Source of the DNA: Gordonia sp. SID5947
GTDB lineage: Bacteria > Actinomycetota > Actinomycetes > Mycobacteriales > Mycobacteriaceae
Assembly: GCF_009862785.1 (NCBI RefSeq)
Contig: NZ_WWHU01000001.1
Location: forward strand, 806,001-870,000
DNA: 64,000 bases
Direction of reading: 5' to 3'
Positions 1-64,000 of the stretch are shown in pieces. The notes under the pieces are model-generated. The model did not search any database. It saw only the letters and a program-made list of their open reading frames with translations, and was not told where the DNA came from. Within the stretch, counting starts at the first letter, position 1; each line of letters opens with the position of its first letter. The translations under genes were made by a program, and so were the position numbers.

Positions 1-126
1 GCGGCCGCCCCGGCGCGGATGGGCCGGACGTCTCGCCTGCGGACCTCTTGCCATTGCTGCGGCCGTCTGCTGTCATGAACCCATCGTAGTTCCAATACAG
101 TTCGCATCGTATTTGAGGGAGTGTTC

Positions 127-1242
127 GTGAACCTGAGCCCGCTCGACGAGTATCCGATTCATCAGACACCGGCGCCGCTCACCTGGCCGGCGACGTCCGA
201 CCGGAACTTCTACGATCGGTCCTACTTCAACGTGCTCGACCGGGATGGCCGATTCATGGCACTGACCGGAATCGGTTACTACCCACGCCTCGGGGTCAAG
301 GACGCCTACTTCGTCGTTCGGCGAGGGGACGCCCAGACCGCGGTGCACTTGAGCGATGCCATCGACGACGACCGCCTGAACCAGAATGTCAATGGTTATC
401 GGCTCGACGTCGTCGAGCCTTTGCAGGAGATGCACCTGACGCTGGCCGAAACGAAAGGCATCTCCGCGGATCTGACCTGGCGCGGGCTGTTCCCGGCCGC
501 CCTGGAGCGTCCGCACGACATGCTGACCGAGCGACGAGTGACGTTGCAGGCGTGCCGGTTTGCCCAGGTCGGTACGTGGGAGGGATGGATCGATGTCGAC
601 GGCGAGCGGCTCTCGGTCGATCGTGACAGCAGCGTGGCCAGCCGTGACCGGTCGTGGGGAATCCGTCCGGTCGGTGAGGCCGAACCTGCCGGTCGGCCCG
701 ATGCGTCATTCCGCGGCATGTGGTGGCTCTACCTGCCACTGGCCTTCGACGACTACCAACTCTTCCTGATCCTCCAGGAAGATCCCGACGGACAACGCAG
801 CCTCTACGACTGCACACGTCGATGGCGCGACGGTCGTGTCGAACAGCTCGACGGTGTGCGCGTCACCATCCACTACACGCCCGGAACCAGGATCCCGCAT
901 GGCGCTCATGTCGAGTTCATGAACCGTGCGGGGGATCGCATTCAACTCGACGTCGAGTCGAAGTTGTTCGCGCCCATCGCATTCGGTTCGGGCTACGGTG
1001 GCGACTCCTCGTGGGCCCACGGCACGTGGAAGGAGGGGCCGTTCGCCGAACGGGTCAGCTTCGACCTCACGGACCCGGAAGTGATGGCCAGAGCGCCGTT
1101 CAGCCTCATCGACCACGTCGGCAAGGCGGTGTGCACCGAAGCGGACGGGCAGACCCGCGAGGGGGCTGGGTTGTTCGAACACGGAGTCATCGGTCCACAC
1201 CACCCGTCGGGCTTCTCCGACTGGACCGACGTCGCGAAGTAG
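127..1242 (+). CDS. AttH-like (DUF7064/7065-type) protein of unknown function
   Basis: A 371-residue soluble protein without signal peptide or membrane segment. Its late-middle motif RDRSWGIRP resembles RDHSWGVRDW in the C-terminal half of the phosphotransferase fusion at 37156-39153, and both look like the lipocalin-like AttH/DUF7064-7065 group often found beside CoA and steroid-type catabolic genes. No catalytic residue can be assigned. The GTG at 127 is preferred over GTG 121 because the ribosome site GAGGGA at 115-120 would abut the latter. It is the first gene of a three-gene operon, 10 nt before an LLM oxidoreductase. The family assignment is from pattern memory; the exact function is unknown. 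Confidence 0.8.
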   Translation: MNLSPLDEYPIHQTPAPLTWPATSDRNFYDRSYFNVLDRDGRFMALTGIGYYPRLGVKDAYFVVRRGDAQTAVHLSDAIDDDRLNQNVNGYRLDVVEPLQEMHLTLAETKGISADLTWRGLFPAALERPHDMLTERRVTLQACRFAQVGTWEGWIDVDGERLSVDRDSSVASRDRSWGIRPVGEAEPAGRPDASFRGMWWLYLPLAFDDYQLFLILQEDPDGQRSLYDCTRRWRDGRVEQLDGVRVTIHYTPGTRIPHGAHVEFMNRAGDRIQLDVESKLFAPIAFGSGYGGDSSWAHGTWKEGPFAERVSFDLTDPEVMARAPFSLIDHVGKAVCTEADGQTREGAGLFEHGVIGPHHPSGFSDWTDVAK

Positions 1243-1252
1243 GTAGGACGCC

Positions 1253-2251
1253 ATGAAGATCATGACAGCGCTGTACGAGCCGACCGGTGCGGTCCAACGA
1301 GCTGAGTTGCTGCACGAAGCCGGCGCATCCGGTGTGTTCACCTTCGAAGGTCCGTTCGACGTGTTCACCCCGCTGGTACTGGCATCGGCAGTCAAGGGGC
1401 TCGACGTGATGTCCAACGTCGCGATCGCGCTACCTCGTAATCCGATCCAACTCGCACATCAGGCGAATGATCTGCAGTTGCTCTCTGAAGGGCGATTCAT
1501 CCTCGGATTGGGCACCCAGGTGCGCGCGCAGATCGAAAAGCGCTACGGGGCCGAGTTCGACCATCCGGTCGCGCGGATGAAGGAGATGGTGGGGGCGCTG
1601 CGAGCGATCTTCGCGACATGGAACAACGGTGAACGGCTGGACTACCGCGGTGAGTACTACCGGCACACCTTGATGACGCCCACTTTCGTGCCCGGGCCGA
1701 ACCCCTTCGGGCCGCCACCGATCTATCTCGGCGCGCTCGGTCCACGTATGACCAGGGCGACCGCGGAGGTGGCCGACGGTCTCCTGGTGATGCCGTTCGG
1801 GTCGAAGCGTTTCCTGCACGAGACGACGATGCCCGCCGTACGGGCGGGCCTCGCTGCCGCCGGCCGCAGCGAGGAGGACTTCGAGGTGGTGCCAGAGATC
1901 ATCGTGTCGGTCGCCACCGGACGCGACGACGACCACGCGTCGACGCGGATGCTGTTGGCGTTCTACGGTTCCACCCCGGCGTACCGGCCGGTTCTCGATG
2001 CGCATGGCTGGGGAGATCTGCAGCCGGAACTCAACGCGATGTCCAAGCAGGGCCGCTGGCAGGAGATGGCCACCCTGATCGACGACGAGATCCTGCACAC
2101 GATTGCCGCGTGCGGTACCCCGGCGGAGATCGCCGCCCATATCCGAGGCCGTGTCGAAGGTGTGTCGGACCGGCTCTGCCTGTATCAACCAGGACCGATT
2201 CCCATCGACGCACTCGCCGAGATCGTCGACCAGTTGGGCGCAGCATCATGA
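1253..2251 (+). CDS. LLM-class F420-dependent oxidoreductase (TIGR03617-like)
   Basis: A 332-residue luciferase-like TIM-barrel protein. It has the family pattern of N-terminal beta strand, then ATNVA-like VMSNVAIALPRNP, the ARAANDLQ-like stretch AHQANDLQLLSEGRFILGLG, and the conserved PPIYLGALGPRMTRATAEVADG block. Such enzymes use reduced F420 or FMN to reduce or oxidise small substrates; which substrate cannot be read here. The ATG at 1253 follows an AGGTAGGA-type ribosome site. Its stop codon overlaps the next start as ATGA, implying translational coupling to the PEP-utilising protein. Confidence 0.9.
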   Translation: MKIMTALYEPTGAVQRAELLHEAGASGVFTFEGPFDVFTPLVLASAVKGLDVMSNVAIALPRNPIQLAHQANDLQLLSEGRFILGLGTQVRAQIEKRYGAEFDHPVARMKEMVGALRAIFATWNNGERLDYRGEYYRHTLMTPTFVPGPNPFGPPPIYLGALGPRMTRATAEVADGLLVMPFGSKRFLHETTMPAVRAGLAAAGRSEEDFEVVPEIIVSVATGRDDDHASTRMLLAFYGSTPAYRPVLDAHGWGDLQPELNAMSKQGRWQEMATLIDDEILHTIAACGTPAEIAAHIRGRVEGVSDRLCLYQPGPIPIDALAEIVDQLGAAS

Positions 2252-4626
2252 CGATGGCAACGATCGAATTCGACGACGTCACCGACGATCGGTACGGCGG
2301 CAAGGCTGCCGGACTCGCTGAACTCCGTCGGCTCGGACTGTCGGTCCCGGTGGGATTCGTCATCGCTGACGCCTCCGCGCAGGATGCCATCGATGTCGGG
2401 GCAGAGCGGTTCTCCGAGATGGCCGCCAATGGGGCGACCCCTGTGGCCGTCCGGTCCTCGGCGGTCGGGGAGGACGGTGACGATCAGTCCTTCGCCGGGC
2501 AATACGACACCGTGCTGGGAGTCGACTCAACCGACAGATTTGCTGCGGCCGTGCGCAAGTGTGTTGACTCCGTGCACTCACGACGAGCCTCGTCCTATAG
2601 CGGGCAATGGGGCGCCACGATGCACCTGGTGGTTCAGCAGATGGTCGATGCCCGCGCCGCCGGCGTGGTGTTCACCGCCGACCCGACGACCGGCCGACGC
2701 GACCTCATGGTGATCGATGCCATCGCGGGGCTTGGCGAAGCGCTGGTCGACGGCACCGCGTCCCCCGACCACATCGTTCTGGATTCCCAGGGCAACGCGG
2801 CAGTTCGCGAGATCGGTGCGGAGCCGGTCTTGTCCCAGGAAGAGGTCGCTCATATCCGGTCCGATGCGCTGCGCGCTGCGCGACATTGGGGCAGGCCGAT
2901 GGACCTCGAATGGGCGATCGACCAGTCGGGGAAGCTGTGGTGGCTGCAGGCCAGGCCGATAACCACCCTGCCCGGTGATCTCAACGAGATGGATTCGCCG
3001 GTCGCGGGTGATGACCACGTCTACACGCGATGCAACATCGGCGAGATGATGCCGGGGGCGTTCTGTCCGCTGACCGCATCGGTGTCCGGATACGCCATCG
3101 ACTACGCGATGCAGATGATTCAGGTTGTGGCACGGGCTCAGGAGAGTTACGAGAAACCGTGGCTGCAGGTCGGTTACTTTTCCGGACATATGTTCCTGAA
3201 CATGACCGAAGGTACGGCGCTGAGCTCGGGCATCCTCGGCAACTCGCTGGAGCAGTTCTCCACGTCGATCTGCGGGAGGGTGATCGATGAGCTGAAACCC
3301 AAACCACCGCAACCATTCCACCGCAAGATCGTCAACACCGTCCGACTCAGCACGCATGCGTTGTCGGCCGGCCCGGCCATCCGCCGCTTGGACGGCCAGA
3401 TCGCCGCTTTTCGGATACCGACCGATCTGGATCCGCGAGTCGTCATGGCGCAGTTGGAGTCCGGCGTCGAACAGTACTGTGACGTGACGTTGACCCATGT
3501 CCGGTCGTCGTCACGTGCCGCGGTCGCGGCCAACATTCTCGAGAGCGTGCTGATCAAGCAGGCGGTCAAGAACGGACAAAGCGAGGACCATGGGAGGGCG
3601 GAGGCAACCAGGCTGATGGCCGGTGCCTCCGATGTGGAGAGTGCTCTCATGCTCGAGCAACTCGACGCGGTGGTCCGCACCCTTGCGTCCGACGAAGTGG
3701 CCGCCGCGAAGTTTCTGGCGGCGGAGCCCGACGCCGCGGTCACCGGGTTGCGGGCCGCCGACGATACCAGCGGTATGGCATTGCGCCAGTTCCTGGGTCG
3801 TCACGGTCACCGCGGATATCGCGAGCTGTGCATGCGCGACCCGTCGTGGGCCGAGGATCCGGGTGGTCTCGGGGCGATGATGCAGGTCATGCTGCGTTCG
3901 GTTCTGGACCCAGCCGCTCACGGAACGGCGCAGCCCCGCCTCGAGGCGCCCGGATCGTCGACCGTGCGACTTCTCGCGAAGTGGGCGCAGGCCGGCGCGC
4001 GGGGGCGCGAGGAGACGAAATCCAAGATGGCCCTGATGGCGCATTCGCTCAAGTTGGGTTACCGCCACCTCGGTGAGGTACTGGCAGGGTCGGGAAGGCT
4101 GCCCGACGCTGACCTGGTGTTCTTCTTCGACCGTGCGGAATTGCATCGCGTCGTCGGTGGGGAAGACGTCGGCGCTTTGGTGCGGGCCGCGGTCAAGCGT
4201 CGAGAAGCGTTGGCGTTTCAGGATTCTCTCGAGTTCGATGACGTGTCTGTGGGTCGCCCGTCGCCCGTCATCACCCCGCCGCAACGTGCGACCGCCGACG
4301 ACCAGATCGTCGGCCGGCCGGCCAGCCGTGGAACCGTGGAAGGGGTGGTGCGCGTCGCAAAGTCCATTGTCGATGCGCGTGCCGTGCAGCGCGGCGAGAT
4401 CCTGGTCGCTCCGGTGACCGACGTGGGATGGACACCGTATTTCACCGTCATCGCCGCGCTTGTCACCGACATCGGCAGCTCCGTGTCCCATGGCGCAGTG
4501 GTGGCGCGAGAGTACGGCCTTCCGTGTGTCGTCAACACGTTGGTGGCCACACAGGCGCTCAAGACCGGTGACCGGGTTCGCGTGGACGGGGACCGTGGTG
4601 TCGTCACCCGTCTCGGCGGGCCCTGA
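2248..4626 (+). CDS. PEP-utilising enzyme, PEP synthase/rifampicin phosphotransferase-like
   Basis: A 792-residue protein with the two-part architecture of the PEP synthase/RPH superfamily. The N-terminal ATP-grasp pyruvate-phosphate-dikinase domain carries VRSSAVGEDGDDQSFAGQY and ends in WWLQARPITT. A large middle domain follows, then a C-terminal swivelling phosphohistidine domain with SVSHGAVVAREYG, whose His748 is the predicted phospho-acceptor. The length and three-domain order are closer to rifampicin phosphotransferase (about 860 aa) than to a stand-alone PEP synthase, but the middle domain cannot be matched by eye. The ATG at 2248 overlaps the upstream stop. No 19-bp rifamycin-associated element was seen upstream. 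Substrate unknown. Confidence 0.8.
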   Translation: MTMATIEFDDVTDDRYGGKAAGLAELRRLGLSVPVGFVIADASAQDAIDVGAERFSEMAANGATPVAVRSSAVGEDGDDQSFAGQYDTVLGVDSTDRFAAAVRKCVDSVHSRRASSYSGQWGATMHLVVQQMVDARAAGVVFTADPTTGRRDLMVIDAIAGLGEALVDGTASPDHIVLDSQGNAAVREIGAEPVLSQEEVAHIRSDALRAARHWGRPMDLEWAIDQSGKLWWLQARPITTLPGDLNEMDSPVAGDDHVYTRCNIGEMMPGAFCPLTASVSGYAIDYAMQMIQVVARAQESYEKPWLQVGYFSGHMFLNMTEGTALSSGILGNSLEQFSTSICGRVIDELKPKPPQPFHRKIVNTVRLSTHALSAGPAIRRLDGQIAAFRIPTDLDPRVVMAQLESGVEQYCDVTLTHVRSSSRAAVAANILESVLIKQAVKNGQSEDHGRAEATRLMAGASDVESALMLEQLDAVVRTLASDEVAAAKFLAAEPDAAVTGLRAADDTSGMALRQFLGRHGHRGYRELCMRDPSWAEDPGGLGAMMQVMLRSVLDPAAHGTAQPRLEAPGSSTVRLLAKWAQAGARGREETKSKMALMAHSLKLGYRHLGEVLAGSGRLPDADLVFFFDRAELHRVVGGEDVGALVRAAVKRREALAFQDSLEFDDVSVGRPSPVITPPQRATADDQIVGRPASRGTVEGVVRVAKSIVDARAVQRGEILVAPVTDVGWTPYFTVIAALVTDIGSSVSHGAVVAREYGLPCVVNTLVATQALKTGDRVRVDGDRGVVTRLGGP

Positions 4627-5009
4627 GCCTCCGCGGATGCTCCCCAACACCTGAATATGTCTGTGCGCGTGCGGTTTATCGGACCGTTGGTCCGACCACA
4701 ACGTCTCCGACGTGGCTCGGTGGTGGGAGCCGCGCAGTTGCACGCAGGTGTGTCCTGTGCCACGATGAGGCAGGTTTAGAAGTGAGCCGCGCCCAGCGTC
4801 GGCCTGCATATTCGGTCGACGCATCCCAACCAGTGGAGGGGCCGTTGTGCTGACACCTTTACCGAACGCCCCGAACTGCTACGACAACTGTGGCGCCTCT
4901 CGTCGCGGGCGATCAAGCTGCGGATCGGTCGTCGACGTGCGCGCCACGTCTTCTGCTCATGCGCTCTCTAGTTGGAGCACCGGTTCCCGGTGTACGTGGG
5001 AGATGAGCA
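4627..5009. other. Intergenic stretch, possible 59-codon ORF
   Basis: No recognised gene. A 59-residue frame (GTG 4847 to TAG 5026) follows a good ribosome site (GGAGGGG) but has no recognisable sequence or conserved feature, so it is noted rather than called. Confidence 0.3.
4679..4695. terminator. Inverted repeat after the PEP-utilising gene
   Basis: A perfect 7-bp inverted repeat with a 3-nt loop (TCGGACC-gtt-GGTCCGA), 53 nt after the stop at 4626. It could act as an intrinsic terminator without a U-tract, as is common in actinobacteria, or as an operator. Confidence 0.4.
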
Positions 5010-5264
5010 ATGGACACTTCGAATAGTCAACTCGATCCAGAACAGAGCCCGGACGGCGAGCGACAACGAGCGGACAAGGCCCATTCGCGACGGCCGGACG
5101 CTGCGCAGCCATTTCCGGATGTGCGGTGGCCCAGTCCCAGTTCACTCGATCCCTGGTGGCGGCGCGTGATGGAGGAGGGCGACGAACCCATCGCGGCGGA
5201 CGAAGGTTCCGTCAGAGACGCGGCCGAGGGTAGAAATCAACAGTCTGGACAGCAGGCTGTGTAG
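5010..5264 (+). CDS. Small hydrophilic hypothetical protein
   Basis: An 84-residue, charged, low-hydrophobicity frame with one tryptophan-rich spot (SLDPWWRRVMEEGDEP) and no membrane segment. The ATG at 5010 is preceded by GGGAGA at a good spacing of about 6 nt. Codon third positions are only moderately GC-rich compared with neighbours, so this may be a real short gene or chance. No family recognised. Confidence 0.35.
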   Translation: MDTSNSQLDPEQSPDGERQRADKAHSRRPDAAQPFPDVRWPSPSSLDPWWRRVMEEGDEPIAADEGSVRDAAEGRNQQSGQQAV

Positions 5265-5542
5265 TCGGGTGTGACCCCGGTCCCGAAGGAGTATCGGCGG
5301 CGCGCGGCGTTCTGCGTTCCGGGCTGTCGATGTTGCGTCTTGGCGCGCATTCGCGACGCCGATGGATGAGGCATTGTGGTGCGGCAGTTGACGCCTTTGC
5401 GCTGCGGAAGAGTTGCCAGTGCAGAGAGCAGGCGCTACTTGTAACGTTGCTTTGTGGCAGTGAGAGATAGGGTCAGTGACCATCAGCGGAGGCCGCGCGA
5501 GCGGGGACTCCGGCGTCCATGTCGAACAATCGAAAGGGCTAT

Positions 5543-6199
5543 ATGACGCAGATCGCCTCTCGCCGTACGAAATTCGTTACAAGTCTGTGTGCGATCGTGG
5601 TCATCGCCGCTGCCTGCGATAGTGACGCCAAGAGTGACGACGCCGCATCACAGGTCACGTCGGCTGCGTCTGAGACTGCGGCACACAGCGACAATGCGAC
5701 GACGGACACGGTGGGGGAGACGACGCCCGACGCGGAACCGGCGGCGGTGAGAATCACCGGGGAACCTGACGTTGAGGTGACACTGCATGGTCCGATCGCG
5801 GTCAAGTACGCGAAGGCGACCAACGTCCAGAAGGATGCTCTCGGCAAACCACTGACCGGCGACCACAACGCTGGGACCCGTGAGAGCGGCGTGGTGTTTC
5901 AGCAATTCGAGGGCGGCGTGATCATCGCGAAGAACGACGACTCGGGGACGTCCGCATACATCATCACGTCGGGCAAGATTCGCGACGCGTGGAACACCGA
6001 GCGGGCCCCGGACGGCACGCCGGCGATCACGGGTAAAAACGGCTCGCCCGGCCCTCTGGGAGTTCCCACCAGTGACACGACCACCGAGGGTGACCTGGAG
6101 GCGGTGACCTTCGAGTACGGCAAGATCAGCGAGAACACCACGACTGGCGAGGTCACCGTGATGGTCGACGGCAAGGTCGTGCCGTCCGGCGTGAAGTAG
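5543..6199 (+). CDS. LGFP-repeat lipoprotein, paralogue of 47645-48280
   Basis: A 218-residue predicted lipoprotein. A basic N-terminus and hydrophobic core (SLCAIVVIAAAC) end in a lipobox with Cys25, followed by a Ser/Thr/Asp-rich linker of about 50 residues. The C-terminal domain has LGFP-type repeats (GVVFQQFEGG, GKIRDAWN, GPLGVPTSD, FEYGKI), known from mycolata cell-wall proteins and thought to bind the envelope. The ATG at 5543 is chosen over ATG 5519 because AAAGGG lies just before it. A close paralogue sits 42 kb away with the lipid-modified cysteine at the same residue number. Confidence 0.88.
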   Translation: MTQIASRRTKFVTSLCAIVVIAAACDSDAKSDDAASQVTSAASETAAHSDNATTDTVGETTPDAEPAAVRITGEPDVEVTLHGPIAVKYAKATNVQKDALGKPLTGDHNAGTRESGVVFQQFEGGVIIAKNDDSGTSAYIITSGKIRDAWNTERAPDGTPAITGKNGSPGPLGVPTSDTTTEGDLEAVTFEYGKISENTTTGEVTVMVDGKVVPSGVK

Positions 6200-6356
6200 A
6201 ACGGCCGAACCAGTCTTGCCATGCCGTCCTGTGAAACCACACGGTCAATCGGAGGGCAAGTGCGAGGAAGAGGATCCCCGCCGAAGAGAGCATAGCCACC
6301 GACGCTGGTGATCGTGTCTGCTCCGAGCTACCGGATGACCGCCGGCTCTGCCACCG

Positions 6357-6662
6357 TCAGCCGAAATAGCCGGTCTCGGGGTTGATGTTCGCGAGGAAGT
6401 CTCGGATCGACTCGCGATGGTCGCGAATGGTCGGCAAGGGGAGGGGGAGTGGCGCGGGCGGCAGTCCGTCGTCGCTCTGCCACGCCACATGCAGACCGAA
6501 AGATTCGAAGCCGTAGCCGGGGTTCGGGCCGGACAACCAGGTGTACCGGCACTCGCCACCGGTCCTGACTTCCAATTGGAACAGTTCTCGGTCGACTACC
6601 AGGTCGATGGGGCTGTCGACTGCCGCCGGACGCCAGTCATCGGGATGCGCGTCGGATTGCAT
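6357..6662 (-). CDS. Conserved hypothetical protein, second gene of a membrane-protein operon
   Basis: A 101-residue soluble protein with tryptophans and aromatic residues in a compact beta-like pattern (RYTWLSGPNPGYGFESFG) and a C-terminal motif RDFLANINPETGYFG. No family recognised. Its ATG overlaps the stop of the membrane protein upstream (TGATG), which fixes the start and implies coupled translation. The partner suggests a role at the membrane, but this is inference only. Confidence 0.7.
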   Translation of the reverse strand: MQSDAHPDDWRPAAVDSPIDLVVDRELFQLEVRTGGECRYTWLSGPNPGYGFESFGLHVAWQSDDGLPPAPLPLPLPTIRDHRESIRDFLANINPETGYFG

Positions 6663-7114
6663 CAGGCGAGTCTCCCTGCGCGGCGGGGCTCCGCGGCGGA
6701 ATCGTGGTACGCCCTCACGCCGAGATGGAATGCCGCGATCACCATGGCAGCCACCGTCATCGGGGCGCCGCCGACCATCAGTAATCCCCAGAATCCGGTC
6801 CAATGCGCGACCCCGTAGACGGTCAAAGCTGCGAGCGCCAATACTGCTAACCAAGAGACCCACCAGCGCATAACCAGCGCAGCGACAACTGGTGCAGCAA
6901 TGAGCAACGCCCCGATCCTCACGAGCGGCCACGCGCCATACGCCGACCACATCGGATCATCACACGTAGCGTCAGCGTGAACACCAGGCTCGTCCAACTC
7001 GCCAGATTTGCCGCACGACATCGACGCCCACCCAGCAGGTTCAAAGGCGTTCCACACCGCAAACGCCACGCCGAGCACAGCCAAGACCAACCACGCCACC
7101 CGCACCCACCTCAT
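6662..7114 (-). CDS. Small multi-pass membrane protein
   Basis: A 150-residue protein with about four hydrophobic segments: an N-terminal one after MRWVRVAW, two adjacent central ones around ALLIAAPVVAALVMRWWVSWLA, and one around GFWGLLMVGGAPMTVAAMVIA. Between the first and second lies an extracytoplasmic loop with two cysteines (MSCGKSG and ATCDDP) that could form a disulphide. No family recognised. First gene of a two-gene operon with 6357-6662. Confidence 0.75.
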   Translation of the reverse strand: MRWVRVAWLVLAVLGVAFAVWNAFEPAGWASMSCGKSGELDEPGVHADATCDDPMWSAYGAWPLVRIGALLIAAPVVAALVMRWWVSWLAVLALAALTVYGVAHWTGFWGLLMVGGAPMTVAAMVIAAFHLGVRAYHDSAAEPRRAGRLA

Positions 7115-7390
7115 GGGACGACGCTACTCGCGCATTACGCACCGAGTGGCAGACGACGCACCGACAGGCCACGAATCGGCGAGAATAGACCGGGATTTCA
7201 TCTCGTGGACCCACAGCTCCCGTGAGAAGCCGGTGCTAGCGCGGTCAGATGGTCCGCTTGGCCGAAGGAGTGGCCACTCTGATGCAGCCGATGCAAAATG
7301 CAGGAGTCTACTTGACATAATGTATCTTATCGGCATGAGAAGGGCGAGTAGAAACCGCCCGAGTGTGGCCGTCTTCGCGGACCTTTGTCC

Positions 7391-7470
7391 GATCCCAAAC
7401 ATGTTGAGAGTAATCCAGGAAAACATGAGAGCTGTCCGACATTCGACCTGAATCCACGAGAACCTGAGAG
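7391..7470 (+). repeat. Three imperfect 20-bp direct repeats, possible IS-end remnant
   Basis: AATCCAGGAAAACATGAGAG (7412-7431) and AATCCACGAGAACCTGAGAG (7451-7470) match at 17 of 20 positions. A weaker copy at 7391-7410 matches at about 12 of 20. Repeated short motifs of this kind occur inside the ends of some insertion sequences (for example the IS21 group). No transposase gene is present, so this is a possible remnant. Confidence 0.45.
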
Positions 7471-7618
7471 CGATCAGACGCCTGTGCCACTTCACGTGTA
7501 GATATGGCGCTGACGCTGCTGCGGTCGACGCGCAGCGCCTCGCGCCCGTCTCTTGCGATTTGATCGCTGGCGCCCATAGTGTCCATGCCCGCATTCGGCC
7601 TCGGTGCGCGCCACAAAG

Positions 7619-7631
7619 TGTCACAGTGACA
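7619..7631. promoter_or_regulatory. Palindrome TGTCAC-A-GTGACA
   Basis: A perfect 6-bp inverted repeat with a one-base spacer, about 80 nt before the truncated SDR. It is operator-like in size and symmetry; the cognate regulator is unknown. Confidence 0.35.
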
Positions 7632-7711
7632 AATTGATATAGGGTGGATGAACCCACAAATCTGCGGGTCAGGAGTCATTTTCTGCCCTCAAGCCGAATG
7701 AGTTCCCGGGA

Positions 7712-8085
7712 ATGCCTGACAACCTGCTGCCGCGTATGAGCGGACCTGACTATGCAGCGTCAAAAGCTGCCGTCCTGTCGTTCACCACGTCACTCGCGAA
7801 ATTTGAAGGCCCACACATCCGGGTCAACGCCATCGCCGCCGGCGCCACCGTGTCGCCGATGTGGTCCATGCAAGGCGGCCTCGCCGACACCTTCGCCGGC
7901 ATCCACGGAGTCCCCGCGAGGAATCGATCGAAGCAGAAATGAAGGCCCGCAATCTTCCCCTAGCCCGCATCGGGACGCCCGAGGAGGTCGCCAACGTCGT
8001 CATGTTCCTCGCTTCAGACCTCGCCTCCTACGTCACCTCGAACGTTTACGGCGTCGACGGCGGCTCCATCGGCAACATCGTGTGA
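7712..8085 (+). pseudogene. 5'-truncated and frameshifted SDR oxidoreductase remnant
   Basis: Only the C-terminal half of a short-chain dehydrogenase is present. It starts at the catalytic YAASK motif and runs through [14 protein letters not shown], then, in another frame, [19 protein letters not shown] and the terminal GVDGGS. The Rossmann nucleotide-binding half (TGxxxGxG, NNAG) is absent upstream. One frameshift lies at the C-run 7912-7915; one extra C there would join the halves. The missing N-terminus makes it a true remnant even if the frameshift is a sequencing error. Confidence 0.75.
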
Positions 8086-8947
8086 CCGCAGACACCAAAC
8101 GGCGATTAGCTCCTGGCTGTGGCCCGGTATGCCCGGTCATTCTCAGGCTGTCGGATGACATTACAGTTGGGAGTTTCGCCGGAGCAGCTCGATCGGTGTC
8201 GCGGGGTGTGAGAATTGCTGGGTTGGGAGGCATCAATTCGGTTGGGTGACAGACGATGTGGGAGTTGCCCTCCTACTTCGTGAGGTCAGTGGGTGCGTTG
8301 TCCTTCGCTTCCCCAGGTTGTTGTCACCGGATCTCGGCTCGGCGGCAAAGCCTCAGATGTGGTGTCATCCGACGCCGACGCCGACGACCCGGGCCTGCCG
8401 ATCGACCTTCCCCCGCCGAACTGACCTTTTGTCGTAAAGTACGTTACCTGTGCAGAACATGTTGCTGCGCAATACATTGTGTCGCCGACGACGAGATGTT
8501 CGACGTGAGGTTGACGACATGCCAGACGCCGACTTTCCCCGCGCATATGCTCCCGGATGAGTATTCGTCCACCGATGGAATGCTTTGGAGATGGGGCTGG
8601 GCTCGGCGAATCCGATGCTGGGCCGCCAGCGGCATTTTTCGACCCTTTCGGACTCAAGCTCGAGTGCGAGTCCAGATTCAACCCCCGCTCACATACCTGT
8701 CCACCATCACGACCGTGACCGAGAGTCCACTGGCTGGTCTCCGCGGGATCGATGCCCGACCCTGCAACATGCGGGTCGGGCATCGGGCGTAACCATTGCG
8801 AGATAGATTGTCAGACAAACTGTCAACACAGTTCCGGCAGCCCATTCCCCAGGGCGTGCCCACTGAAATGGTGACCGAAAACATTCGCTGCCCGTGTCAT
8901 GCCTTGCCCGGAACGGGTGGAACGAGTCGCTGCCGGCGTCCGCGTTG
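8086..8947. other. Gene-poor intergenic region
   Basis: About 860 nt between the SDR remnant and the zinc-ribbon gene. Frames up to 178 codons exist on both strands but show no conserved motif and unusual composition. Two operator-like inverted repeats occur at 8808-8833. Nothing else is supported. Confidence 0.5.
8808..8833. promoter_or_regulatory. Two overlapping palindromes, GntR/FadR-type operator-like
   Basis: TTGTC-A-GACAA (8808-8818) is a perfect palindrome fitting the TNGTNNNACNA pattern of FadR-subfamily GntR regulators. It overlaps a second inverted repeat AACTGT-caac-ACAGTT (8818-8833). No start codon of a convincing gene follows, so this may be the orphaned promoter of a lost gene. 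Confidence 0.4.
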
Positions 8948-9190
8948 TCACCCTTCAGCACAGACGCACCCCGGACAACGAATGCGGTCACCGCGAACCG
9001 CCCATCCATTGGTGGCCGCAAAAGCGATGGCTGCATGATGATCCGGGACTGCTTTGACCACCAGCGGCCGATCGCAATGATCACATTTTGAGATCCAGGT
9101 GTAGGGACGATCGGTATGCGCGCCGGCGGCAGCCGGTGACGGAAGTTGAGTACTGTATGTCCCGGCCACGTTGTCCTCACCCATTCTCAT
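8948..9190 (-). CDS. Small zinc-ribbon protein
   Basis: An 80-residue protein ending in a compact four-cysteine ribbon: CDHC, then about 28 residues with the typical AIAFAATNGWAVRGDRIRC pattern, then CPGC. Such small ribbons are widespread in actinobacteria, often called rubredoxin-like or zinc-finger proteins, with unknown function. The N-terminal 35 residues are poorly ordered in appearance, so a start internal to ATG 9190 is possible. It lies 26 nt downstream of the SDR at 9217-9963 in the same direction, so the two probably form an operon. Confidence 0.6.
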   Translation of the reverse strand: MRMGEDNVAGTYSTQLPSPAAAGAHTDRPYTWISKCDHCDRPLVVKAVPDHHAAIAFAATNGWAVRGDRIRCPGCVCAEG

Positions 9191-9216
9191 CTAAGCGGAA
9201 GCTGACGAACGTCGGC

Positions 9217-9963
9217 CTACGTGTCAGCGACGGTTTCAACGAGGCCTATCCCGGTAGTCGCGCCACCGTCCACGATGAACTCGCTGCCGGTACAGTAGGT
9301 CGCCTCGGTGACAATGAAGCGGATCATTGCGGCGACTTCTTCCGGGTGTCCGAAGCGCGCGATAGGTTGGTTGGCTGCTACCTCGTCGTCGATGCCTTCG
9401 GTCATCGGAGTACGGATTGGTCCGGGATGAACAGAACAGACCCGGATACCCTTGGCCGACAAGTCAAGTGCTGCAGCCTTGGTGAGGCCTCGGATGCCCC
9501 ATTTGCTCGCTACGTATGATGCCAATCCCTGGTACCCGAGCAGGCCTGCCGTAGACGAAACATTGACGACGACACCTTGCCCTGATCGACTCAATTGGTC
9601 TGCTGCGCAATAGATGCCAAGGAACGTTCCCATGAGGTTGACGTCCAAGACTCGGCGAAACCTGGCGGGCGTGACGGACTCGATCCCCCCGAAGTCGACG
9701 ATGCCAGCATTGTTTATGAGAACGTCAATCGGCCCAAAAGCGTTCTCAGCCTGCGCAAGTGCTTTCCGCCAGCTATCTGCGTCGGTGACATCGAGCGGTT
9801 CGAATCGCGCTGAAGAACCGAGCGAGTCCGCAACCTGCGTTCCATCCAGAACATCGCCGATCACGACATTCATACCGGCACCATGTAACACGTTTGCTGT
9901 GGAGGCACCGATCCCGCGTGCTCCACCGGTTACGAAGGCGGTGCGTTCGTGTAAGTGGGACAT
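9217..9963 (-). CDS. SDR family oxidoreductase, hydroxysteroid-dehydrogenase-like
   Basis: A 248-residue classical short-chain dehydrogenase with TGGARGIGA cofactor motif, NNAG, the catalytic serine in NVSSTAG, and YVASK. It closes with SEFIVDGGATTG. Overall it resembles the FabG3/20-beta-hydroxysteroid dehydrogenase group of mycobacteria (GGARGMGA, DVNLxGxFLG, HPGxxxTPMT). NAD(H) preference is suggested by Asp in VIGDVLDG after the second strand. The substrate is unknown. It heads a likely operon with the zinc-ribbon gene. Confidence 0.9.
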   Translation of the reverse strand: MSHLHERTAFVTGGARGIGASTANVLHGAGMNVVIGDVLDGTQVADSLGSSARFEPLDVTDADSWRKALAQAENAFGPIDVLINNAGIVDFGGIESVTPARFRRVLDVNLMGTFLGIYCAADQLSRSGQGVVVNVSSTAGLLGYQGLASYVASKWGIRGLTKAAALDLSAKGIRVCSVHPGPIRTPMTEGIDDEVAANQPIARFGHPEEVAAMIRFIVTEATYCTGSEFIVDGGATTGIGLVETVADT

Positions 9964-10432
9964 GTGTCACCGCCCTCGCTGGCTCGTCCATCTGATGTCG
10001 ACGTCGATACGTCGTGCCCTGAAACTGGGAAAGGCTGGGAAAAGCTCGGTGATGACAGGCGGCATCGGGTAGGTCAGGCGGTGCTCGGTGAGCGCGTCCA
10101 TGGGTCGCACCTTTCTTGGTGTGGACAGGGTTTCGTCTGCTTGCCAGCTTCAGCGCTGACCGCTGTCACCGACGAGAGTCAATCGTCACAACGATCATGG
10201 GCAAACGTCGATTGACGTATCGCATCGAACAGCGCACTGCCAGGGACGGCTGCGAAGCGCCAAACAACGCAGATCGCCTGCCGCTCCAGCGTGACGAAAA
10301 CCAGTACTTGCACCCCGTGCGAGCGCGTGACTTCTGCCAAGACCTCGGAAGTCGGCGACGGGGTCTCTCGGGTCATCGAAAAGGGTCGATGGTCCCTACC
10401 CTGAAGAGGCGCGAACGCGAAGAGTCTGGGGT
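9964..10432. other. Intergenic region, possible 65-codon minus-strand ORF
   Basis: About 470 nt with the divergent promoters for the SDR (leftward) and the small membrane protein (rightward). A 65-residue minus-strand frame (10179-10376) has a plausible amphipathic sequence but no recognisable family or clear ribosome site and is not called as a gene. Confidence 0.4.
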
Positions 10433-10708
10433 GTGAACACCCCAGACTCCAGATCAGCTTGGCTCACCCACACGCTTGTGTGGGTTGGCATCGTCGCTGG
10501 GATCGTGTTTGTGGTCGCGATTGTGTTCTTCTCTGGATTCTTGATAGGCCAGTCATCGGGCGGTTGCAGTGGCGACGGACATCGCAACGGGCAGGTAGGA
10601 CCGGGCCAGATGGTCGGCCCAGGAATGATGGGGCGAGGCGATCGAAACAATCCCTACATGCCCTATCCCCCGTCGGCGCCTCGGCCGCCGACAGTGCCCA
10701 GCCCATGA
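10433..10708 (+). CDS. Small single-pass membrane protein with Gly/Met/Pro-rich tail
   Basis: A 91-residue protein: a short N-terminus, one hydrophobic segment at about residues 12-40 (VGIVAGIVFVVAIVFFSGFL), then an extracytoplasmic tail rich in Gly, Met and Pro (GQMVGPGMMGRGD, PPSAPRPPTVPSP). Methionine-rich tails can bind copper, but no cysteine or histidine cluster supports that here. GTG 10433 is the only suitable start. Function unknown. Confidence 0.65.
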   Translation: MNTPDSRSAWLTHTLVWVGIVAGIVFVVAIVFFSGFLIGQSSGGCSGDGHRNGQVGPGQMVGPGMMGRGDRNNPYMPYPPSAPRPPTVPSP

Positions 10709-10809
10709 GAATCTGTGTAGGTGCTCGATCGCGTGTCATGGTGCGCAGCCCGAAGCCAAGCGAAGCCTGGCTGTGAAGTGAAAACCTCTGTGTCGTACTC
10801 TGTTCACCC

Positions 10810-11433
10810 GTGTCTTCCCTCGCTTCCGATGCTCCCATGACCGCCGTCACTCGCCTGGAATGCGTGTGGTGCTCGTCCGACGACGACGTTGCGGACTTCC
10901 GCAATGAACCACGATGTGCACGCTGCCGCACAGCGGAAGAGACCATCGCCGAGGCCCGCGAATTCGTCGGCTTTTACGGCCTTCGACCCTTGGGCGGGTC
11001 CGTGGAGTCCGATGACGATGAAGAGCGCGAACATCGAGTCGCGGCTCGCGAGGCGTCGGCCGAGCTGACCCGCACACGTACAAGTACTCCGTCGCGCGGC
11101 ACGTCCCGCAGCCGGCAGGGGGCCTCCGTCACCCGATCGGCATCCACCGCCACGAAGACAGAGCGCAACGCAGCGACCGCGACGAAACAGGCTGCCGCGT
11201 CGGGAGTGAGTCGACCCTCGAACATCTCTCGTCCCGACCTCGCGAACATCGCGAACCGGGCCGAGGGCCTGCTGACGCAACTCGCCGAGATCGAGGAGCG
11301 GCTCGCTATTGCGCAAAAGGACTCGGGACTCAGTGGTAAGGCCAAGGTGTCCGACTTGACCGAGAAGCGCGGGTCTGTGCTACGTACGCTAGCCGCCTTG
11401 GAGAAGGCCAAGCGCGCAATGGAGCCGGCCTGA
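10810..11433 (+). CDS. Zinc-ribbon and coiled-coil hypothetical protein
   Basis: A 207-residue protein with an N-terminal CxxC-CxxC ribbon (CVWC at about residue 18 and CARC), a long Ser/Thr/Arg-rich disordered middle, and a C-terminal helical region (NIANRAEGLLTQLAEIEERLAIAQ) likely forming a coiled coil. A leaderless start is likely: TACTCT lies 8 nt before GTG 10810 and no ribosome site is present; ATG 10837 is an alternative. Not recognised. A DNA- or RNA-associated scaffold is possible from the architecture but unproven. Confidence 0.65.
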   Translation: MSSLASDAPMTAVTRLECVWCSSDDDVADFRNEPRCARCRTAEETIAEAREFVGFYGLRPLGGSVESDDDEEREHRVAAREASAELTRTRTSTPSRGTSRSRQGASVTRSASTATKTERNAATATKQAAASGVSRPSNISRPDLANIANRAEGLLTQLAEIEERLAIAQKDSGLSGKAKVSDLTEKRGSVLRTLAALEKAKRAMEPA

Positions 11434-11570
11434 AGTGGTGTCGCAGTAGCGCTGACATGTCGGCCGTACGCTTCGCCGCACTCGTTCGTCGATGAACACC
11501 TTCGTGCTGGGCGGGCTGTTTCGGCGGTGACCAGGTTGCTTTGCCCACATGTGGACCGCCCGATCGACTC

Positions 11571-11614
11571 TTGACCTGTATCGACCTCCGCGTAATACTT
11601 AGGCATGTGCCTAA
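11571..11614 (+). promoter_or_regulatory. ArsR-gene promoter with operator over the start codon
   Basis: A -35-like TTGACC (11571-11576), 16-nt spacer and -10 TAATAC (11593-11598) precede GTG 11607 by 8 nt, predicting a leaderless transcript. A perfect inverted repeat TTAGGCA-tg-TGCCTAA (11599-11614) covers the transcription start and the GTG itself, so a bound repressor would block both initiation and the start codon. ArsR-type autoregulation is the obvious reading. Confidence 0.6.
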
Positions 11615-11945
11615 CTATCACGCAAAGCTCGACACGGTATTGCGAGCCATTGCGGATCCGACCCGCCGGGCGGTCGTCGAGCGCTTGGCGAGGTCCCCTG
11701 CCGTCGTGTCCGAACTCGCCGCGCCGTTTTCCATGGCACTACCGTCGTTCATGCAACATCTGCGAGTCCTTGAGGACGCAGGGATTGTGCTGTCGCACAA
11801 GCAAGGGCGTGTCCGCACTGTCAGTCTTCGACCGGGTGCACTCGACGTGGTGCACGTGTGGCTCGGTGAACAGCGAACACCCGCAGAACACCAGGCCGAC
11901 AGACTCGGCATCCACTTGACCCGCGTCACTCCGAAGGAGACCTGA
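11607..11945 (+). CDS. ArsR-family winged-helix repressor
   Basis: A 112-residue regulator starting MPNYHAKLDTVLRAIADPTRR, with the ArsR recognition region (SELAAPFSMALPSFMQHLRVLEDAG) and the wing (SHKQGRVRTVSL). It lacks the CxC metal site, so it belongs to the SRPBCC-linked, probably metal-independent type. It is followed 1 nt later by a RibD-like reductase and then an SRPBCC protein, the usual companions of this subgroup. The GTG at 11607 is supported by the promoter and operator immediately upstream. Confidence 0.88.
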   Translation: MPNYHAKLDTVLRAIADPTRRAVVERLARSPAVVSELAAPFSMALPSFMQHLRVLEDAGIVLSHKQGRVRTVSLRPGALDVVHVWLGEQRTPAEHQADRLGIHLTRVTPKET

Positions 11946-11946
11946 A

Positions 11947-12594
11947 ATGACCCGTGTACGCGCCAGCATGTTCATCTCGTTGGACGGCTATGTATCCTCG
12001 ACCGCCGACTCCCCCAGTGACCCGATGGGTGAGGACTGGGGGCGGCTCACGGCGGCCTACGCCGCAACCCGCACGTTTCGCGAACGCGTCCTCGGTGACA
12101 CCAGTGGAGTCGGCACCACCGGTATCGACGACTCCTACGCGGCCGCGCAATCCGAGGGCGTGGGCGCCGAGATCATGGGCGCCGCCATGTTCGGCCTGCA
12201 CACCTATCCCGACGATCCGGACTGGAAGGGCTGGTGGGGCGACAATCCGCCGTTCGGCACTCCGGTCTATGTACTCACCCACTCTGCGCCGCGCCCGTCA
12301 ATCGCGATGCAGGGCGGAACGACATTTCATTTCCGCAGCGGCGCAGTCGAAGACGTCCTCGCGGAGGCAGCAGCCGCCGCGGGCGGTGGCGATGTTCGGA
12401 TCGGTGGCGGAGTGGGCACCGCGCGCGAGTTCCTACGCGCCGGCTTGATCGACGAGCTGCACCTCATGGTCGCCCCGATCACCTTTGGCCGGGGTACCCG
12501 ATTGTTGGACGACCTGCCCGGTCTCGACCAAACCCACAAGGTGAAGACTGAAGTCGCCGAGAGTGGCACGATCCATGTCCTGTTCACGCGGTAG
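11947..12594 (+). CDS. Dihydrofolate-reductase-fold (RibD C-terminal-like) protein
   Basis: A 215-residue protein with the RibD_C/DHFR fold signature: N-terminal FISLDGYVSS, central TPVYVLTH, the cofactor loop GGGDVRIGGGVGTAREFL, and C-terminal DELHLMVAPITFGRGTRLL. Members are NADPH-type reductases of unknown substrate and are usually not part of riboflavin synthesis when found in ArsR operons. The gene follows the ArsR stop by one base; an AGGAG-type site within arsR (GAAGGAGACC) serves as its ribosome site. Confidence 0.88.
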   Translation: MTRVRASMFISLDGYVSSTADSPSDPMGEDWGRLTAAYAATRTFRERVLGDTSGVGTTGIDDSYAAAQSEGVGAEIMGAAMFGLHTYPDDPDWKGWWGDNPPFGTPVYVLTHSAPRPSIAMQGGTTFHFRSGAVEDVLAEAAAAAGGGDVRIGGGVGTAREFLRAGLIDELHLMVAPITFGRGTRLLDDLPGLDQTHKVKTEVAESGTIHVLFTR

Positions 12595-12603
12595 GAGGCA
12601 CAA

Positions 12604-13065
12604 GTGACGATCGAACGACGCCTCGCCCGAGCCGAGTTCACTCTCACCCGCGACTATCCTGTTTCACGCCAGCGCATTTGGGACGCGTTCGCGGACGAGC
12701 AGCAGAAGTTGGCCTGGTGGGGCGTCGACGATGCCATCGAGCCCGGTGAGTGGGCGTTCGACTTTCGCGTCGGCGGGCACGACATCGCCGAGGGCAGGTT
12801 CCACAACGGTCCGGTCTCGCGTTACGAGGCGACGTACACCGACATCGTCGAACACGTCCGCATCGTCACCACCTACGACATGTGGCTCGACGGAGTTCAC
12901 ATGTCGACGTCGGTGGCCTCGGTGGAGTTCGATCCGATCGACGATGGAACGCGGTTCACCCACACTGAACACGGCGTGTTCTTCGACCAGTTCTGGGCGG
13001 ACGGACCGAACCGCGAAGAAGGCACCCGGGGACTGCTGCGAACACTCAGCAACTACCTCGCGTAG
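12604..13065 (+). CDS. SRPBCC (AHSA1-like) domain protein
   Basis: A 153-residue START-like fold protein with the AHSA1 pattern FTLTRDYPVSRQRIWDAF and KLAWWG near the start and a C-terminal long helix. It has the usual length for the family. It is the third gene of the ArsR-RibD-SRPBCC operon, starting with GTG 12604 nine nt after the preceding stop and preceded by GTAGGAGG. These proteins bind hydrophobic ligands; the ligand is unknown, although it could be the inducer sensed by the operon. Confidence 0.87.
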   Translation: MTIERRLARAEFTLTRDYPVSRQRIWDAFADEQQKLAWWGVDDAIEPGEWAFDFRVGGHDIAEGRFHNGPVSRYEATYTDIVEHVRIVTTYDMWLDGVHMSTSVASVEFDPIDDGTRFTHTEHGVFFDQFWADGPNREEGTRGLLRTLSNYLA

Positions 13066-13156
13066 ACGGCGACCCACTTCATGGTCGAAGGACGCCGTTT
13101 CTGGGTTCATCTCAGAAGCACTTCCGAAAAATGTGATCTGTGTTATATCTCAATTT

Positions 13157-14038
13157 GTGAACTTGCGAGCATCTGCACTATCTATCGGGGCGTCAATCCT
13201 TGCCACCGCCGCGATTGCGTTGTCGATACCGGGTGGTTCGGTATCCGCGGCACCGCGGGTGCCCGGACCGTCACTCACATACGTGAATCTCGGCGACAGT
13301 TATTCGGCGGGTTCCGGTGTCCTGCCCACGGCGCCGGGAACACTCCCGCAGTGCGCCCAGTCGAGCATCAACTACGCGCATCTCATCGCCGGCCAAACCG
13401 GTGCGCGACTGACCGACGTGAGTTGCGGCGGGGCAAAGACGGACGACTTCTTCCGGTCGCAGTACCCCGGCCTTCCCCCGCAACTCGATGCGCTCAGCTT
13501 CCGGACACGGCTGGTCACATTCATGATCGGCGGCAACGACGGTGACGTTTTCGGCTCTACGGTCGCCAAATGTGTTGCCGCAGCCGCCACCACAGCCGGA
13601 CAAGGATCACCGTGCCGCACCATGTACGGAGACTCCATAGCCTCTGAGATCCGGCGGCAGACATTCCCGAAGCTGTTGCGCAGCTTCGCGGCGATCCGCG
13701 CTCGCGCACCTCTGGCTCGGACGGCTGTCGTCGCCTATCCATGGATTCTGCCGAACACGGTGCAGCCGTGCCCAGGATTCCCGATCGCACCCGGCGACAT
13801 ACCGTACATGCACGGCATTCAGGCGACGCTCAACGACTCGATCCGAGGGGCCGCGCGACTGACCGGCATCAGCTATGTCGACGCCGCAGCCGCGTCGGTC
13901 GGCCACGACAGCTGCAAACCGCAGGGTGTGCGCTGGATAGAGCCACTGATCACCAATGTCCAGACGGTTCCCGTGCATCCAAACGCGCTCGGCGAGCGGC
14001 AGATGGCCCAGGTGACCCTGCGGGCACTGCGCTTGTAG
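13157..14038 (+). CDS. Secreted SGNH/GDSL-family hydrolase
   Basis: A 293-residue exported esterase or lipase. A signal peptide of about 31 residues ends at SVSA-AP. The nucleophile block is NLGDSYSAGSG (Ser48), the oxyanion block is MIGGND, and the catalytic histidine lies in VPVHPN near residue 274, matching the order of the family. Several cysteine pairs suggest disulphides typical of the Streptomyces/mycobacterial secreted lipase group. GTG 13157 is preferred over GTG 13133 since TATATC precedes it by about 7 nt and the signal peptide then begins properly. Confidence 0.88.
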   Translation: MNLRASALSIGASILATAAIALSIPGGSVSAAPRVPGPSLTYVNLGDSYSAGSGVLPTAPGTLPQCAQSSINYAHLIAGQTGARLTDVSCGGAKTDDFFRSQYPGLPPQLDALSFRTRLVTFMIGGNDGDVFGSTVAKCVAAAATTAGQGSPCRTMYGDSIASEIRRQTFPKLLRSFAAIRARAPLARTAVVAYPWILPNTVQPCPGFPIAPGDIPYMHGIQATLNDSIRGAARLTGISYVDAAAASVGHDSCKPQGVRWIEPLITNVQTVPVHPNALGERQMAQVTLRALRL

Positions 14039-14080
14039 ACCGAGCGCTGGGTGGGGTGGCCGATCCGGCCAGGTCTCGGT
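14039..14080. terminator. Bidirectional terminator-like hairpin
   Basis: A nested inverted repeat lies between two convergent genes: outer ACCGAG/CTCGGT and inner TGGCCG-atc-CGGCCA. Its position directly after the hydrolase stop and before the end of iniC suits a shared terminator. Confidence 0.5.
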
Positions 14081-14093
14081 ATTCCTAGGTTGG

Positions 14094-15611
14094 TCAAGGC
14101 CTGTGCGCCGGCGACGTCGGCGCGCCCCGGCGCGCGGCCGTATCCATCTCCGCGCAGATACCCTCCGCGCTGCGGGCGGCCGCCTTGCAGACGCGGGTGG
14201 TGAAGGCGTCGTTGAGCGGGTGGTCGGCGCGCGCACGCCATCGTTGTACCGCGCCGAGGGCGCGCGATCGCCCAGACGTCATGGTCTCGAAAGGATCCAA
14301 ACCGAGGCGATCGTCGGCGGACGTCCCATATCCCCCGATGAGACGAGTCGCGTCGAGTGCCTCACTCTCCGTGAGAGTTGACCGTCGCGAACGCAACAGT
14401 CCCAGCAGGCGTACTTCTTCGAATCCATGCACATCCCCCATCAGCCGCTGTGCGGCGTTCCGGAGGTGCTGGGCGGCCGGGTTCGGGTACGCGGAGAGGA
14501 TCCGCGACAGCTCGGTCAGTGCGGAGTGCGCCTTCAACTGCTCGGCGCGCTGGCCGAACTGAACGTCGACGATGGACTGCAGCTCGGTGAGCCCACTTCG
14601 CTCAAGAAGTTGATCGGCGAGAGTCGTCGCATCGCGCACACCGCCTTGGATGAGGACGACGGCAATGCGGATGCCGAACAACCCGAACCGCCGAACGAGT
14701 GTCAACCGCGTCTCCTGGTCGAGCGACAGAGGACTCTGTTCGCGTCCGAAGCGGTCGACCGACAGCATGGCCAACTGCAGATCCTCTGGCGTCGCAGACG
14801 CCAGCGACGACAGCGCCGCGAACTCTCGCTGGCGTAGTGTCCGCGCCGTCAGTGCCAGCAGGCCGGCCACCGGCACGACAGCCTGGCACAGACCGGAAGC
14901 CGTCAGGTCGGTTGCGTACTGCGCGGCAATCTCCTTCGCCGAGAGCATCGCATCGAACCGGCCAGAGCCGATTTCATCTGCCCGTGACAAGACTCCCACC
15001 ACACCGAGTGGTCCGCCCCGACCGCCGACCTGCCGATTCAGTTCCGCCAGCGTGGAGACGTCCGATGCGGTGGAGGTTCGCATCAGATACACCACGGCGT
15101 CGGCCCCCGACACACCGTCCGCCGGCGCCAGCAGGCGCATTGTCCGAGCGGAGACGTCCGCGTTCAGTGACGCCGTCCCCGGAGTGTCGATGATGGTGCG
15201 CCTCGACAGTTCGGTGGTCGGCCACGATACTTCGAGGCGGTCGATGGCTGCGGGCTCCAGAGCGTCGATGTCGAAGTTCAGGCAACCGTCTCGACGCTCG
15301 ATCGGGACCGCGGCGCTCTGGCCGTTGACGTGGTGTGCCCGCACCGACGGTGACGATCCGTGATGAAACCAGGTGACGATCTTGGTGCACTCGGTGGCGT
15401 CGGTAGGAGCGAGTTCTTCGCCGATCAGCGCGTTCAGCAATGTCGACTTCCCTGCCTTCAACGCGCCCGCCAACGCGATTCGCAGAGGTTCTGACAGGCG
15501 TTGTGCACACCGTTCGAGGTCTGCCGATGGCCCAGCGGCGCACGGCTCGTCCGACCGGTATACGGCGATGGCGTCGTCGAGCAGGCGACGCACCTCATCC
15601 GACGTGTTCAC
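14094..15611 (-). CDS. iniC: IniC-like dynamin-family GTPase
   Basis: A 505-residue bacterial dynamin-like protein closely patterned on Mycobacterium tuberculosis IniC (about 493 aa): EPLRIALAGALKAGKSTLLN (Walker A, residues 49-57), APTDATECTKIVTWF (switch I), IIDTPGTASL (G3, residues 142-145), SRADEIG (G4-like), and AVVPVAGLLALTARTLRQ. IniC is part of the isoniazid-inducible membrane-remodelling system. Its ATG at 15611 lies inside the end of iniA (17-nt overlap), indicating coupled expression. It is last of a five-gene leftward operon. Confidence 0.93.
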   Translation of the reverse strand: MNTSDEVRRLLDDAIAVYRSDEPCAAGPSADLERCAQRLSEPLRIALAGALKAGKSTLLNALIGEELAPTDATECTKIVTWFHHGSSPSVRAHHVNGQSAAVPIERRDGCLNFDIDALEPAAIDRLEVSWPTTELSRRTIIDTPGTASLNADVSARTMRLLAPADGVSGADAVVYLMRTSTASDVSTLAELNRQVGGRGGPLGVVGVLSRADEIGSGRFDAMLSAKEIAAQYATDLTASGLCQAVVPVAGLLALTARTLRQREFAALSSLASATPEDLQLAMLSVDRFGREQSPLSLDQETRLTLVRRFGLFGIRIAVVLIQGGVRDATTLADQLLERSGLTELQSIVDVQFGQRAEQLKAHSALTELSRILSAYPNPAAQHLRNAAQRLMGDVHGFEEVRLLGLLRSRRSTLTESEALDATRLIGGYGTSADDRLGLDPFETMTSGRSRALGAVQRWRARADHPLNDAFTTRVCKAAARSAEGICAEMDTAARRGAPTSPAHRP

Positions 15612-17448
15612 GGGTACCTCCTGCGGCCCACGCCGACACCTCTGTCAGGAATGTGAGACTCGTTTCCAGGCTGCGCATCCGGGCGTCGCGTTCGGCGACC
15701 TGCATGCGCGCACCTTCTTCGGCGGACTTGATGGATTCGGTCAATGACCGCGTGGTCTGTTCGGCGATCTCCCGAAAGTGATCCCGCAGCACCCGCTGGA
15801 TGGTGCGCAGGCGATACCGTGATTCCCGGCCGACCTCGAAGAGAACATCGTCGACAAATGTGCGGACGGCCGCCTTGGCCTCGGAGCGGCGCCGGGTGAG
15901 GCGCATCTCTGCGTCCTCCTTGTAGGACTTGCGCCCCAACAGAACGCCGGCGGCCACCGAGAACGGGTTGAGCATCGTCATGCCGATCATCGTCGACATC
16001 ATGCCGAACATCATCATGCCCCCATATGACCCGCGCATGCCGGTGACGACCTTGTGCACGACACCGGTCGGCTGTTGCTCGAGGTCGGTGAGTCCGGTCA
16101 GTGGCGAGATCTCGTGACCGATCGCAGCCAGATCCAGCCGGGGTATGGCAACATCACCCGCGTCCGAAAAGGACTCGGCCACCCGTTCGGCCACCGCGAG
16201 GGACTGCTCGTGCGTCCAGATGAAGTTGTCTCCGACAGCTTCGGCGATGTCGTTCTTCAGATCCTCGCCCAGCTGGGCCCAGAACTTGGCTGGGTCACCC
16301 GCATCGATCCGCGCCTCGTAGTCCTTGAGCAACTTCCGTGTCCGGTACCGCAAGTCGTGGTCGGATTCGGCAGACAGATCGGCGATGCCATCGCCGAGAA
16401 CCTGCTGCCAGAGCGCGGTGCGCGACGACAACTCTTTGGCTTCACCGCGAGCACGTTCGAGTTCCGCGACGATTGCCGCGCGCGCATTCGGGTCCTTGAG
16501 GGTATCCAGTTCGGGCCGAATCGCCAGCGACAGATGATCGGTGACCGACCGGATCTCGTTCATCACGACCCGCTGCATGGTGGTACTCGCCTGCGTCAGG
16601 ACCCGGTTCTCCAGGAAGTCGAGGATGCCGGGAAACCCGGACTCGTCGTTGAGTTCACGGTCGTTGAGCCGGATGGCATGCGAGCGCAACAACGACGAGA
16701 CCGGCAAGGGATCGCGTTCGATGCCCTGTCGACGAAGATGCGCGACATCGGCACCTACGATGTCGCGCCACATCGGGTACAGGTCGGTCTTGGTCGCCAC
16801 ACACAGCGCGTTGTCACACAGTTCGGTGGCCTGGCGGATGAAGGACATCTCCGGTGCCGTGTACTCCTGACTCACGTCGGAAACCACGATGATCGCGTCG
16901 GATGCGGCGAGCAGCCCCAGAGTGGCTGCGGCGTGCGGCGATCCGACGCCCCCGGAACCTGGCGTGTCGACCAGGACGATACCGCGCTGCAGCAATGGGC
17001 TGGGCACGAAGATCTCGAGCCGCAGGACCTGTTCGCCGGCCGCCTCGGGGGCGTGCGACAGATCGCGCGAGATATCGTCCATCTGGATCGGGATGGTGCG
17101 CTCCCCTGCCGTCTGCACCGGGGCTTCCTCTGCGCCAGGAGATTCCACGATGCCTGACGAGTCGCTGACAACCAGCCGAGCATGCGGCTCCTCCCCGTAA
17201 CCGATCGTGGTGATCGTCGAGGTCGTCTCCCCGTCGCCCACTCGACACACAGGGACGTTCAGCAACGCATTGATGAGCTGACTCTTGCCCTGTTTGAGCT
17301 GACCGACCACCACCACGCGCGCGCTGGGGTCCATCACACGCCGGCTCGCGGATGCCATTCGGCTCCGCAGGTCCTCTCGTCCGGCATCACGTGCGAGGTT
17401 GCTCAATCGGTCGATGATCTGGCAGACCTTGGAGGTGTTGGCGTCCAT
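15595..17448 (-). CDS. iniA: IniA-like dynamin-family GTPase
   Basis: A 617-residue dynamin-like GTPase matching mycobacterial IniA: GQLKQGKSQLIN (P-loop, residues 49-57), VLVDTPGSGGVG (residues 159-168), ATKTDLYPMW, a long helical neck and stalk, and a hydrophobic membrane paddle with RGSYGGMMMFGMM and LNPFSVAAGVLLGRKSYKED. Mycobacterial IniA folds membranes and contributes to tolerance of cell-wall drugs. ATG 17448 is chosen because GGGAG lies about 8 nt upstream; GTG 17496 would add 16 unconserved residues. Confidence 0.93.
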   Translation of the reverse strand: MDANTSKVCQIIDRLSNLARDAGREDLRSRMASASRRVMDPSARVVVVGQLKQGKSQLINALLNVPVCRVGDGETTSTITTIGYGEEPHARLVVSDSSGIVESPGAEEAPVQTAGERTIPIQMDDISRDLSHAPEAAGEQVLRLEIFVPSPLLQRGIVLVDTPGSGGVGSPHAAATLGLLAASDAIIVVSDVSQEYTAPEMSFIRQATELCDNALCVATKTDLYPMWRDIVGADVAHLRRQGIERDPLPVSSLLRSHAIRLNDRELNDESGFPGILDFLENRVLTQASTTMQRVVMNEIRSVTDHLSLAIRPELDTLKDPNARAAIVAELERARGEAKELSSRTALWQQVLGDGIADLSAESDHDLRYRTRKLLKDYEARIDAGDPAKFWAQLGEDLKNDIAEAVGDNFIWTHEQSLAVAERVAESFSDAGDVAIPRLDLAAIGHEISPLTGLTDLEQQPTGVVHKVVTGMRGSYGGMMMFGMMSTMIGMTMLNPFSVAAGVLLGRKSYKEDAEMRLTRRRSEAKAAVRTFVDDVLFEVGRESRYRLRTIQRVLRDHFREIAEQTTRSLTESIKSAEEGARMQVAERDARMRSLETSLTFLTEVSAWAAGGTREHVG

Positions 17449-17567
17449 GGCGATCTCCCATACGTCGGGTGTGGACATGAGGGGCGGTGCGCTCACAACG
17501 TCCTCGCGGCCACTCGTCCGGCGTTGCCGAAGTCGGAGTAGCCGCGAGGGACGCTCGTCACCGGCGG

Positions 17568-18287
17568 TCAGAAGATGTCGTCGAACGCATCGCCGATCGC
17601 GTCCGCGACGTCTCCGGCGGCGCCGCCGAGGGCACCGGCGGCTCCTCCGTAGGCGGCACCGATCCCGCCGGCCACCCCACCGATCAGGTCGCCCGGATCC
17701 GGCAGTTGCAGACCGGATTCGGAGTTGGTGTTCGACACGTCGTGCGAATCCTGGTTGTAGGAGTCGTTGGTGGAGTTGTCATCGTGCGAGTCGTAGCTGC
17801 GCTGATCGTTGAACGAATCGTGAATGTCGTGACGATCATGCGTCTCGGTGTAGTGATTGCTGTTGTCGCTGGTGATTCCTCCGCGCTCGTAACCCAGGTT
17901 GATGTGGTCGAGTGAGATCCCCCCGCCGTCGCCGCCGGGGCCACCGTCTCCCCCACCGGCCCAGAATCCCTGTTGGCCACCAGCTCCACCGGCGCCACCG
18001 TCCCCGGCATCGCCGACGTTGAGCGTGTTGTGGCTGTCGTTGGTGCTGTTGTCTTCGATGTGGGTGTTCTGGGTGTTTCCGCTGTTGTTGCCGTGCACCG
18101 ATTGGTCGACGTTGGTGGTGTCGTTGTCGAAGGTGTTGCCCACGACATTCCCGTCGCCGGCGACTCCCCCGGTGGTCGCGATGTTGCCGGTCGAGTCGCC
18201 GCCGATCGCCACCGATCCTGTACCCGAGGAGGTGGTCGAGCTGTCGACATTGGTGGTCTGGGCGCCTGCGGTCCATTGGTTCGTCAT
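17568..18287 (-). CDS. IniB-like Asn/Asp/Gly-rich low-complexity protein
   Basis: A 239-residue protein with extreme composition (Asn, Asp, Gly, Ser, Thr). It carries GSVAIGGD, ATTGG and NDTTNVDQSVHGNNSGNT, also present in altered form in the neighbour at 18470-19618, followed by a Gly run, a His/Asp/Asn-rich segment (NDSYNQDSHD) and a hydrophobic Gly/Ala tail (GGVAGGIGAAYGGAAGALGG). It lacks the conserved N-terminal IniB helix domain. There is no signal peptide. A repetitive beta structure is plausible. It occupies the iniB position before iniA. Confidence 0.75.
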   Translation of the reverse strand: MTNQWTAGAQTTNVDSSTTSSGTGSVAIGGDSTGNIATTGGVAGDGNVVGNTFDNDTTNVDQSVHGNNSGNTQNTHIEDNSTNDSHNTLNVGDAGDGGAGGAGGQQGFWAGGGDGGPGGDGGGISLDHINLGYERGGITSDNSNHYTETHDRHDIHDSFNDQRSYDSHDDNSTNDSYNQDSHDVSNTNSESGLQLPDPGDLIGGVAGGIGAAYGGAAGALGGAAGDVADAIGDAFDDIF

Positions 18288-18469
18288 CGTCTTGTCCTTG
18301 TCTGATCGAATTACCCTGGGTGGGTTGATGTGTCGGGATGGTCGGGTGTTCGGTTGGTCGTTTCGGGAGTGTCGTAGACGCTAGGCGTCGCATCGTGCTG
18401 GGAGAAACGGGGTTGGCCCCCTCTCGTGTTCGCCGTTCGACGGGGGTGTCGCGCCCCGCCCCCCAAGGG

Positions 18470-19618
18470 TCAGGCACCGTCGGCGACACCGTCTGCGATG
18501 ACGGCATCGCTCATCGTCGGTGCCACGGAGATGCCAGGATCGGAAACGTATGTGGTGCCGGCACTGTCGTAGTCAGGCACGTCGTGTGCGGGATCCGGAA
18601 GGAAGGAGGTGTCCGTCGCCCCGCCGGCACCGGAGCCGACGTCGAACGCCTCGCCGTAGCCGACGTGGTCCGTCGCCGGATCGGCCAGAGGGTCGTCCGG
18701 CATGATCGACGTCGCGGGATCGATCGGTTCATCGATACCGACGGTTGAATCGGGAACGGTGTCGTGATGCGACGTCAGGTCCTCACTTGTCATCGTCACC
18801 GGACGTGCGGCGTCGGTTGTCGGTTCGGCGTCGCCCACCAGCGTCTGCGGGACCCGGCTGAACGGCTCGATGTGCTGCAATCCCTCGAGATCGCCACCGG
18901 CAGCGACCGCGAGAGTCGCAGGCATCGGGTCGAGCGCGATCGCCGCCGGATGAAATGGGCCAGAGGCAGACGCCGCGACAGTCGGAGCCGTTGTTGCCGG
19001 GCCCGCCGGCGTGGTTCCGGCGGACGTGCCGCCCTGCCCGCCGCCGGCGGCAGATTTCACGTCGACCGAGTCGTGACTGTCGTTGTGCGAGTTGTCTAGT
19101 ACCTCGGCGGCAGATGTGTTTCCGCTGCCGTCGCCGTGCACAGACTTGTCGACATCGGTGGTGTCGTTGTCCTCGGTGTTGTGCGTCTTGTTGTTCTCAC
19201 CTGCGGTGCCCCCGGTGGTCGCGACGTCCCCGTGGTTGTCGCCGCCGATGGCGACGGATCCATCGCCGGTGGCATTGGTCTGGCGAGCGTCGAGATGGTT
19301 GTTGTCGCCGATGATGGTGTTGAACTGCTGGTAGTAGTTGTTCGTGATGTTCTGGATGATGCCGGCAGCGCTGCCGTGGCTGGGAATCTGCGGTTCCCAG
19401 TGACCACCACCGCCGCCATTGGGCGCCGGAACGGTCTGTGCCACCTCGTGCACCGCCTGTCGCACCTCCTGCGGCGTGACGTCCTTCAACCCGGCGTCGG
19501 CCAGGCACTTCCCCGAATTCTCGTTGAATGCCTCCGCTTTGGCCTGATCGCCGAAGAGGCCGAGAATGAACTGGACGAGCGCGTTGCGTTCCTCGTCGAT
19601 CGTGTCGCGTTGTGGCAT
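18470..19618 (-). CDS. iniB: IniB-like protein with conserved N-terminal helical domain
   Basis: A 382-residue protein. The first 50 residues form the IniB-type domain (LVQFILGLFGDQAKAEAF, then CLADAGLKDVTPQEVRQAV), similar in spacing to M. tuberculosis IniB. The middle has a YQQFNTIIGDNNH stretch and the repeat module with GSVAIGGD, ATTGG and DTTDVDKSVHGDGSGNT; the tail is Pro/Asp/Thr-rich. ATG 19618 has a strong AGGAG 7 nt upstream, so longer starts are rejected. No signal peptide. The IniB function is unknown in any organism; the assignment rests on domain and synteny. Confidence 0.78.
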   Translation of the reverse strand: MPQRDTIDEERNALVQFILGLFGDQAKAEAFNENSGKCLADAGLKDVTPQEVRQAVHEVAQTVPAPNGGGGGHWEPQIPSHGSAAGIIQNITNNYYQQFNTIIGDNNHLDARQTNATGDGSVAIGGDNHGDVATTGGTAGENNKTHNTEDNDTTDVDKSVHGDGSGNTSAAEVLDNSHNDSHDSVDVKSAAGGGQGGTSAGTTPAGPATTAPTVAASASGPFHPAAIALDPMPATLAVAAGGDLEGLQHIEPFSRVPQTLVGDAEPTTDAARPVTMTSEDLTSHHDTVPDSTVGIDEPIDPATSIMPDDPLADPATDHVGYGEAFDVGSGAGGATDTSFLPDPAHDVPDYDSAGTTYVSDPGISVAPTMSDAVIADGVADGA

Positions 19619-19822
19619 CTCGCATCTCCTAGGGGCCGGCCTCCTTTCGTGGAGGCATGCCAGCAACGCTAGATCGATGAGAGCTCAACCCAAACGGGGA
19701 ACGGCCCCGTCGTCGCGGTGAGCGTATGGGGCTTCCGATCGGGGGTCGGTGATGCCTGCAGGGGATGCGGCGGATGAGATCAGACGCCTTTCGGTGGCCG
19801 CGCCGCGGGGCGACTCCCCGAA

Positions 19823-20356
19823 TCAAAGCGGGTCGATCGAATGGTCGACGGGGTCCGGCACGGACCACTCCGCGACGGGGTGCTCAGGAACGGGGTGCTC
19901 AGGAACGGCGTCGGGGGTGGTCATCAGTGCGGTGAGGTACGGGTCAGACGCTCCGGTCGGGGTGAGATCGAGATCCGACCCGAGATCGTATTCGTCTTCC
20001 GCGCAATTGAATGCGGCACCGTCGTACGGAGCGTGCTGAGCGCACGGTGCCGGCGGGGTCTCGTGGTCCATTCCCGGCTCTGGGAACGGAACTGACGGGA
20101 TCGGGGTGTCTTGACCGCCCACGGCGTCGAACGCGAACAATGCCTCACTGCCACGCCACACATTGTCGTCGACGGCTGCGAGTCCTCCGGCGTCCGTGCC
20201 GCCCGCCATCGGTATCAGTGCAGAGATGTCCGAGGCTGACACGTCGTGCAGGTCCGCATCCCGGAGTGCCCGTGCCGGGTCCGCCGCGTAGGCGGCGGCC
20301 ACTTCGGGATCATGGGCGAGAGCAGTGACGAACTCGAGAAACGTCGATCGGGGCAC
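19823..20356 (-). CDS. Short IniB-like protein, first gene of the ini operon
   Basis: A 177-residue acidic protein. Its N-terminus (FLEFVTALAHDPEVAAAY, then ALRDADLHDVSASDISALI) parallels the N-terminal domain of the neighbour at 18470-19618, and the remainder is a Pro/Asp-rich low-complexity tail with a tandem PEHPVPEHPV. GTG 20356 is set by the strong ribosome site AGGAGG at 5-nt spacing. It is transcribed away from the Hsp70-like gene across a 426-nt shared promoter region. Only the N-terminal domain is conserved. Confidence 0.72.
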   Translation of the reverse strand: MPRSTFLEFVTALAHDPEVAAAYAADPARALRDADLHDVSASDISALIPMAGGTDAGGLAAVDDNVWRGSEALFAFDAVGGQDTPIPSVPFPEPGMDHETPPAPCAQHAPYDGAAFNCAEDEYDLGSDLDLTPTGASDPYLTALMTTPDAVPEHPVPEHPVAEWSVPDPVDHSIDPL

Positions 20357-20782
20357 GCGTTCCTCCTTCTCGATCCGGCGGCATGCGATGCCCACATCCG
20401 CCGGCCTGTTCGGTGCGAACCTTGGCCGTCTCGGCATCGGGCATCGAAACAGTTTGTGGCACAGCTTCTGTCACCACACACGGTGGCCGATCGTGCTTCC
20501 GATGCTATCCGCAGGACGTTCCGCTTCGTACGGGGTTCTGCCCGCATGCGCCCAGGGGGAATCGGGGGTCGGATCGTGTGGCGGGGCGCGAGGGCACGGG
20601 GCATACACCCGACTTCCGTGTCGAAAACCGAGTAGGTCATCGGGGATCCCCATGCCGGATTGTCTGACTTGAGTAGTGCGCTACTCGCGACCCCCAGGTC
20701 GTTCGGCATTTCAATGGTGCACAGAGGTGACCACAGACGCGATCACCCTCAATACCACGACTCGCACCCCGAGGGGGCTCCG
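20357..20782. promoter_or_regulatory. Divergent ini/hsp70-like control region
   Basis: 426 nt without a convincing gene, serving both the leftward ini operon and the rightward hsp70-like/iniR-like operon. It contains a 10-bp palindrome GGGGATCCCC (20642-20651) and an inverted repeat GAGTAG-tgcg-CTACTC (20671-20686). Both are candidate binding sites for the LuxR-type regulator encoded downstream. In mycobacteria iniBAC is governed by Lsr2 and IniR; that link here is inference. Confidence 0.5.
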
Positions 20783-22600
20783 ATGGCGACCGCACTCGGA
20801 ATAACGCTTGGCAGCCGATTCCTGCACGCCGCAACTTTCCCGGCGGGCGAACCCTGCCTACAGCGCTCCGCATCCGTGACCGTCGATGCGACGCACAACT
20901 CGGGCCGGCCGACGGAATGCGGTACTGCAGAAGAGAACCCTCGAGTTGCGGCCGGTGGGTTGACGATCACGGGTTTCGTGGACCGGGTGGGTGACCCGGT
21001 GCCGATCGCGGGACCGGACGGTCTGGGACGGCCCGCCGAAGTGCTCACCGCCGCGGCGATCAAGAGTATTGCGGCGGCCACGGCCGATCGGTTTCCGTCC
21101 GCTCCGCCGATGGTGGTCGGGTATCCGGCCGCGTGGTCGTCCCACCAGAGGACGGTTCTGGACGCGGCATGTCGCGATGCCGGGCTCCCGTCGGACCTGC
21201 GATCGGAAACGGACGTTGTGTGCGCGTTGGCGCGTCTCCGCGAGCTCGAGGACTACCCGAAGGCCGGATTGCTCGCGATCGCCGACCTCGGAGCGTCGGG
21301 GACCACCGTCGCCGTGGTCGATGCCGTCGACGGCACGACGGTCGGCGACGCGGTCCGTATCGAGGAGCCGGCCGGCAACGATCTCGACCACGCGGTGATG
21401 CGATACGTCCTCGGCGAGACGATCGATGACCCGACGGTCATGGTCGCAGCTGATCCGAATCTCACATCGGCCCTCACGATCCTCCGTCGGCGGTGCGTCG
21501 CTGCCAAGGAAGAGCTCTCGCGGTCGACAGTTGCGGTGGTAGACGTCGACCTCCCTGTCTACCGCGGTGGTGTCCGGATCACGCGGACCGAGCTCGAAGA
21601 CCTTCTGGTGCCTTCGCTCGGTCGGCCTCCTTCGGCGATCAGGGAGATCCTGGCGCGCGCGGGGCGGTCGACGTCCGAACTCACCGCGCTGGCCGCCATC
21701 GGTGGAGGCGCGTCGGTAGGACTGACCACGCAACACCTGTCCGGCGAGTTTCACCTCCCGATACTGGTCGACGAAGATCCGGCGACCTCGGCGGCGCGCG
21801 GGGCTGCCATGCTGGCGGCAACACGGGCCCGGCCGGTGGTCGCCCCGGTCGCCTCGGTCGGGTGGGTCGGTACGGCGGCGTCCCCGACCGCGACCTCGGC
21901 TGAACCGGATTCCGACCCGTCGCCGACGGGACCGCGCCCCGGGCGGGCGGGTGCCACCTCGAAGCCCACGGCATCATCTGATCCGTCGTCCGCCAGGTCG
22001 GTCCTCGACGACGGGCCCGACAGCCGAGTCCCCGAGACCGGCGCCGATTCCGCAATGTCCGGTCCTGTGCTGCGCTTCGCCGACGATGCGCCGCACGCAG
22101 CACCTGACGAGGACCCTTCGCCACCGAAGACACGGCGACGGGCCGCCATCATCGTGGGGGCGGCGGTCGCTCTGGTGGTGACGGTCGGTGGTTCGGCGCT
22201 TGCGATGTCCGGCGGGGACAACCCGACCACGCCCACCGAAGCGCCGACATCGGTCACGACGACCGAGACCCCGACGTCAGCTCCTGACGTCGAGAACGGG
22301 GTGACGGACGAGCCGCCAGTCGTCACCCAACCGGAGGAGACGGCACAGCAGAGCACCCCGGAGGTACCGATTCCCGAGGTGCCGTCCGAGATCAGCACGC
22401 CGCAGGTCGGTTCAGGTGGCACCGATGCGGGAAACAACGGTGGCACCGACTCAGGAACTGGCAGCGGCACCGGCACGGGAACGGGCAGCGGCACCGATTC
22501 GGGAAACAGCGGTGGCGCCGGCACCGATGATGGCGCCGGTTCCGGCGGTGGCACCGATCCGAACGTGAGAACGGGCAATGGGACCGATGCCGCAGAGTGA
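20783..22600 (+). CDS. Membrane-anchored Hsp70/actin-fold protein
   Basis: A 605-residue protein with three parts. The N-terminal actin/Hsp70 nucleotide-binding fold has a phosphate-2-like loop (IADLGASGTTVAVVD), a connect-1 motif (SSHQRTVLDAACRDAGL) and an adenosine loop (AAIGGGASVGL). A Pro/Ser linker leads to one transmembrane helix (about residues 454-478, AAIIVGAAVALVVTVGG). The last 120 residues are Thr/Pro- then Gly/Thr/Ser/Asp-rich repeats outside the membrane. The phosphate-1 aspartate of DnaK is replaced (GITLGSRF), and no substrate-binding domain exists. ATG 20783 follows GAGGGGG. Confidence 0.82.
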   Translation: MATALGITLGSRFLHAATFPAGEPCLQRSASVTVDATHNSGRPTECGTAEENPRVAAGGLTITGFVDRVGDPVPIAGPDGLGRPAEVLTAAAIKSIAAATADRFPSAPPMVVGYPAAWSSHQRTVLDAACRDAGLPSDLRSETDVVCALARLRELEDYPKAGLLAIADLGASGTTVAVVDAVDGTTVGDAVRIEEPAGNDLDHAVMRYVLGETIDDPTVMVAADPNLTSALTILRRRCVAAKEELSRSTVAVVDVDLPVYRGGVRITRTELEDLLVPSLGRPPSAIREILARAGRSTSELTALAAIGGGASVGLTTQHLSGEFHLPILVDEDPATSAARGAAMLAATRARPVVAPVASVGWVGTAASPTATSAEPDSDPSPTGPRPGRAGATSKPTASSDPSSARSVLDDGPDSRVPETGADSAMSGPVLRFADDAPHAAPDEDPSPPKTRRRAAIIVGAAVALVVTVGGSALAMSGGDNPTTPTEAPTSVTTTETPTSAPDVENGVTDEPPVVTQPEETAQQSTPEVPIPEVPSEISTPQVGSGGTDAGNNGGTDSGTGSGTGTGTGSGTDSGNSGGAGTDDGAGSGGGTDPNVRTGNGTDAAE

Positions 22601-25001
22601 TCGACCGCGGTCGGCCGGCACATCGTCACGCGAGGTGCTGTGCCAATCGATCGTGGTGCCGCTGATCTCCGAATCCCGGCGACCGGCGACGCGACTCATC
22701 ATCGGACTGTCCGGTTCCGGTAAGACCCGCCTGCTGCACGCGGTGGGGAACCGACTGTGTGAGCACGGGTTCACAGTCGTAGCCGGATTACGTTGCACGG
22801 AAACAGATGTCGACGTGCTGCTGATAGACGACCTCGATCAGCTCGGGGACGCTGACCTTGATGCCCTCACCGAGCTGGTGTATCAGGGGACGCACATCGT
22901 GATCGCCGCGACCCGCCCCCGGCGGCGCCGTTCCCGACTCCAATCCACGATCGGAGCACTCACCCGCGAAGCCCCGGCCGTGCGGCTCGGTGCGCTGTCC
23001 CATGGCGAGATCGCGGACCTGGTGGTCCAGCACGCCGATCCCGCACTCTCCCCGCACGTCCATGAGCTCACCGCCGGAGTTTCGTGCCTCGTCGACGCAG
23101 CGGTCGCGTCGCTGGCGGCCGGTCCCGACGGTGCGCTCCCGGATGCGGCTGTCGTCCGTGAGATTCGCGAGCGACTCGGCACCTGCACCGAAACCGAGCT
23201 CACGGTCATGGCGTTGATGACTCTCGGTGTCGACGTGGGCACCACCGACGTCGCCGAGGTGCTGGATCTGGATTTCGATCGAGCCGCCGAAGTCCTCGAT
23301 GTGGTTCGATGCCACGGCCTTCTGGATGGCGGTGACCTTCTCACCGCAGAGGTACACCGCCAGGCCATCGCCACCCTCGGCCGCCGTCGAACCGCCCAGG
23401 TCGAGCGTTCACTCGAAGAACTCTGGCGTCGCAACGGCGGCATCACGACACACCTGTCAGCGAAGCTGTCCGCTGACGGCGTGGAACGGTCCGTCGATGC
23501 ACGCCTGGACGAGGTCGCCGAGCTCATCCGCGCCGGTACCCTGACCGGCGTCGGCGGTCTTCTCGACGCGCTGTGGCCGATGGTCGATGACAGACAACGT
23601 GTGCGGGCCACCGATCTGGCGGCGGTGACAGCGCAGCTGAACGGCCATGCCGAGCGCGCCGCCTGCCTCACGCAATGGTCCTCAGACCACACATCGCCCG
23701 ATGCCATCGGCAGCGCGACCCGAGCGCGATGGGCCGTGATCGCGGCCGCCGGTGGCGATCTGCGGGATCTGGGCGAGTTCGCCGACCCCGGTCTCGCAGG
23801 CATCGGTCCGCAGACGTCGGCGACCGTGGAAGTGATGGTTGCGCGGGGGCTGGCGTCGTCGATGTTCGGGTCCTCCCCCGCTGCCCTGCACACACTCATC
23901 CGAGCTGCCGGCATCGACCGTGAGTGCGCGGCCACCCGCATCTGCGCCGACACGGCGGCGGCCACCGCCGCACTCCTCGCCGTGCACACAGGAAATCTGA
24001 AGAGGGCGCGAACCGTCTTGTCTCGCGCTCCGGTCGCCGATCTTCCGACGTACCACAGCCGGCGGCACCAGATCTTGCTGATCTGGGTGGCCTTGTTCGA
24101 AGGTGACGTGGAAGGTGCCGCCTCGGAGCTCGACGCGCTCGTCGAGACGTCCGGCCAGTCGGTCGTCCGGCCACCCCGTGATGCACTCGCGTTGGCGGCA
24201 CTTCGGGTGGCGATCGCCCGCCGACGCGGAGATGAGGCGGTCATCCTCTCCGTCTTGCCAGAAGCGATCGACGTGCTGGGCGAATACACGGTGGATGTCT
24301 TCGGCCTCTTGTTCGTGGGTGAGATACGGATGGCCGCTGCGCAGGTCGGGTGGTCGGACAGGATCGCCACCACGGTCGGCGACGTCGCGCGCCTGATCGG
24401 TCAGCTCGGTCCCTCGTCGCAGTGGTCGGTGATCGCGCACTGGCACGGCGTTCACGCCGCCATCAACGCGAACGCACCGACCGACGTCGTTCCGGCCGCA
24501 CATGCCTTGGCCGACGCTGGGAGGACGAATCCGTACGCGGCGGTACTCGCCCGGGCCGGCAGGGTGTGGGTCGAAGTACTCGGAGGCGATGTCGACATCG
24601 AGCGAGTTTCTTCTGCGACAAGAGAACTCGAGGCAAACGGACACATCTGGGACGCCGCGCGGCTGGCGGGACAGGCGGCCCTGTCTGCGTCGGACACCCG
24701 GACCAGCGGGGCGATGCTCCAGCTTGCGCGGTCACATCGCGTCCACTCCGCGGCCACGAGCGCGGCGACGCCGGTGCAGGTGAGATCAGCGGTCGCCGTG
24801 CTCAGCGAACGCGAACGCGAGGTCGCGAACCTGCTGTTGTCGGGGATCACCTACCGGGATATAGGCGAACGCCTCTTCATCTCGGCGAAGACGGTTGAGC
24901 ATCACGCCGCCCGTATCCGACGCCGTATCGGCGCCGACACGCGCTCCGAGATGTTGACGATGCTGCGGGCGATGCACCTCGGACAGGATCTCGCGGTGTG
25001 A
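22578..25001 (+). CDS. IniR/MalT-like STAND-type ATPase with LuxR DNA-binding domain
   Basis: An 807-residue regulator. Residues 43-50 form Walker A (GLSGSGKT), residues 78-89 Walker B (VDVLLIDDLDQL), followed by a winged-helix region, a long helical TPR-like sensor domain and a C-terminal LuxR helix-turn-helix (LSEREREVANLLLSGITYRDIGERLF is the recognition block, given here in part). The size and architecture match mycobacterial IniR (Rv0339c, about 830 aa), reported to respond to trehalose. The start overlaps the last 23 nt of the Hsp70-like gene, indicating coupling. Regulation of the adjacent ini operon is inferred. Confidence 0.85.
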   Translation: MGPMPQSDRPRSAGTSSREVLCQSIVVPLISESRRPATRLIIGLSGSGKTRLLHAVGNRLCEHGFTVVAGLRCTETDVDVLLIDDLDQLGDADLDALTELVYQGTHIVIAATRPRRRRSRLQSTIGALTREAPAVRLGALSHGEIADLVVQHADPALSPHVHELTAGVSCLVDAAVASLAAGPDGALPDAAVVREIRERLGTCTETELTVMALMTLGVDVGTTDVAEVLDLDFDRAAEVLDVVRCHGLLDGGDLLTAEVHRQAIATLGRRRTAQVERSLEELWRRNGGITTHLSAKLSADGVERSVDARLDEVAELIRAGTLTGVGGLLDALWPMVDDRQRVRATDLAAVTAQLNGHAERAACLTQWSSDHTSPDAIGSATRARWAVIAAAGGDLRDLGEFADPGLAGIGPQTSATVEVMVARGLASSMFGSSPAALHTLIRAAGIDRECAATRICADTAAATAALLAVHTGNLKRARTVLSRAPVADLPTYHSRRHQILLIWVALFEGDVEGAASELDALVETSGQSVVRPPRDALALAALRVAIARRRGDEAVILSVLPEAIDVLGEYTVDVFGLLFVGEIRMAAAQVGWSDRIATTVGDVARLIGQLGPSSQWSVIAHWHGVHAAINANAPTDVVPAAHALADAGRTNPYAAVLARAGRVWVEVLGGDVDIERVSSATRELEANGHIWDAARLAGQAALSASDTRTSGAMLQLARSHRVHSAATSAATPVQVRSAVAVLSEREREVANLLLSGITYRDIGERLFISAKTVEHHAARIRRRIGADTRSEMLTMLRAMHLGQDLAV

Positions 25002-25082
25002 CGACGTTGTCATACCGCGGGTCCACACTCGGACGCCAGACCGCGGTCCGCGCCCCGCGCCTCCAGATGCCGGAAGCCTGCC

Positions 25083-26516
25083 TCATTCTCCCGTGGCGGC
25101 GCGGTTGGGAGGCGTCATACCCAGGGCGCTGACCGCAGCCAGCGCGGCTACCCCTCCGAGCACGAACCAGGCTTCCTGGAAGGCGCTGTGGGCGGCCGCA
25201 TATCCGACCGGTGCGCCGATGACGGCGACCAACAGGCTGACACCCAGCGCCATTCCGATCTGTCGGCTCATGTTCACCACAGCACTTCCGGTCGCGGACT
25301 GAGACGCCGGGAGGTCTGCGGTGGCCGACGACAGGATCGACGGAAGTGCCAGCCCGACACCGATACCGCCGATCAACCAGCCCGGCAGGATCTCGGTGGC
25401 GTAGTCGGGCGTCGCGTCCACGGACAGCGCGATGGTCAGGCCGCCGAGTCCGAACAGGACGCAGCCCGCGGACACGAGAACCCCCACCGGAATACGTGCA
25501 CTCAACCGATGCGCGACCGCCGCGAAGATCGGTACCATCAGCGGACCCGTCGAGACCGCGAATCCGGTCTTGATCGCCGAGTATCCCCAGACCTGCTGCA
25601 GCCAGAGGATGTTCGCGAGCAACGCGCCGGCAAACGGAATCGCGAAGAGTACCGCGGTGATGTTGGAGAAGGAGAACGCTCGCACTCGCAACAACGCCGG
25701 GTCGATGACCGGCTCCGGATGTCGTGCCGAGCTGATCATGAAGGCGACGAATGATGCGATTGCCACGACCCATGCTCCGATGACCATCCCGTCCGCCCAT
25801 CCCCACTCAGGCCCTTGCACGAGACCGAAGGTCAAGGCGCCGATCGAGATCGCGAGCAATGCGGCGCCGAGGACGTCTGGCAGATCGGTCACCGCGTCAT
25901 TTCGTGACCGACTGAGCACGAGCGCGCCTGCCACCAACGCGGCGACGCCGACGGGGACGTTCACCAGGAACACCCAGCGCCATGAGGCCTCCACGAGCAA
26001 CCCGCCGACCGCGGGACCCAGTGCCGCGGCGAGAGCACCGGTGGCCGCCCAGATTCGTACCGACCGGGCACGTACTTCGAGCGGCATCGTCGAGACCACC
26101 AACCCGAGACTGGCAGGTGTGAGGATGGCCGCACCCACTGCCTGCAGGCACCGGAACGCGACCAACCACCAGACCCCGTCCGCCGCAGCACATGCGCCAC
26201 TCGCAACGGTGAAGATCGCCAACCCCAGCAGGAAACCGCCCTTGCGCCCGTATCGATCGACGATCCGGCCTCCGGGCACCAACAGCGCGGCATAGATGAT
26301 CGTGTAGGCATTCAACACCCACGACAGTTCGGACAGCCCTACACCGCCGAAGTCGCGGCCGATGTCATCGAAGGCGACGTTCACGATGAAGACGTCGAGG
26401 CTCGCCATGAACGCCGCCAGCGACAAGATCAGCAGCACCACACCTGGCCGGCCCGGCCCCTTCGAATCGGTACGAGGTTGCGCGGCACTGTTCGCCACCG
26501 GGTCGATTGCCGTCAT
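25083..26516 (-). CDS. MFS drug-efflux transporter, DHA2 (14-TM) family
   Basis: A 477-residue membrane protein with the DHA2/EmrB-QacA pattern: LDVFIVNVAFDDIGRDF in TM1, GGRIVDRYGRKGGF (motif A), and FRCLQAVGAAILTPASLGLV plus GPAVGGLL around motif C. Such proteins export drugs or dyes using the proton gradient. ATG 26516 is preceded by GGAGG at 6-nt spacing; longer starts upstream are unsupported. It is divergent from an HxlR regulator that probably controls it. Confidence 0.92.
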   Translation of the reverse strand: MTAIDPVANSAAQPRTDSKGPGRPGVVLLILSLAAFMASLDVFIVNVAFDDIGRDFGGVGLSELSWVLNAYTIIYAALLVPGGRIVDRYGRKGGFLLGLAIFTVASGACAAADGVWWLVAFRCLQAVGAAILTPASLGLVVSTMPLEVRARSVRIWAATGALAAALGPAVGGLLVEASWRWVFLVNVPVGVAALVAGALVLSRSRNDAVTDLPDVLGAALLAISIGALTFGLVQGPEWGWADGMVIGAWVVAIASFVAFMISSARHPEPVIDPALLRVRAFSFSNITAVLFAIPFAGALLANILWLQQVWGYSAIKTGFAVSTGPLMVPIFAAVAHRLSARIPVGVLVSAGCVLFGLGGLTIALSVDATPDYATEILPGWLIGGIGVGLALPSILSSATADLPASQSATGSAVVNMSRQIGMALGVSLLVAVIGAPVGYAAAHSAFQEAWFVLGGVAALAAVSALGMTPPNRAATGE

Positions 26517-26699
26517 GGTTGTCCTCCAGTGATGTTCTGTCGTACCGAAGTGATGGATCGGCCGGCCTCGTCTCGCATGCTGACGTCGTCGACAGACCAG
26601 CGGCCCGAAGTCGACAGAGTGCGGGAATGGACGTGCACCGCGCAGAACGTGGGCGCCAGCGCGGGGTCGGTGAGTTGTTTCACGAAACTGATGTAACCA

Positions 26700-26731
26700 G
26701 AGTTGAGTTCTTTGATGCAACTCACTAGTAT
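26700..26731 (+). promoter_or_regulatory. HxlR-gene promoter with internal inverted repeat
   Basis: TTGAGT (26703-26708), a 17-nt spacer and TAGTAT (26726-26731) lie 6 nt before ATG 26738, predicting a leaderless message. An inverted repeat GAGTTG/CAACTC (26700-26723) spans the -35 and spacer, suiting autorepression and control of the divergent MFS gene. Confidence 0.55.
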
Positions 26732-26737
26732 CGGCTC

Positions 26738-27211
26738 ATGCGCCGCGCGTCTTTCACCGAGATGAACTGTTCAGTGGCCCAATCCCTCGAGATCGTCGGA
26801 GAGTGGTGGACGCTGCTGATCATTCGCGATGCCCTGTTCGGCGTGACCCGCTTCGACGAGTTCTCGACCCGGCTGGGTATAGCGCGTAACGTCCTCACCC
26901 AGCGTCTCGACACGCTTGTCGAACACGGTGTGCTGGTGAAGGAGCCATACCAGGACAAGCCGATTCGCTATGACTACCGGCTGACCGACAAGGGTCGCGA
27001 TCTGTGGACGGTGATCGCCGCGTTGCGGCAATGGGGTGACAAATGGACGGCCGCAGACGGGCCGCCGGTGATCACCACGCACCGTGGCTGTGGGCACACG
27101 ATGACCGTCGAGCCGGCGTGCTCCGAGTGCGGCGAACCGGTCACTCGTGGATCGCTCCGCGTGCACGCAGGGCCCGGCTCGCGCAGCGACCCATTTCCGG
27201 AGCGTCACTGA
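26738..27211 (+). CDS. HxlR-family transcriptional regulator
   Basis: A 157-residue winged-helix protein with the family start NCSVAQSLEIVGEWWTLLIIRDALFG, FDEFSTRLGIARNVLTQRL (recognition helix) and YDYRLTDKGRDL. The core is extended by a C-terminal four-cysteine/histidine stretch (HRGCGH, CSECGEP) that could bind zinc, as seen in some longer HxlR proteins. Divergently placed to the DHA2 exporter, which is the likely target; the inducer is unknown. Confidence 0.9.
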   Translation: MRRASFTEMNCSVAQSLEIVGEWWTLLIIRDALFGVTRFDEFSTRLGIARNVLTQRLDTLVEHGVLVKEPYQDKPIRYDYRLTDKGRDLWTVIAALRQWGDKWTAADGPPVITTHRGCGHTMTVEPACSECGEPVTRGSLRVHAGPGSRSDPFPERH

Positions 27212-27225
27212 CCAGCGGAGGCCGA

Positions 27226-27239
27226 CGGTCCGCGGACCG
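27226..27239. terminator. Palindromic hairpin between convergent genes
   Basis: A perfect 14-bp palindrome CGGTCCGCGGACCG sits 15 nt after the HxlR stop and before the end of the leftward epoxide hydrolase. It is suitable as a shared terminator. Confidence 0.4.
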
Positions 27240-27260
27240 GCAATCATTCTGTCCCAGCGT

Positions 27261-28436
27261 CTATCGCTGAGCGGCCAGCACCGCTGCGAGTCCTTCTTGC
27301 AGGTCTTTGACGAAATAGTCGGGAACCTCCAGCGATGGGAAATGTCCCCCGGCGTCAGGTGAATTCCATCTGACGATCTGTCGGTATCGCTGCTCCGCCC
27401 AGGGGCGTGGATACTTCTCGATGTCGCGTGGATAGATGGTGATGGCGGATGGGACATCGACACGAAGTTCTGGGTCGAGCGAGTTGTGGCTCTCGTAGTA
27501 GATCCGGGCCGACGATGCGCCGGACCGTGTCAGCCAGTACAGGGTGACGTTGTCGAGGAGTCTGTCCCTGGAAATCGTCTCGAACGGGCTGTCTTGGGTG
27601 TCTGTCCATTCCGCGAACTTGTCGAGGATCCAGGCGAGAAGCCCCACTGGCGAGTCGACGAGCGAGTAGCCGATGGTTTGCGGACGGGTCGACTGCTGTT
27701 TCGCGTATGCCGCACGGTGGCGCCAGAAATCGCGGGTCTCCTCGGTCCACCTACGCTCGGCCGCCGTGAGTCCGTCCGTGGTCAGCCCGGGCGGCGACTC
27801 GGCGAACGTCGTATGGATGCCGAGCACGTGTGCCGGGTACCGACCGCCGAGGACCGTGGTGATGTTGCCTCCCCAATCGCCACCATGGGCCAGGAATTGG
27901 CGGTAGCCGAGCCTGTCCATCAGCTGTACCCATGCGGCCGCGGTCTTTTCGGTCCCCCACCCTGTGGTGGTGGGTTTGTCGCTGTAACCAAAACCCGGCA
28001 ACGACGGGACGACGATGTGGAATGCCGGTGCGGCCGCATCGTTCGGATCGCTCAGTTCGTCGACGACGTCGACGAACTCGGCAATGCTGCCCGGCCAGCC
28101 GTGCGTCATGATCAGCGGCGTGGCATCGGCGCGCGCAGACCGGCGGTGTAGGAAGTGGATTCCCAGATCGTCGATGGTCGTGTGGAACTGACCGAGCCGG
28201 TCAAGACGTGTTTCGAATGCCCGCCAGTCGTATCCGCAACGCCAGTAGTCCACCAGGTCGACGATGTCGGTGAGTGGCACTCCCTGGTCCCATCGGCGAG
28301 GGTCGGGCGCAGCTCGATGGACCGTCTCGGCTTCGGGCAGTCGTGTGGCGGCCAGTCGCCCGCTGAGGTCGTCGAGTTCGGCGTCAGCCGCATGGGATGT
28401 GAACGCGCGCACGGCGCTGGACGTCTGTGTGGACAT
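27261..28436 (-). CDS. Epoxide hydrolase, alpha/beta fold with EHN N-terminal domain
   Basis: A 391-residue soluble epoxide hydrolase of the microsomal-like type. An N-terminal EHN lid region (about residues 10-110) precedes the core with oxyanion HGWPG (112-116), the nucleophile motif AHGGDWGG (Asp187), and catalytic histidine in DAGGHFPSLE near the C-terminus. These enzymes open epoxides with water to vicinal diols. The start follows AGGAGA. It is divergent from a CGNR-type regulator, and a 25-bp operator overlaps its predicted promoter, so its expression is probably controlled by that regulator. Confidence 0.92.
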   Translation of the reverse strand: MSTQTSSAVRAFTSHAADAELDDLSGRLAATRLPEAETVHRAAPDPRRWDQGVPLTDIVDLVDYWRCGYDWRAFETRLDRLGQFHTTIDDLGIHFLHRRSARADATPLIMTHGWPGSIAEFVDVVDELSDPNDAAAPAFHIVVPSLPGFGYSDKPTTTGWGTEKTAAAWVQLMDRLGYRQFLAHGGDWGGNITTVLGGRYPAHVLGIHTTFAESPPGLTTDGLTAAERRWTEETRDFWRHRAAYAKQQSTRPQTIGYSLVDSPVGLLAWILDKFAEWTDTQDSPFETISRDRLLDNVTLYWLTRSGASSARIYYESHNSLDPELRVDVPSAITIYPRDIEKYPRPWAEQRYRQIVRWNSPDAGGHFPSLEVPDYFVKDLQEGLAAVLAAQR

Positions 28437-28473
28437 CGGCTCTCCTGGGCTACGGCGGAACGCGGGTCGAGTT

Positions 28474-28535
28474 ATAGAACCGCCTAAGACGGTTCTATCA
28501 GTATGCCCGGTGCTGCGCAACCGGCTAAGGTGGTT
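28474..28535. promoter_or_regulatory. Twin operators between epoxide hydrolase and CGNR regulator
   Basis: Operator 1 is a perfect 9-bp inverted repeat ATAGAACCG-cctaaga-CGGTTCTAT (28474-28498) overlapping a minus-strand -10 TATAAC. Operator 2 AACCGGCTAAGGTGGTT (28519-28535) shares the AACCGnCTAAG core and ends 2 nt before ATG 28538. The two sites flank both starts and predict joint autoregulation. Confidence 0.6.
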
Positions 28536-28537
28536 CC

Positions 28538-29101
28538 ATGACCGCGCAGGTTCCTGAGTTCCGTCTCGGCAATGTGCTGGCGACCAGCTTCACCGGGACG
28601 CTGAGTGAGCGGCATGGCGAGCCCGTGGAGCGCATCCCCACGCCGTCCCGCCTCGTCGACTGGCTGGCGGTGTACGGCCTCGAGGTCGCGTCCTGCACCC
28701 CCACCGAGCTCGAACTCGCTCGGCAACTGAGGGAAGCGCTGCATGCCGCCATGACTGCGGCTGCTGTCGAGGACGCCCTACCCGCGTCTGCGGTTCGCGT
28801 GATCAACGAACGCAGCGCGCAGGGACGGGCCGCGGCCATCCTGACGCCCGACGGCCATCGGCAGTGGCGGCTCGGCTCGGGCTCCGGCATAGAGGACGCC
28901 CTTGGCGTGATCGCCGCCGACGCGATCAGCATCATCGCAGGCGAACGAGACGGAAAACTGGCCTTATGCGCATCGCCGACCTGCCAGGCCGCCTTCTTCG
29001 ACGCCAGTCAAAGCCGTAGCCGCAGATGGTGCGACATGAATACATGCGGGAACCGTCAGAAGAAGGCGCGTTTCAATGCCAACCAGCGCAAGAGAGTCTG
29101 A
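28538..29101 (+). CDS. CGNR zinc-finger (ABATE-domain) regulator
   Basis: A 187-residue protein with an N-terminal ABATE ligand-sensing-like domain (VDWLAVYGL, ELARQLREALHAAM) and a C-terminal CGNR zinc finger: LCASPTCQAAFFD, then RRWCDMNTCGNRQKKARF, where the four cysteines bind zinc and CGNR starts the DNA-contacting part. The family is taken to be transcription factors with stress-type ligands. ATG 28538 is only 2 nt from an operator repeat, predicting a leaderless or very short-leader message and autoregulation. Confidence 0.9.
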   Translation: MTAQVPEFRLGNVLATSFTGTLSERHGEPVERIPTPSRLVDWLAVYGLEVASCTPTELELARQLREALHAAMTAAAVEDALPASAVRVINERSAQGRAAAILTPDGHRQWRLGSGSGIEDALGVIAADAISIIAGERDGKLALCASPTCQAAFFDASQSRSRRWCDMNTCGNRQKKARFNANQRKRV

Positions 29102-29220
29102 GCGGCTTCGGCCGGCGGGGCTCATCATCCGCGAGGCAGCCGACGATCGAGCGTTGGGGTTGATTCGGGGTCTCTCGTGTCGACCTCGAATGGCACCCGC
29201 ACGTCGTTCCCGACTTGACG

Positions 29221-29922
29221 TCAGCCGACCCGTTCCGAACCGTCGAGATCAGCCAATGCTGCTCGGGCGCTTTCGAGTTCGTGGCTGAGCTCGTCGATTC
29301 GTTTCTGGGCCGCTGCCCGCGCCGACTGTATGACACCGTCGACCGCACTGATCGCCGCGTCGTCCCCGAGTTCGCGCATCGCGCGGGCCACCCGGTCGGA
29401 CGTCGCCTCTGTGGGTTTGCCATGCCTCTTGCTGCCGTGTGAGATCGATATGGTCCACGTACCCTCGCCGGTAGACGTGATGGTGACACCGACCGCTGCG
29501 GCAGGAGCTTTCGTACGCCGTGCAGCTTTCGCCGCAACGGGTTTCGGTTCCACTGTTCTCGCCTCTGGGGGTTTCGTGCGTCCGGGTTCCGGCTTCGGTT
29601 CGGGCGTGGCGCCACTTGCTGAGGCTGCGGGTGCCGGCGCCGCCTTGGCGGGTCGCGGACGCGGCGGAGTGGTCGAGGTTGCTGCCGCACGAGTCCTGTG
29701 CAGTTCGTCGGCTTCGAACGGCAGTTGATCGTCGACGCCCTTCGGGCTCGCGGTGACCGTGGAACCGTCGATGGACACGACGCGGGCCGACGCTCCAGCG
29801 TCCAGGCCGAGCGACGGCATCGGATCACGAAGATAGACGGTGACGCGCTTTCCCGCGGCGAGTCCCGCGGACAGCGATGCCAGGTCGTCGGGAGTCAATC
29901 CAGTCCTTCTGCGCGAATTCAC
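29221..29922 (-). CDS. Actinobacterial conserved protein, DUF6319-like
   Basis: A 233-residue protein. An N-terminal domain (LTPDDLASLSAGLAAGKRVTVYLRD, then ASARVVSIDGSTVTASPKGVDD) is followed by a long Pro/Ala/Lys-rich linker, a small beta domain (VTITSTGEGTWTISISHGSKRH) and a C-terminal coiled coil of about 40 residues. From memory the N-terminus resembles DUF6319 proteins; this needs a profile search. GTG 29922 is taken as start, with ATG 29931 as alternative. No ribosome site; a palindrome lies just upstream. Confidence 0.7.
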   Translation of the reverse strand: MNSRRRTGLTPDDLASLSAGLAAGKRVTVYLRDPMPSLGLDAGASARVVSIDGSTVTASPKGVDDQLPFEADELHRTRAAATSTTPPRPRPAKAAPAPAASASGATPEPKPEPGRTKPPEARTVEPKPVAAKAARRTKAPAAAVGVTITSTGEGTWTISISHGSKRHGKPTEATSDRVARAMRELGDDAAISAVDGVIQSARAAAQKRIDELSHELESARAALADLDGSERVG

Positions 29923-29931
29923 GCAGAACAT

Positions 29932-29951
29932 GTTCGCACACGCGTGCGAAC
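29932..29951. promoter_or_regulatory. Palindrome GTTCGCAC-acgc-GTGCGAAC
   Basis: A perfect 8-bp inverted repeat with a 4-nt spacer, immediately upstream of the leftward gene starting at 29922. The centre spacing matches an SOS box but the half-sites (GTTCGCAC) do not fit the mycobacterial LexA consensus TCGAAC-N4-GTTCGA. Regulator unknown. Confidence 0.4.
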
Positions 29952-29986
29952 GAGGCACGCTCGGCGCACTGACCCACTCACACGAT

Positions 29987-30490
29987 TCAGGGCATCTCCA
30001 CCGTCTGCGCGCGGCGGATCTCCTCGACAGCGCGCACCAGGAAAGGCTCGTGATCGATCCCCGCGGCTGCCGCCAGGTCGGCGGCGACAAGAATGGCGGC
30101 GCCGACGATTGCCGCCTGCGGGATGGGCGGTGCCGGATCGTCGTCGCTGTCCGAGTGCTCGCGCACACCCAGAGCGCCGGTGAGTACCACCACGACCGCT
30201 GCGGGTTCGACCGGCGCATCCCACAGTCCGGCGCCTCCTACGGTACGGGTGAGTACGTCGGAGACATCGTCACCGCTCAGGCCATCCTGGTACGACATCT
30301 CGAGTAGCTCACGCACCATGTGGGCGTGAACAGCGCGAGCGGCATCGGTGTGGGTCTCGAGGTGGTGGACGGCTTCACCGAATCCCTCCGGGTCGTGGCC
30401 GCGCGCCGCTCGGATGCCCTGATCGGTTGCCTCTGCGACGGCCCGAGCCATCAGCGACCATGCGGCAGGCGATTTGTAATCGTTGGCCAC
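29987..30490 (-). CDS. Conserved hypothetical helical protein
   Basis: A 167-residue, mostly helical protein (AAWSLMARAVAEATDQGIRAARG, and AAVVVVLTGALGVREHSDSDDD) with a moderately hydrophobic C-terminal helix (AAIVGAAILVAADLAAAAG). Not recognised. GTG 30490 has GGGAG at 5-6 nt spacing, while longer upstream frames lie in repeat DNA. It is transcribed toward, and probably with, the DUF6319-like gene 64 nt downstream. Confidence 0.65.
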   Translation of the reverse strand: MANDYKSPAAWSLMARAVAEATDQGIRAARGHDPEGFGEAVHHLETHTDAARAVHAHMVRELLEMSYQDGLSGDDVSDVLTRTVGGAGLWDAPVEPAAVVVVLTGALGVREHSDSDDDPAPPIPQAAIVGAAILVAADLAAAAGIDHEPFLVRAVEEIRRAQTVEMP

Positions 30491-30552
30491 TAGAACTCCC
30501 GTCGGCGTGTTCGGTTGGACTGATCTCACAATGCCATGTGCGGATATACGCC

Positions 30553-30718
30553 TGGTCGAGTAGTCGGTGGCGTGCCCTTCCGGCGGTCGCGTGGCCCGCG
30601 AGCGTGCCCTTCCGATGGTCGAGTAACCAGCGAGCAAAGCGAGCGCGCGTATCGAGAGCGTTTGCATCGCAAGTGATCTCGATACGGCGCCTCGCGACGC
30701 TCAGTGCCTACTCGATCG
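30553..30718. repeat. REP-like intergenic inverted repeat with short direct repeats
   Basis: A long imperfect hairpin: GGTCGAGTAACCAGCGAGC onward (30617-30656) pairs with TCTCGATACGGCGCCTCGC onward to CTCGATC (30677-30717). Upstream, GCGTGCCCTTCCG occurs twice (30570-30582 and 30602-30614) and GGTCGAGTA recurs at 30555. Such GGTCGAGTA...TCTCGATACG hairpins are a familiar repeat class of mycolata intergenic regions. Confidence 0.55.
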
Positions 30719-30775
30719 GCGAGGCGGACGGCGGGGCTTGCCTACCCATCGGCGGGGGCGGCGCGCAGCCTGCAC

Positions 30776-31711
30776 TCAGACCCGTACGACGATCTTGCCC
30801 CGCACATGGCCTGACGCACTGCGTTCATGTGCGGCGGCGGCATCGGTGAGTTCGAACACCTCGGCGATCTCAGGTTTCAGCTTTCCCGCGTCACCGAGTC
30901 GGGCCAGCTCGGTGAGATCCGCGACGTCCGGACGCACCCACACGTAGTGTCCGCCGAACTCGTCACGCGCTCGTGCATCGGTGATCGATGCGACGGTCCC
31001 GCCCGTGCGCAATACCTGCGGAACCGAGTCGAGAGCCTCACCACCCACATAGTCGAGGACCACATCGACGCCTTCAGGTGCAAGGTCGCGAACGCGGTCG
31101 GCGAGTCCTTCGCCGTAGGTCACCGGCTCGGCGCCAAGGCTGCGCAGGTAGTCGTGATTCCCTTCCGAAGCCGTGCCGATCACGCGTGCGCCGATGGACC
31201 GTGCGATCTGGACCGCGAACGATCCGACACCGCCCGCGGCGGCCTGTACCAGGACCGTGTGTCCCGACTGAACGCCCGCGCGGTGGTTCGTCTGGTAGCC
31301 GGTGAGTCCGGCGAGTGGCACCGCCGCTGCCTCCTCGAACGACCAGGCCGCCGGTTTGCGCGCGAGGGTGCGGACCGGCGCGGCCACGAACTCGGCGAAT
31401 GTGCCGCCCGCGACCTCACCGCCGACGGCGTCCTTGCGTACATAACCGAAGACCTCGTCTCCGACCTCGAACTCGGGAGTATCCAGGCCCACCTGCTCGA
31501 CAACACCTGCGACGTCCCAGCCAGGGATCACCGGAAACAGCGTGTCCATGATCGCGTCGAGATAACCCTCGCGGACTTTCCAGTCGACGGGGTTGACGCT
31601 CGATGCACGGACACGCACCAGGACTGAGTCCGGCCCCACCTTGGGTGTGGGCAAATCGGTGAGCGCCAAGACGTCGGGACCGCCGAAGCGGGAATAGGTG
31701 ATTGCTCGCAT
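30776..31711 (-). CDS. NADP-dependent quinone-oxidoreductase-like MDR protein
   Basis: A 311-residue zinc-independent medium-chain reductase: N-terminal GroES-like domain (RFGGPDVLALTDLPTPKVGPD split here), PVIPGWDVAGVVEQVG, the nucleotide loop VLVQAAAGGVGSFAVQIAR, and C-terminal VRGKIVVRV. The zinc-ligand cysteines of alcohol dehydrogenases are absent. Members reduce quinones or enones with NADPH. It is the last gene of a likely leftward run (DHFR-fold protein, SDR, FAD reductase, MDR) and ends before a repeat region. An AGGAGG lies 12 nt upstream of ATG 31711. Confidence 0.88.
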   Translation of the reverse strand: MRAITYSRFGGPDVLALTDLPTPKVGPDSVLVRVRASSVNPVDWKVREGYLDAIMDTLFPVIPGWDVAGVVEQVGLDTPEFEVGDEVFGYVRKDAVGGEVAGGTFAEFVAAPVRTLARKPAAWSFEEAAAVPLAGLTGYQTNHRAGVQSGHTVLVQAAAGGVGSFAVQIARSIGARVIGTASEGNHDYLRSLGAEPVTYGEGLADRVRDLAPEGVDVVLDYVGGEALDSVPQVLRTGGTVASITDARARDEFGGHYVWVRPDVADLTELARLGDAGKLKPEIAEVFELTDAAAAHERSASGHVRGKIVVRV

Positions 31712-31752
31712 GTCCGTGTCATACCTCCTGTTGGCGGATCAATTACTGGTCA

Positions 31753-32904
31753 TCACATGGCGACCGGTACAGGCTTCTTCGCTCGAATGAGCTTCTCCCC
31801 CATGTCGTAGTCATCGTCCGCGTTGTGCGTCAACACACCGACCGCGGCGCCGTCGGCTTCGTACCAGACGGTGAAGCCGTCACGGCGTTCGACGATCCGG
31901 CTGTGGTCGTAACCGTCACCCCACGCGTGATACTTGACGGTCTCGTCACCGATCGTCGTCCAGAATCCGGGGATCTCGGACCATGAGGCGTCGACCCCGG
32001 CTGCCCGCATGCCCGCGACGGCGCCCTGGTCGGCGGCGTCTTGCCAGTGCTCGATGGCGATCGGCCGGTCGGCGGTGGTGTTGACGGCCAGAGCCAGATC
32101 TCCCGCGGCGTAAACGCCGGGTTGCCGTGTCCTCATCCCCGAGTCGACCGGGATGCGGGACTGCTCCGCCGAAAGCCCAGCGGCCCTGGCAATCTCACCG
32201 TTGGGCTCAACGCCCGTCGCCGCGACGACGAGGTCGGTGCGCACGGACACGCCGCTATCGAGCACGACGCTGTCGGGGGTGATTTCCTGTACTTCGTGCC
32301 ACCGACGAAACGTGCCCCGGACTTCTCCACCAACGACCGCAACCTACGGCCGGCTTCGGCGCCCAGACGCTTGTGCTGAGGGAATTCGTCCCGGGGCCAC
32401 CAACGTCACCGAAAGCCCTCTCATGGCAAGAGACGCGGCCGCCTCACAGCCGATGAATCCTGCACCGATGACCACCGCCGAATCCGCGTGCTGGGCAGCA
32501 CCGCGCAGGTGCTCGGCATCTTTCAACGATCGCAGCAACAGAGCGCGCTCACCACCGGGCACAGGTGGTGGCAGCGGACTGGAGCCACACGCCAGGATCA
32601 GATCGGTGTACGGGTACCGGTGGCCTGCCGCTGTGACGACCTGTCGGTGAACGTCGACTGTGTCCACCCGGGTGTCTGTCAGCACCTCCAGGTTCCGCTC
32701 GGCGAACCACCCAGGACCGTGCATGATGACGTCGTCGGTCTCGCTGCGCAGGAACTCTTTGCTGAGAGGCGGTCGAAAATAGGGCATGTCGACGTCTGCC
32801 GTGAGGATCTGCACCGGCAGGTCGTCACATTGTGCACGGAACGCTTCGGCGGCGCCGACCCCCGCCGGCCCTCCGCCGATCACTATCAGCCCGGATTCGG
32901 TCAT
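31753..32904 (-). pseudogene. FAD/NAD-dependent ferredoxin-reductase-like protein, double frameshift
   Basis: Fragments of one roughly 383-residue flavoprotein: N-terminal FAD motif (VIGGGPAGVGAAEAF), the PYFRPPLSKEFLR motif typical of ferredoxin reductases, NAD motif (SAVVIGAGFIGCE), and C-terminal VYAAGDLA. The frame changes near 32393-32396 (one G too many on the plus strand) and returns near 32294 (one base missing), with an out-of-frame stretch still reading RLGAEAGRRLRSLVEKSG. Because the two changes compensate and both lie in short runs, sequencing error is as likely as decay. It would supply electrons to an oxygenase or reductase. Confidence 0.75.
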
Positions 32905-32933
32905 GACGACGCGTGTACCCGTTCTGCCGACTT

Positions 32934-33878
32934 TCAACACGTCTCGGCACGTTCGCCGTTCCAGCTGTCGGGGCGGGTGCCATCGAGATCGGTGAGTGCG
33001 TAGTGGCGGGCCAGATCGGCGGATGTCACCGATTGTTGATTCCATCGATGTCGTGCCGGATCCGCCGCGATCGCCGCCACACCTCGACCCACGAATCTCG
33101 GAGATTCAGAGAGACCGAAACCGGCTGGTGCGGAGGGAAATCCATCGACTGAGCCGTCGAGGGCCGCACGCCAGTTGCTTTCCTCGACACCGAAATTCTC
33201 CAGCATCATCTCCGATCGAAGCCATCCCGGTGTCACCGCGACCGCGGTCGCGCCGAAGGGCGCGAGCTCGTGTCCCTGTGAGAACGCCAGGCGGTTGACT
33301 GCGACTTTCGCAAGGTCGTAGAAGACCGAGATGCGGTAGTGATCCGCGTTGAATTCCGTGGTCCCATCGGTGACTTCGACTACCAGACCACCCGGGCGAT
33401 CGACGAGAAGTGGCAGCAGGTGGTGCGAAGTGATGAGGTGGGTGTCGATGGCCAACCGAAGGATGCGCAGCCCGGAGTCCAGGTCGTGTTCCCAGATGGG
33501 TGTGTTCCACGTGGAGGGTGGGCCTTTCAGCTCCTCTGCGCCCCAGATGTCGTTGACCAGGACGTCGATGTGCCCGTGGTCGCCGCGGATTTGTTCCGCC
33601 AACTCCTGAACACGGTCGGGGTCACAGTGATCGACCTGATGAGCGATACCCCTCCCGCCGAGATCTGTCACCAATTCGGCGGTGTCCTCGATACATTCGG
33701 GCCGGTGGTAGTCCGACCGGATCGCGGGGTCGCCGTCGCGACTGCTGCGACCGGTGCAGACGACGGTGGCACCGTGCTCGGCCAGCCCCGCTGCGATCCC
33801 ACGCCCGGCACCGCGGGTAGCGCCCGCCACGACTGCGACACAGTCTCGCAGTCGGCCATGTAGGGACGACCCGGCCAT
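32934..33878 (-). CDS. SDR family oxidoreductase, DHRS1-like
   Basis: A 314-residue short-chain dehydrogenase, longer than the classical 250. It has the cofactor motif AGATRGAGRGIA, an atypical NNAG equivalent (VLVNDIWGAEEL), and YDLAK as the catalytic Tyr-Lys pair; the 60-residue C-terminal extension suits the DHRS1-like branch. ATG 33878 (MAGSSLHGRLRDC) is preferred over an upstream ATG at 33908 because the domain begins right after it. It is 29 nt upstream of the FAD reductase and probably co-transcribed. Substrate unknown. Confidence 0.85.
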   Translation of the reverse strand: MAGSSLHGRLRDCVAVVAGATRGAGRGIAAGLAEHGATVVCTGRSSRDGDPAIRSDYHRPECIEDTAELVTDLGGRGIAHQVDHCDPDRVQELAEQIRGDHGHIDVLVNDIWGAEELKGPPSTWNTPIWEHDLDSGLRILRLAIDTHLITSHHLLPLLVDRPGGLVVEVTDGTTEFNADHYRISVFYDLAKVAVNRLAFSQGHELAPFGATAVAVTPGWLRSEMMLENFGVEESNWRAALDGSVDGFPSAPAGFGLSESPRFVGRGVAAIAADPARHRWNQQSVTSADLARHYALTDLDGTRPDSWNGERAETC

Positions 33879-33926
33879 GGCGCGAGTCTGCCAAAGCAGA
33901 CGCGGCAAGGCAACGGTCGCACAGGG

Positions 33927-34517
33927 TCAGGCGTGCAACGACGGCCGATAGACGAGCTCTTGGATGCCGCCGTCGAATGTCCGGCTGTCGATCAACTCGA
34001 GATCGAAGTCCAGGGAGCCGTGGAACAGCGGGTGGGCGCCGGTCTGTCCGGTGATCACCGGGAAGATCGTCAGCTGGATACGGTCGACGAGGCCGGCGGC
34101 CATCAGCGCGCGGTTCATCGAGACGCTACCGTGCGAGCGCAACGGGATCTGCGACTCGTTCTTGAGTTGGTCGACCACGTCGGTGGCGTCACCGGTTGCC
34201 AGCGTCGCCGACGGCCACTCGAGGGGCTCGTGCAGCGTGGTCGACACCACCGTCGTCGGCAATCGCCTCATCTGCGCGAGCCAGGCATCACCGGTCTCGT
34301 CTGCGTCCGGAGTCGAGCCGCGGAGGCGGTCGAAGTGCGTGAACAGCCGGTAGGTGTTGGCGCCGAAGACCATCCGATACTCGCCGGTGTAGAAGGCACG
34401 CCGGTGTTCGAGCCACTCGGTGCTGTACCTACCCCAGTATCCACCCCAGGTGCCGGGTCGCGGGGCGCCGAAGCCGTCGACGGTGGAAAAGATGTCGGCG
34501 GTGTACGTGGCGGTCAT
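33927..34517 (-). CDS. Dihydrofolate-reductase-fold (RibD C-terminal-like) protein
   Basis: A 196-residue RibD_C/DHFR-fold protein: TADIFSTVDGFGAP at the start, RMVFGANTYRLF, RSHGSVSMNRALMAAGLVDRI for the cofactor region, and IFPVITGQTG. It is the second such protein in the window (compare 11947-12594). ATG 34517 is preferred to ATG 34523 because GAGGAG immediately abuts the latter. Likely first gene of the leftward run ending at 30776. Confidence 0.87.
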   Translation of the reverse strand: MTATYTADIFSTVDGFGAPRPGTWGGYWGRYSTEWLEHRRAFYTGEYRMVFGANTYRLFTHFDRLRGSTPDADETGDAWLAQMRRLPTTVVSTTLHEPLEWPSATLATGDATDVVDQLKNESQIPLRSHGSVSMNRALMAAGLVDRIQLTIFPVITGQTGAHPLFHGSLDFDLELIDSRTFDGGIQELVYRPSLHA

Positions 34518-34677
34518 GATCATCTCCTCGGCGCAGGGGCGGGTATCTCGGACGGTAGACCGCCGGGAGCGGGAAAAGTCATCGCCCGGGACTCCACTGC
34601 TCAGATGGACGCGTGTTCGAGCGACGGATCGGAGCAGTCACGCGTGTAGTGCCGACGTCATCAGCGGTGAACGGGTC

Positions 34678-35874
34678 TCACGATCCGATGACCCGTGTTT
34701 CCGGCACCTCTTCGTCGGCGCGGAACGAGTGGATCCAGTCCAGATGCCGGTCGAAGGCGTCGGCATCGGCCAGCCGCGCATTCCGTTCCTGTGCTCGCTT
34801 TCCGTCGGGCAGGTGGAGCACCTCGCCGGTGGTGACAGCCGCGTCGGTGACCTTGCGCGTGCGGTAACGGCGCCGTTGCTCGTATTCGGTACGGGCGCGA
34901 TCCCAATCCGTGGTTTCGGAGAGCAGGTCAGAGAGGACGATCGCATCCTCGATCGATTGATTCGCACCTTGACCGTGATGCGGAACGGTGGCATGCGCGG
35001 CGTCGCCGAGCAGCGTCACCCTCCCGTCCGACCAATGTGTGAGTGGTGGACGATAGACCAGAGCCCACTGCTCGCGGACCGGCACCGCCGAGATCATCTC
35101 GACCACGGCGGGTGCCCAGTGGGCGAATGGCTCGATGTGTCTGCCGTCTTGCGCGGGGACCACCCATTCCTTCTCCGCCCACGGCATGGACTCGCGTTTG
35201 ACGAGGAAGAAGTTCTGGTCGCCGTTCCCGATCGGATAGTGCAATAGGTGTCCTCCCGGACCCATCCAGAACTGGATGGCTCCCGGATCGGGCAGGCTCG
35301 GCATGAGTTCGGGGGCGACGATGCCGCGCGCGGCGGTGCACCCGGAGTAGCGCGCATCGTCGTACCCGAGCAGGAGGCGACGTGTGAGCGACTTGGCGCC
35401 GTCCGCGCCGATGACAAGGTCGGCTTCGGCGTCGTCGCCGTCCTCGAAGGTGAGGCGCGCCGCAGTGCCCGTGTCATCGATACCGGTCAACCGTTTGCTC
35501 AGGTGGAGACTTGTGGTGTCGAGGGCTCCGAAGAGAACGGCCTGCAGATCGGCGCGATGGATGCCGGCGTACGGCGCCCCGTAGCGGCGTCGGTACTCGT
35601 CCCGCGACGACAGCCGGGCGATCTGCTCGCCGGTGAGCCCGTCACGGAAGATCAGTCCGTCGACCTCTGCCCACTTCTCCCCCAGTTGTTCGGCCATTCC
35701 GAAGCGGCCCTCGTAGAACCGGGTGGCATTGGCCGACAGGGCGACGGCCGCCCCGACCTCTCGCAGTACCGAGGTCTGTTCGTAGATCTGGACGTCCATG
35801 CCCTTGCGCTGCAGGTCTATCGCAAGGGTCAGGCCGCCGATACCCGCGCCGACGACGGCGATGCGCTTGGACAT
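34678..35874 (-). CDS. FAD-dependent aromatic monooxygenase, salicylate-hydroxylase-like
   Basis: A 398-residue class A flavoprotein monooxygenase: GAGIGGLTLAIDL (FAD, from Gly9), DG-type motif DLVIGADGAKS, and the second FAD motif VTLLGDAAHATVPHHGQGAN. Family members hydroxylate aromatic acids such as salicylate or 3-hydroxybenzoate using NAD(P)H and oxygen. ATG 35874 has AGGAG upstream. A PucR-like regulator is encoded divergently 125 nt away and may control it in response to the aromatic substrate. Confidence 0.9.
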   Translation of the reverse strand: MSKRIAVVGAGIGGLTLAIDLQRKGMDVQIYEQTSVLREVGAAVALSANATRFYEGRFGMAEQLGEKWAEVDGLIFRDGLTGEQIARLSSRDEYRRRYGAPYAGIHRADLQAVLFGALDTTSLHLSKRLTGIDDTGTAARLTFEDGDDAEADLVIGADGAKSLTRRLLLGYDDARYSGCTAARGIVAPELMPSLPDPGAIQFWMGPGGHLLHYPIGNGDQNFFLVKRESMPWAEKEWVVPAQDGRHIEPFAHWAPAVVEMISAVPVREQWALVYRPPLTHWSDGRVTLLGDAAHATVPHHGQGANQSIEDAIVLSDLLSETTDWDRARTEYEQRRRYRTRKVTDAAVTTGEVLHLPDGKRAQERNARLADADAFDRHLDWIHSFRADEEVPETRVIGS

Positions 35875-35999
35875 GAGATGGCTCCTTCTCTCTCGATCGA
35901 CCTGAGCGTATTCGTGAGCCGCAGCTCAAAGCTCTGGACAGACGTGCAAATGTGGGATCGTTGATTCCGACAGAATGTTCAAGTCGTAGGGAGAGGCTG

Positions 36000-37269
36000 A
36001 TGACGACGGCCGCCGGATTGGATGACGCACTCCAAGACCTTTCCGAGGCCGCCGGACTCCGTCTGACGGTGCTGGACTGGACCATGGCGGTGGTCAGCTA
36101 CTCGATCCATGAGACCGATGACGACCGGCACCGGTTGTCGCTGCTGCTGGCCCATTCGGGCGGGTGGGATCCACCGGCGCTCACGTCGCAGGACCACATC
36201 ATCGAAGAGTTGCCTCAGGTAGGGCGGTGTCTGCTGATCCCGTTGACCGATCATCGACGGCGCGTGGGATATCTGCTGACCGTGGTCGGTGGCGCAGCCG
36301 TTCCCCCTGCAGCACTCTCGACCTTGCTGCAGGGGCGGCCGGTCTCGGTGTCCTGCTCTCATTGCGGCTCCTGTATGAGGAGCACGATCGATCCCGGGCC
36401 CGTGAACTGCTGATCCGAGCGGTCGGCCCTGACGCAGTGCAGCGACGCGCCGCTGCGGAGGCCTTGATCGCCGAGCGGCACATCGGGGGACATCGCAATA
36501 TGCCGCGGTCGCGATCGAGGGCGACCCGCGTCCCGGCCGTTCGCCGGACAGCTCTGCGCTTGCCGTGTGGACGACATTGGATTTCGTGGCGCGGTCGTCA
36601 ACCGCTTCGGTGGTCGGCTCCACCCTCGACGACGGGACCGGAGTGCTGATCTTTCCGCGGCCTGTGGTCAGGGATCGACTTGCGCGCATCCTCGCCGATC
36701 TGGAGAGGGGCGAGGTGCGGGCCGGGATCGGGCCGGTGGTCCACCGTCTCGAAGATGTGCATCGATCGCTGACATTGGCACGCAGAGCGCTTCGGGCGAC
36801 GTGGTTGGCACCGGCGGATCATGGGCGCGCGACGGACTGGGACGACACCGGTCTGGACGGGGTACTCGCCCTGCTGCCGATCGAGCAGATGGCCGTCGAC
36901 GATCTTCCGCGATCAGTGAGAAGGCTTCTGGCAGCTGGACTTTCGCAGGAGATCGTCACGACGTTGCAGGCCTACCTGGACTGTGGTGGCGATGCTCAGC
37001 GCACGGCCCGCACGCTCAACATTCACCGGTCGACGCTGTACTACAGATTGGGGAGGATTCGTTCCGCGCTGGATGCCGATCTGGGCGACGGCCGGCTTCG
37101 GACCGAGCTGCACGTGGGGTTGCGGCTGCATGACATGCGAAAGGCCGGCTCCGCATCAACCATTGGCCCGGTGTCGATTCCACTCGATCCAGCCGACCCC
37201 TTCGGTTCCGGAGTCGGTGCGCAGGCGTCCCCAGGCGCGCGGGAAGAGCGAGACCGCACCATCGGGTGA
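36000..37269 (+). pseudogene. PucR/CdaR-like regulator with two frameshifts
   Basis: Three frames together encode one roughly 423-residue protein. The N-terminal part (DDALQDLSEAAGLRLTVLDW) is a sensor domain. The middle (LLSLRLLYEEHDRSRARELL) follows a frameshift at a run of five C (36303-36307), and the C-terminal part, with the PucR helix-turn-helix DAQRTARTLNIHRSTLYYRL, follows another at five G (36485-36489). One extra base in each run rebuilds a continuous protein. Its end overlaps the convergent phosphotransferase by 114 nt. Divergent to the FAD monooxygenase, its probable target. Confidence 0.72.
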
Positions 37270-39153
37270 CGTCAGGCGCAACGGCCCGTGCCCCAATGGC
37301 TCGAACTCGATGCGCCTGTCCGGCGGATCGATGTGCAGGGATGTGTGTTCCGGGAGACCGTTGTCGGCGAAGGACTCGTCGGATCGGTGGACCTGTAGCT
37401 CGGTGATCGGCATGTCGGGCGATTGGATGTACCCGATGCTCATCGCGGGCATATCGGGAATCCGCAGGTCGAGCCCGTGCAGGTGCGAACCATCGCTGAA
37501 ATGACCGGTGGTCCATACCCAGTCCATCGACCACCAGTCACGGACACCCCACGAATGGTCGCGCTGTCCGGCGGTGTCGATGGAGAGCTCGATCGGTTCG
37601 GCTCCCACGCCCTCGACACGCACTGTGCCGACCACGCGGCAGGGAATCTCGTACCGCGGGGTGACGCGGTACTGGTACCCCGTCCCGTCCGTGGTCCAGG
37701 TCAAATTCATGGAGACCGCCACGTCGGCGCCAGAAGGACTGCCCGACAACAGATCGGCTGGATCCTCGACAGCGATCCCTGTGCCGTCGAGACGAATCCT
37801 GGCCTCGTGCAGGGGATTGACGATCTCCTGGTCGGCGACGAAGCGCCTACTCTCGATGCGGGACCCGGGCGGCACCGGCAACTCGTAGTCGACGACTGCG
37901 ATCGTGGGAATGCTCGGTCCGCAGATCATCGCGGTGTACCAGGCCGTTCCCGCGTTGGGAGTCAGGCCCAGCCGGATGTACCCGCCTATCCCCTGCTCGA
38001 CGTCGGCGAAATCGAAGTACCAGCTCTCGTTCCACAGATCCTCCGGCCCCGGCTCGTGACGATCCTCGTCGTCGGCCCGGGGTTGCAGCGGCTCGGCCTC
38101 GACGGGCTCAGGGAGTACAGCGACGGCGTCCAGATCGAGAGCGAGTGTGCACGCGCGAGCGAACATCGTCATGAACATGGTGTCGCCGCGCTCGGTCTGC
38201 TGTACGAGCATCGACGACACGATGCTCATGAGGACACCGAAGAAGCTCTGTGACCGGACCGCCTCCCACAGTGACGCGATGTCACCGGGCCACGCCCCCT
38301 CCAACGCGTCGTGGTAGGCACGAACCAGCTGTTCCCCCTCCGCGCGGCGCACGTCGGTGGGCACGGAGAGCCCGAGGAAGTACGCGAGATCCATGGCCGC
38401 CGGACCCCAGGTGACGGTCTGCCAGTCGACCACCGTGACCGACCCGGACCGCTCATCGAAGAGCATGTTGTCCAACCGGAAATCGCCGTGGACCAATCCC
38501 TGGACGTCCAAGCCGGCCTGGTGGGCGACATACCCGTCGAAACCGGCGACGAATCTGTCGGCCAGGTCACGATGTGCCGGGTCGAGTTGCTCGCCGTATC
38601 GCTGCACGAACGCGTTGTAGAGGCCCTCGAACAGTCCTTGGTCTATCGGCGAGTCCCGCTGTAGCCAGTCCGCGGACTCGACGGCGGAATGCCCGAGACA
38701 CGGACGATGGATCCGCGCGAGCGCGGTGACCGCGTTGATCGCGTCGGACAGTGTCGCACCCGCGATGTCATCTGCGCCCGACGAGTTCCCGGCATCGGCG
38801 AGGAGAAGGCAGAACCGGCCGTCGGGTTCGATACTCGCGTGGTAGCAGTGGGCGATCGACGGGTCGTCGACGAGCGGTGCGACATCCTGGTAGAACCGGA
38901 CCTCGCGCTCGTAGAGGCCGAGTGACGCACCGGTCGAGCGGCTGCCCTCGTCGGACGACGCGACTTTGAGGATGACCGATCGCGGTCCGTCGCCGGAGCC
39001 GTACGTGAGGGTGACGCGATGGCTGTCACTCATCTGCCCGGTACCGATGCGATCGATCGAGAAGTGGGTGATGGGGCCGGCGCCGAGCTTTGCGCTCAGC
39101 CATTCGGCTGTCACATCGTCGGTGGCGCACACTTGGTGGTCTGTCTGACTCAT
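37156..39153 (-). CDS. Aminoglycoside-phosphotransferase-fold protein fused to an AttH-like domain
   Basis: A 665-residue two-domain protein. Residues 1-340 form an APH-type kinase fold with the catalytic loop VHGDFRLDN (221-229) and metal-binding VVDWQ (Asp243). Residues from about 370 onward form an AttH/DUF7064-like beta domain with RDHSWGVRDWW and HGLDLRIPD. Homologues of the kinase half include acyl-CoA-dehydrogenase-linked phosphotransferases in catabolic gene sets. The fusion is intact; neither substrate nor partner is known. ATG 39153 is divergent to a crotonase gene. Confidence 0.87.
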   Translation of the reverse strand: MSQTDHQVCATDDVTAEWLSAKLGAGPITHFSIDRIGTGQMSDSHRVTLTYGSGDGPRSVILKVASSDEGSRSTGASLGLYEREVRFYQDVAPLVDDPSIAHCYHASIEPDGRFCLLLADAGNSSGADDIAGATLSDAINAVTALARIHRPCLGHSAVESADWLQRDSPIDQGLFEGLYNAFVQRYGEQLDPAHRDLADRFVAGFDGYVAHQAGLDVQGLVHGDFRLDNMLFDERSGSVTVVDWQTVTWGPAAMDLAYFLGLSVPTDVRRAEGEQLVRAYHDALEGAWPGDIASLWEAVRSQSFFGVLMSIVSSMLVQQTERGDTMFMTMFARACTLALDLDAVAVLPEPVEAEPLQPRADDEDRHEPGPEDLWNESWYFDFADVEQGIGGYIRLGLTPNAGTAWYTAMICGPSIPTIAVVDYELPVPPGSRIESRRFVADQEIVNPLHEARIRLDGTGIAVEDPADLLSGSPSGADVAVSMNLTWTTDGTGYQYRVTPRYEIPCRVVGTVRVEGVGAEPIELSIDTAGQRDHSWGVRDWWSMDWVWTTGHFSDGSHLHGLDLRIPDMPAMSIGYIQSPDMPITELQVHRSDESFADNGLPEHTSLHIDPPDRRIEFEPLGHGPLRLTSPDGAVSLFPRAWGRLRTDSGTEGVGWIEWNRHRANG

Positions 39154-39445
39154 AGCGGAAGGCTACGAGAAGATGCGGTGATCAGATGCCGGATCCGATG
39201 ACATTGGTGGTGGCGCGATCTCGTACCTGGAATGGGTTGACAGCTGCGAGGTGGGCGCCGCTGCTGGGGTGGACATCGCGGAGCCATCGGACGAATCATC
39301 GTAGGCGTCCGAGCCGACACCCGCGACACGCTGGAACGCGGCCTGACAGCACTCATGAGGTGCGACCATATGCGTGCCGACCGATGGCGACCGTCCGTTG
39401 AACGCGACGAGTCGCCGAGCTGGGACTACACGAGGAGATGTATTG

Positions 39446-40246
39446 ATGGGTGAGCAGAGAATTCTGGTCGATGTCGACGACGCGGGTGTCGCGACGGTGA
39501 CGTTGAACCGCGGCGAGAAGCACAACGCCCTGGATCGCGCGATGTTCGACGCGATCCTGGACGTGACACGCACGCTCGCGGACGACCGGCGGGTCCGGGC
39601 GGTCGTCGTCCACGGCGCCGGCAAGAGTTTCTGCTCAGGACTGGACATCTCGTCCCTGGGACAAGGCGGCGGGGCCGCTTCCCTGGTGACCCGGAGGGAT
39701 GACAACCCGGCCAATGATGCTCAGCGCGTATCGACGGACTGGGCCCGGGTGCCCGCACCGGTGATCGCGGCGATCACCGGGAACTGCTTCGGTGGCGGAC
39801 TGCAGATCGCACTCGGCGCCGACATTCGTTACGTGACGCCGGATGCTCGTGTGTCGATCATGGAGGTCAAATGGGGGTTGGTGCCGGACATGGGGATCAC
39901 CCAGACACTCCCCCGCCTCGTAGCTGCCGATGTCGCAAAGGAACTCACCTTCACCGGCCGGATCGTCTCCGGTACGGAGGCCCATGCGCTCGGGCTCATG
40001 ACCCGGGTGTTCGACGACCCTCTGGCGGCGGCTCTTGACCTCGCGCACGAGATAGCCGGCAAGTCGCCGCATGCTGTGCGTGCGGCCAAGCGCCTGTACG
40101 AGGAGACGTGGACGGGCGTCGAGGCCGAAGCGGCGTTGATGCTCGAGAGTGAGCTGCAGGTCGGTCTGATGGGTTCGCCCAACCAGCTCGAAGCCGTATC
40201 CGCCGGAATGGAGCGGCGCGAGCCCGACTTCAGCGATCCGTCCTGA
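39446..40246 (+). CDS. Crotonase/enoyl-CoA hydratase family protein
   Basis: A 266-residue crotonase with the oxyanion loop SFCSGLDISSL, NCFGGGLQIALGADIRY, and MEVKWGLVPDMGIT, where the Glu/Asp positions suit hydratase-type acid-base chemistry. C-terminal helix (AAKRLYEETW) as expected. The expected reaction is hydration of an enoyl-CoA in fatty-acid or ring breakdown. ATG 39446 is chosen for GAGGAG 8 nt upstream. A VOC protein follows 65 nt downstream and may share the transcript. Confidence 0.92.
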   Translation: MGEQRILVDVDDAGVATVTLNRGEKHNALDRAMFDAILDVTRTLADDRRVRAVVVHGAGKSFCSGLDISSLGQGGGAASLVTRRDDNPANDAQRVSTDWARVPAPVIAAITGNCFGGGLQIALGADIRYVTPDARVSIMEVKWGLVPDMGITQTLPRLVAADVAKELTFTGRIVSGTEAHALGLMTRVFDDPLAAALDLAHEIAGKSPHAVRAAKRLYEETWTGVEAEAALMLESELQVGLMGSPNQLEAVSAGMERREPDFSDPS

Positions 40247-40311
40247 CCTGACTGCGGCCATCGGGAACGTCGAACGCGATTGTCGCCGAACGTCTGACGA
40301 GGAGGACAACC

Positions 40312-40752
40312 ATGGCAATCAAGCGGCTCGATCACACGAGCATCGTGGTCGACGATCTCGAGGCCGCGATCGCGTTCTTCGTGGCGCTCGGCATGGAACT
40401 GGAAGGTCGCGCGCCCATCGAGGGAGCCTGGGTGGACCGCGTCAACGCGCTCGACACCGTCCGAGTCGACATCGCGATGCTGCAGACTGCGGACCGGCTC
40501 GGACGGCTCGAGCTCACCGAGTTCCGTTCCCCGGCGGTCACCCGCGCCGAACCTGAGAACGCGCTCGGCAACACCCTAGGTCTCCGAAGCATCATGTTCA
40601 CCGTCGACGACGTCGACGCGACCCTTTCCGCATTGAGGATGCATGGCGCCGAACTCATCGGTTCGGTCGAGCAGTATCAGGACGTCTACCGGCTCTGCTA
40701 CGTACGTGGACCGGCCGGCATCATCGTCGCCCTGGCTGAGGAACTCACCTGA
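40312..40752 (+). CDS. VOC (glyoxalase/dioxygenase-fold) protein
   Basis: A 146-residue vicinal-oxygen-chelate protein with paired beta-alpha-beta modules: LDHTSIVVDDLEAAIAFFVALG with the first metal-ligand histidine, RLELTEF with the second-type glutamate, and SIMFTVDDVDATLSAL opening the second half. Methylmalonyl-CoA epimerase and glyoxalase I share this layout. The position after a crotonase suggests a CoA-pathway or lactone/aldehyde role, which is inference. GAGGAGGAC precedes ATG 40312. Confidence 0.88.
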   Translation: MAIKRLDHTSIVVDDLEAAIAFFVALGMELEGRAPIEGAWVDRVNALDTVRVDIAMLQTADRLGRLELTEFRSPAVTRAEPENALGNTLGLRSIMFTVDDVDATLSALRMHGAELIGSVEQYQDVYRLCYVRGPAGIIVALAEELT

Positions 40753-40924
40753 TCTCTCCGTCAGCCGGCGGGCACCGGGTGGTCGAAGACGTGGACCCCG
40801 AGCGTGTACTACGCGTTCGCGGTGGTGATCGCACGTAGTATCGGCCGTGCGGCCGCCCCCTGCCGTGGGTGCCGGTCCGGGCAGGCGGCCGGTGATGTCG
40901 CGCGGGATCGAGGAGGTGGCGCCG

Positions 40925-41920
40925 GTGTCGTTGTCAGATCGCATCGACAACTTCCAGCGCCGCTACCCCAAGAGCGGTTTTCCGCTCGCCGTCGCGTACA
41001 AGTACTTCGATGATCAGGGCGGCTACCTCGCCGCACTCATCACCTACTACGGATTCATCTCGCTGTTCCCGTTGCTGCTGGTCTCCACCGCCGTGCTGGG
41101 CTTTGTCCTCGACGACAACCCAGATCTCCAGGAACGCATTGTCGATTCGGCTCTGTCCCAGATCCCTGTCGTCGGTGACCAATTGGGTGAACCGGGACAG
41201 CTCGGCGGTGGCGCAACCGCGGTGACGATCGGCGTCGTGAGTGCGGTGTACGGCGCCCTGGGCGTATCCGTGGCCATCCAGAACGCCATGAACATCGTGT
41301 GGGCGGTACCGCGCAACGAGCGTCCGAATCCCTTCCAGGTGCGGGTCAAGGGCGCAATGCTGCTGTCGACAGTTGGCCTGGGGATCATCGGGCTGACGGT
41401 CCTCAATGGGGCAGTCGCCGCCATCGACCTCGGGACCGACGGTGTGGTGCTGGCGCTGGTCGGGTCGTTGGTCCTCTACACGGCGGTTTTTGTGGTGGGC
41501 TTCCGGTTCGGCACCGCGCGGTCGGTGAGCATCCGCGACGTTCTCCCCGGCGCGTTGGCTGCCGCAGTCGGGTGGCAGATCCTGCAGACCTTCGGCAGTG
41601 TGTTCGTTCAGCGAGTCATCGCCAATGCCAGTGCCACCAACGGTGTTTTCGCGGTCGTCCTGGGCCTCCTCGCCTTTCTCTACCTCGCCTCGGTGATGGT
41701 GGTCGTGTGCCTCGAGTTCAATGCGGTGCGCATCGACGGGTTGTACCCGCGCTCGCTGCTCACGCCGTTCACCGACAACGTCACGCTCACACCGGGCGAC
41801 GAAGCCGCGTACTCGGCGCAGGCACGTGCGCAGCGCTACAAGGGTTTCCAGGAGATCGACGTGACCTTCGACAACCCCGCAGCCGAGACTTCGTCCGACG
41901 ATCGCGACCCTGAAGAATAG
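40925..41920 (+). CDS. YihY/BrkB family inner-membrane protein
   Basis: A 331-residue membrane protein with about six helices and the family signature DDQGGYLAALITYYGFISLFPLL (given in part), LPGALAAAVGWQILQ, and LLAFLYLASVMVVVCLEFN. The C-terminal tail is cytoplasmic and acidic. Family function is uncertain (once thought RNase BN; now a transporter-like protein). GTG 40925 is preferred for its AGGAGG at 8 nt spacing; upstream GTG 40847 and ATG 40895 would add an unconserved proline-rich leader. Confidence 0.88.
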   Translation: MSLSDRIDNFQRRYPKSGFPLAVAYKYFDDQGGYLAALITYYGFISLFPLLLVSTAVLGFVLDDNPDLQERIVDSALSQIPVVGDQLGEPGQLGGGATAVTIGVVSAVYGALGVSVAIQNAMNIVWAVPRNERPNPFQVRVKGAMLLSTVGLGIIGLTVLNGAVAAIDLGTDGVVLALVGSLVLYTAVFVVGFRFGTARSVSIRDVLPGALAAAVGWQILQTFGSVFVQRVIANASATNGVFAVVLGLLAFLYLASVMVVVCLEFNAVRIDGLYPRSLLTPFTDNVTLTPGDEAAYSAQARAQRYKGFQEIDVTFDNPAAETSSDDRDPEE

Positions 41921-41972
41921 TGGCGCCGCGCGACATCGGATGGTTTCTGCCGACGACGTCTACGCTGAGTCG

Positions 41973-42857
41973 ATGACAGCTCTTCGTCCCCTCGTCCTGG
42001 CCATCGCGTTGACCGCGGTGGCGCTCGGCTCTGGCGCGCCGGTCGTCGACGCGGCCCCCCGAACTGGTTGCGCGACAACCCTCTCGTCCGCGGATGTGGA
42101 TCGTATTGTGCACGAGGCGGACATCGGACAGGACCGTGACAGACCGATCCTCGCTTCCCTGCGAAACCATGTTGCACGGCTGTGGGCGATCACCGACATT
42201 CTGGTGGCACACGGGGATGACCGTGGTCTCTTTCCGCTCGCCCTCGCGGTCACCGAGCGAGACGCGGTGATGCCATTACAGAATCGTCCGTCGTCGTTCC
42301 AGCATCCGGGCTGGGCCCCGGGGATCAGCCAGCACCTGCTCGACAGATTTCTCGACGCGATCCACGCGGAGTTCACGGCTGGCCGGGTACCGCCCCAATG
42401 GCAGCGGTACTTCTCGTTGGCGCGTGACTGTACTGCGTCCGGCGAGCGCATCACGACTGTCGGATTCAATGCCCACATCACCGTCGACCTCGCGTACGCG
42501 ACATCTGACGCGCGCACCACGCAGGCCGAGGCTCGTGACTTCTTTCTCATCGTCGACACCATTGCCGCACACGGCAACTCGATCGTGCGTGCGACCAATC
42601 GCGCCTACGGCATCGACCTCGGACCAGCCTTCCGCTTCTACTTCGTCGGTGAAGGTCTTGATCGACTCGTCGGCGCGGGCCGCGCCACCGGACCCATGCT
42701 GCGCGCGGCGGATGTCGGATACAACGTCCTGACGTTCGGCAACGGCCTCGCACTACAGAATCCCGCCACACGCGCCGGCGCTGTCGCCGACGTCAATGCA
42801 CTCTGGACCACGGGAGACACTGCCCTGGCCGCCTTCGAACAAGTCGGCCTTCCCTGA
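41973..42857 (+). CDS. Secreted DUF5995 family protein
   Basis: A 294-residue exported protein. A signal peptide of about 28 residues (LVLAIALTAVALGSGAPVVDA-AP) precedes a helical domain whose hallmark GFNAHITVDLAYA and PPQWQRYFSLA match DUF5995 from memory. Unknown function; the conserved Asn-Ala-His-Ile motif could hold a metal. ATG 41973 is chosen because TACGCT lies 6 nt before it, typical of a leaderless start, and the signal peptide begins there. Confidence 0.8.
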   Translation: MTALRPLVLAIALTAVALGSGAPVVDAAPRTGCATTLSSADVDRIVHEADIGQDRDRPILASLRNHVARLWAITDILVAHGDDRGLFPLALAVTERDAVMPLQNRPSSFQHPGWAPGISQHLLDRFLDAIHAEFTAGRVPPQWQRYFSLARDCTASGERITTVGFNAHITVDLAYATSDARTTQAEARDFFLIVDTIAAHGNSIVRATNRAYGIDLGPAFRFYFVGEGLDRLVGAGRATGPMLRAADVGYNVLTFGNGLALQNPATRAGAVADVNALWTTGDTALAAFEQVGLP

Positions 42858-42920
42858 GCGCGGGTTCGCGAGAGCACGTGGGCGGTGCGCGTCGATCGGC
42901 CGATTGTCGCGCAGATGATC

Positions 42921-43841
42921 TCAGCGCTTCTTGGTCAGCAGGAACGAGATCACCCGATCGTCGAGCGCCGGCCCGTTGAGGGTCAGGCCTCCCGGCCCGG
43001 TGGGGTGACCTGCGCCGATGACGCGCGCATGGATCACTTCACGCCGACCGGTGCCATACGTACGGATGACGGTCGGGTACCGGTCGAAGCTCGACCTCGC
43101 GACCGTGACCGTGGCACGGACCGGTGCTCCGGGGATTCCGTTGGCGCCGAGTGCGGCGGTGGTCTCGAGATCGCCGAAGGCCGCCGGGATCACCTGGTCG
43201 CGGTCGCCGTCCACCACGAAGGTCGGCATCGGCGCGCCATGTCGCGCCGTCTTGAGGCTGACTCCGGACGGGTCGGCGAGATACGGGAGCCCGGCGATCA
43301 CGGCGATACCGGCAAAGAGCTCGGGATAGAGCGCACCGACATTCTCGGTCATCGCTCCACCTGCAGAATGCCCGACCAGATAGACACGGGAGGGATCGAC
43401 GTGCAAGTCACGGATCACTTGTCGGATGATGTCGGCGATGATCGAGCTCTCGCCGCGACCACGGACCACATTGGCAGGATCGGTGGCCCGCCAGGTCCCG
43501 GTCCGATCCACCGTGAGCGATTGCATCGGTGCCGCGACCGAGAACCCGCGGCGATCCGCTTCACGAAGCAGTGACGTCGTGCGACGCAGTTCTCGCGAAT
43601 CGCCGTTCGCGACCTTGCTGGCACCGTGCAGCCATACGACCAACGGCCGGCCGTGCTGGGCGGGGCGGGGCGTGTACACCTGGTATGCCCTGCTTCCCGC
43701 GGCATTCGTCAACGTGTGCGTCACGATGATGCCTTGTGCGGCACCGTGATCCACCGGTGAGGCCGACGCGGGGGGAATCGCCGCGAGCGCCCCCGTGAGC
43801 AACGTCGCGGTCATCATCAGCAGTCCGAACCGATCACGCAT
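42921..43841 (-). CDS. Secreted esterase, polyhydroxybutyrate-depolymerase/feruloyl-esterase-like
   Basis: A 306-residue exported alpha/beta hydrolase. A signal peptide ends near PASA-SP (residue 27). The core has the oxyanion-type VVWLHGASK, RVYLVGHSAGGAMTENV with nucleophile Ser159, an aspartate in VDGDRDQVI, and the catalytic histidine in GAGHPTG. The family (LpqC/PHB-depolymerase-like) splits polyesters or feruloyl esters outside the cell. A TetR gene and a palindrome lie upstream in divergent orientation, suggesting regulation. Confidence 0.85.
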   Translation of the reverse strand: MRDRFGLLMMTATLLTGALAAIPPASASPVDHGAAQGIIVTHTLTNAAGSRAYQVYTPRPAQHGRPLVVWLHGASKVANGDSRELRRTTSLLREADRRGFSVAAPMQSLTVDRTGTWRATDPANVVRGRGESSIIADIIRQVIRDLHVDPSRVYLVGHSAGGAMTENVGALYPELFAGIAVIAGLPYLADPSGVSLKTARHGAPMPTFVVDGDRDQVIPAAFGDLETTAALGANGIPGAPVRATVTVARSSFDRYPTVIRTYGTGRREVIHARVIGAGHPTGPGGLTLNGPALDDRVISFLLTKKR

Positions 43842-43873
43842 CGACTTCTCCCTCGACGGCGGCGTCAGATCTC

Positions 43874-43889
43874 AATACTAAAAGGTATT
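43874..43889. promoter_or_regulatory. TetR-type operator between esterase and TetR genes
   Basis: AATAC-taaaag-GTATT is a perfect 5-bp inverted repeat in an A/T-rich stretch, located between the divergent esterase (start 43841) and TetR regulator. The size and place fit a TetR operator serving both. Confidence 0.45.
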
Positions 43890-43944
43890 AAAGATGCACG
43901 GGTCACCCCTGTCAAACACGTGGACGGGTGGGCACACTGGGTTC

Positions 43945-44586
43945 GTGGCTGAAGTACCGCGCACCCGGCGCCGGTCCCCTACCCGTCGGCGCGCTGAAAC
44001 CCGTGAGCGCCTGCTCGATGCTGCGTTCGGGGTGTTTGTCACCAAAGGGTTCGGCCGTGCCCGGATCGACGACGTGTGCCGAGCCTCCGGCTACACCAAA
44101 GGTGCGTTCTACTCGAATTTCACGTCGCTCGAGGAACTGTTCTTCGCGCTCTACGACAGACAGTCAGCGTACGGTGCGGACTTCACCGAGCGGGTGGTCA
44201 GCGAGAGCGCCGGCTCTGATGCGCGCGTGATGGTCGCGCACTGGGCCGCGCACGTGCTGATCGATCGCGATTGGTTGCTCATCAACACCGACTTCGTGTC
44301 CTACGCCGCCCGTTTCCCTGAGGTTGCCGCCGATCTAGCGGCACATCGCAGGGCCCTCCGCCGAAACGTGACCGACCTGATCGCCACATTCATTGCGGAA
44401 AAGCACGTCCGTTTGCCCGAAACCCTCTCGACGCCATACGATCTCGCGCGTGCGATAGTAACTGTTTACGACGGCGTCATCTATCAGCTACTGCTCGACA
44501 TGGATGAGGCCACGGTACGAACGCATTTCGTCGACATCGTCAGCGCATTGCTACCCGGCGACCCTGCGGACGTCGACGGCGCCTGA
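43945..44586 (+). CDS. TetR-family transcriptional regulator
   Basis: A 213-residue regulator: basic leader (RTRRRSPTRRRAETRERLLDAA in part), helix-turn-helix IDDVCRASGYTKGAFYSNFTSLEELF, and an all-helical ligand-binding domain of standard size. GTG 43945 is used; ATG 43894 would add 17 unconserved residues. The adjacent palindrome and divergent secreted esterase suggest it controls that gene. Ligand unknown. Confidence 0.88.
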   Translation: MAEVPRTRRRSPTRRRAETRERLLDAAFGVFVTKGFGRARIDDVCRASGYTKGAFYSNFTSLEELFFALYDRQSAYGADFTERVVSESAGSDARVMVAHWAAHVLIDRDWLLINTDFVSYAARFPEVAADLAAHRRALRRNVTDLIATFIAEKHVRLPETLSTPYDLARAIVTVYDGVIYQLLLDMDEATVRTHFVDIVSALLPGDPADVDGA

Positions 44587-44675
44587 CCCGTGGTGGTCTC
44601 CTCATCGCGCTTCGCGCGGGCACAACCTCCGGTTACCGTAGGACGGTCTGCTTTGCTCGGTCGAGGAGGTCTGAC

Positions 44676-45148
44676 ATGTGTCAATACTGCGGGTGTCGCG
44701 ACATGCCGTTGCTACGTGACTACACCGCCGAACACGAGCGGGCGGTCAACCTGGGGGCGACGCGGTTCGTGCATTGGACACCTCCGATCTCGTCCGGGCC
44801 CGCGACCTCGCCGACCGAATGGCTGCCGAGCTCCGATCGCATTGGCGCGGCGAGGAGGACGGCCTGTTCGCCGAACTACTGGCGAGCGATGACATCATCG
44901 GTGACTACATCGAGCCGCTGGTGCTCGAACACCGCGATCTCGATGCCTTCTTGCGGACGATGGATCTGACCGCGCCGGCAGATCAGGAGCGGTTCCGCAA
45001 TGCGGTCTTCGAACTCCACGAACACATCGCAAAGGAGGAAGACGCCCTCTTTCCTGCCTCGGTCACGACATTGGACGGCGACCAGTGGGACGCCGCGATC
45101 GCGGCCTGGCAGCGCGCCCACCCGGGCGCCGACCTGCTCGGCCCCTGA
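44676..45148 (+). pseudogene. Hemerythrin HHE-domain protein with one frameshift
   Basis: A roughly 157-residue protein beginning MCQYCGCRDMPLLRDYTAEH (first iron-ligand region), continuing in another frame with DLADRMAAELRSHWRGEEDGLFAELL, EPLVLEHRDLDAFL and ELHEHIAKEEDALFP, the histidine and glutamate ligands of a di-iron hemerythrin. One missing base in the G5 run 44753-44757 explains the break (an extra G gives GDAVRALDTSDLV). A GAGGAGG ribosome site precedes ATG 44676. Possible role: oxygen, NO or iron sensing. The N-terminal CQYCGC could bind an extra metal. Confidence 0.8.
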
Positions 45149-45241
45149 GCAGACGCACGGAGTTGTCGGTGCTCGGAGCTTGGTGCCTGGCTCCGTCCCG
45201 ACGCCGGTGCCGCGCAGATGGTGCTGTGGCATGCTGGGATC

Positions 45242-46114
45242 GTGACTGCAGCAGGCGACTTCGACGGTGTGCGCCAGGGCTCGTTCCAGGGGCTCGACGC
45301 ACTGATCATCGAGACGCCGCGAGCCACCGCCGCGCTCTCGATGTTCGGCGGTCAGCTGTTGTCGTTCATCCCTGCGGGATCAGCGCATGATGTGTTGTGG
45401 GTGTCGCCTGCCGCGGCCCCGCCGCCCACCCCGATACGTGGTGGGGTTCCGCTGTGCTGGCCATATTTTGCGCGCGAAGGCCAGCCGGCCGGCGTGCCGT
45501 CGCACGGCTACGCGCGTACCGCGCGCTGGAGGCTCGTCGCCGGTCGATCGACGGAATCCGGTGACACAGAACTCGAGCTGGCACCAGAAGGTCTCGAACA
45601 TCTCCCACTGACCGCCGGCATGACCGTTCGCGTTGGCAACACGCTCGAGCTGGGTCTGCGCACCCATAATCCGGGTGGCGCGACAGTCACGATGACCGAG
45701 GCGTTCCACAACTATTTTCGTGTGGCCGATGTGGGTGCGGTTCGCGTCGAGGGCCTCGGCGGGTTGTCCTACCTCGACAAGTTCGACGACCTCAGATCCC
45801 ATGAACAGCAAGGTGATTGGACGCTGCCGAAGGATACCGCGCGCAGCGATCGCGTCTATCCGGGCGCGGGCGGACGATATCGACTCGTCGATCCAGGACT
45901 CCGTCGAACCATCGAGGTGTCTGTTCGTGGCGGGCATTCGGCCGTGGTGTGGAATCCCGGTGCCGATGTCGCGTCCGGCATGCCCGACATCGGGGCACAT
46001 TGGCGCGAGTTCCTGTGCGTGGAGGCCGCGAATGCCGGGCCCGACATCGTCGAGATCCCCGCCGGCGCGGACCACACACTGTGGCAGACGATCTCCGTGT
46101 CGACGCTCGCGTGA
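45242..46114 (+). CDS. D-hexose-6-phosphate mutarotase, aldose-1-epimerase family
   Basis: A 290-residue beta-sandwich epimerase: FGGQLLSFIPAG, GGVPLCWPYFA, the catalytic His region VPSHGYARTARWRL and TEAFHNYFRVADV, and Glu in FLCVEAANAG. It interconverts alpha and beta anomers of glucose 6-phosphate. GTG 45242 is chosen; ATG 45218 would add 8 residues. No ribosome site is visible, so a leaderless start is possible. Neighbouring genes are unrelated. Confidence 0.87.
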   Translation: MTAAGDFDGVRQGSFQGLDALIIETPRATAALSMFGGQLLSFIPAGSAHDVLWVSPAAAPPPTPIRGGVPLCWPYFAREGQPAGVPSHGYARTARWRLVAGRSTESGDTELELAPEGLEHLPLTAGMTVRVGNTLELGLRTHNPGGATVTMTEAFHNYFRVADVGAVRVEGLGGLSYLDKFDDLRSHEQQGDWTLPKDTARSDRVYPGAGGRYRLVDPGLRRTIEVSVRGGHSAVVWNPGADVASGMPDIGAHWREFLCVEAANAGPDIVEIPAGADHTLWQTISVSTLA

Positions 46115-46224
46115 CGGATCACCGGATATGTCCTGATTGTCGCATTCGTCGTCTGTGAACCCGCTGCCGCGCAACGTCATCGAGCCGATAGACTTTCGAC
46201 GCTCGCATGAGACGGAAGGCTGCC

Positions 46225-47522
46225 ATGTTCCCGAAGTACGGTGTTCCCGACAGCGCCAACACGGCATGGATGCTCACGGCGTTCGCCCTCGTCCTGTTGA
46301 TGACGCCTGCCCTCGCGTTGTTCTACGGCGGCATGGTCCGGTCCAAGAGCGTCTTGAACATGATGATGATGTGTCTGTCGGCCATCCCCATCGTCTGGAT
46401 CATCTGGGTCGTGGTGGGCTACTCGTTGGCTTTCGGCGACGACCACGGTGGGCTGATCGGTAGTTTCGGCTCCTTTCCCGGGCTGCATCACACCTACGGT
46501 CACGACTCCGCGCATCCCGACGGTATGCCGCTCGTCGGGACGATCCCGGCCATCCTCTTCGTCGCCTTCCAGGCCGGTTTCGCGATGGTCACCGTTGCGC
46601 TGATCGCGGGTGCCGTGGCCGATCGCATGCGGTTCCTCTCCTGGGTGGTGTTCGCCGCGATCTGGTCGGTGCTCGTCTACATCCCGATCGCCCACTGGGT
46701 GTTCAGCTCGCCCGGCCTGACCGAGGCGCACGGCGGCTGGATCGTGTCCCATCTGCGCGCGATCGATTTTGCCGGTGGTACTGCGGTCGAGATCAACTCG
46801 GGCGCTTCTGCGCTCGTTCTCGCGCTGCTGCTGGGCCGCCGTCGTGGCTGGCCCAAGGATCCGATGCGGCCACACAATCTGCCGTTCGTGATGCTCGGGC
46901 CGGACTGCTGTGGTTCGGGTGGTTCGGGTTCAACGCCGGCTCGGTTCTGGAGGCCAACGGTTCGGCCGCGATCATCGCGGTCAACACGCTGGGTGCGGGT
47001 GCCGCGTCGATGGTCGCTTGGCTCGTTGTCGAACAGTTCCGACATGGTCGTCCGACATCGTTCGGTGCGGCATCGGGTGTGATCGCCGGCCTCGTCGCGA
47101 TCACACCGTCGTGTTCGGCGGTGACCCCGGTGGGAGCGCTCGCGGTCGGAGCGGTGGCCGGCGCCGTCAGTTCCTATGCGATCGAGCTGAAGTTCCGCTG
47201 GCGGTATGACGACTCGCTCGACGTGGTCGGCGTGCACTTCGTCAGTGGTGTCGTCGGCATGCTGATGATCGGCCTCGTCGCCTCTGGTTCAGCGCCCGCC
47301 GGCGTCGACGGACTCTTCTATGGGGGCGGCGTCGATCAGCTGTGGCGACAGTTCGTCGCCGTGATGGCGGTGCTCGCATATGCGACGGCGGTGACCGGCG
47401 TCATCGGGCTGGCGCTCAAATACACGATCGGGTTGCGTGCGGATCGTCAGCACGAGGTCGACGGTATCGACGACGGTCAGCACGCCGAGTCTGCCTACGA
47501 TTTCCATCCGACGGGTGGCTGA
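46225..47522 (+). pseudogene. amtB: AmtB ammonium transporter with one frameshift
   Basis: A transporter of the Amt/Mep/Rh family, about 432 residues when joined: TAWMLTAFALVLLMTPALALFYGG, FQAGFAMVTVALI, GGTAVEINSGASALVLA, then after the break LLWFGWFGFNAGSVLE, NTLGAGAASMVAWL and DVVGVHFVSG with the pore histidine. The frame breaks at 46897-46899 (CTCGGGCCGGA), where a fourth G restores continuity. A working AmtB is essential for low-ammonium growth, so a sequencing error is likely. ATG 46225 follows GGAAGG. No glnK gene follows. Confidence 0.87.
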
Positions 47523-47644
47523 AGCACGAAACGCGGAACTCTGCCGAATCCCACGTTTGCTGACATGAACTTCGTTAGCCTGCCTACGGGTGGCGCCACG
47601 CGCCGACCCATGGGAAGCGCTATTGAGAAACCGAAGGGGAGATC

Positions 47645-48280
47645 ATGAAGCAGACCATTCGACGGGTGGTCGGGGTCGTCGCCGCCGCGTCCATCGCGAC
47701 TCTCGGAGTCGCAGGTTGTAGTGACGACGACAGCAGTAGCTCGTCAGCGTCGTCGGCGGCGGCCGGGATGTCATCGGCGGTGATGGGTTCCGAGGACGCG
47801 TCCGGCTCCGCAGAGGCCTCGGGTGAGAACGGTTCGGTCGAACTGACCGCGAGCGATGGCACCAAGGTGATGTTGTCCGGCTCGATCGCGGCCAAGTATC
47901 AGGCAGCCACCGAGAAGCAGAAGACCGACCTCGGCGCGCCGATGACCGGGGACGAAGCGTCCGGGACCGGTGAGAACGGTGTGGTGTTCCAGCAGTTCGA
48001 CGGTGGGGTCATCACCGCCAAGAATGCCGACGCGGGTACGCCGGCCTACATCACATGGGGCAAGATCCGCGACGCGTGGAACGTTCCGCGCGATGAGTCG
48101 GGTAAGCCTGCCCCAGACGGCAAGGGCGGGTCGCAGGGTCCTCTCGGCACTGCCACGAGTGACGAGACCGATGAGAACGGCGTCAAGACGTCCACGTTCG
48201 AGCACGGCAAGATCACCTGGGATTCCGCGTCCGACATGGTCGAGGTCACCGTGAACGGGACGGTGGTACCCACCCAGTGA
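47645..48280 (+). CDS. LGFP-repeat lipoprotein, paralogue of 5543-6199
   Basis: A 211-residue predicted lipoprotein: signal with lipobox LGVAGC (Cys25), a Ser/Ala-rich linker, and LGFP-type repeats (NGVVFQQFDGG, GKIRDAWN, GPLGTATSD, FEHGKI). It aligns over its full length with 5543-6199, keeping VVFQQF, AKN, GKIRDAWN and TSD. Likely anchored to the outer face of the plasma membrane, binding cell-wall material. AGGGGAG precedes ATG 47645. A strong terminator follows. Confidence 0.92.
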   Translation: MKQTIRRVVGVVAAASIATLGVAGCSDDDSSSSSASSAAAGMSSAVMGSEDASGSAEASGENGSVELTASDGTKVMLSGSIAAKYQAATEKQKTDLGAPMTGDEASGTGENGVVFQQFDGGVITAKNADAGTPAYITWGKIRDAWNVPRDESGKPAPDGKGGSQGPLGTATSDETDENGVKTSTFEHGKITWDSASDMVEVTVNGTVVPTQ

Positions 48281-48298
48281 GCGACTGATCTCACTTCT

Positions 48299-48333
48299 GG
48301 CGCCCCATTCGCATCCTCTGCGGGTGGGGCGCC
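48299..48333 (+). terminator. Strong hairpin after LGFP lipoprotein gene
   Basis: A perfect 9-bp stem GGCGCCCCA/TGGGGCGCC with an inner CGCA/TGCG stem, starting 19 nt after the stop at 48280. It is typical of a GC-rich actinobacterial intrinsic terminator. Confidence 0.65.
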
Positions 48334-48416
48334 GATGTGTCCGGGCCATCCGCCGACGCCGGACCACCCGTGGTTGCCACTGGTCGAGGAACCCAGACGG
48401 GCGTAGCGTATTGCCG

Positions 48417-49180
48417 GTGAGCTTCGACGTCACCGCCGGGGCGTACGACCGGTTCATGGGCGCTACTCGCGACCGCTGGCCGATTCGTTCACCGCGTGGT
48501 TGCCACTCGCACCCGGACAACGGGCGCTCGATGTCGGCTGCGGGCCCGGCCAGTGGACAGAACTGTTGGCGCAGCGTCTCGGCGCAGGCGCGGTGAGCGC
48601 GGTAGATCCGTCGCCCTCGTTCGTCGCAGCATGCCGCCAAGCCGTTCCCGGCGCCGATGTGCAGCAGGCGACGGCCGACGCTCTGCCCTTCCCTGATGAC
48701 GCTTTCGACCTGACCGGCGCCAGTCTCGTGGTGCATTTCATGCCGGACCCGCGCGCAGGTCTGATCGAGATGGCCAGGGTGACCCGGCCGGGAGGCGAGG
48801 TCGCCGTGACCGGTTGGGATCTGGCCGGTGCGCGGGCGCCCATGGCGACACTGTGGTCGGCATTTGCCGAGCTCGATCTACCACTGGCCGACGAAACCCG
48901 TTCACCCGGTGGCTCTTCCGCCGATCTCGAACGCATTCTGACAGGCGCCGGACTCGAGGATGTGGACACGACCGAATTCCCCGTGGTCGTGGGTTATCGC
49001 GACTTCGACGAATGGTGGGAGCCCTATCAGCATGGCGTGGGGCCCATCGGTGAGTCGATCGCTGCACTCGATTCCGACGAGCGCGAGCGCCTTCGGAAGA
49101 GGTGTGCAGATCGGTTCGGTTCGGGGTCCTTCGAGATCGACGCCGTGGGCTTCGGTGCTCGCGGGCGCGTCGGTGCGTAG
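48417..49180 (+). pseudogene. Class I SAM-dependent methyltransferase with one frameshift
   Basis: A roughly 254-residue methyltransferase: VSFDVTAGAYDRFMG, then after the break LADSFTAWLPLAPGQRALDVGCGPGQWTELL (motif I DVGCGPG) and DAFDLTGASLVVHFM and ARVTRPGGEVAVTGWDL. The frame breaks near 48458-48460, where a fourth G gives MGRYSRPLADSF. GTG 48417 has TAGCGT about 7 nt upstream, suggesting a leaderless message. Substrate unknown. Confidence 0.82.
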
Positions 49181-49255
49181 TCCGTCGACGACGTTGTTCT
49201 CCACCGTGACGGCATGCCGGACTCTGTCCTGACGTGACCGTGGGATCGTGGATGT

Positions 49256-49942
49256 ATGGCAGACACGGTCGACGTCAGCAGTATCGGTGGGCGAGAGCAG
49301 CGCTCGACTCAGGGCCGCAAGGCGCGCGCGACAAAGGAATTGCTGCTCGACACCGCCGAGCGGCTCTTTGCGGAAAATGGCATCTACGCGGTGTCGAACC
49401 GGCAGATCGCCGATGCCGCAGGGCAGGGCAACCCCGCCGTGGTCGGGTACTACTACGACAGCAGGCTCGATCTGGTGCGCGCGTTGGTCGAGCGGTTCAA
49501 CCTGCGAATCGAGCCCGCCCGCGAGGCCATGCTCGACAAGATGAATCACGACACCCGGCTCCGTCAGTGGATCGAATGCCAGGTATTCGTGATCACGCAA
49601 CGATTCGCCGAGCTCGGGACGTCTTCCTGTTTCGCCAGGTTCTGCGCCCACCTCATCTCTGCTCCGGAGCTGCGTAGCATCCTGCTCCACGAATCTCTGG
49701 TCGCCTCGCCGTCCAGCCTGCTCACCTACCAAGGGCTGGTGGAATCGCTCCCATACCTGCCGGTGGAGTTGCGCACCGAACGCGCGGAATGCGCCTTCTT
49801 CGTCACCGTCGGGATGTGTGCGAACTTCGAGCGGGCACTCGCGTCCGGTGCGCCGGGGACCCGTGCCGATTGGGACGACTTTGCCGTCGGCCTGGTGGAC
49901 GTCCTCGTCGGAATCTGGACCGCGCCGGTCACGCCCGGCTGA
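49256..49942 (+). CDS. TetR-family transcriptional regulator
   Basis: A 228-residue TetR protein: ATKELLLDTAERLFAENGIY, ADAAGQGNPAVVGYYYDSRLDLVRAL as helix-turn-helix, and a helical C-terminal domain with a TetR_C_7-like length. It is convergent with the Baeyer-Villiger monooxygenase, overlapping its end by 14 nt. Control of the BVMO/esterase pair would have to come from a distance, so the target is uncertain. Confidence 0.87.
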   Translation: MADTVDVSSIGGREQRSTQGRKARATKELLLDTAERLFAENGIYAVSNRQIADAAGQGNPAVVGYYYDSRLDLVRALVERFNLRIEPAREAMLDKMNHDTRLRQWIECQVFVITQRFAELGTSSCFARFCAHLISAPELRSILLHESLVASPSSLLTYQGLVESLPYLPVELRTERAECAFFVTVGMCANFERALASGAPGTRADWDDFAVGLVDVLVGIWTAPVTPG

Positions 49943-51548
49943 CCGGTTCCGGGTTCCCTGCGGACAGGTCGAACCCGTGATAGCCGGCGATCGTCACCCC
50001 GTCGAGGATCTGTTTGTAGGTTCCGACGCCCCCGGCGAACGGCAACGGGGCGCGCGGTTTGCCGGGAACATTGACACCCATGTACCACGACGGAGCCTCC
50101 GACAGCAGTGTGAGATCGGCACAGTCATTGGTGGTGTTGACCCAATTGTCTTCCGCGGCCACGTCCGGCTCGATTCTTGTCAAATCGCGATCACGCATGT
50201 GTTCGAGGGTCGCGCTGATCCATTCGACGTGACACTCGATCGACGTGATCATGTTCGAGAGCACCGACGGACTCTGCGGACCGGTCACGGTGAACAGATT
50301 CGGGAAACCGGCCGACATCAGCCCGAGGTAGGTTCGTGGACCGTCGGACCATTTGTCACGCAATGTGCGGCCGCCGCTGCGGATGTCGATCGCCTCGAGT
50401 GCCCCGGTCATCGCGTCGAAACCGGTTGCCATGATGATCACGTCGAACTCGTGGACGGTGTCGCCTGCCTCGACGCCAGTGGCGGTGATACGCCGAATCG
50501 GCTGCTGTTTCACGTCGATCAGGGAGACGTTGGGCCGGTTGTAGACCTCGTAGTACCCCGTATCGACACACATCCGCTTCGCGGCTATCGGGTACGACCT
50601 CGGGGTCAGTCGTTCTGCGACGGCCGGATCCGTGACCTTTTGTCTGATCCGTTCGCGCACGTACTCTGCGGCACGCGCGTTGGCCTCTCGGTTCTGGAGC
50701 AGGTCCCGGAAAGATTGCTGGAAGCACAATCCACCGTCGGCGTAGCGTATGTCCAACTCGGACAGGGCATGTTCGTCGTCGAGGTCGTCGAAGAACGGTG
50801 GGAGTTCCGGCCCGCATGGGATGCCCCCGACCGACAGTCGGCTCTCTTCCCGGAACTCGGCGTAGTGCGGCTTGAGCGCCGCCAATTCGTCCGCGATGAG
50901 TCGGTTCTGCGCAGGGACCGCGTATGTCGGGGTGCGTTGGAACACCGTGAGGCTTCCCACCGTCGGAGCGATCGTGGTGATCGTCTGCACCCCAGACGAT
51001 CCCGTCCCGATGACCGCGACGCGCTTGCCGGACAGGTCGACACCGCCCTGCGGCCAGTCCCACGTCCAGTAGGTCTCGCCGGCGAACTCGTTCACGCCGT
51101 CGATGGTCGGGAGCAGCGGCTTGGACAGGCACCCGGTCGCGGCGACCACGAACCGAGCCGTCGTGCGGGTGCCGGTGTCGGTGGTCACCGTCCACATCGA
51201 CTCTGTGTCGTCGAACTCCAACGAATCCACCCGCGTATCAAAGGTCATGTCCTTGCGTAGGTCGTGCTTATCGGCCACGTGATCGAGGTAGGCGAGGAGT
51301 TCCGGTTGCGCGGCATAGCGTTCTGTCCACTCCCACTCTTCTTGGAGCGCCGCATCGAACGAGTACGAGTAACCGATCGATTCGATGTCGCATCGCGCGC
51401 CCGGATATCGATTCCAGTACCAGGTTCCGCCGACCTGCGGCCCCGCCTCGATGAGGTGGACATCGAACCCGAGCTCACGCAGTGCGTAGAGCTGGTAGAT
51501 GCCGGAGAAGCCGGCGCCGATGATGATGACGTCTCGATCAGGCCTCAC
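49929..51548 (-). CDS. Baeyer-Villiger monooxygenase (FAD/NADPH)
   Basis: A 539-residue flavoprotein of the cyclohexanone-monooxygenase type: first FAD motif GAGFSG (11-16), GTWYWNRYPGARCD (NADPH loop), second GTGSSG (181-186), and ATGFD near the C-terminus. The BVMO fingerprint FxGxxxHxxxWP is present as FAGETYWTWDWP (155-166), so the usual histidine (161) is tryptophan. It would convert a ketone to an ester or lactone. GTG 51548 overlaps the esterase gene by 11 nt and is preceded by GAGGAGGGG. Confidence 0.9.
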   Translation of the reverse strand: MRPDRDVIIIGAGFSGIYQLYALRELGFDVHLIEAGPQVGGTWYWNRYPGARCDIESIGYSYSFDAALQEEWEWTERYAAQPELLAYLDHVADKHDLRKDMTFDTRVDSLEFDDTESMWTVTTDTGTRTTARFVVAATGCLSKPLLPTIDGVNEFAGETYWTWDWPQGGVDLSGKRVAVIGTGSSGVQTITTIAPTVGSLTVFQRTPTYAVPAQNRLIADELAALKPHYAEFREESRLSVGGIPCGPELPPFFDDLDDEHALSELDIRYADGGLCFQQSFRDLLQNREANARAAEYVRERIRQKVTDPAVAERLTPRSYPIAAKRMCVDTGYYEVYNRPNVSLIDVKQQPIRRITATGVEAGDTVHEFDVIIMATGFDAMTGALEAIDIRSGGRTLRDKWSDGPRTYLGLMSAGFPNLFTVTGPQSPSVLSNMITSIECHVEWISATLEHMRDRDLTRIEPDVAAEDNWVNTTNDCADLTLLSEAPSWYMGVNVPGKPRAPLPFAGGVGTYKQILDGVTIAGYHGFDLSAGNPEPVSRA

Positions 51549-52530
51549 TGCTCGCCCCTCCTCGTGCGGTGGACAGGTCATGGACTGCACGTGCATGGTC
51601 TTCGATGAATGAACTGATGTGGTCGGCGACGAGTTCGATCCCGGCCTGATAGCCCGGCAGGATGCCGGCCATCTGGAAGTAGATGTGCATCTGTTCGCGG
51701 GCTTCGGCCAGCGTCACCGGCACGCCCGACGCCTCGAGTGCCTTGGCATAGGCGACGCCCTCGTCGTGCAAAGGGTCGTACTCGCAGACGTACACCAATG
51801 CCGGTGGTAGGCCACCCAGGTCCGGGGCGCGCAGCGGAGATGCGTCCGGATCGGTGCGGGCGTTCACATCAGGGAGATAGTGATCCCAGAACCAGATCAT
51901 GGTGTCCCGATTGAGCATCAGTTGGTTTTCGGGTGCCATGTAGGACGGGGTGTCGAAATCGCAGTCGGTGACCGGGTACACGAGCGCCTGAAAGCCGATC
52001 TCCGGCCCCTGCCGGTCGCGTGCGCGCAACGTCATCACGGCCGCGATGTTGCCGCCGGCGCTGTCCCCGGCGACGATCAGTGGTGCACCGGGCTTCGCGA
52101 ACTCCGAGGCATGCTCGGCTGCCCAGCAGAGTCCGATGTAGCTGTCTTCGATCGCGGTGGGGAATCGATGTTCGGGCGCCTTGCGGTAATTGACGAGTAC
52201 GACCGTCGATTGCGTCCGATTGGCGAGATCGCGACCGACGTGGTCGTACTGCAGGTCGATGTCACCGAGAACCCATCCCCCACCGTGGAAGTAGACGATG
52301 ACCGACTCCGCGTGACCTTCGGGGATCAGGACGCGAACACGGAACGCACCCCCATCGACACCGTTGAGCTTCACGTTCCGGACGTCGGCGACGTCAGGAC
52401 CACGACCACTCATCCCGGCGAAGATCGGACCCGACATCCGCGCGATCGCCGGGGTCTGTTCACTGATCGGCGGCTGGCGCTCCTCCGCGAGTTGTTGCAA
52501 CAAGCCCTGCGAAACGGGTTCGAGTGGCAT
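51538..52530 (-). CDS. Alpha/beta hydrolase, HSL-family esterase
   Basis: A 330-residue hormone-sensitive-lipase-type esterase: HGGGW (82-86) oxyanion motif, AGDSAGGN with nucleophile Ser157, Asp in EYDPLHDEG, and His in EQMHIYFQM. It precedes and overlaps the Baeyer-Villiger monooxygenase by 11 nt; such pairs cleave the ester that the monooxygenase makes, giving acid and alcohol. ATG 52530 follows GGGAGG. Confidence 0.9.
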   Translation of the reverse strand: MPLEPVSQGLLQQLAEERQPPISEQTPAIARMSGPIFAGMSGRGPDVADVRNVKLNGVDGGAFRVRVLIPEGHAESVIVYFHGGGWVLGDIDLQYDHVGRDLANRTQSTVVLVNYRKAPEHRFPTAIEDSYIGLCWAAEHASEFAKPGAPLIVAGDSAGGNIAAVMTLRARDRQGPEIGFQALVYPVTDCDFDTPSYMAPENQLMLNRDTMIWFWDHYLPDVNARTDPDASPLRAPDLGGLPPALVYVCEYDPLHDEGVAYAKALEASGVPVTLAEAREQMHIYFQMAGILPGYQAGIELVADHISSFIEDHARAVHDLSTARGGASSEA

Positions 52531-52868
52531 CCGGCCTCCCCTGGTGTCGACGGCCCAACGCATCGGATGGGCTCAGCACGTGATCATCGTCACTCAAAGA
52601 GAGTATGTGCGCTTCGTCTGCTGGGCGGGCAAACGCAGTCAAACGCCGTGGCGTGGGCCCGGAGGACCAGGGGCAGTCTGCTTGTGGCCGCGGGCCGCCA
52701 ATGCTATGAATGATACAAGGATACAAGCATCGTTACATTGAATCACGGCGGCGACATCGGCTTCACGCCCGCGGTCTCGAATGCGATCAGGCCGAGAACG
52801 TTGCGACAGACGTGGTCCGGCAACGGGTATGAGGCACGACGCGTTCGCGCCGACCTCGGAGAGGACGT
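52531..52868. other. Intergenic region before tatA-globin
   Basis: 338 nt with no convincing gene. It contains a direct repeat ATACAAGgATACAAG near 52715 in an A/T-rich spot, possibly a promoter or operator region of the leftward esterase or the rightward tatA gene. Confidence 0.4.
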
Positions 52869-53159
52869 ATGAGGATGGGCGCTTTGCAGCCGTGGCACAT
52901 CGTGATCGTGGCGGTGATCTTTGTCCTTCTGTTCGGGGCGCAGAAGCTCCCCGACGCCGCCCGTGGAATGGGTAGATCGCTGAGAATATTCAAGAGCGAG
53001 GTCGGCGAGCTACACGACCACGACGTCCACGACGTCGCCGGCAAAGCTCTTCCCCTCGAGCGCACTGCCCGACAGAGCACGACAACCCACGATGCACAGG
53101 GTCAGAGCGCGACGGCAGCTCGGCCCGATCGCACCGCGACGCCCGACGAATCCGAGTGA
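52869..53159 (+). CDS. tatA: TatA/TatE-type twin-arginine translocase subunit
   Basis: A 96-residue protein: one short N-terminal hydrophobic helix ([21 protein letters not shown]), the FGxxxLP hinge, an amphipathic helix ([16 protein letters not shown]) and a charged, disordered tail. It is an outlying copy: no tatB, tatC or sec-independent partner lies nearby. Ribosome site GGAGAGGACGT precedes ATG 52869; ATG 52875 is an alternative. Its stop overlaps the start of a globin gene, an unusual pairing. Confidence 0.85.
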
Positions 53160-53569
53160 CCGTGGACCGGCAACTACTCGAAGACAGCCTGGCGCTCGTC
53201 GACGTGCCCGACGACGGATTGACCGTCCGGTTCTACGACATCCTGTTCGATCGTTATCCGAGCGTGCGACCGATGTTCCAGCGCGACATCAAGGTCCAGG
53301 CATCGATGCTACGAACTGCCATCGTCTCCGTGGTCGACAACCTCGACGACGCCACCTGGCTCACCGCCAATCTCGGGGCACTGGGCCGTCGGCATGCCGA
53401 GATGGGGGTCACCGCACCGATGTACGACGCGGTCGGCGAATGCATGATCGCGGCGATGGCCGACATCGGCGGCTCGGCGTGGAAGCCGGAGATGAGCGTC
53501 GCTTGGCAGCACGCGCTGGCCGCAGTCTCCGAGCTCATGCTCACTGCATACCCGCCCGTGTCTGACTGA
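53156..53569 (+). CDS. Single-domain globin (flavohaemoglobin/nerve-globin-like)
   Basis: A 137-residue globin. Residues include Tyr27 (B10, [10 protein letters not shown]), Gln48 (E7, VQASML) and proximal His80 (F8, LGRRHAEMG), plus [14 protein letters not shown] in the H-helix. This B10-Tyr/E7-Gln set is typical of flavohaemoglobin-like globins that handle oxygen or nitric oxide, though no reductase domain is attached. GTG 53156 overlaps the TatA stop as GTGA; GTG 53162 is an alternative. Confidence 0.87.
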
Positions 53570-53631
53570 CACGATCCTGGCCCGGTGACCGCATCGGTCG
53601 TGGCGCCACCTGCGATCGCGCACAGCGGTTC

Positions 53632-54003
53632 TCAGGTGTCGACCTCTTCGAGATAGACGAGCGAGTTGCCGTCGCGGTCGGCGAACGCGAACATCGGCGG
53701 CACGCCCTCCCACCTGAGTGGTTCCTCGTTGTACACGGTGACTCCCGCTGAGGTGATGCGGGCGTGCGCCTCGTCCGCATCACTGGTACCGAGGCGGACC
53801 GCCACCGGGACCTCACCGTCGGGAGGGAGAAGGAGGAGTGACACGCTCGATCCGGGTGGGCGGACCTCCACGAGTCTTGCCCCCGGCCAGAGTTCGGCGT
53901 CGTTGATCAACTCGCACCCCATGGTCTGGGTGTAGAACTCGATCGCCGAATCTTGGTCCCGCACCGGGATGGAAACGCTGATCACCCGAGTCGTCGAGGT
54001 CAT
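53632..54003 (-). CDS. VOC (glyoxalase/bleomycin-resistance-fold) protein
   Basis: A 123-residue single-module vicinal-oxygen-chelate protein: SVSIPVRDQDSAIEFYTQTMG, LLLLPPDGE, and FAFADRDGNSLVYLEEV. The first conserved histidine is replaced by Ser/Pro positions, so metal catalysis is doubtful; such single-module proteins often bind small ligands. ATG 54003 has AGGAG at 6-nt spacing. No direct operon partner. Confidence 0.88.
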   Translation of the reverse strand: MTSTTRVISVSIPVRDQDSAIEFYTQTMGCELINDAELWPGARLVEVRPPGSSVSLLLLPPDGEVPVAVRLGTSDADEAHARITSAGVTVYNEEPLRWEGVPPMFAFADRDGNSLVYLEEVDT

Positions 54004-54105
54004 GGTGGGCTCCTGATCGTTGTCGGCTGGTATTGAATAGACCGATCGGCAGCGCGGAACTCATCGGATCGCGACGATCACGTTCCGTTGACCACCCATG
54101 TGGAC

Positions 54106-54591
54106 CTATCCGGCGATGAATGCGTCGATCTGATTGATCGCTCCGGAAGCTCCTTCGACAACGCCCATGTCGAGTACCTTCTGCAGGGCTTCGGCGGTGT
54201 CGTAGGTACTCACATACGTCGCGACGGTACGGCCGTCTGCTCCGGCGAACGAGTACACGTTCGACGACACGGGCATTGATTCGATCGGAGTGAAGTCTTC
54301 CTCGGCGAAACCGTCGTCGAAGGTGAAACCATTCGGTTCGTCGATGGTTTTGATCTGCCAGTAGCCCGCGAACTTCTCGCCTTCAGGGCTGGTCATGTAA
54401 TAGGTCACGCGACCGCCGGGAGTGAAGTCATGTTCGACGACAGTCGCGGGATACGTCGGTGGGCCCCAGATCTTTTCGAGCTGGCGCGGGTCGGCGTACA
54501 ACTGCCAGATGCGCGAGGCAGGCGCCGCGAACTCGGCGGTGATGGTGAGCGTGCGGGAGTCGATGTCGTGGGTGACGTCGGTGACAGGCAT
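54106..54591 (-). CDS. SRPBCC (AHSA1-like) domain protein
   Basis: A 161-residue START-like protein with FAAPASRIWQLYADPRQLEKIWGPP, GGRVTYYMTSPEGEKFAGYW and an AHSA1-type long C-terminal helix (ALQKVLDMGVVEGASGAI). It lies directly after an ArsR gene and is the second ArsR-SRPBCC pair in the window (compare 11607-13065). ATG 54591 has AGGAGG about 8 nt upstream. Confidence 0.9.
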   Translation of the reverse strand: MPVTDVTHDIDSRTLTITAEFAAPASRIWQLYADPRQLEKIWGPPTYPATVVEHDFTPGGRVTYYMTSPEGEKFAGYWQIKTIDEPNGFTFDDGFAEEDFTPIESMPVSSNVYSFAGADGRTVATYVSTYDTAEALQKVLDMGVVEGASGAINQIDAFIAG

Positions 54592-54935
54592 GGTTCATTC
54601 CTCCTGGGGGCTTCCGTTGCGATCAATTCGTCGATGCGGGCGATGCGGCCACGCCAGACCGATTCGAGCTCGGTGAGCATGGTCGATACTGCGCGTACTG
54701 CGGCGACGTCGCCGGTCGCGAGTTGTTCACGGCCCTGGCGACGTTTGGTCAGCAGGCCGGCACGTTCGAGCACGGCGACGTGCTTCTGTACGGCGGCAAA
54801 GCTCATGTCGTACTTGGCCGCCAATACCGAGACCGAGTGTTCGCCGGTCAGAACGCGACGCATGATGTCGCGCCGGGTTCGATCGGAGAGCGCGTGGAAA
54901 AGGGCGTCTGCCTTGTCCTCTTCCGCGTCGGCCAC
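54405..54935 (-). CDS. ArsR-family regulator, reading through into SRPBCC gene by apparent frameshift
   Basis: The ArsR core is clear: ADALFHALSDRTRRDIMRRVL, SVLAAKYDMSFAAVQKHVAVLERAG, and RRQGREQLA. As sequenced the frame runs on to 54405, overlapping the SRPBCC gene by 187 nt with an implausible Ser/Pro tail. One extra G in the plus-strand G5 run 54606-54610 would give a TGA at 54597-54595, a 113-residue protein ending 3 nt before the SRPBCC start. GTG 54935 is fixed by a promoter 6 nt upstream. It lacks a metal-site CxC. Confidence 0.8.
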   Translation of the reverse strand: MADAEEDKADALFHALSDRTRRDIMRRVLTGEHSVSVLAAKYDMSFAAVQKHVAVLERAGLLTKRRQGREQLATGDVAAVRAVSTMLTELESVWRGRIARIDELIATEAPRRNEPCLSPTSPTTSTPARSPSPPSSRRLPRASGSCTPTRASSKRSGAHRRIPRLSSNMTSLPAVA

Positions 54936-54941
54936 ACCTAA

Positions 54942-54969
54942 AACATACAACCAATTAGTTGTATGTCAA
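54942..54969 (-). promoter_or_regulatory. ArsR promoter with 24-bp palindrome between -35 and -10
   Basis: Minus-strand TTGACA (54969-54964), 16-nt spacer and TATGTT (54947-54942) end 6 nt before GTG 54935, predicting a leaderless transcript. A perfect 9-bp inverted repeat ACATACAAC/GTTGTATGT (54943-54966) spans the spacer and both boxes: a textbook autoregulatory operator. Confidence 0.7.
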
Positions 54970-55047
54970 CCCCTGTTGTGCATCCGCAGAAGATCGGTGC
55001 GTTGATTCCGGAGTGGCCGCCGGCCAGTGGTTTCCGTGAGATGCCGT

Positions 55048-56133
55048 CTACGTGGCCGATCCCAGGGCTCGGGAGAGCTCGTTCGCCGTCGTCGTCGTCA
55101 TGGTGAAACCGCCGCGGTGGCGGATCAGCACTCCGGAACCCACCGGCTGCCGATCGAACGGGAGATCAGCGATGCAGTCCAGGTCAGATCGCCGCCGCGT
55201 GGCCACGTAGGTCAGCGGCCCGGGCAGAATCGGCGGTGTGGGGTCGGCCGACTCGTCGGCCGGTTCGATCGAGAACGGCTCCCCTTCGTACAGGGCGTCG
55301 CCGTGGGCCACGGATGCGACATCGGGATCGATGCCGATGATGACGGCTCCGAGGACAGCCTCGAGAAGTTTCTCGGGCGTCGTGTCGTCTGCGGCGGCGA
55401 CCAGGTCCGGCCGTTCCAGGTTGACCACCACATGGATCTGATCGACCACCGGACCACTCGTGTCGAGCCAGACGATCACTTCGATGAGACCGGCCGCACA
55501 CGCATCGGTCTGGGCGTTGATCACCCGCAGCGTCATCTGCCAGTTGTGGAGTGTGCCGTCGATCGCGTACGCGGGATTGACGCACCGGAATGCGTCAACG
55601 ACCTCGTCGGCCGTGGCCAAACCGATGGGCGGCAGAGACGCCCGATCCTCGGTGACGGGCAGCCACCTGTTGTTGCGCCACAGGCTGTGTGCGACAGCCA
55701 GTTTCGCGAAAACAGCCGAGATCGCACGACTCGTCTCCGCCACCGAGATGCCGTCGGTGGTTCGGATGGCGTCGATGACGTACCGGCCCAACGACTGCGG
55801 CGGCATCTCGCGTTCATACGCGTGGAACAACAACCTCTCACGCTCCCAACGCATCGCCTCCAGCGCGTCGTTGGGCGGTGGCGATGGTTCGTTGCCACTG
55901 AGGTAGCCCCGCAACCATCCCCGTGCGAACTCCGTGGCTTCGGTGATCTGGGATGGCCGCACCGAGATCGTCTGTCCGGTGGCCAACTCGTGAACCGCGA
56001 GGAGACCGCGGAAGGTGTGCGGGTTGCCCGCGATCGCGAAGAGGGCGTTGCCGTGCCCGCTGATCCGCACGACCAGCTCGGGATCGGCCCACTCCGGTAG
56101 GACACTCGGGTCCACACCCGTCAGAAGTTCCAT
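55048..56133 (-). CDS. Unrecognised protein downstream of a toxin-like secreted protein
   Basis: A 361-residue soluble protein of mixed alpha/beta appearance with no recognisable motif. Segments such as LVVRISGHGNALFAIAGNP, RWLPVTEDRASLPPIG and LEVIVWLDTSG-like stretches are unassigned. It begins 20 nt after the stop of the toxin-like gene at 56153-56812 and is probably co-transcribed. That position is where an immunity protein would sit, but its length is larger than usual and nothing in the sequence proves it. ATG 56133 follows GGGACAGGTG. Confidence 0.6.
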   Translation of the reverse strand: MELLTGVDPSVLPEWADPELVVRISGHGNALFAIAGNPHTFRGLLAVHELATGQTISVRPSQITEATEFARGWLRGYLSGNEPSPPPNDALEAMRWERERLLFHAYEREMPPQSLGRYVIDAIRTTDGISVAETSRAISAVFAKLAVAHSLWRNNRWLPVTEDRASLPPIGLATADEVVDAFRCVNPAYAIDGTLHNWQMTLRVINAQTDACAAGLIEVIVWLDTSGPVVDQIHVVVNLERPDLVAAADDTTPEKLLEAVLGAVIIGIDPDVASVAHGDALYEGEPFSIEPADESADPTPPILPGPLTYVATRRRSDLDCIADLPFDRQPVGSGVLIRHRGGFTMTTTTANELSRALGSAT

Positions 56134-56152
56134 CACCTGTCCCTGTTCTCGC

Positions 56153-56812
56153 TCAACCGCGGACGTGACCGTTGGGGTACACGTTCACATGATGACCGCT
56201 GCGATCGACCACATCCCAGTGTTCCCCACCGTGACGGGACTTGTCCCATGTCCATACGCGGCCCTTGTTGTCGACGAATCCGCCGTTGCGGATCGACTTG
56301 GGTTGGCCGTGTGCGCTCTTCGGCGGTACGTAGGGCATCGCGCCCGATTTGGGTAGCTGATCGGCGTGCCCGGCCGCCGGCCACTCGGGTCGCGGGACCG
56401 CCGCCTGTCGGCCGCGCTCCTCTGCCTCGCGGCCGGCACGCCTGCCACACTCGGCCCGCTCGGCCTCCAGCGCGCGCCCACGACCGTTCACCTGCGCCTT
56501 TTGCGCTTCGAACTGGGCGATCTGAGCCGAGGTCGCCCCGCCGGAAGCGTTCACCGAGCGTGCGTAGGCGGAGAGTTGATCGACTTCCTGGTTGTGAGCC
56601 GCGATACGGGCGGGCAGTGACGAACAATCCACCGGGCCGGCGGATGCCGGTGACTGCACCAGCAGTCCCAGACCCATCAGTAGTGCGGTGATCGCGAGCG
56701 ACGCGGTGACCAGGGCGCACAGTGAGTCAGGGACACGTCGACGCGCAGGGCGTGGTCGGTGCTGGTGGTCGAGGTCGCCGGGTGGCTCCTGAATGGTGCA
56801 GTCGGTCGTCAT
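56153..56812 (-). CDS. Exported protein with polymorphic-toxin-like C-terminal domain
   Basis: A 219-residue protein. A transmembrane segment or uncleaved signal lies at about residues 31-52 (LCALVTASLAITALLMGLGL), followed by a helical coiled-coil region with two cysteines (CSSLPARIAAHNQEVD, AECGRR), and the last 43 residues are a compact domain with GGFVDNKGRVWTWDKSRHGG, EHWDV and HVNVYPNGHVRG. The GxVWxxDxSxHGGxHWDV pattern is seen in C-terminal domains of several polymorphic toxins; which toxin family is not certain. First gene of a two-gene unit. Confidence 0.6.
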   Translation of the reverse strand: MTTDCTIQEPPGDLDHQHRPRPARRRVPDSLCALVTASLAITALLMGLGLLVQSPASAGPVDCSSLPARIAAHNQEVDQLSAYARSVNASGGATSAQIAQFEAQKAQVNGRGRALEAERAECGRRAGREAEERGRQAAVPRPEWPAAGHADQLPKSGAMPYVPPKSAHGQPKSIRNGGFVDNKGRVWTWDKSRHGGEHWDVVDRSGHHVNVYPNGHVRG

Positions 56813-57016
56813 CGTGTGCCCCTCATGTCATTCGCGATAGGTGTGAACACCGAGTTGGATGCGCGTGACCGGGGAAATGTTCCGCCGGCATGGAGCGGTT
56901 GCCCGGTCCGACAACGACGAGCCGGGGCGAGCCCGTTAGGTTGTCAGCAGAGGGTGCGTCGGTGGCGTGGAGTCATCGACCTCCGATATCCGATCTCGAC
57001 ACGGGAGGCTTTGGAC

Positions 57017-57868
57017 GTGACACATCTGGGAGTAGTTGGCGGCGGGACGATGGGCGCCGGGATCGCCGAGGTGGCCGCTCGCGCGGGCGACGAGGTACTG
57101 GTCCTCGAACGTGATCAGGACGCGGCCGACGCTGCGCGCGTCCGTGTCGAGAAGTCCCTGGCACGCGGCGCAAAGGCAGGCAAGATCACCGATCAGGAGG
57201 CTGCCGATTCGCTTGCCAGGTTGCGTACCACCACGTCCGTCGGCGATTTCAGTGATCGGGAACTCGTCATCGAGGCCCTGCCGGAGATCGAGTCCCTCAA
57301 GGTCGACTTCTTCGCTCAGCTCGACCAGGTGACGGCTGCTGACGCGATCCTCGCCACCAACACCTCGTCCATCCCGATCATCAGGGTGGCGAAGAACGTC
57401 GCCGATCCGTCTCGGGTGGTGGGCGTGCACTTCTTCAACCCGGTGCCGGTGATGCCGCTCGTCGAGATCATCGCAAGTCTGGCCAGCTCGACAGCGGCGA
57501 TCGAGACGGTCACCGCCTATGCGCGTGACCACCTCGGCAAGCGGACCATCCAGGCCGGCGACCGGGGCGGTTTCGTCGTCAACGCCTTGCTGATCCCCTA
57601 TCTCGTGAGCGCGATCAAGATGTACGAGAGCGGCTACGCGACAAAGGAAGACATCGACGCCGGCATGATCAACGGCTGCGCTCACCCGATGGGACCACTC
57701 ACGCTGAGCGATACCGTCGGCCTGGATGTTGTCCTCGACGTCGCCGAGTCGCTTTACCAGGAGTTCCGCGAACCACATCTCGCACCGCCGCCCCTGTTGC
57801 AGCGCATGGTCGATGCGGGATACCTCGGTAAGAAGACCGGCAAAGGGTTCTACGACTACTCGAAGTAG
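57017..57868 (+). CDS. fadB2: 3-hydroxybutyryl/3-hydroxyacyl-CoA dehydrogenase
   Basis: A 283-residue single-function dehydrogenase: GVVGGGTMGAGIAEV (NAD site), NTSSIPI with the conserved serine, VVGVHFFNPVPVMPLVEII with catalytic His, GGFVVNALLIPYL, and C-terminal KKTGKGFYDYSK. It oxidises 3-hydroxybutyryl-CoA to acetoacetyl-CoA or the reverse. GTG 57017 is chosen for GGGAGG 8 nt upstream. It lies convergent with an acyl-CoA ligase, its probable pathway companion. The symbol follows mycobacterial usage. Confidence 0.9.
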   Translation: MTHLGVVGGGTMGAGIAEVAARAGDEVLVLERDQDAADAARVRVEKSLARGAKAGKITDQEAADSLARLRTTTSVGDFSDRELVIEALPEIESLKVDFFAQLDQVTAADAILATNTSSIPIIRVAKNVADPSRVVGVHFFNPVPVMPLVEIIASLASSTAAIETVTAYARDHLGKRTIQAGDRGGFVVNALLIPYLVSAIKMYESGYATKEDIDAGMINGCAHPMGPLTLSDTVGLDVVLDVAESLYQEFREPHLAPPPLLQRMVDAGYLGKKTGKGFYDYSK

Positions 57869-57885
57869 CCGCTCCCGACCGGCGG

Positions 57886-59492
57886 TCAGTCGGCCAGGCC
57901 CGCGTCCTTGCTCCCATATGCCGCGCGCAACTGCGGTTTCACCACTTTGCCGCCGGCGTTGCGGGGCAGCTCGGCGAGGATGACCAGATCTTTGGGGTGC
58001 TTGAAGCGTGCCAGGTTCTCGTTGAGGTATGGCTCGAGTTCGGTGAGGGTGAGGTCGTCGACGCCGTCGGATAGAACGACGATCCCCACGGGTACCTCCC
58101 CCACCGGTCATCCGCGCGTCCGATGATCGCCGCCTCCGCGATCTTCGGATGGCTGTACAGCACGTTCTCGACCTCGGCACAGTAGATGTTCTCGCCGCCG
58201 GAGATGATCATGTCCTTGGCGCGGTCGACGACGTAGAGGAAACCCTCGTCGTCCTCACGCACCAGATCGCCGGAATGGAACCACCCACCACGGAAGGCGT
58301 CGGCGGTTGCCTGCGGGTTCTGCCAATAGCCCTTCATCATGTTCGGCCCTCGATAGACGATCTCACCGACTTCCCCGGGTTTCACGTCGTTCATCATCGG
58401 GTCGACGATGCGTGCTGTCACCGCGGGCACCACCTTGCCGATCGAACCGATCTTGCGGAGAGCATCCTTGCCCTCGAGAATGCATGTGACAGGCGACATC
58501 TCGGTTTGCCCGAACGCCGTCATGTTGAGCGCGGCCGGGAAGCTCTCGTTCATCGCGTTGAGCACCGAATCCGACGCCGGAGCCGCTCCCCAGCTGATGG
58601 TGCGGAGTTTCAGATTGCGGGGCCTGGCCTTCTGTGCGGCGCACACGGCCTGCCACTGGGCAGGGACCATGAAGACGGAGGTGGTGCCTTCGCGCTCGAG
58701 AGTGTCGAGCATGGTCTCGGCGTCGAACGCGCCGAGCGGATGGATCACCGATCGGACGCCCCGGTAGAACACCGGCGCGAATGCGGCGAGTCCGGCGATG
58801 TGGAAGATGGGCGGCACCACCGAGGCGACATCGTCGTCGGTACTCCCCTGCGATGCGCTGATCGTGGTCACCGCCTGCGCCTGCAGGTTCGTGTGGGTCA
58901 ACATGGCGCCCTTGGGCTTTCCGGTGGTTCCCGAGGTGTACATGATGACGGCGACCGTGTCCTCCGGGACATCGATCTCGGGCAGATCTGCCCGATCCTC
59001 GGCGAGCAGGCTCTCGTAATCGAGGTGGGCTGCGTTGTCGCTGCCGTCGACGACGACGATGGAGTCGATCGCGTCCGTGGATGCGCTCACGGCATCTGCG
59101 ACCGGCGCGAGCAGTTTCTCGGTGACGACCACCCGGGCGCCGCTGTCGGTGACGAGGAAGGCGACCTCGGCGGGACTCATCCGGATGTTGACGGGAACCG
59201 GGATGGCGCCGATCAGGTTGGCGCCCAACACTGCTTCGATGTATTCGGTGCGGTTGAGCAGGGCCATCAGGACGCGATCGCCGAACCGCACGCCTCGGCG
59301 ATGCAGAGCGGCGGCGAATGCGCGTGATCTCTCGTCGAGCTCCCGCCACGTGGTGACCGTGTCGAGGTACTTCACCGCGGTGCGGTCCGGTGTCATGAAC
59401 GCATGCCGGCGGACCTGGTTGTTCCAATGGTTGCGTCGCGAGCGCATCGGCTCGGCGACGAGGTCACTGGTCGACTCGGCGGTGACGGTCAT
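57886..59492 (-). pseudogene. Long-chain acyl-CoA ligase (FadD5-like), frameshifted near the C-terminus
   Basis: A 535-residue adenylating enzyme when joined: AVIMYTSGTTGKPKGAMLTH (AMP motif), GWFHSGDLVREDDEGFLYVVDR, KDMIISGGENIYCAEVENVL, and C-terminal ELPRNAGGKVVKPQLRAAYG with the catalytic lysine. The frame breaks at the plus-strand C5 run 58098-58102; a sixth C restores RWGEVPVGIVVLSDG. As sequenced, the upstream frame ends at 57939 with a nonsense tail. ATG 59492 has AGGAG at 7 nt. It activates fatty acids as CoA thioesters. Confidence 0.85.
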
Positions 59493-59660
59493 GTTCGATC
59501 TCCTGGAGGTCGGAAGCGGTTACCGGGTCCCCGCGCTCCTCGCGACGGTGCCCTCGTGTACACCGTAGGACGCGATGCGGCTCGCCGTGGACGGGTCGCC
59601 GAATCCCGTTCGAACCCGAATGGCCGAGGTTCACTAGCCGTACATCCGGCCGGACCACGG

Positions 59661-60593
59661 CTACCCGACGTCGATGTCTGAGATGCCGGGAGTGGTTCGG
59701 AGGTCCTCCACGGTGAGCAGGCCGGCGAAGGTCACCGACCCCGACGACGGAGACGCCCCGGCTGCGACCACTGAGCGTGCGACCAGCTCCCCCGTCGTCG
59801 CCGACTGTCCACGACCGTGGGCGGTGACCTGTTGTCCGGTAACACGATTGCGAACGAGGATCTGCCAGCGGTCGGTGCCGCGATGAGGCGCCCGCATCAG
59901 TGCCGGACGAAGAACGGGGAGCCGCCCGACAAGAGCCAGGCCGACGGTGGACAGCCGGTCGTCGAGCGCGAGGTAGCTGCGCACGCGGATCTCGTGACGG
60001 TTCCCGGCCAGCACCTGGTCGGGAAAATCCGCGCGGAGGAAGACGCGCTTCCCTCCGGGCATGTCGAACACGCGCCGCTCGCGGTAATTGAACACCCGTG
60101 GGCCGTCATCTGCGGCGTAGATCTGCTGACCCACCAATCCTGCCGTCCACTCGACGGCCGCTGTGCCGTGGACCTCACCGGAACCGAGCATGATCGCGAC
60201 GTCGATGTCGTCGCCCGGTCGAGGTCCCACCGCCTCGACGAGGACGGTGGTCACGCCCGGCGCGAGGCCCGCTCCCAGCACCGTGGTGGCCTCGCCGCCG
60301 ACCTCGGCCAACTCATCGAGATAGGAGCCGGTGGCCGAGGCATCCACGAAGGGGACATCGAGGCACGCACGGCGCACCGCGGTGTCCTCGACACCAGACG
60401 TGTTGACCACGACGTCGTGCTCTGCTGCCAGCGCCGACAAGGCGTCCAACCCCGCAGGTGTGTCGAGCCGGAGCACCGTGGTGTTCGACCGCCCCGACCG
60501 GCTCGTCGCGGTGGTCGAGTGTCCCAAGCGTCGTAGCGCGTGCGCCACGACGTCGCCCACTGCTCCACTGGCTCCCACGATCAGGACCTTCAT
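59661..60593 (-). CDS. Saccharopine-dehydrogenase-like NADP-binding protein
   Basis: A 310-residue protein: Rossmann start MKVLIVGASGAVGDVVAHALR, VVVNTSGVEDTAVRRACLD, and GLAPGVTTVLV, typical of the saccharopine dehydrogenase NADP-binding/trans-acting enoyl-reductase group. The C-terminal domain has FNYRERRVFDMPGGKRVFLR. Reductase of unknown substrate; mycobacterial relatives act in lipid synthesis. ATG 60593 is chosen over the TTG at 60602. Confidence 0.82.
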   Translation of the reverse strand: MKVLIVGASGAVGDVVAHALRRLGHSTTATSRSGRSNTTVLRLDTPAGLDALSALAAEHDVVVNTSGVEDTAVRRACLDVPFVDASATGSYLDELAEVGGEATTVLGAGLAPGVTTVLVEAVGPRPGDDIDVAIMLGSGEVHGTAAVEWTAGLVGQQIYAADDGPRVFNYRERRVFDMPGGKRVFLRADFPDQVLAGNRHEIRVRSYLALDDRLSTVGLALVGRLPVLRPALMRAPHRGTDRWQILVRNRVTGQQVTAHGRGQSATTGELVARSVVAAGASPSSGSVTFAGLLTVEDLRTTPGISDIDVG

Positions 60594-60618
60594 GCGAGCC
60601 AATGTATCCCGGCGGCCG

Positions 60619-63600
60619 CTACGAAACGCCGACCTGCGCTCCGCGGCCGGACCACGCCGCGCTGGCCTCTATCGCCCCGATGATCTGGGGCCGCAGCTCC
60701 GCGGCACGGATCACCGCATCGACCGAACCGACTTCCACGGCACGCGCGATGCTGTGGACGGCGTCGAACTCCGCGGCAACCTCACCGATCTTCTCTGCCC
60801 GGATGGACTGGCGCATCTCCGCGAGTTCGGCGCTCAACGTCGAGCGGTCTGTTCCGGATGCCTCGGCGACGTGCGCTTCGAGCTCCCTGATGCGGGGGTC
60901 GGCTGCGGTGCGCTTGCCGACCTCGCCGGCGAACACCACTGCGGCGGCGGGCGCCCCGCCGAGCACCGATGCAAACGAGCCCTCGATGGCCAACACTGTC
61001 ATGTTCGGGTTCAGCGCCTTGGAGAACACCACGAAGGCACCACCGTGGTACCGCGAGATCACGCAGAAAACGATGGGCCCCTGGAAGTTCACGATCGCAC
61101 GACCGATCTCGGCGCCGTATTCCAACTGGAGCTTGCGCAACGACTCGGGTGAGCCGTCGAAGCCGGACAGGTTGGCCAGCACCACGAGCGGTCGATTGCC
61201 GCTGGCGACGTTGATCGCTCGTGCGGCCTTCTTCGACGACTGCGGGAACAGCGTGCCGGCGGTGTAGGTGTCCGGACCGTCGGTCGGCTTGTAGCCGCGG
61301 CGCTGTACCTCTCGCGATTCGATACCGAGCAGGCACACCGGGATCCCGCCCAGGTGGACATCGCAGACCACGGCGGTCTCGGCGTCTGCCATGCCCGCCC
61401 ACCGTTCGAGCACCACGTGATCTTGATCGGCGAGAGCGCGCATCACCGTGCGAATGTCGAAGGGCTTCTTGCGATCCGGATTCGTCTCGGTCGAGAAGAT
61501 GTGCCCGACCGTGGTGAAATCGCTCCCGGCCAGAACGTGCGGGTAGTCGCAGATGTCCCGATCTGCCGGGTCACTGGTGACCGATCGTCGCGGCGTCTGC
61601 TCGCCGGGAACCACATAGGTGTGGTCGTAATGACTCATCAGTAGATCCTTGGCGGCGCCGAGGTTCGGCACCCAGTACTGAGCCTGCCCATTGGGGCCCA
61701 TCACCCGGTCGTAGCCACCGATGCCGAAGTTGTCCTCGGCGGACACACCGCCGGAGAAGTCGAGTGACTGTTTGCCGGTGAGCACCATCGCCGAATCCGG
61801 TGTCATGACCAGGATGCCCTTGGTGTGCATCAGCATCGTCGCCTCGGCATTCCAGTACGGCTGCGCGCCGACGTTGATGCCCGCCACGACGATGTTGATC
61901 TCGCCGCCGGCCTGGGTGAATTCGACGACCCGCTTGAGTGCGCGCGCCACCCAGTCCATGTTCTCGGTTCCCGAGTCCATCGAGATCCGGGCGCCCGACG
62001 ACAGCGCAAACCACTCGAGCGGAACCTGCATCCGCTCGGCGAGGTCGAGCGCCCCGATCACCCGGCTGCACTCTGGCTCCGACAGCGCACCAAGCGATTT
62101 CGTGGGATCGCCGAGCAGGACCACGCGGGTGACACCCTGCGGGTACTTCTCGGTCGCAGTGGTGACCACGCCGACCACCATGGCGGCGGTGTTGCCGCCC
62201 TTGGGTCGATCGACGGGTTCCAGTACCTGTTCGGCGTTGAGGTCGTACTCGGTGAACTCGCCGAGCAGGGTCGCCAGCTCGTACGGGTAGACGGTGTTGC
62301 GCTTCGCCGCCCGCAGTACCTTCTGCCGGTACCCGTCGACGGGCTCGATCGGCTCGTCGGACGGCTCACCGACGGTGACGTCGAAGCTGCCGGTGGCGTT
62401 GATCGAGAACCGCACGGCGACCTTTGACAGGGCGCCGCTGTCGTGGTCGCGCCGACGCGCGATCAGCTGGACTTCCTCGAGCCCGACTCCTGCGGCAATG
62501 GCTCGGATGTACCCCGCGATCGCTTCGAGTTCCTCGGCGGTGACCTCCATCGGCGGCCAGATGTACATGATGATCCGATTGGTGTCGGCCGTGCGGCCGG
62601 ACGGCCGCTGCGCCTGCCGTATCGAATCGACGCACGACGCCAGGATCGTCTCGGCCGTCGGTAGCGCCAGCAGGCGGCCGTCGTGCTCGCGCAGCGCTGT
62701 GAGGTCACGGACCTGTGCGAAGGCGATGAGGCGGTCGTCGGACGGGTTCTCGCGGGCCACACACCGGAAGAGGTAGACCTCGTCGTCGTCGGACGAACTC
62801 AGCCGGGTGAGGTCGAACTTGTGCAAACGCTCCATCTGCATACGTTGCGCGATGTACGGATGCAGACCGCGGATCAGTCGCTCCTCGGCCATCCCGGTCG
62901 CGGCCTGACGGAAGGTGAAGTGGTGATGCATCAGGGCGTCGCCACTCCCGGCAACCGTGGTGGTGATGCGATGCACCTGGCTGGGCATGGGTGTGGCAGC
63001 GATGACCTCGTGCAACGCCGATGCCATCGCATCGAAGTCCTCGGGTTGCTGTTCCCAGCTGAGGTAGATGTCGGCGTCGGTGGATGCCGTGTCGCGAGCG
63101 AGTTCGGCCAGCCCGGCCAGGGCCGGTCCCAGCTCGTCGAAGCTCACCGCGGCGGAGACCAGGTTCGCGCCATCCCGTTCGGCGACCACGAAGCTGGCAC
63201 CGCCGGCCTTCTGGATGCGCACATCGGAGATGCCCTTGTTCCCGTAGTAGCGCCGGGTCAGCACCTCGAGCATCACGGTGTTGTCGGACTTGCCGCGGAC
63301 CACCTGTTGCCCCAGCAGCCGAACGAGTGGCTCGGTGCTGCGGACCATCTCCGAGATGCGCTCGGCGCGATCCGCGGCGTGCGGGTTGTCGTCGAGATAG
63401 CGCAGATGGTCGCGGACGTTGTCATACACCCGTGCGCGGTTTCGCCGCAGCAGCTGCTGTCCGTACCACGCGTAGATGAGCCCGCGCGCGAGATCGGCGA
63501 TGACCGGGAACCGCACCTGTGTGGCTGCGACGAGCCGGTCGAGCGCGGTGCCGACGGAGTCGCGCAGTTCCTCGCGCGGAGTCGGCTCCCCCAGCCACTC

Positions 63601-64000
63601 GCGGAGCAGGGTGGTGATCACGGTGACCGAGTCACCGGGGTTCTGCAAGGCCAGGAAGATGCGGAACACCGCGCCCTCGAGCTCCGGGGTGCGATCGAGT
63701 TCGGTCACCCCGTAGTGGGCGAGCGCCCGGCGGAGCTGAGCGTGGAAAGCCTCCGGCAGCCCGTCACGCTCGACGTCGAGGCTCTGCAGGTACGTGTGGA
63801 AGCTCTCACGTGAGCTGTGCACACGTTCGTCGCCGATGGCCTCCCCCGACGGCCGGTTCTGACTCAATTTCGCGAGGTCGGCGAACACGGTGATCAGTTC
63901 GAGTTCATCGGCGAGCGGACGACGACCGCTCTCGGTGGCCACGCGGCGCGTGGTGAGGTAGTCGTCGAGCAGTCGGGTGCGATCGTGCGGATCGACGTCA
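60619..64000 (-). CDS. Eukaryotic-type multidomain acyl-CoA carboxylase, C-terminal part (partial)
   Basis: The open frame continues past the right edge; at least 1,126 codons are visible. The first 560 residues form the ACC central-type domains. The rest is the carboxyltransferase with SSGARISMDSG, NIVVAGINVGAQPYW, KGILVMTPDSAMVLTGKQSLDFSGG, DYPHVLAGSDFTTVGHIFS and IVNFQGPIVFCVISRYHGGAFVVF. Biotin carboxylase and BCCP should lie in the missing upstream portion. This single-chain organisation parallels eukaryotic acetyl-CoA carboxylase and known large actinobacterial versions. It makes malonyl-CoA or related products. Confidence 0.88.
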   Translation of the reverse strand, partial: DVDPHDRTRLLDDYLTTRRVATESGRRPLADELELITVFADLAKLSQNRPSGEAIGDERVHSSRESFHTYLQSLDVERDGLPEAFHAQLRRALAHYGVTELDRTPELEGAVFRIFLALQNPGDSVTVITTLLREWLGEPTPREELRDSVGTALDRLVAATQVRFPVIADLARGLIYAWYGQQLLRRNRARVYDNVRDHLRYLDDNPHAADRAERISEMVRSTEPLVRLLGQQVVRGKSDNTVMLEVLTRRYYGNKGISDVRIQKAGGASFVVAERDGANLVSAAVSFDELGPALAGLAELARDTASTDADIYLSWEQQPEDFDAMASALHEVIAATPMPSQVHRITTTVAGSGDALMHHHFTFRQAATGMAEERLIRGLHPYIAQRMQMERLHKFDLTRLSSSDDDEVYLFRCVARENPSDDRLIAFAQVRDLTALREHDGRLLALPTAETILASCVDSIRQAQRPSGRTADTNRIIMYIWPPMEVTAEELEAIAGYIRAIAAGVGLEEVQLIARRRDHDSGALSKVAVRFSINATGSFDVTVGEPSDEPIEPVDGYRQKVLRAAKRNTVYPYELATLLGEFTEYDLNAEQVLEPVDRPKGGNTAAMVVGVVTTATEKYPQGVTRVVLLGDPTKSLGALSEPECSRVIGALDLAERMQVPLEWFALSSGARISMDSGTENMDWVARALKRVVEFTQAGGEINIVVAGINVGAQPYWNAEATMLMHTKGILVMTPDSAMVLTGKQSLDFSGGVSAEDNFGIGGYDRVMGPNGQAQYWVPNLGAAKDLLMSHYDHTYVVPGEQTPRRSVTSDPADRDICDYPHVLAGSDFTTVGHIFSTETNPDRKKPFDIRTVMRALADQDHVVLERWAGMADAETAVVCDVHLGGIPVCLLGIESREVQRRGYKPTDGPDTYTAGTLFPQSSKKAARAINVASGNRPLVVLANLSGFDGSPESLRKLQLEYGAEIGRAIVNFQGPIVFCVISRYHGGAFVVFSKALNPNMTVLAIEGSFASVLGGAPAAAVVFAGEVGKRTAADPRIRELEAHVAEASGTDRSTLSAELAEMRQSIRAEKIGEVAAEFDAVHSIARAVEVGSVDAVIRAAELRPQIIGAIEASAAWSGRGAQVGVS

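Follow-up and report, generated by a model that had tools for sequence, protein, structure and literature searches.

A membrane pseudo-Hsp70 gene adjoins the IniR-type activator in Ini loci of the Mycobacteriaceae and may act in its restraint

The window, a 64,000-nucleotide stretch of Gordonia sp. SID5947, contains two divergent gene groups in which iniC, iniA and three IniB-related genes run leftward while a membrane Hsp70-fold gene, overlapping a gene for an IniR-like regulator, runs rightward. We call the membrane pseudo-Hsp70 HspR, a label coined in this analysis. The features are:

14094..15611, minus strand: iniC-like dynamin GTPase (P0003); Dynamin_N 46.8 bits (Pfam), IniC profile neighbors in relatives
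15595..17496, minus strand: iniA-like dynamin GTPase (P0004), overlapping iniC; Dynamin_N 64.7 bits (Pfam)
17568..18287, minus strand: IniB-like repeat gene (P0005) without the IniB N-terminal domain; repeats common to P0006
18470..19666, minus strand: iniB-like gene (P0006); IniB_NTERM NF038175 47.9 bits, exceeding the cut-off of 40
19823..20356, minus strand: iniB*/Rv0340-like gene (P0007); IniB_NTERM 49.1 bits, above cut-off; probable GTG start at 20356
20357..20782, no strand: shared divergent control region, 426 nt; homologous in position to the tandem-TTAGGGG-box regions of relatives
20558..20570, plus strand: degenerate box variant with ATCGGGG core; PWM score 4.0, under the shuffles' 95% level of 7.6
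20636..20648, plus strand: second degenerate box variant (ATCGGGGAT); PWM score 2.3
20783..22600, plus strand: membrane pseudo-Hsp70, 605 aa; HSP70 match in Pfam
20783..21832, plus strand: Hsp70-type nucleotide-binding fold over residues 1-350; substitutions at both catalytic positions (Asp, Lys)
22148..22204, plus strand: single membrane helix, residues 456-474; hydropathy 2.31, model helix 450-474, preceded by basic residues
22205..22597, plus strand: predicted outer tail, 131 aa, rich in Thr, Pro, Gly and Ser; model confidence low
22578..25001, plus strand: IniR-like STAND regulator (P0002); NOD, MalT-domain-III-like repeat superhelix, LuxR-type HTH

The genes lie where the earlier note placed them, with the directions and the Hsp70-like/regulator overlap given there; the overlap, between the Hsp70-like stop (22600) and the regulator ATG (22578), is 23 nt. 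The 426-nt control region proposed there is borne out provided that translation begins at the GTG at 20356 for iniB* and at the ATG at 20783 for the Hsp70-like gene. Where the conserved domains begin speaks for these two starts; the open frames extend further, that of P0007 to 20437. A search of 20357..20782 for a sigma-70-like promoter or a terminator found neither.

Overall, the arrangement resembles iniBAC-IniR as described in PMC5760070, with an IniA/IniC dynamin pair within one operon, IniB and iniB* genes ahead of iniA and a divergent IniR-type STAND activator. It differs in having a pseudo-Hsp70 gene between the control region and the regulator, three IniB-like genes, a regulator below the NCBIfam IniR cut-off and a degenerate box. 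At E<=1e-20, 85 of 151 genomes have a relative of the iniA-like P0004. Two of the three IniB-type genes exceed the IniB_NTERM cut-off, and the one nearest to Rv0340/iniB* is P0007 (Rv0340_fam 62.8 bits, below the cut-off of 100). The three IniB-like proteins of the earlier note are thus two, P0006 and P0007, that carry the IniB N-terminal domain (NCBIfam) and a third, P0005, that merely has the repeats of P0006 and has no family match in Pfam or NCBIfam. Nor does M. tuberculosis have a single IniB, as had been assumed, since PMC5760070 describes a small iniB*-like gene beside iniB. Among the loci compared, P0005 was found in only four (the window, L043, L061 and L062), and this extra gene is the sole part special to the window's locus lineage. 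PADLOC gave weak, partial matches only, Leo-type and others, and a defense system was set aside on that ground; LeoABC dynamins are distantly similar, but there is no Leo gene set in the window.

The regulator P0002 shows a MalT-like fold, combining a P-loop NOD, a repeat superhelix and a LuxR-type HTH (Pfam), which is the build of the E. coli STAND activator MalT, regulated by MalK, MalY and Aes (PMC10427625). We file it as IniR-like rather than as an IniR equivalog because it scores 463 bits against the NCBIfam model, whose curated cut-off is 750; that cut-off was passed in just 6 of the 151 genomes of the family survey, all of genus g29.

Judged from sequence, HspR in the Mycobacteriaceae is a membrane-anchored pseudo-ATPase. 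Like Hsp70/DnaK chaperones, the window protein has the nucleotide-binding fold and most of the pocket; unlike them it lacks a substrate-binding domain and the catalytic Asp (phosphate-1) and Lys70, both substituted, and adds a transmembrane helix and an outer tail. The same predicted state, with most of the nucleotide pocket retained and the catalytic pair and substrate domain lost, extends to relatives. In 155 copies, a count in which the pooled genome sets overlap, the Asp is retained once (L118; gap in 2 rows) and the Lys never (gap in 3 rows), and a count of 78 copies likewise gave one Asp and no Lys, whereas D194, the adenosine-motif Gly and S274 are retained in 153, 155 and 152 of the 155. 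Both catalytic residues are present in all 15 true DnaK proteins and in all 6 copies of the Hsp70 of a second type of locus discussed below. The membrane helix is found in 105 of 107 copies, with at least two basic residues immediately ahead of it in 104 of those 105. The earlier description of a membrane-anchored nucleotide-binding protein is therefore upheld for the helix and the retained pocket, with the reservation that neither catalytic residue, Asp or Lys, survives. That HspR is an ordinary chaperone, a true Hsp70 aiding the folding of IniR or the dynamins, is very unlikely: no peptide-binding domain was found after the nucleotide-binding domain in the structure model (beyond residue ~355 confidence is low and there is no fold except one helix), the Asp is lost in all but one and the Lys in all copies readable there, the protein has a membrane anchor, and a tree, which did not include L118, sets DnaK apart from HspR. 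Several 'Hsp70b' matches near ini loci proved to be true dnaK and were separated from HspR.

Of 112 loci that could be assessed, 106 have HspR immediately ahead of IniR, its gene often overlapping iniR in the lineages that have the locus, and the other six (L040, L130, L168, L171, L173 and L174, the last four having come in with added mycobacterial loci) have an HspR elsewhere in the stretch examined. Seven of 119 loci were excluded for having under 2.6 kb of upstream sequence, as were G167 (a fragment, L131), L132 and the genus loci L061-L076, which had been chosen via Hsp70 matches; of the 69 mycobacterial genomes that bear IniR, loci were examined from 46, in sets of 6 and 40. Of nine apparent misses rechecked with profiles, L051, L054, L123 and L124 were artefacts of stop-to-stop frames, L091 was a contig edge, L095 and L100 were second IniR copies, and L040 and L130 stood as genuine. 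Across 151 genomes, IniR, HspR and IniA are all present in 75 and all missing in 63. Contig-edge cases aside, the three are jointly present or absent within genera g1, g9, g23 and g27, as are HspR and IniR within g22. At the level of the order, outside the family, 38 of 42 genomes have IniA and IniR divergent and at least 19 of the 42 have HspR upstream, with an HspR-like frame also in all three gaps inspected; the linkage of HspR with IniR persists across several families. The suggestion that the Hsp70-like/regulator pair belongs with the ini genes thus passed a synteny check, the pair co-occurring with them in most IniR-bearing genomes.

The pairing might nevertheless reflect ancestry, HspR being a member of a general wall-associated pseudo-Hsp70 family (for example Rv0312/MSMEG_0692) that has hitch-hiked here without any role in Ini. 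Rv0312 and Rv2264c are putative paralogs, with one table line in support. All 9 genomes of the mycobacterial genus g29 have HspR-type proteins and 6 of the 9 have IniR; G106, G159 and G170 have HspR paralogs and neither IniR nor IniA, and a fourth genome with HspR alone, G053, is 66% complete. MSMEG_0692/Rv0312, which is Pro/Thr-rich with one TM helix, is also listed in an FhaA interactome (PMC11898655). We consider hitch-hiking improbable, given the co-occurrence of HspR with IniR over 151 genomes, the joint absences that recur within genera and the linkage retained across families.

In a second locus of the window's genome (L036), a dynamin pair goes with a membrane Hsp70 and IniR is lacking; this set recurs in a further five genomes from the genus (L069, L071, L075, L076 and L133). 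It raises the possibility that HspR serves the dynamins instead, as a membrane scaffold whose cytoplasmic NBD-fold would recruit or order IniA/IniC at damaged membrane, IniR just sharing its transcript. Second HspR copies in mycobacteria, lying just beyond iniC or iniR and in some cases with their own tandem box, point the same way, as does distance-matrix coevolution over 90 loci, where the partial r of HspR is highest with IniC (0.43) and equal for IniR and IniA (0.32 each), so that IniR is not singled out over the dynamins as its partner. GTPase genes linked to Hsp70-domain proteins that lack the peptide-binding domain are described in Actinobacteria (PMC7159879), there as conflict systems that in some cases include tubulin homologs, the word 'dynamin' being absent from the text available of that paper. 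We regard the scaffold as plausible but doubtful, since HspR adjoins and is co-oriented with iniR, not iniA/iniC, in those 106 of 112 loci, slow-growing mycobacteria lack HspR at this site yet retain iniA and iniC, and the second-locus Hsp70 retains its catalytic residues and so may act differently.

HspR is missing next to iniR in 22 of the 70 named mycobacterial loci that can be judged, the 22 being those of the slow-grower clade, while iniR, iniA and iniC are kept (80 loci were named, 10 of which end too near iniR to judge; M. tuberculosis lies outside them and is described here after PMC5760070). As early as 2017, iniR of M. smegmatis was noted to have a dnaK-like neighbor (Boot 2017, PMC5760070); the text available mentions one such gene, places it 'directly downstream of iniR' and words the iniR/iniB* neighborhood of M. 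smegmatis as the same as that of M. tuberculosis. The absence in slow-growing mycobacteria looks derived. Because the family normally has the Hsp70-like gene, the 'expanded Ini system' of the earlier note is reversed for that gene and holds for the extra IniB-like gene of four loci. Set against the ordinary Ini envelope-stress locus of Mycobacteriales, the one in the window is a variant whose lineage has probably spread horizontally; its G+C of 64-68%, against 59-68% across the window, is unremarkable and neither supports nor excludes horizontal gain.

Motif discovery on 83 of 111 control regions, after removal of near-duplicates, yielded a tandem TTAGGGG box that marks the shared control region in 72 of the 111 relatives' loci, with two pairs elsewhere; lying between the two operons, it is a predicted operator-like element. 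The strict tandem box, as defined in this analysis, has no match in the window's genome. The window's control region holds two forward AT[AC]GGGG copies (P 0.008, post hoc). The PWM scan shows a site in L061. MalT boxes, for comparison, are repeated with a GGGGA core and resemble the TTAGGGG boxes. The letters TTAGGGG do not appear in the available text of PMC5760070. The box need not belong to IniR, because another regulator, MtrA, is reported to bind iniB regulatory sequence (PMC2945938).

We propose that HspR restrains IniR at the membrane on the grounds of its place ahead of IniR (106 of 112 loci), the co-occurrence, the MalT-like fold of the regulator and the precedent of MalK, which anchors MalT at the membrane in E. 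coli (PMC10427625). By that analogy we infer restraint to be the best mechanism. What the sequences themselves show is how the genes are arranged and co-occur, that the catalytic residues are lost and the pocket retained, that a membrane helix comes with a Thr/Pro-rich tail, and that relatives have the box. In the window, too, the regulator is paired with a membrane protein of nucleotide-binding fold, contact between HspR and IniR being suggested by the gene pairing; the MalT partner, by contrast, is not an Hsp70-fold pseudo-ATPase but a transporter's ABC ATPase, and that system has no dynamins. At rest, the cytoplasmic pseudo-NBD of HspR would hold IniR at the membrane as idle MalK does MalT. 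Envelope damage reported by the wall-embedded tail, or a change in the bound nucleotide state, would free IniR to assemble with ATP and turn on both operons, whereupon the dynamins would repair or reshape the membrane and further HspR would reset the switch. In slow-growing mycobacteria, with HspR lost from this position, IniR would rely on its own sensing of a metabolite, trehalose, to which it is reported to respond in activating iniBAC (PMC5760070). Against restraint stand the slow growers, which keep iniR and iniA without HspR beside iniR; the coevolution data, which give IniR no lead over the dynamins; the L036-type loci without IniR; the g29 paralogs in genomes without IniR; and the lack of a strict box in the window's control region. 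On balance, an Ini locus that in most lineages comprises the dynamin operon, the STAND activator IniR and an HspR restraining IniR at the membrane is a reading we hold tentatively, somewhat short of even confidence. It is rather unlikely, though worth stating, that HspR is more specifically the missing transmembrane sensor, its wall-embedded tail reading wall integrity while the STAND activator is held at the membrane, ancestral in Mycobacteriaceae Ini loci and lost from the locus by slow growers, leaving their IniR dependent on nothing but cytosolic trehalose. If that were true, the circuit described by signaling work on M. marinum and M. tuberculosis would be a reduced one.

The iniBAC operon is a classical reporter of wall-active drugs, and an HspR-type protein beside Ini genes is widespread in the relatives of M. 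tuberculosis and scarcely studied. The tandem TTAGGGG box offers a ready regulon marker. A catalytically dead Hsp70 fold acting as a signaling or scaffolding part would be unusual in bacteria. HspR, which adjoins the activator in most genera having it and is absent there in slow-growing mycobacteria, is a testable candidate for the missing input that would tell cytoplasmic IniR of damage to the outer envelope.

All the genes that the earlier note named in this stretch were found where it had placed them, and the ini gene set is bounded, because convergent genes flank both ends (an MFS transporter gene downstream of the regulator and a GDSL lipase-like gene beyond iniC):

14094-15611, leftward, iniC, Dynamin_N domain
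15595-17496, leftward, iniA, Dynamin_N domain
ATG at 20783, rightward, gene for HspR (our label for the membrane pseudo-Hsp70 encoded upstream of iniR), Hsp70 domain, 605 residues
22578-25001, rightward, IniR-like regulator, match to the NCBIfam IniR model

The HspR and regulator genes overlap by 23 nt, and the regulator scores 463 bits against the IniR model, below its 750-bit cut-off. Beyond iniA lie three small leftward genes, all called IniB-like in the earlier note; two indeed carry the IniB N-terminal domain whereas the third has only repeats in common, and the one nearest the control region is Rv0340/iniB*-like. The proposed 426-nt control region is borne out provided that iniB* starts at the GTG at 20356.

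Association of the Hsp70-like/regulator pair with ini genes, on which the earlier proposal depended, extends across the Mycobacteriaceae. The NCBIfam IniR model, with a match at E<=1e-30 taken as IniR, found the regulator in 80 of 151 family genomes, and 40 further loci came from a 98-genome set of the mycobacterial genus. Purpose-built profiles were used to map 119 IniR loci, 112 of them assessable (at least 2.6 kb upstream). In 106/112 the HspR gene immediately precedes iniR in the same orientation, and the remaining six have an Hsp70-like gene elsewhere within the fetched stretch. IniA is divergent and upstream of iniR in 103/112; the other nine comprise three contig ends, five loci with IniA ~8-18 kb away on the same contig and one (L130) in which it is co-oriented. 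Across the 151 genomes (HspR by its A1 profile at E<=1e-70, IniA at E<=1e-90) all three genes are present in 75 and absent in 63, a cross-table whose Fisher value ignores relatedness and is not readable as a probability. Partial sets are few: IniR and IniA without HspR in five (three contig edges, one fragment and one genome, G050, with a divergent HspR adjoining IniR at L106), HspR alone in four and IniA alone in four. Within genera g1, g9, g23 and g27 the three genes are present or absent jointly, contig-edge cases aside, and in g22 HspR tracks IniR while a diverged IniA copy occurs in all genomes; the pattern is therefore unexplained by whole-genus shared ancestry. In the mycobacterial genus g29, HspR-type proteins occur in 9/9 genomes and IniR in 6/9, the excess being due to paralogs.

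Outside the family, 42 genomes of a 200-genome order sample encode IniR-like proteins (60 matches, 18 inside the family). IniA is divergent and upstream in 38/42 and HspR above threshold lies directly upstream in 19/42; an HspR-like frame was present in 3/3 gaps fetched from further genomes that had no above-threshold HspR.

Several variants were seen. Two g22 loci (L095, L100) carry a shorter second IniR-like gene directly after iniR that matches without the middle of the model. Locus L177 (genome G061) has a diverged IniA-like gene between lepA and a GH15/trehalase-like gene, with no adjoining IniR or Hsp70, and four g22 genomes have such a diverged IniA without IniR. Among 155 IniR-linked Hsp70-like copies, the phosphate-1 Asp survives only in that of L118 (G163, 7239-9056), and in its relative L119 the position is Glu. 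True dnaK falls inside the fetched stretch in 14/68 loci outside Mycobacterium (e.g. L098, L103, L117, L126), which makes dnaK a chromosomal neighbour of the ini locus in several genera.

Three IniB-like genes occur, among mapped loci, only in the window, in two loci from its own genus (L061 and L062) and in L043 from genus g10. These form one IniA clade (support 1.0) beside Mycobacterium and apart from other Gordonia and g10 copies, and the simplest reading is that this variant locus spread horizontally. The L061 and L062 genomes also hold a second, ordinary Gordonia ini locus (L073 and L065, respectively), each of the two lineages having its own Hsp70-IniR pair.

Of 111 divergent regions, the 83 that are non-redundant were used for motif discovery, which returned ATCCCCTAA[TC]G, with a log-likelihood of 559 vs 55-60 for three mononucleotide-shuffled controls run with fewer seeds, and a posterior >0.5 in 79/83 regions. 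Read on the opposite strand it is an [AT]TAGGGG unit, mostly in 2-3 copies of the same orientation, most commonly spaced by 15, 18 or 17 nt. Of the 111 regions, 72 contain strict tandem pairs with one of these spacings (92 pairs), as against two pairs elsewhere in the loci's 2.17 Mb. A fixed box pattern gave 53 matches over the 151 genomes: 34 within the ini divergent region (in 26 of the 80 IniR-bearing genomes), three just ahead of an additional Hsp70-like gene downstream of iniR, and 16 elsewhere; a reversed control pattern gave ~103. The tandem TTAGGGG box is a good candidate operator for IniR, although it need not belong to IniR, MtrA having been reported as another protein at the iniB promoter (PMC2945938). 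The window's own control region contains only two degenerate ATCGGGG copies, not significant by matrix, and the regulator HTH of its lineage differs little from other IniR HTHs. A short TTAGGGG array with units ~15 nt apart was seen in a genome without IniR (G139:C1:1262637-1262703).

Named genomes contributed at least 80 mycobacterial IniR loci, none of those read being from M. tuberculosis. Among the 80 listed, HspR immediately precedes iniR in 48, iniR faces iniB* directly in 22, and ten end too close to iniR for judgement. Among the 22 are M. asiaticum, szulgai, persicum, gastri, gordonae, simiae, genavense, sherrisii, ostraviense and scrofulaceum, all members of the slow-grower clade; judgeable Mycolicibacterium-named loci among those listed keep HspR beside iniR. 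Because HspR adjoins IniR in nearly all other assessable family loci and in other families, loss or relocation in slow growers is the best reading of its absence beside iniR. Several slow growers have a related copy ~8-9 kb off, past iniC where mapped (L040, L168, L171, L173, L174). The box pair is present in the divergent region of 66/69 named loci among those listed, and of 21/22 without HspR beside iniR; pairs also occur in the interval from iniB* to iniB, or in that separating iniR from a second Hsp70-like gene. In L037, L038, L137 and other mycobacterial loci, extra pseudo-Hsp70 copies either follow iniR immediately or lie beyond iniC, and some of them have a tandem TTAGGGG box of their own.

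The window's genome has a second dynamin locus, L036 (G000:C1:4160001-4180000), whose gene set spans 4.8-15 kb. After the dynamin pair come genes for a membrane Hsp70 that has its catalytic motifs intact, for a repeat protein and for an FHA-domain ABC exporter, and a DUF7373 gene is divergent from the set. The iniA-like gene of L036 appears out of frame near the P-loop (~13.2-13.3 kb), through sequencing error or a real break. Largely similar sets occur in L069, L071, L075 and L076 and, with no strong exporter match, in L133.

A dnaK-like gene next to iniR in M. smegmatis was already mentioned in 2017 (PMC5760070). Searches of the open literature on iniBAC, IniR, IniA and IniC, including portions of PMC6715688 and PMC13413693, turned up nothing more on such an Hsp70-like gene; subscription papers lay mostly outside the search, and novelty is not thereby established.

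Sequence comparison establishes the arrangement, the co-occurrence and the box in relatives, together with a predicted membrane topology and an active site judged dead from its residues. HspR might serve as an adaptor for the dynamins, a reading nearly as likely as restraint of IniR, given what counts against the latter: IniR is known to function in two species that probably share the slow-grower state (M. marinum and M. tuberculosis), the test for coevolution gives IniR no advantage over the dynamins as partner, and L036 couples a catalytically intact membrane Hsp70 to a dynamin pair without IniR. Under restraint of IniR, for which we draw a parallel with MalK anchoring MalT at the membrane while idle (PMC10427625), HspR would hold IniR at the membrane and envelope damage would cause its release.
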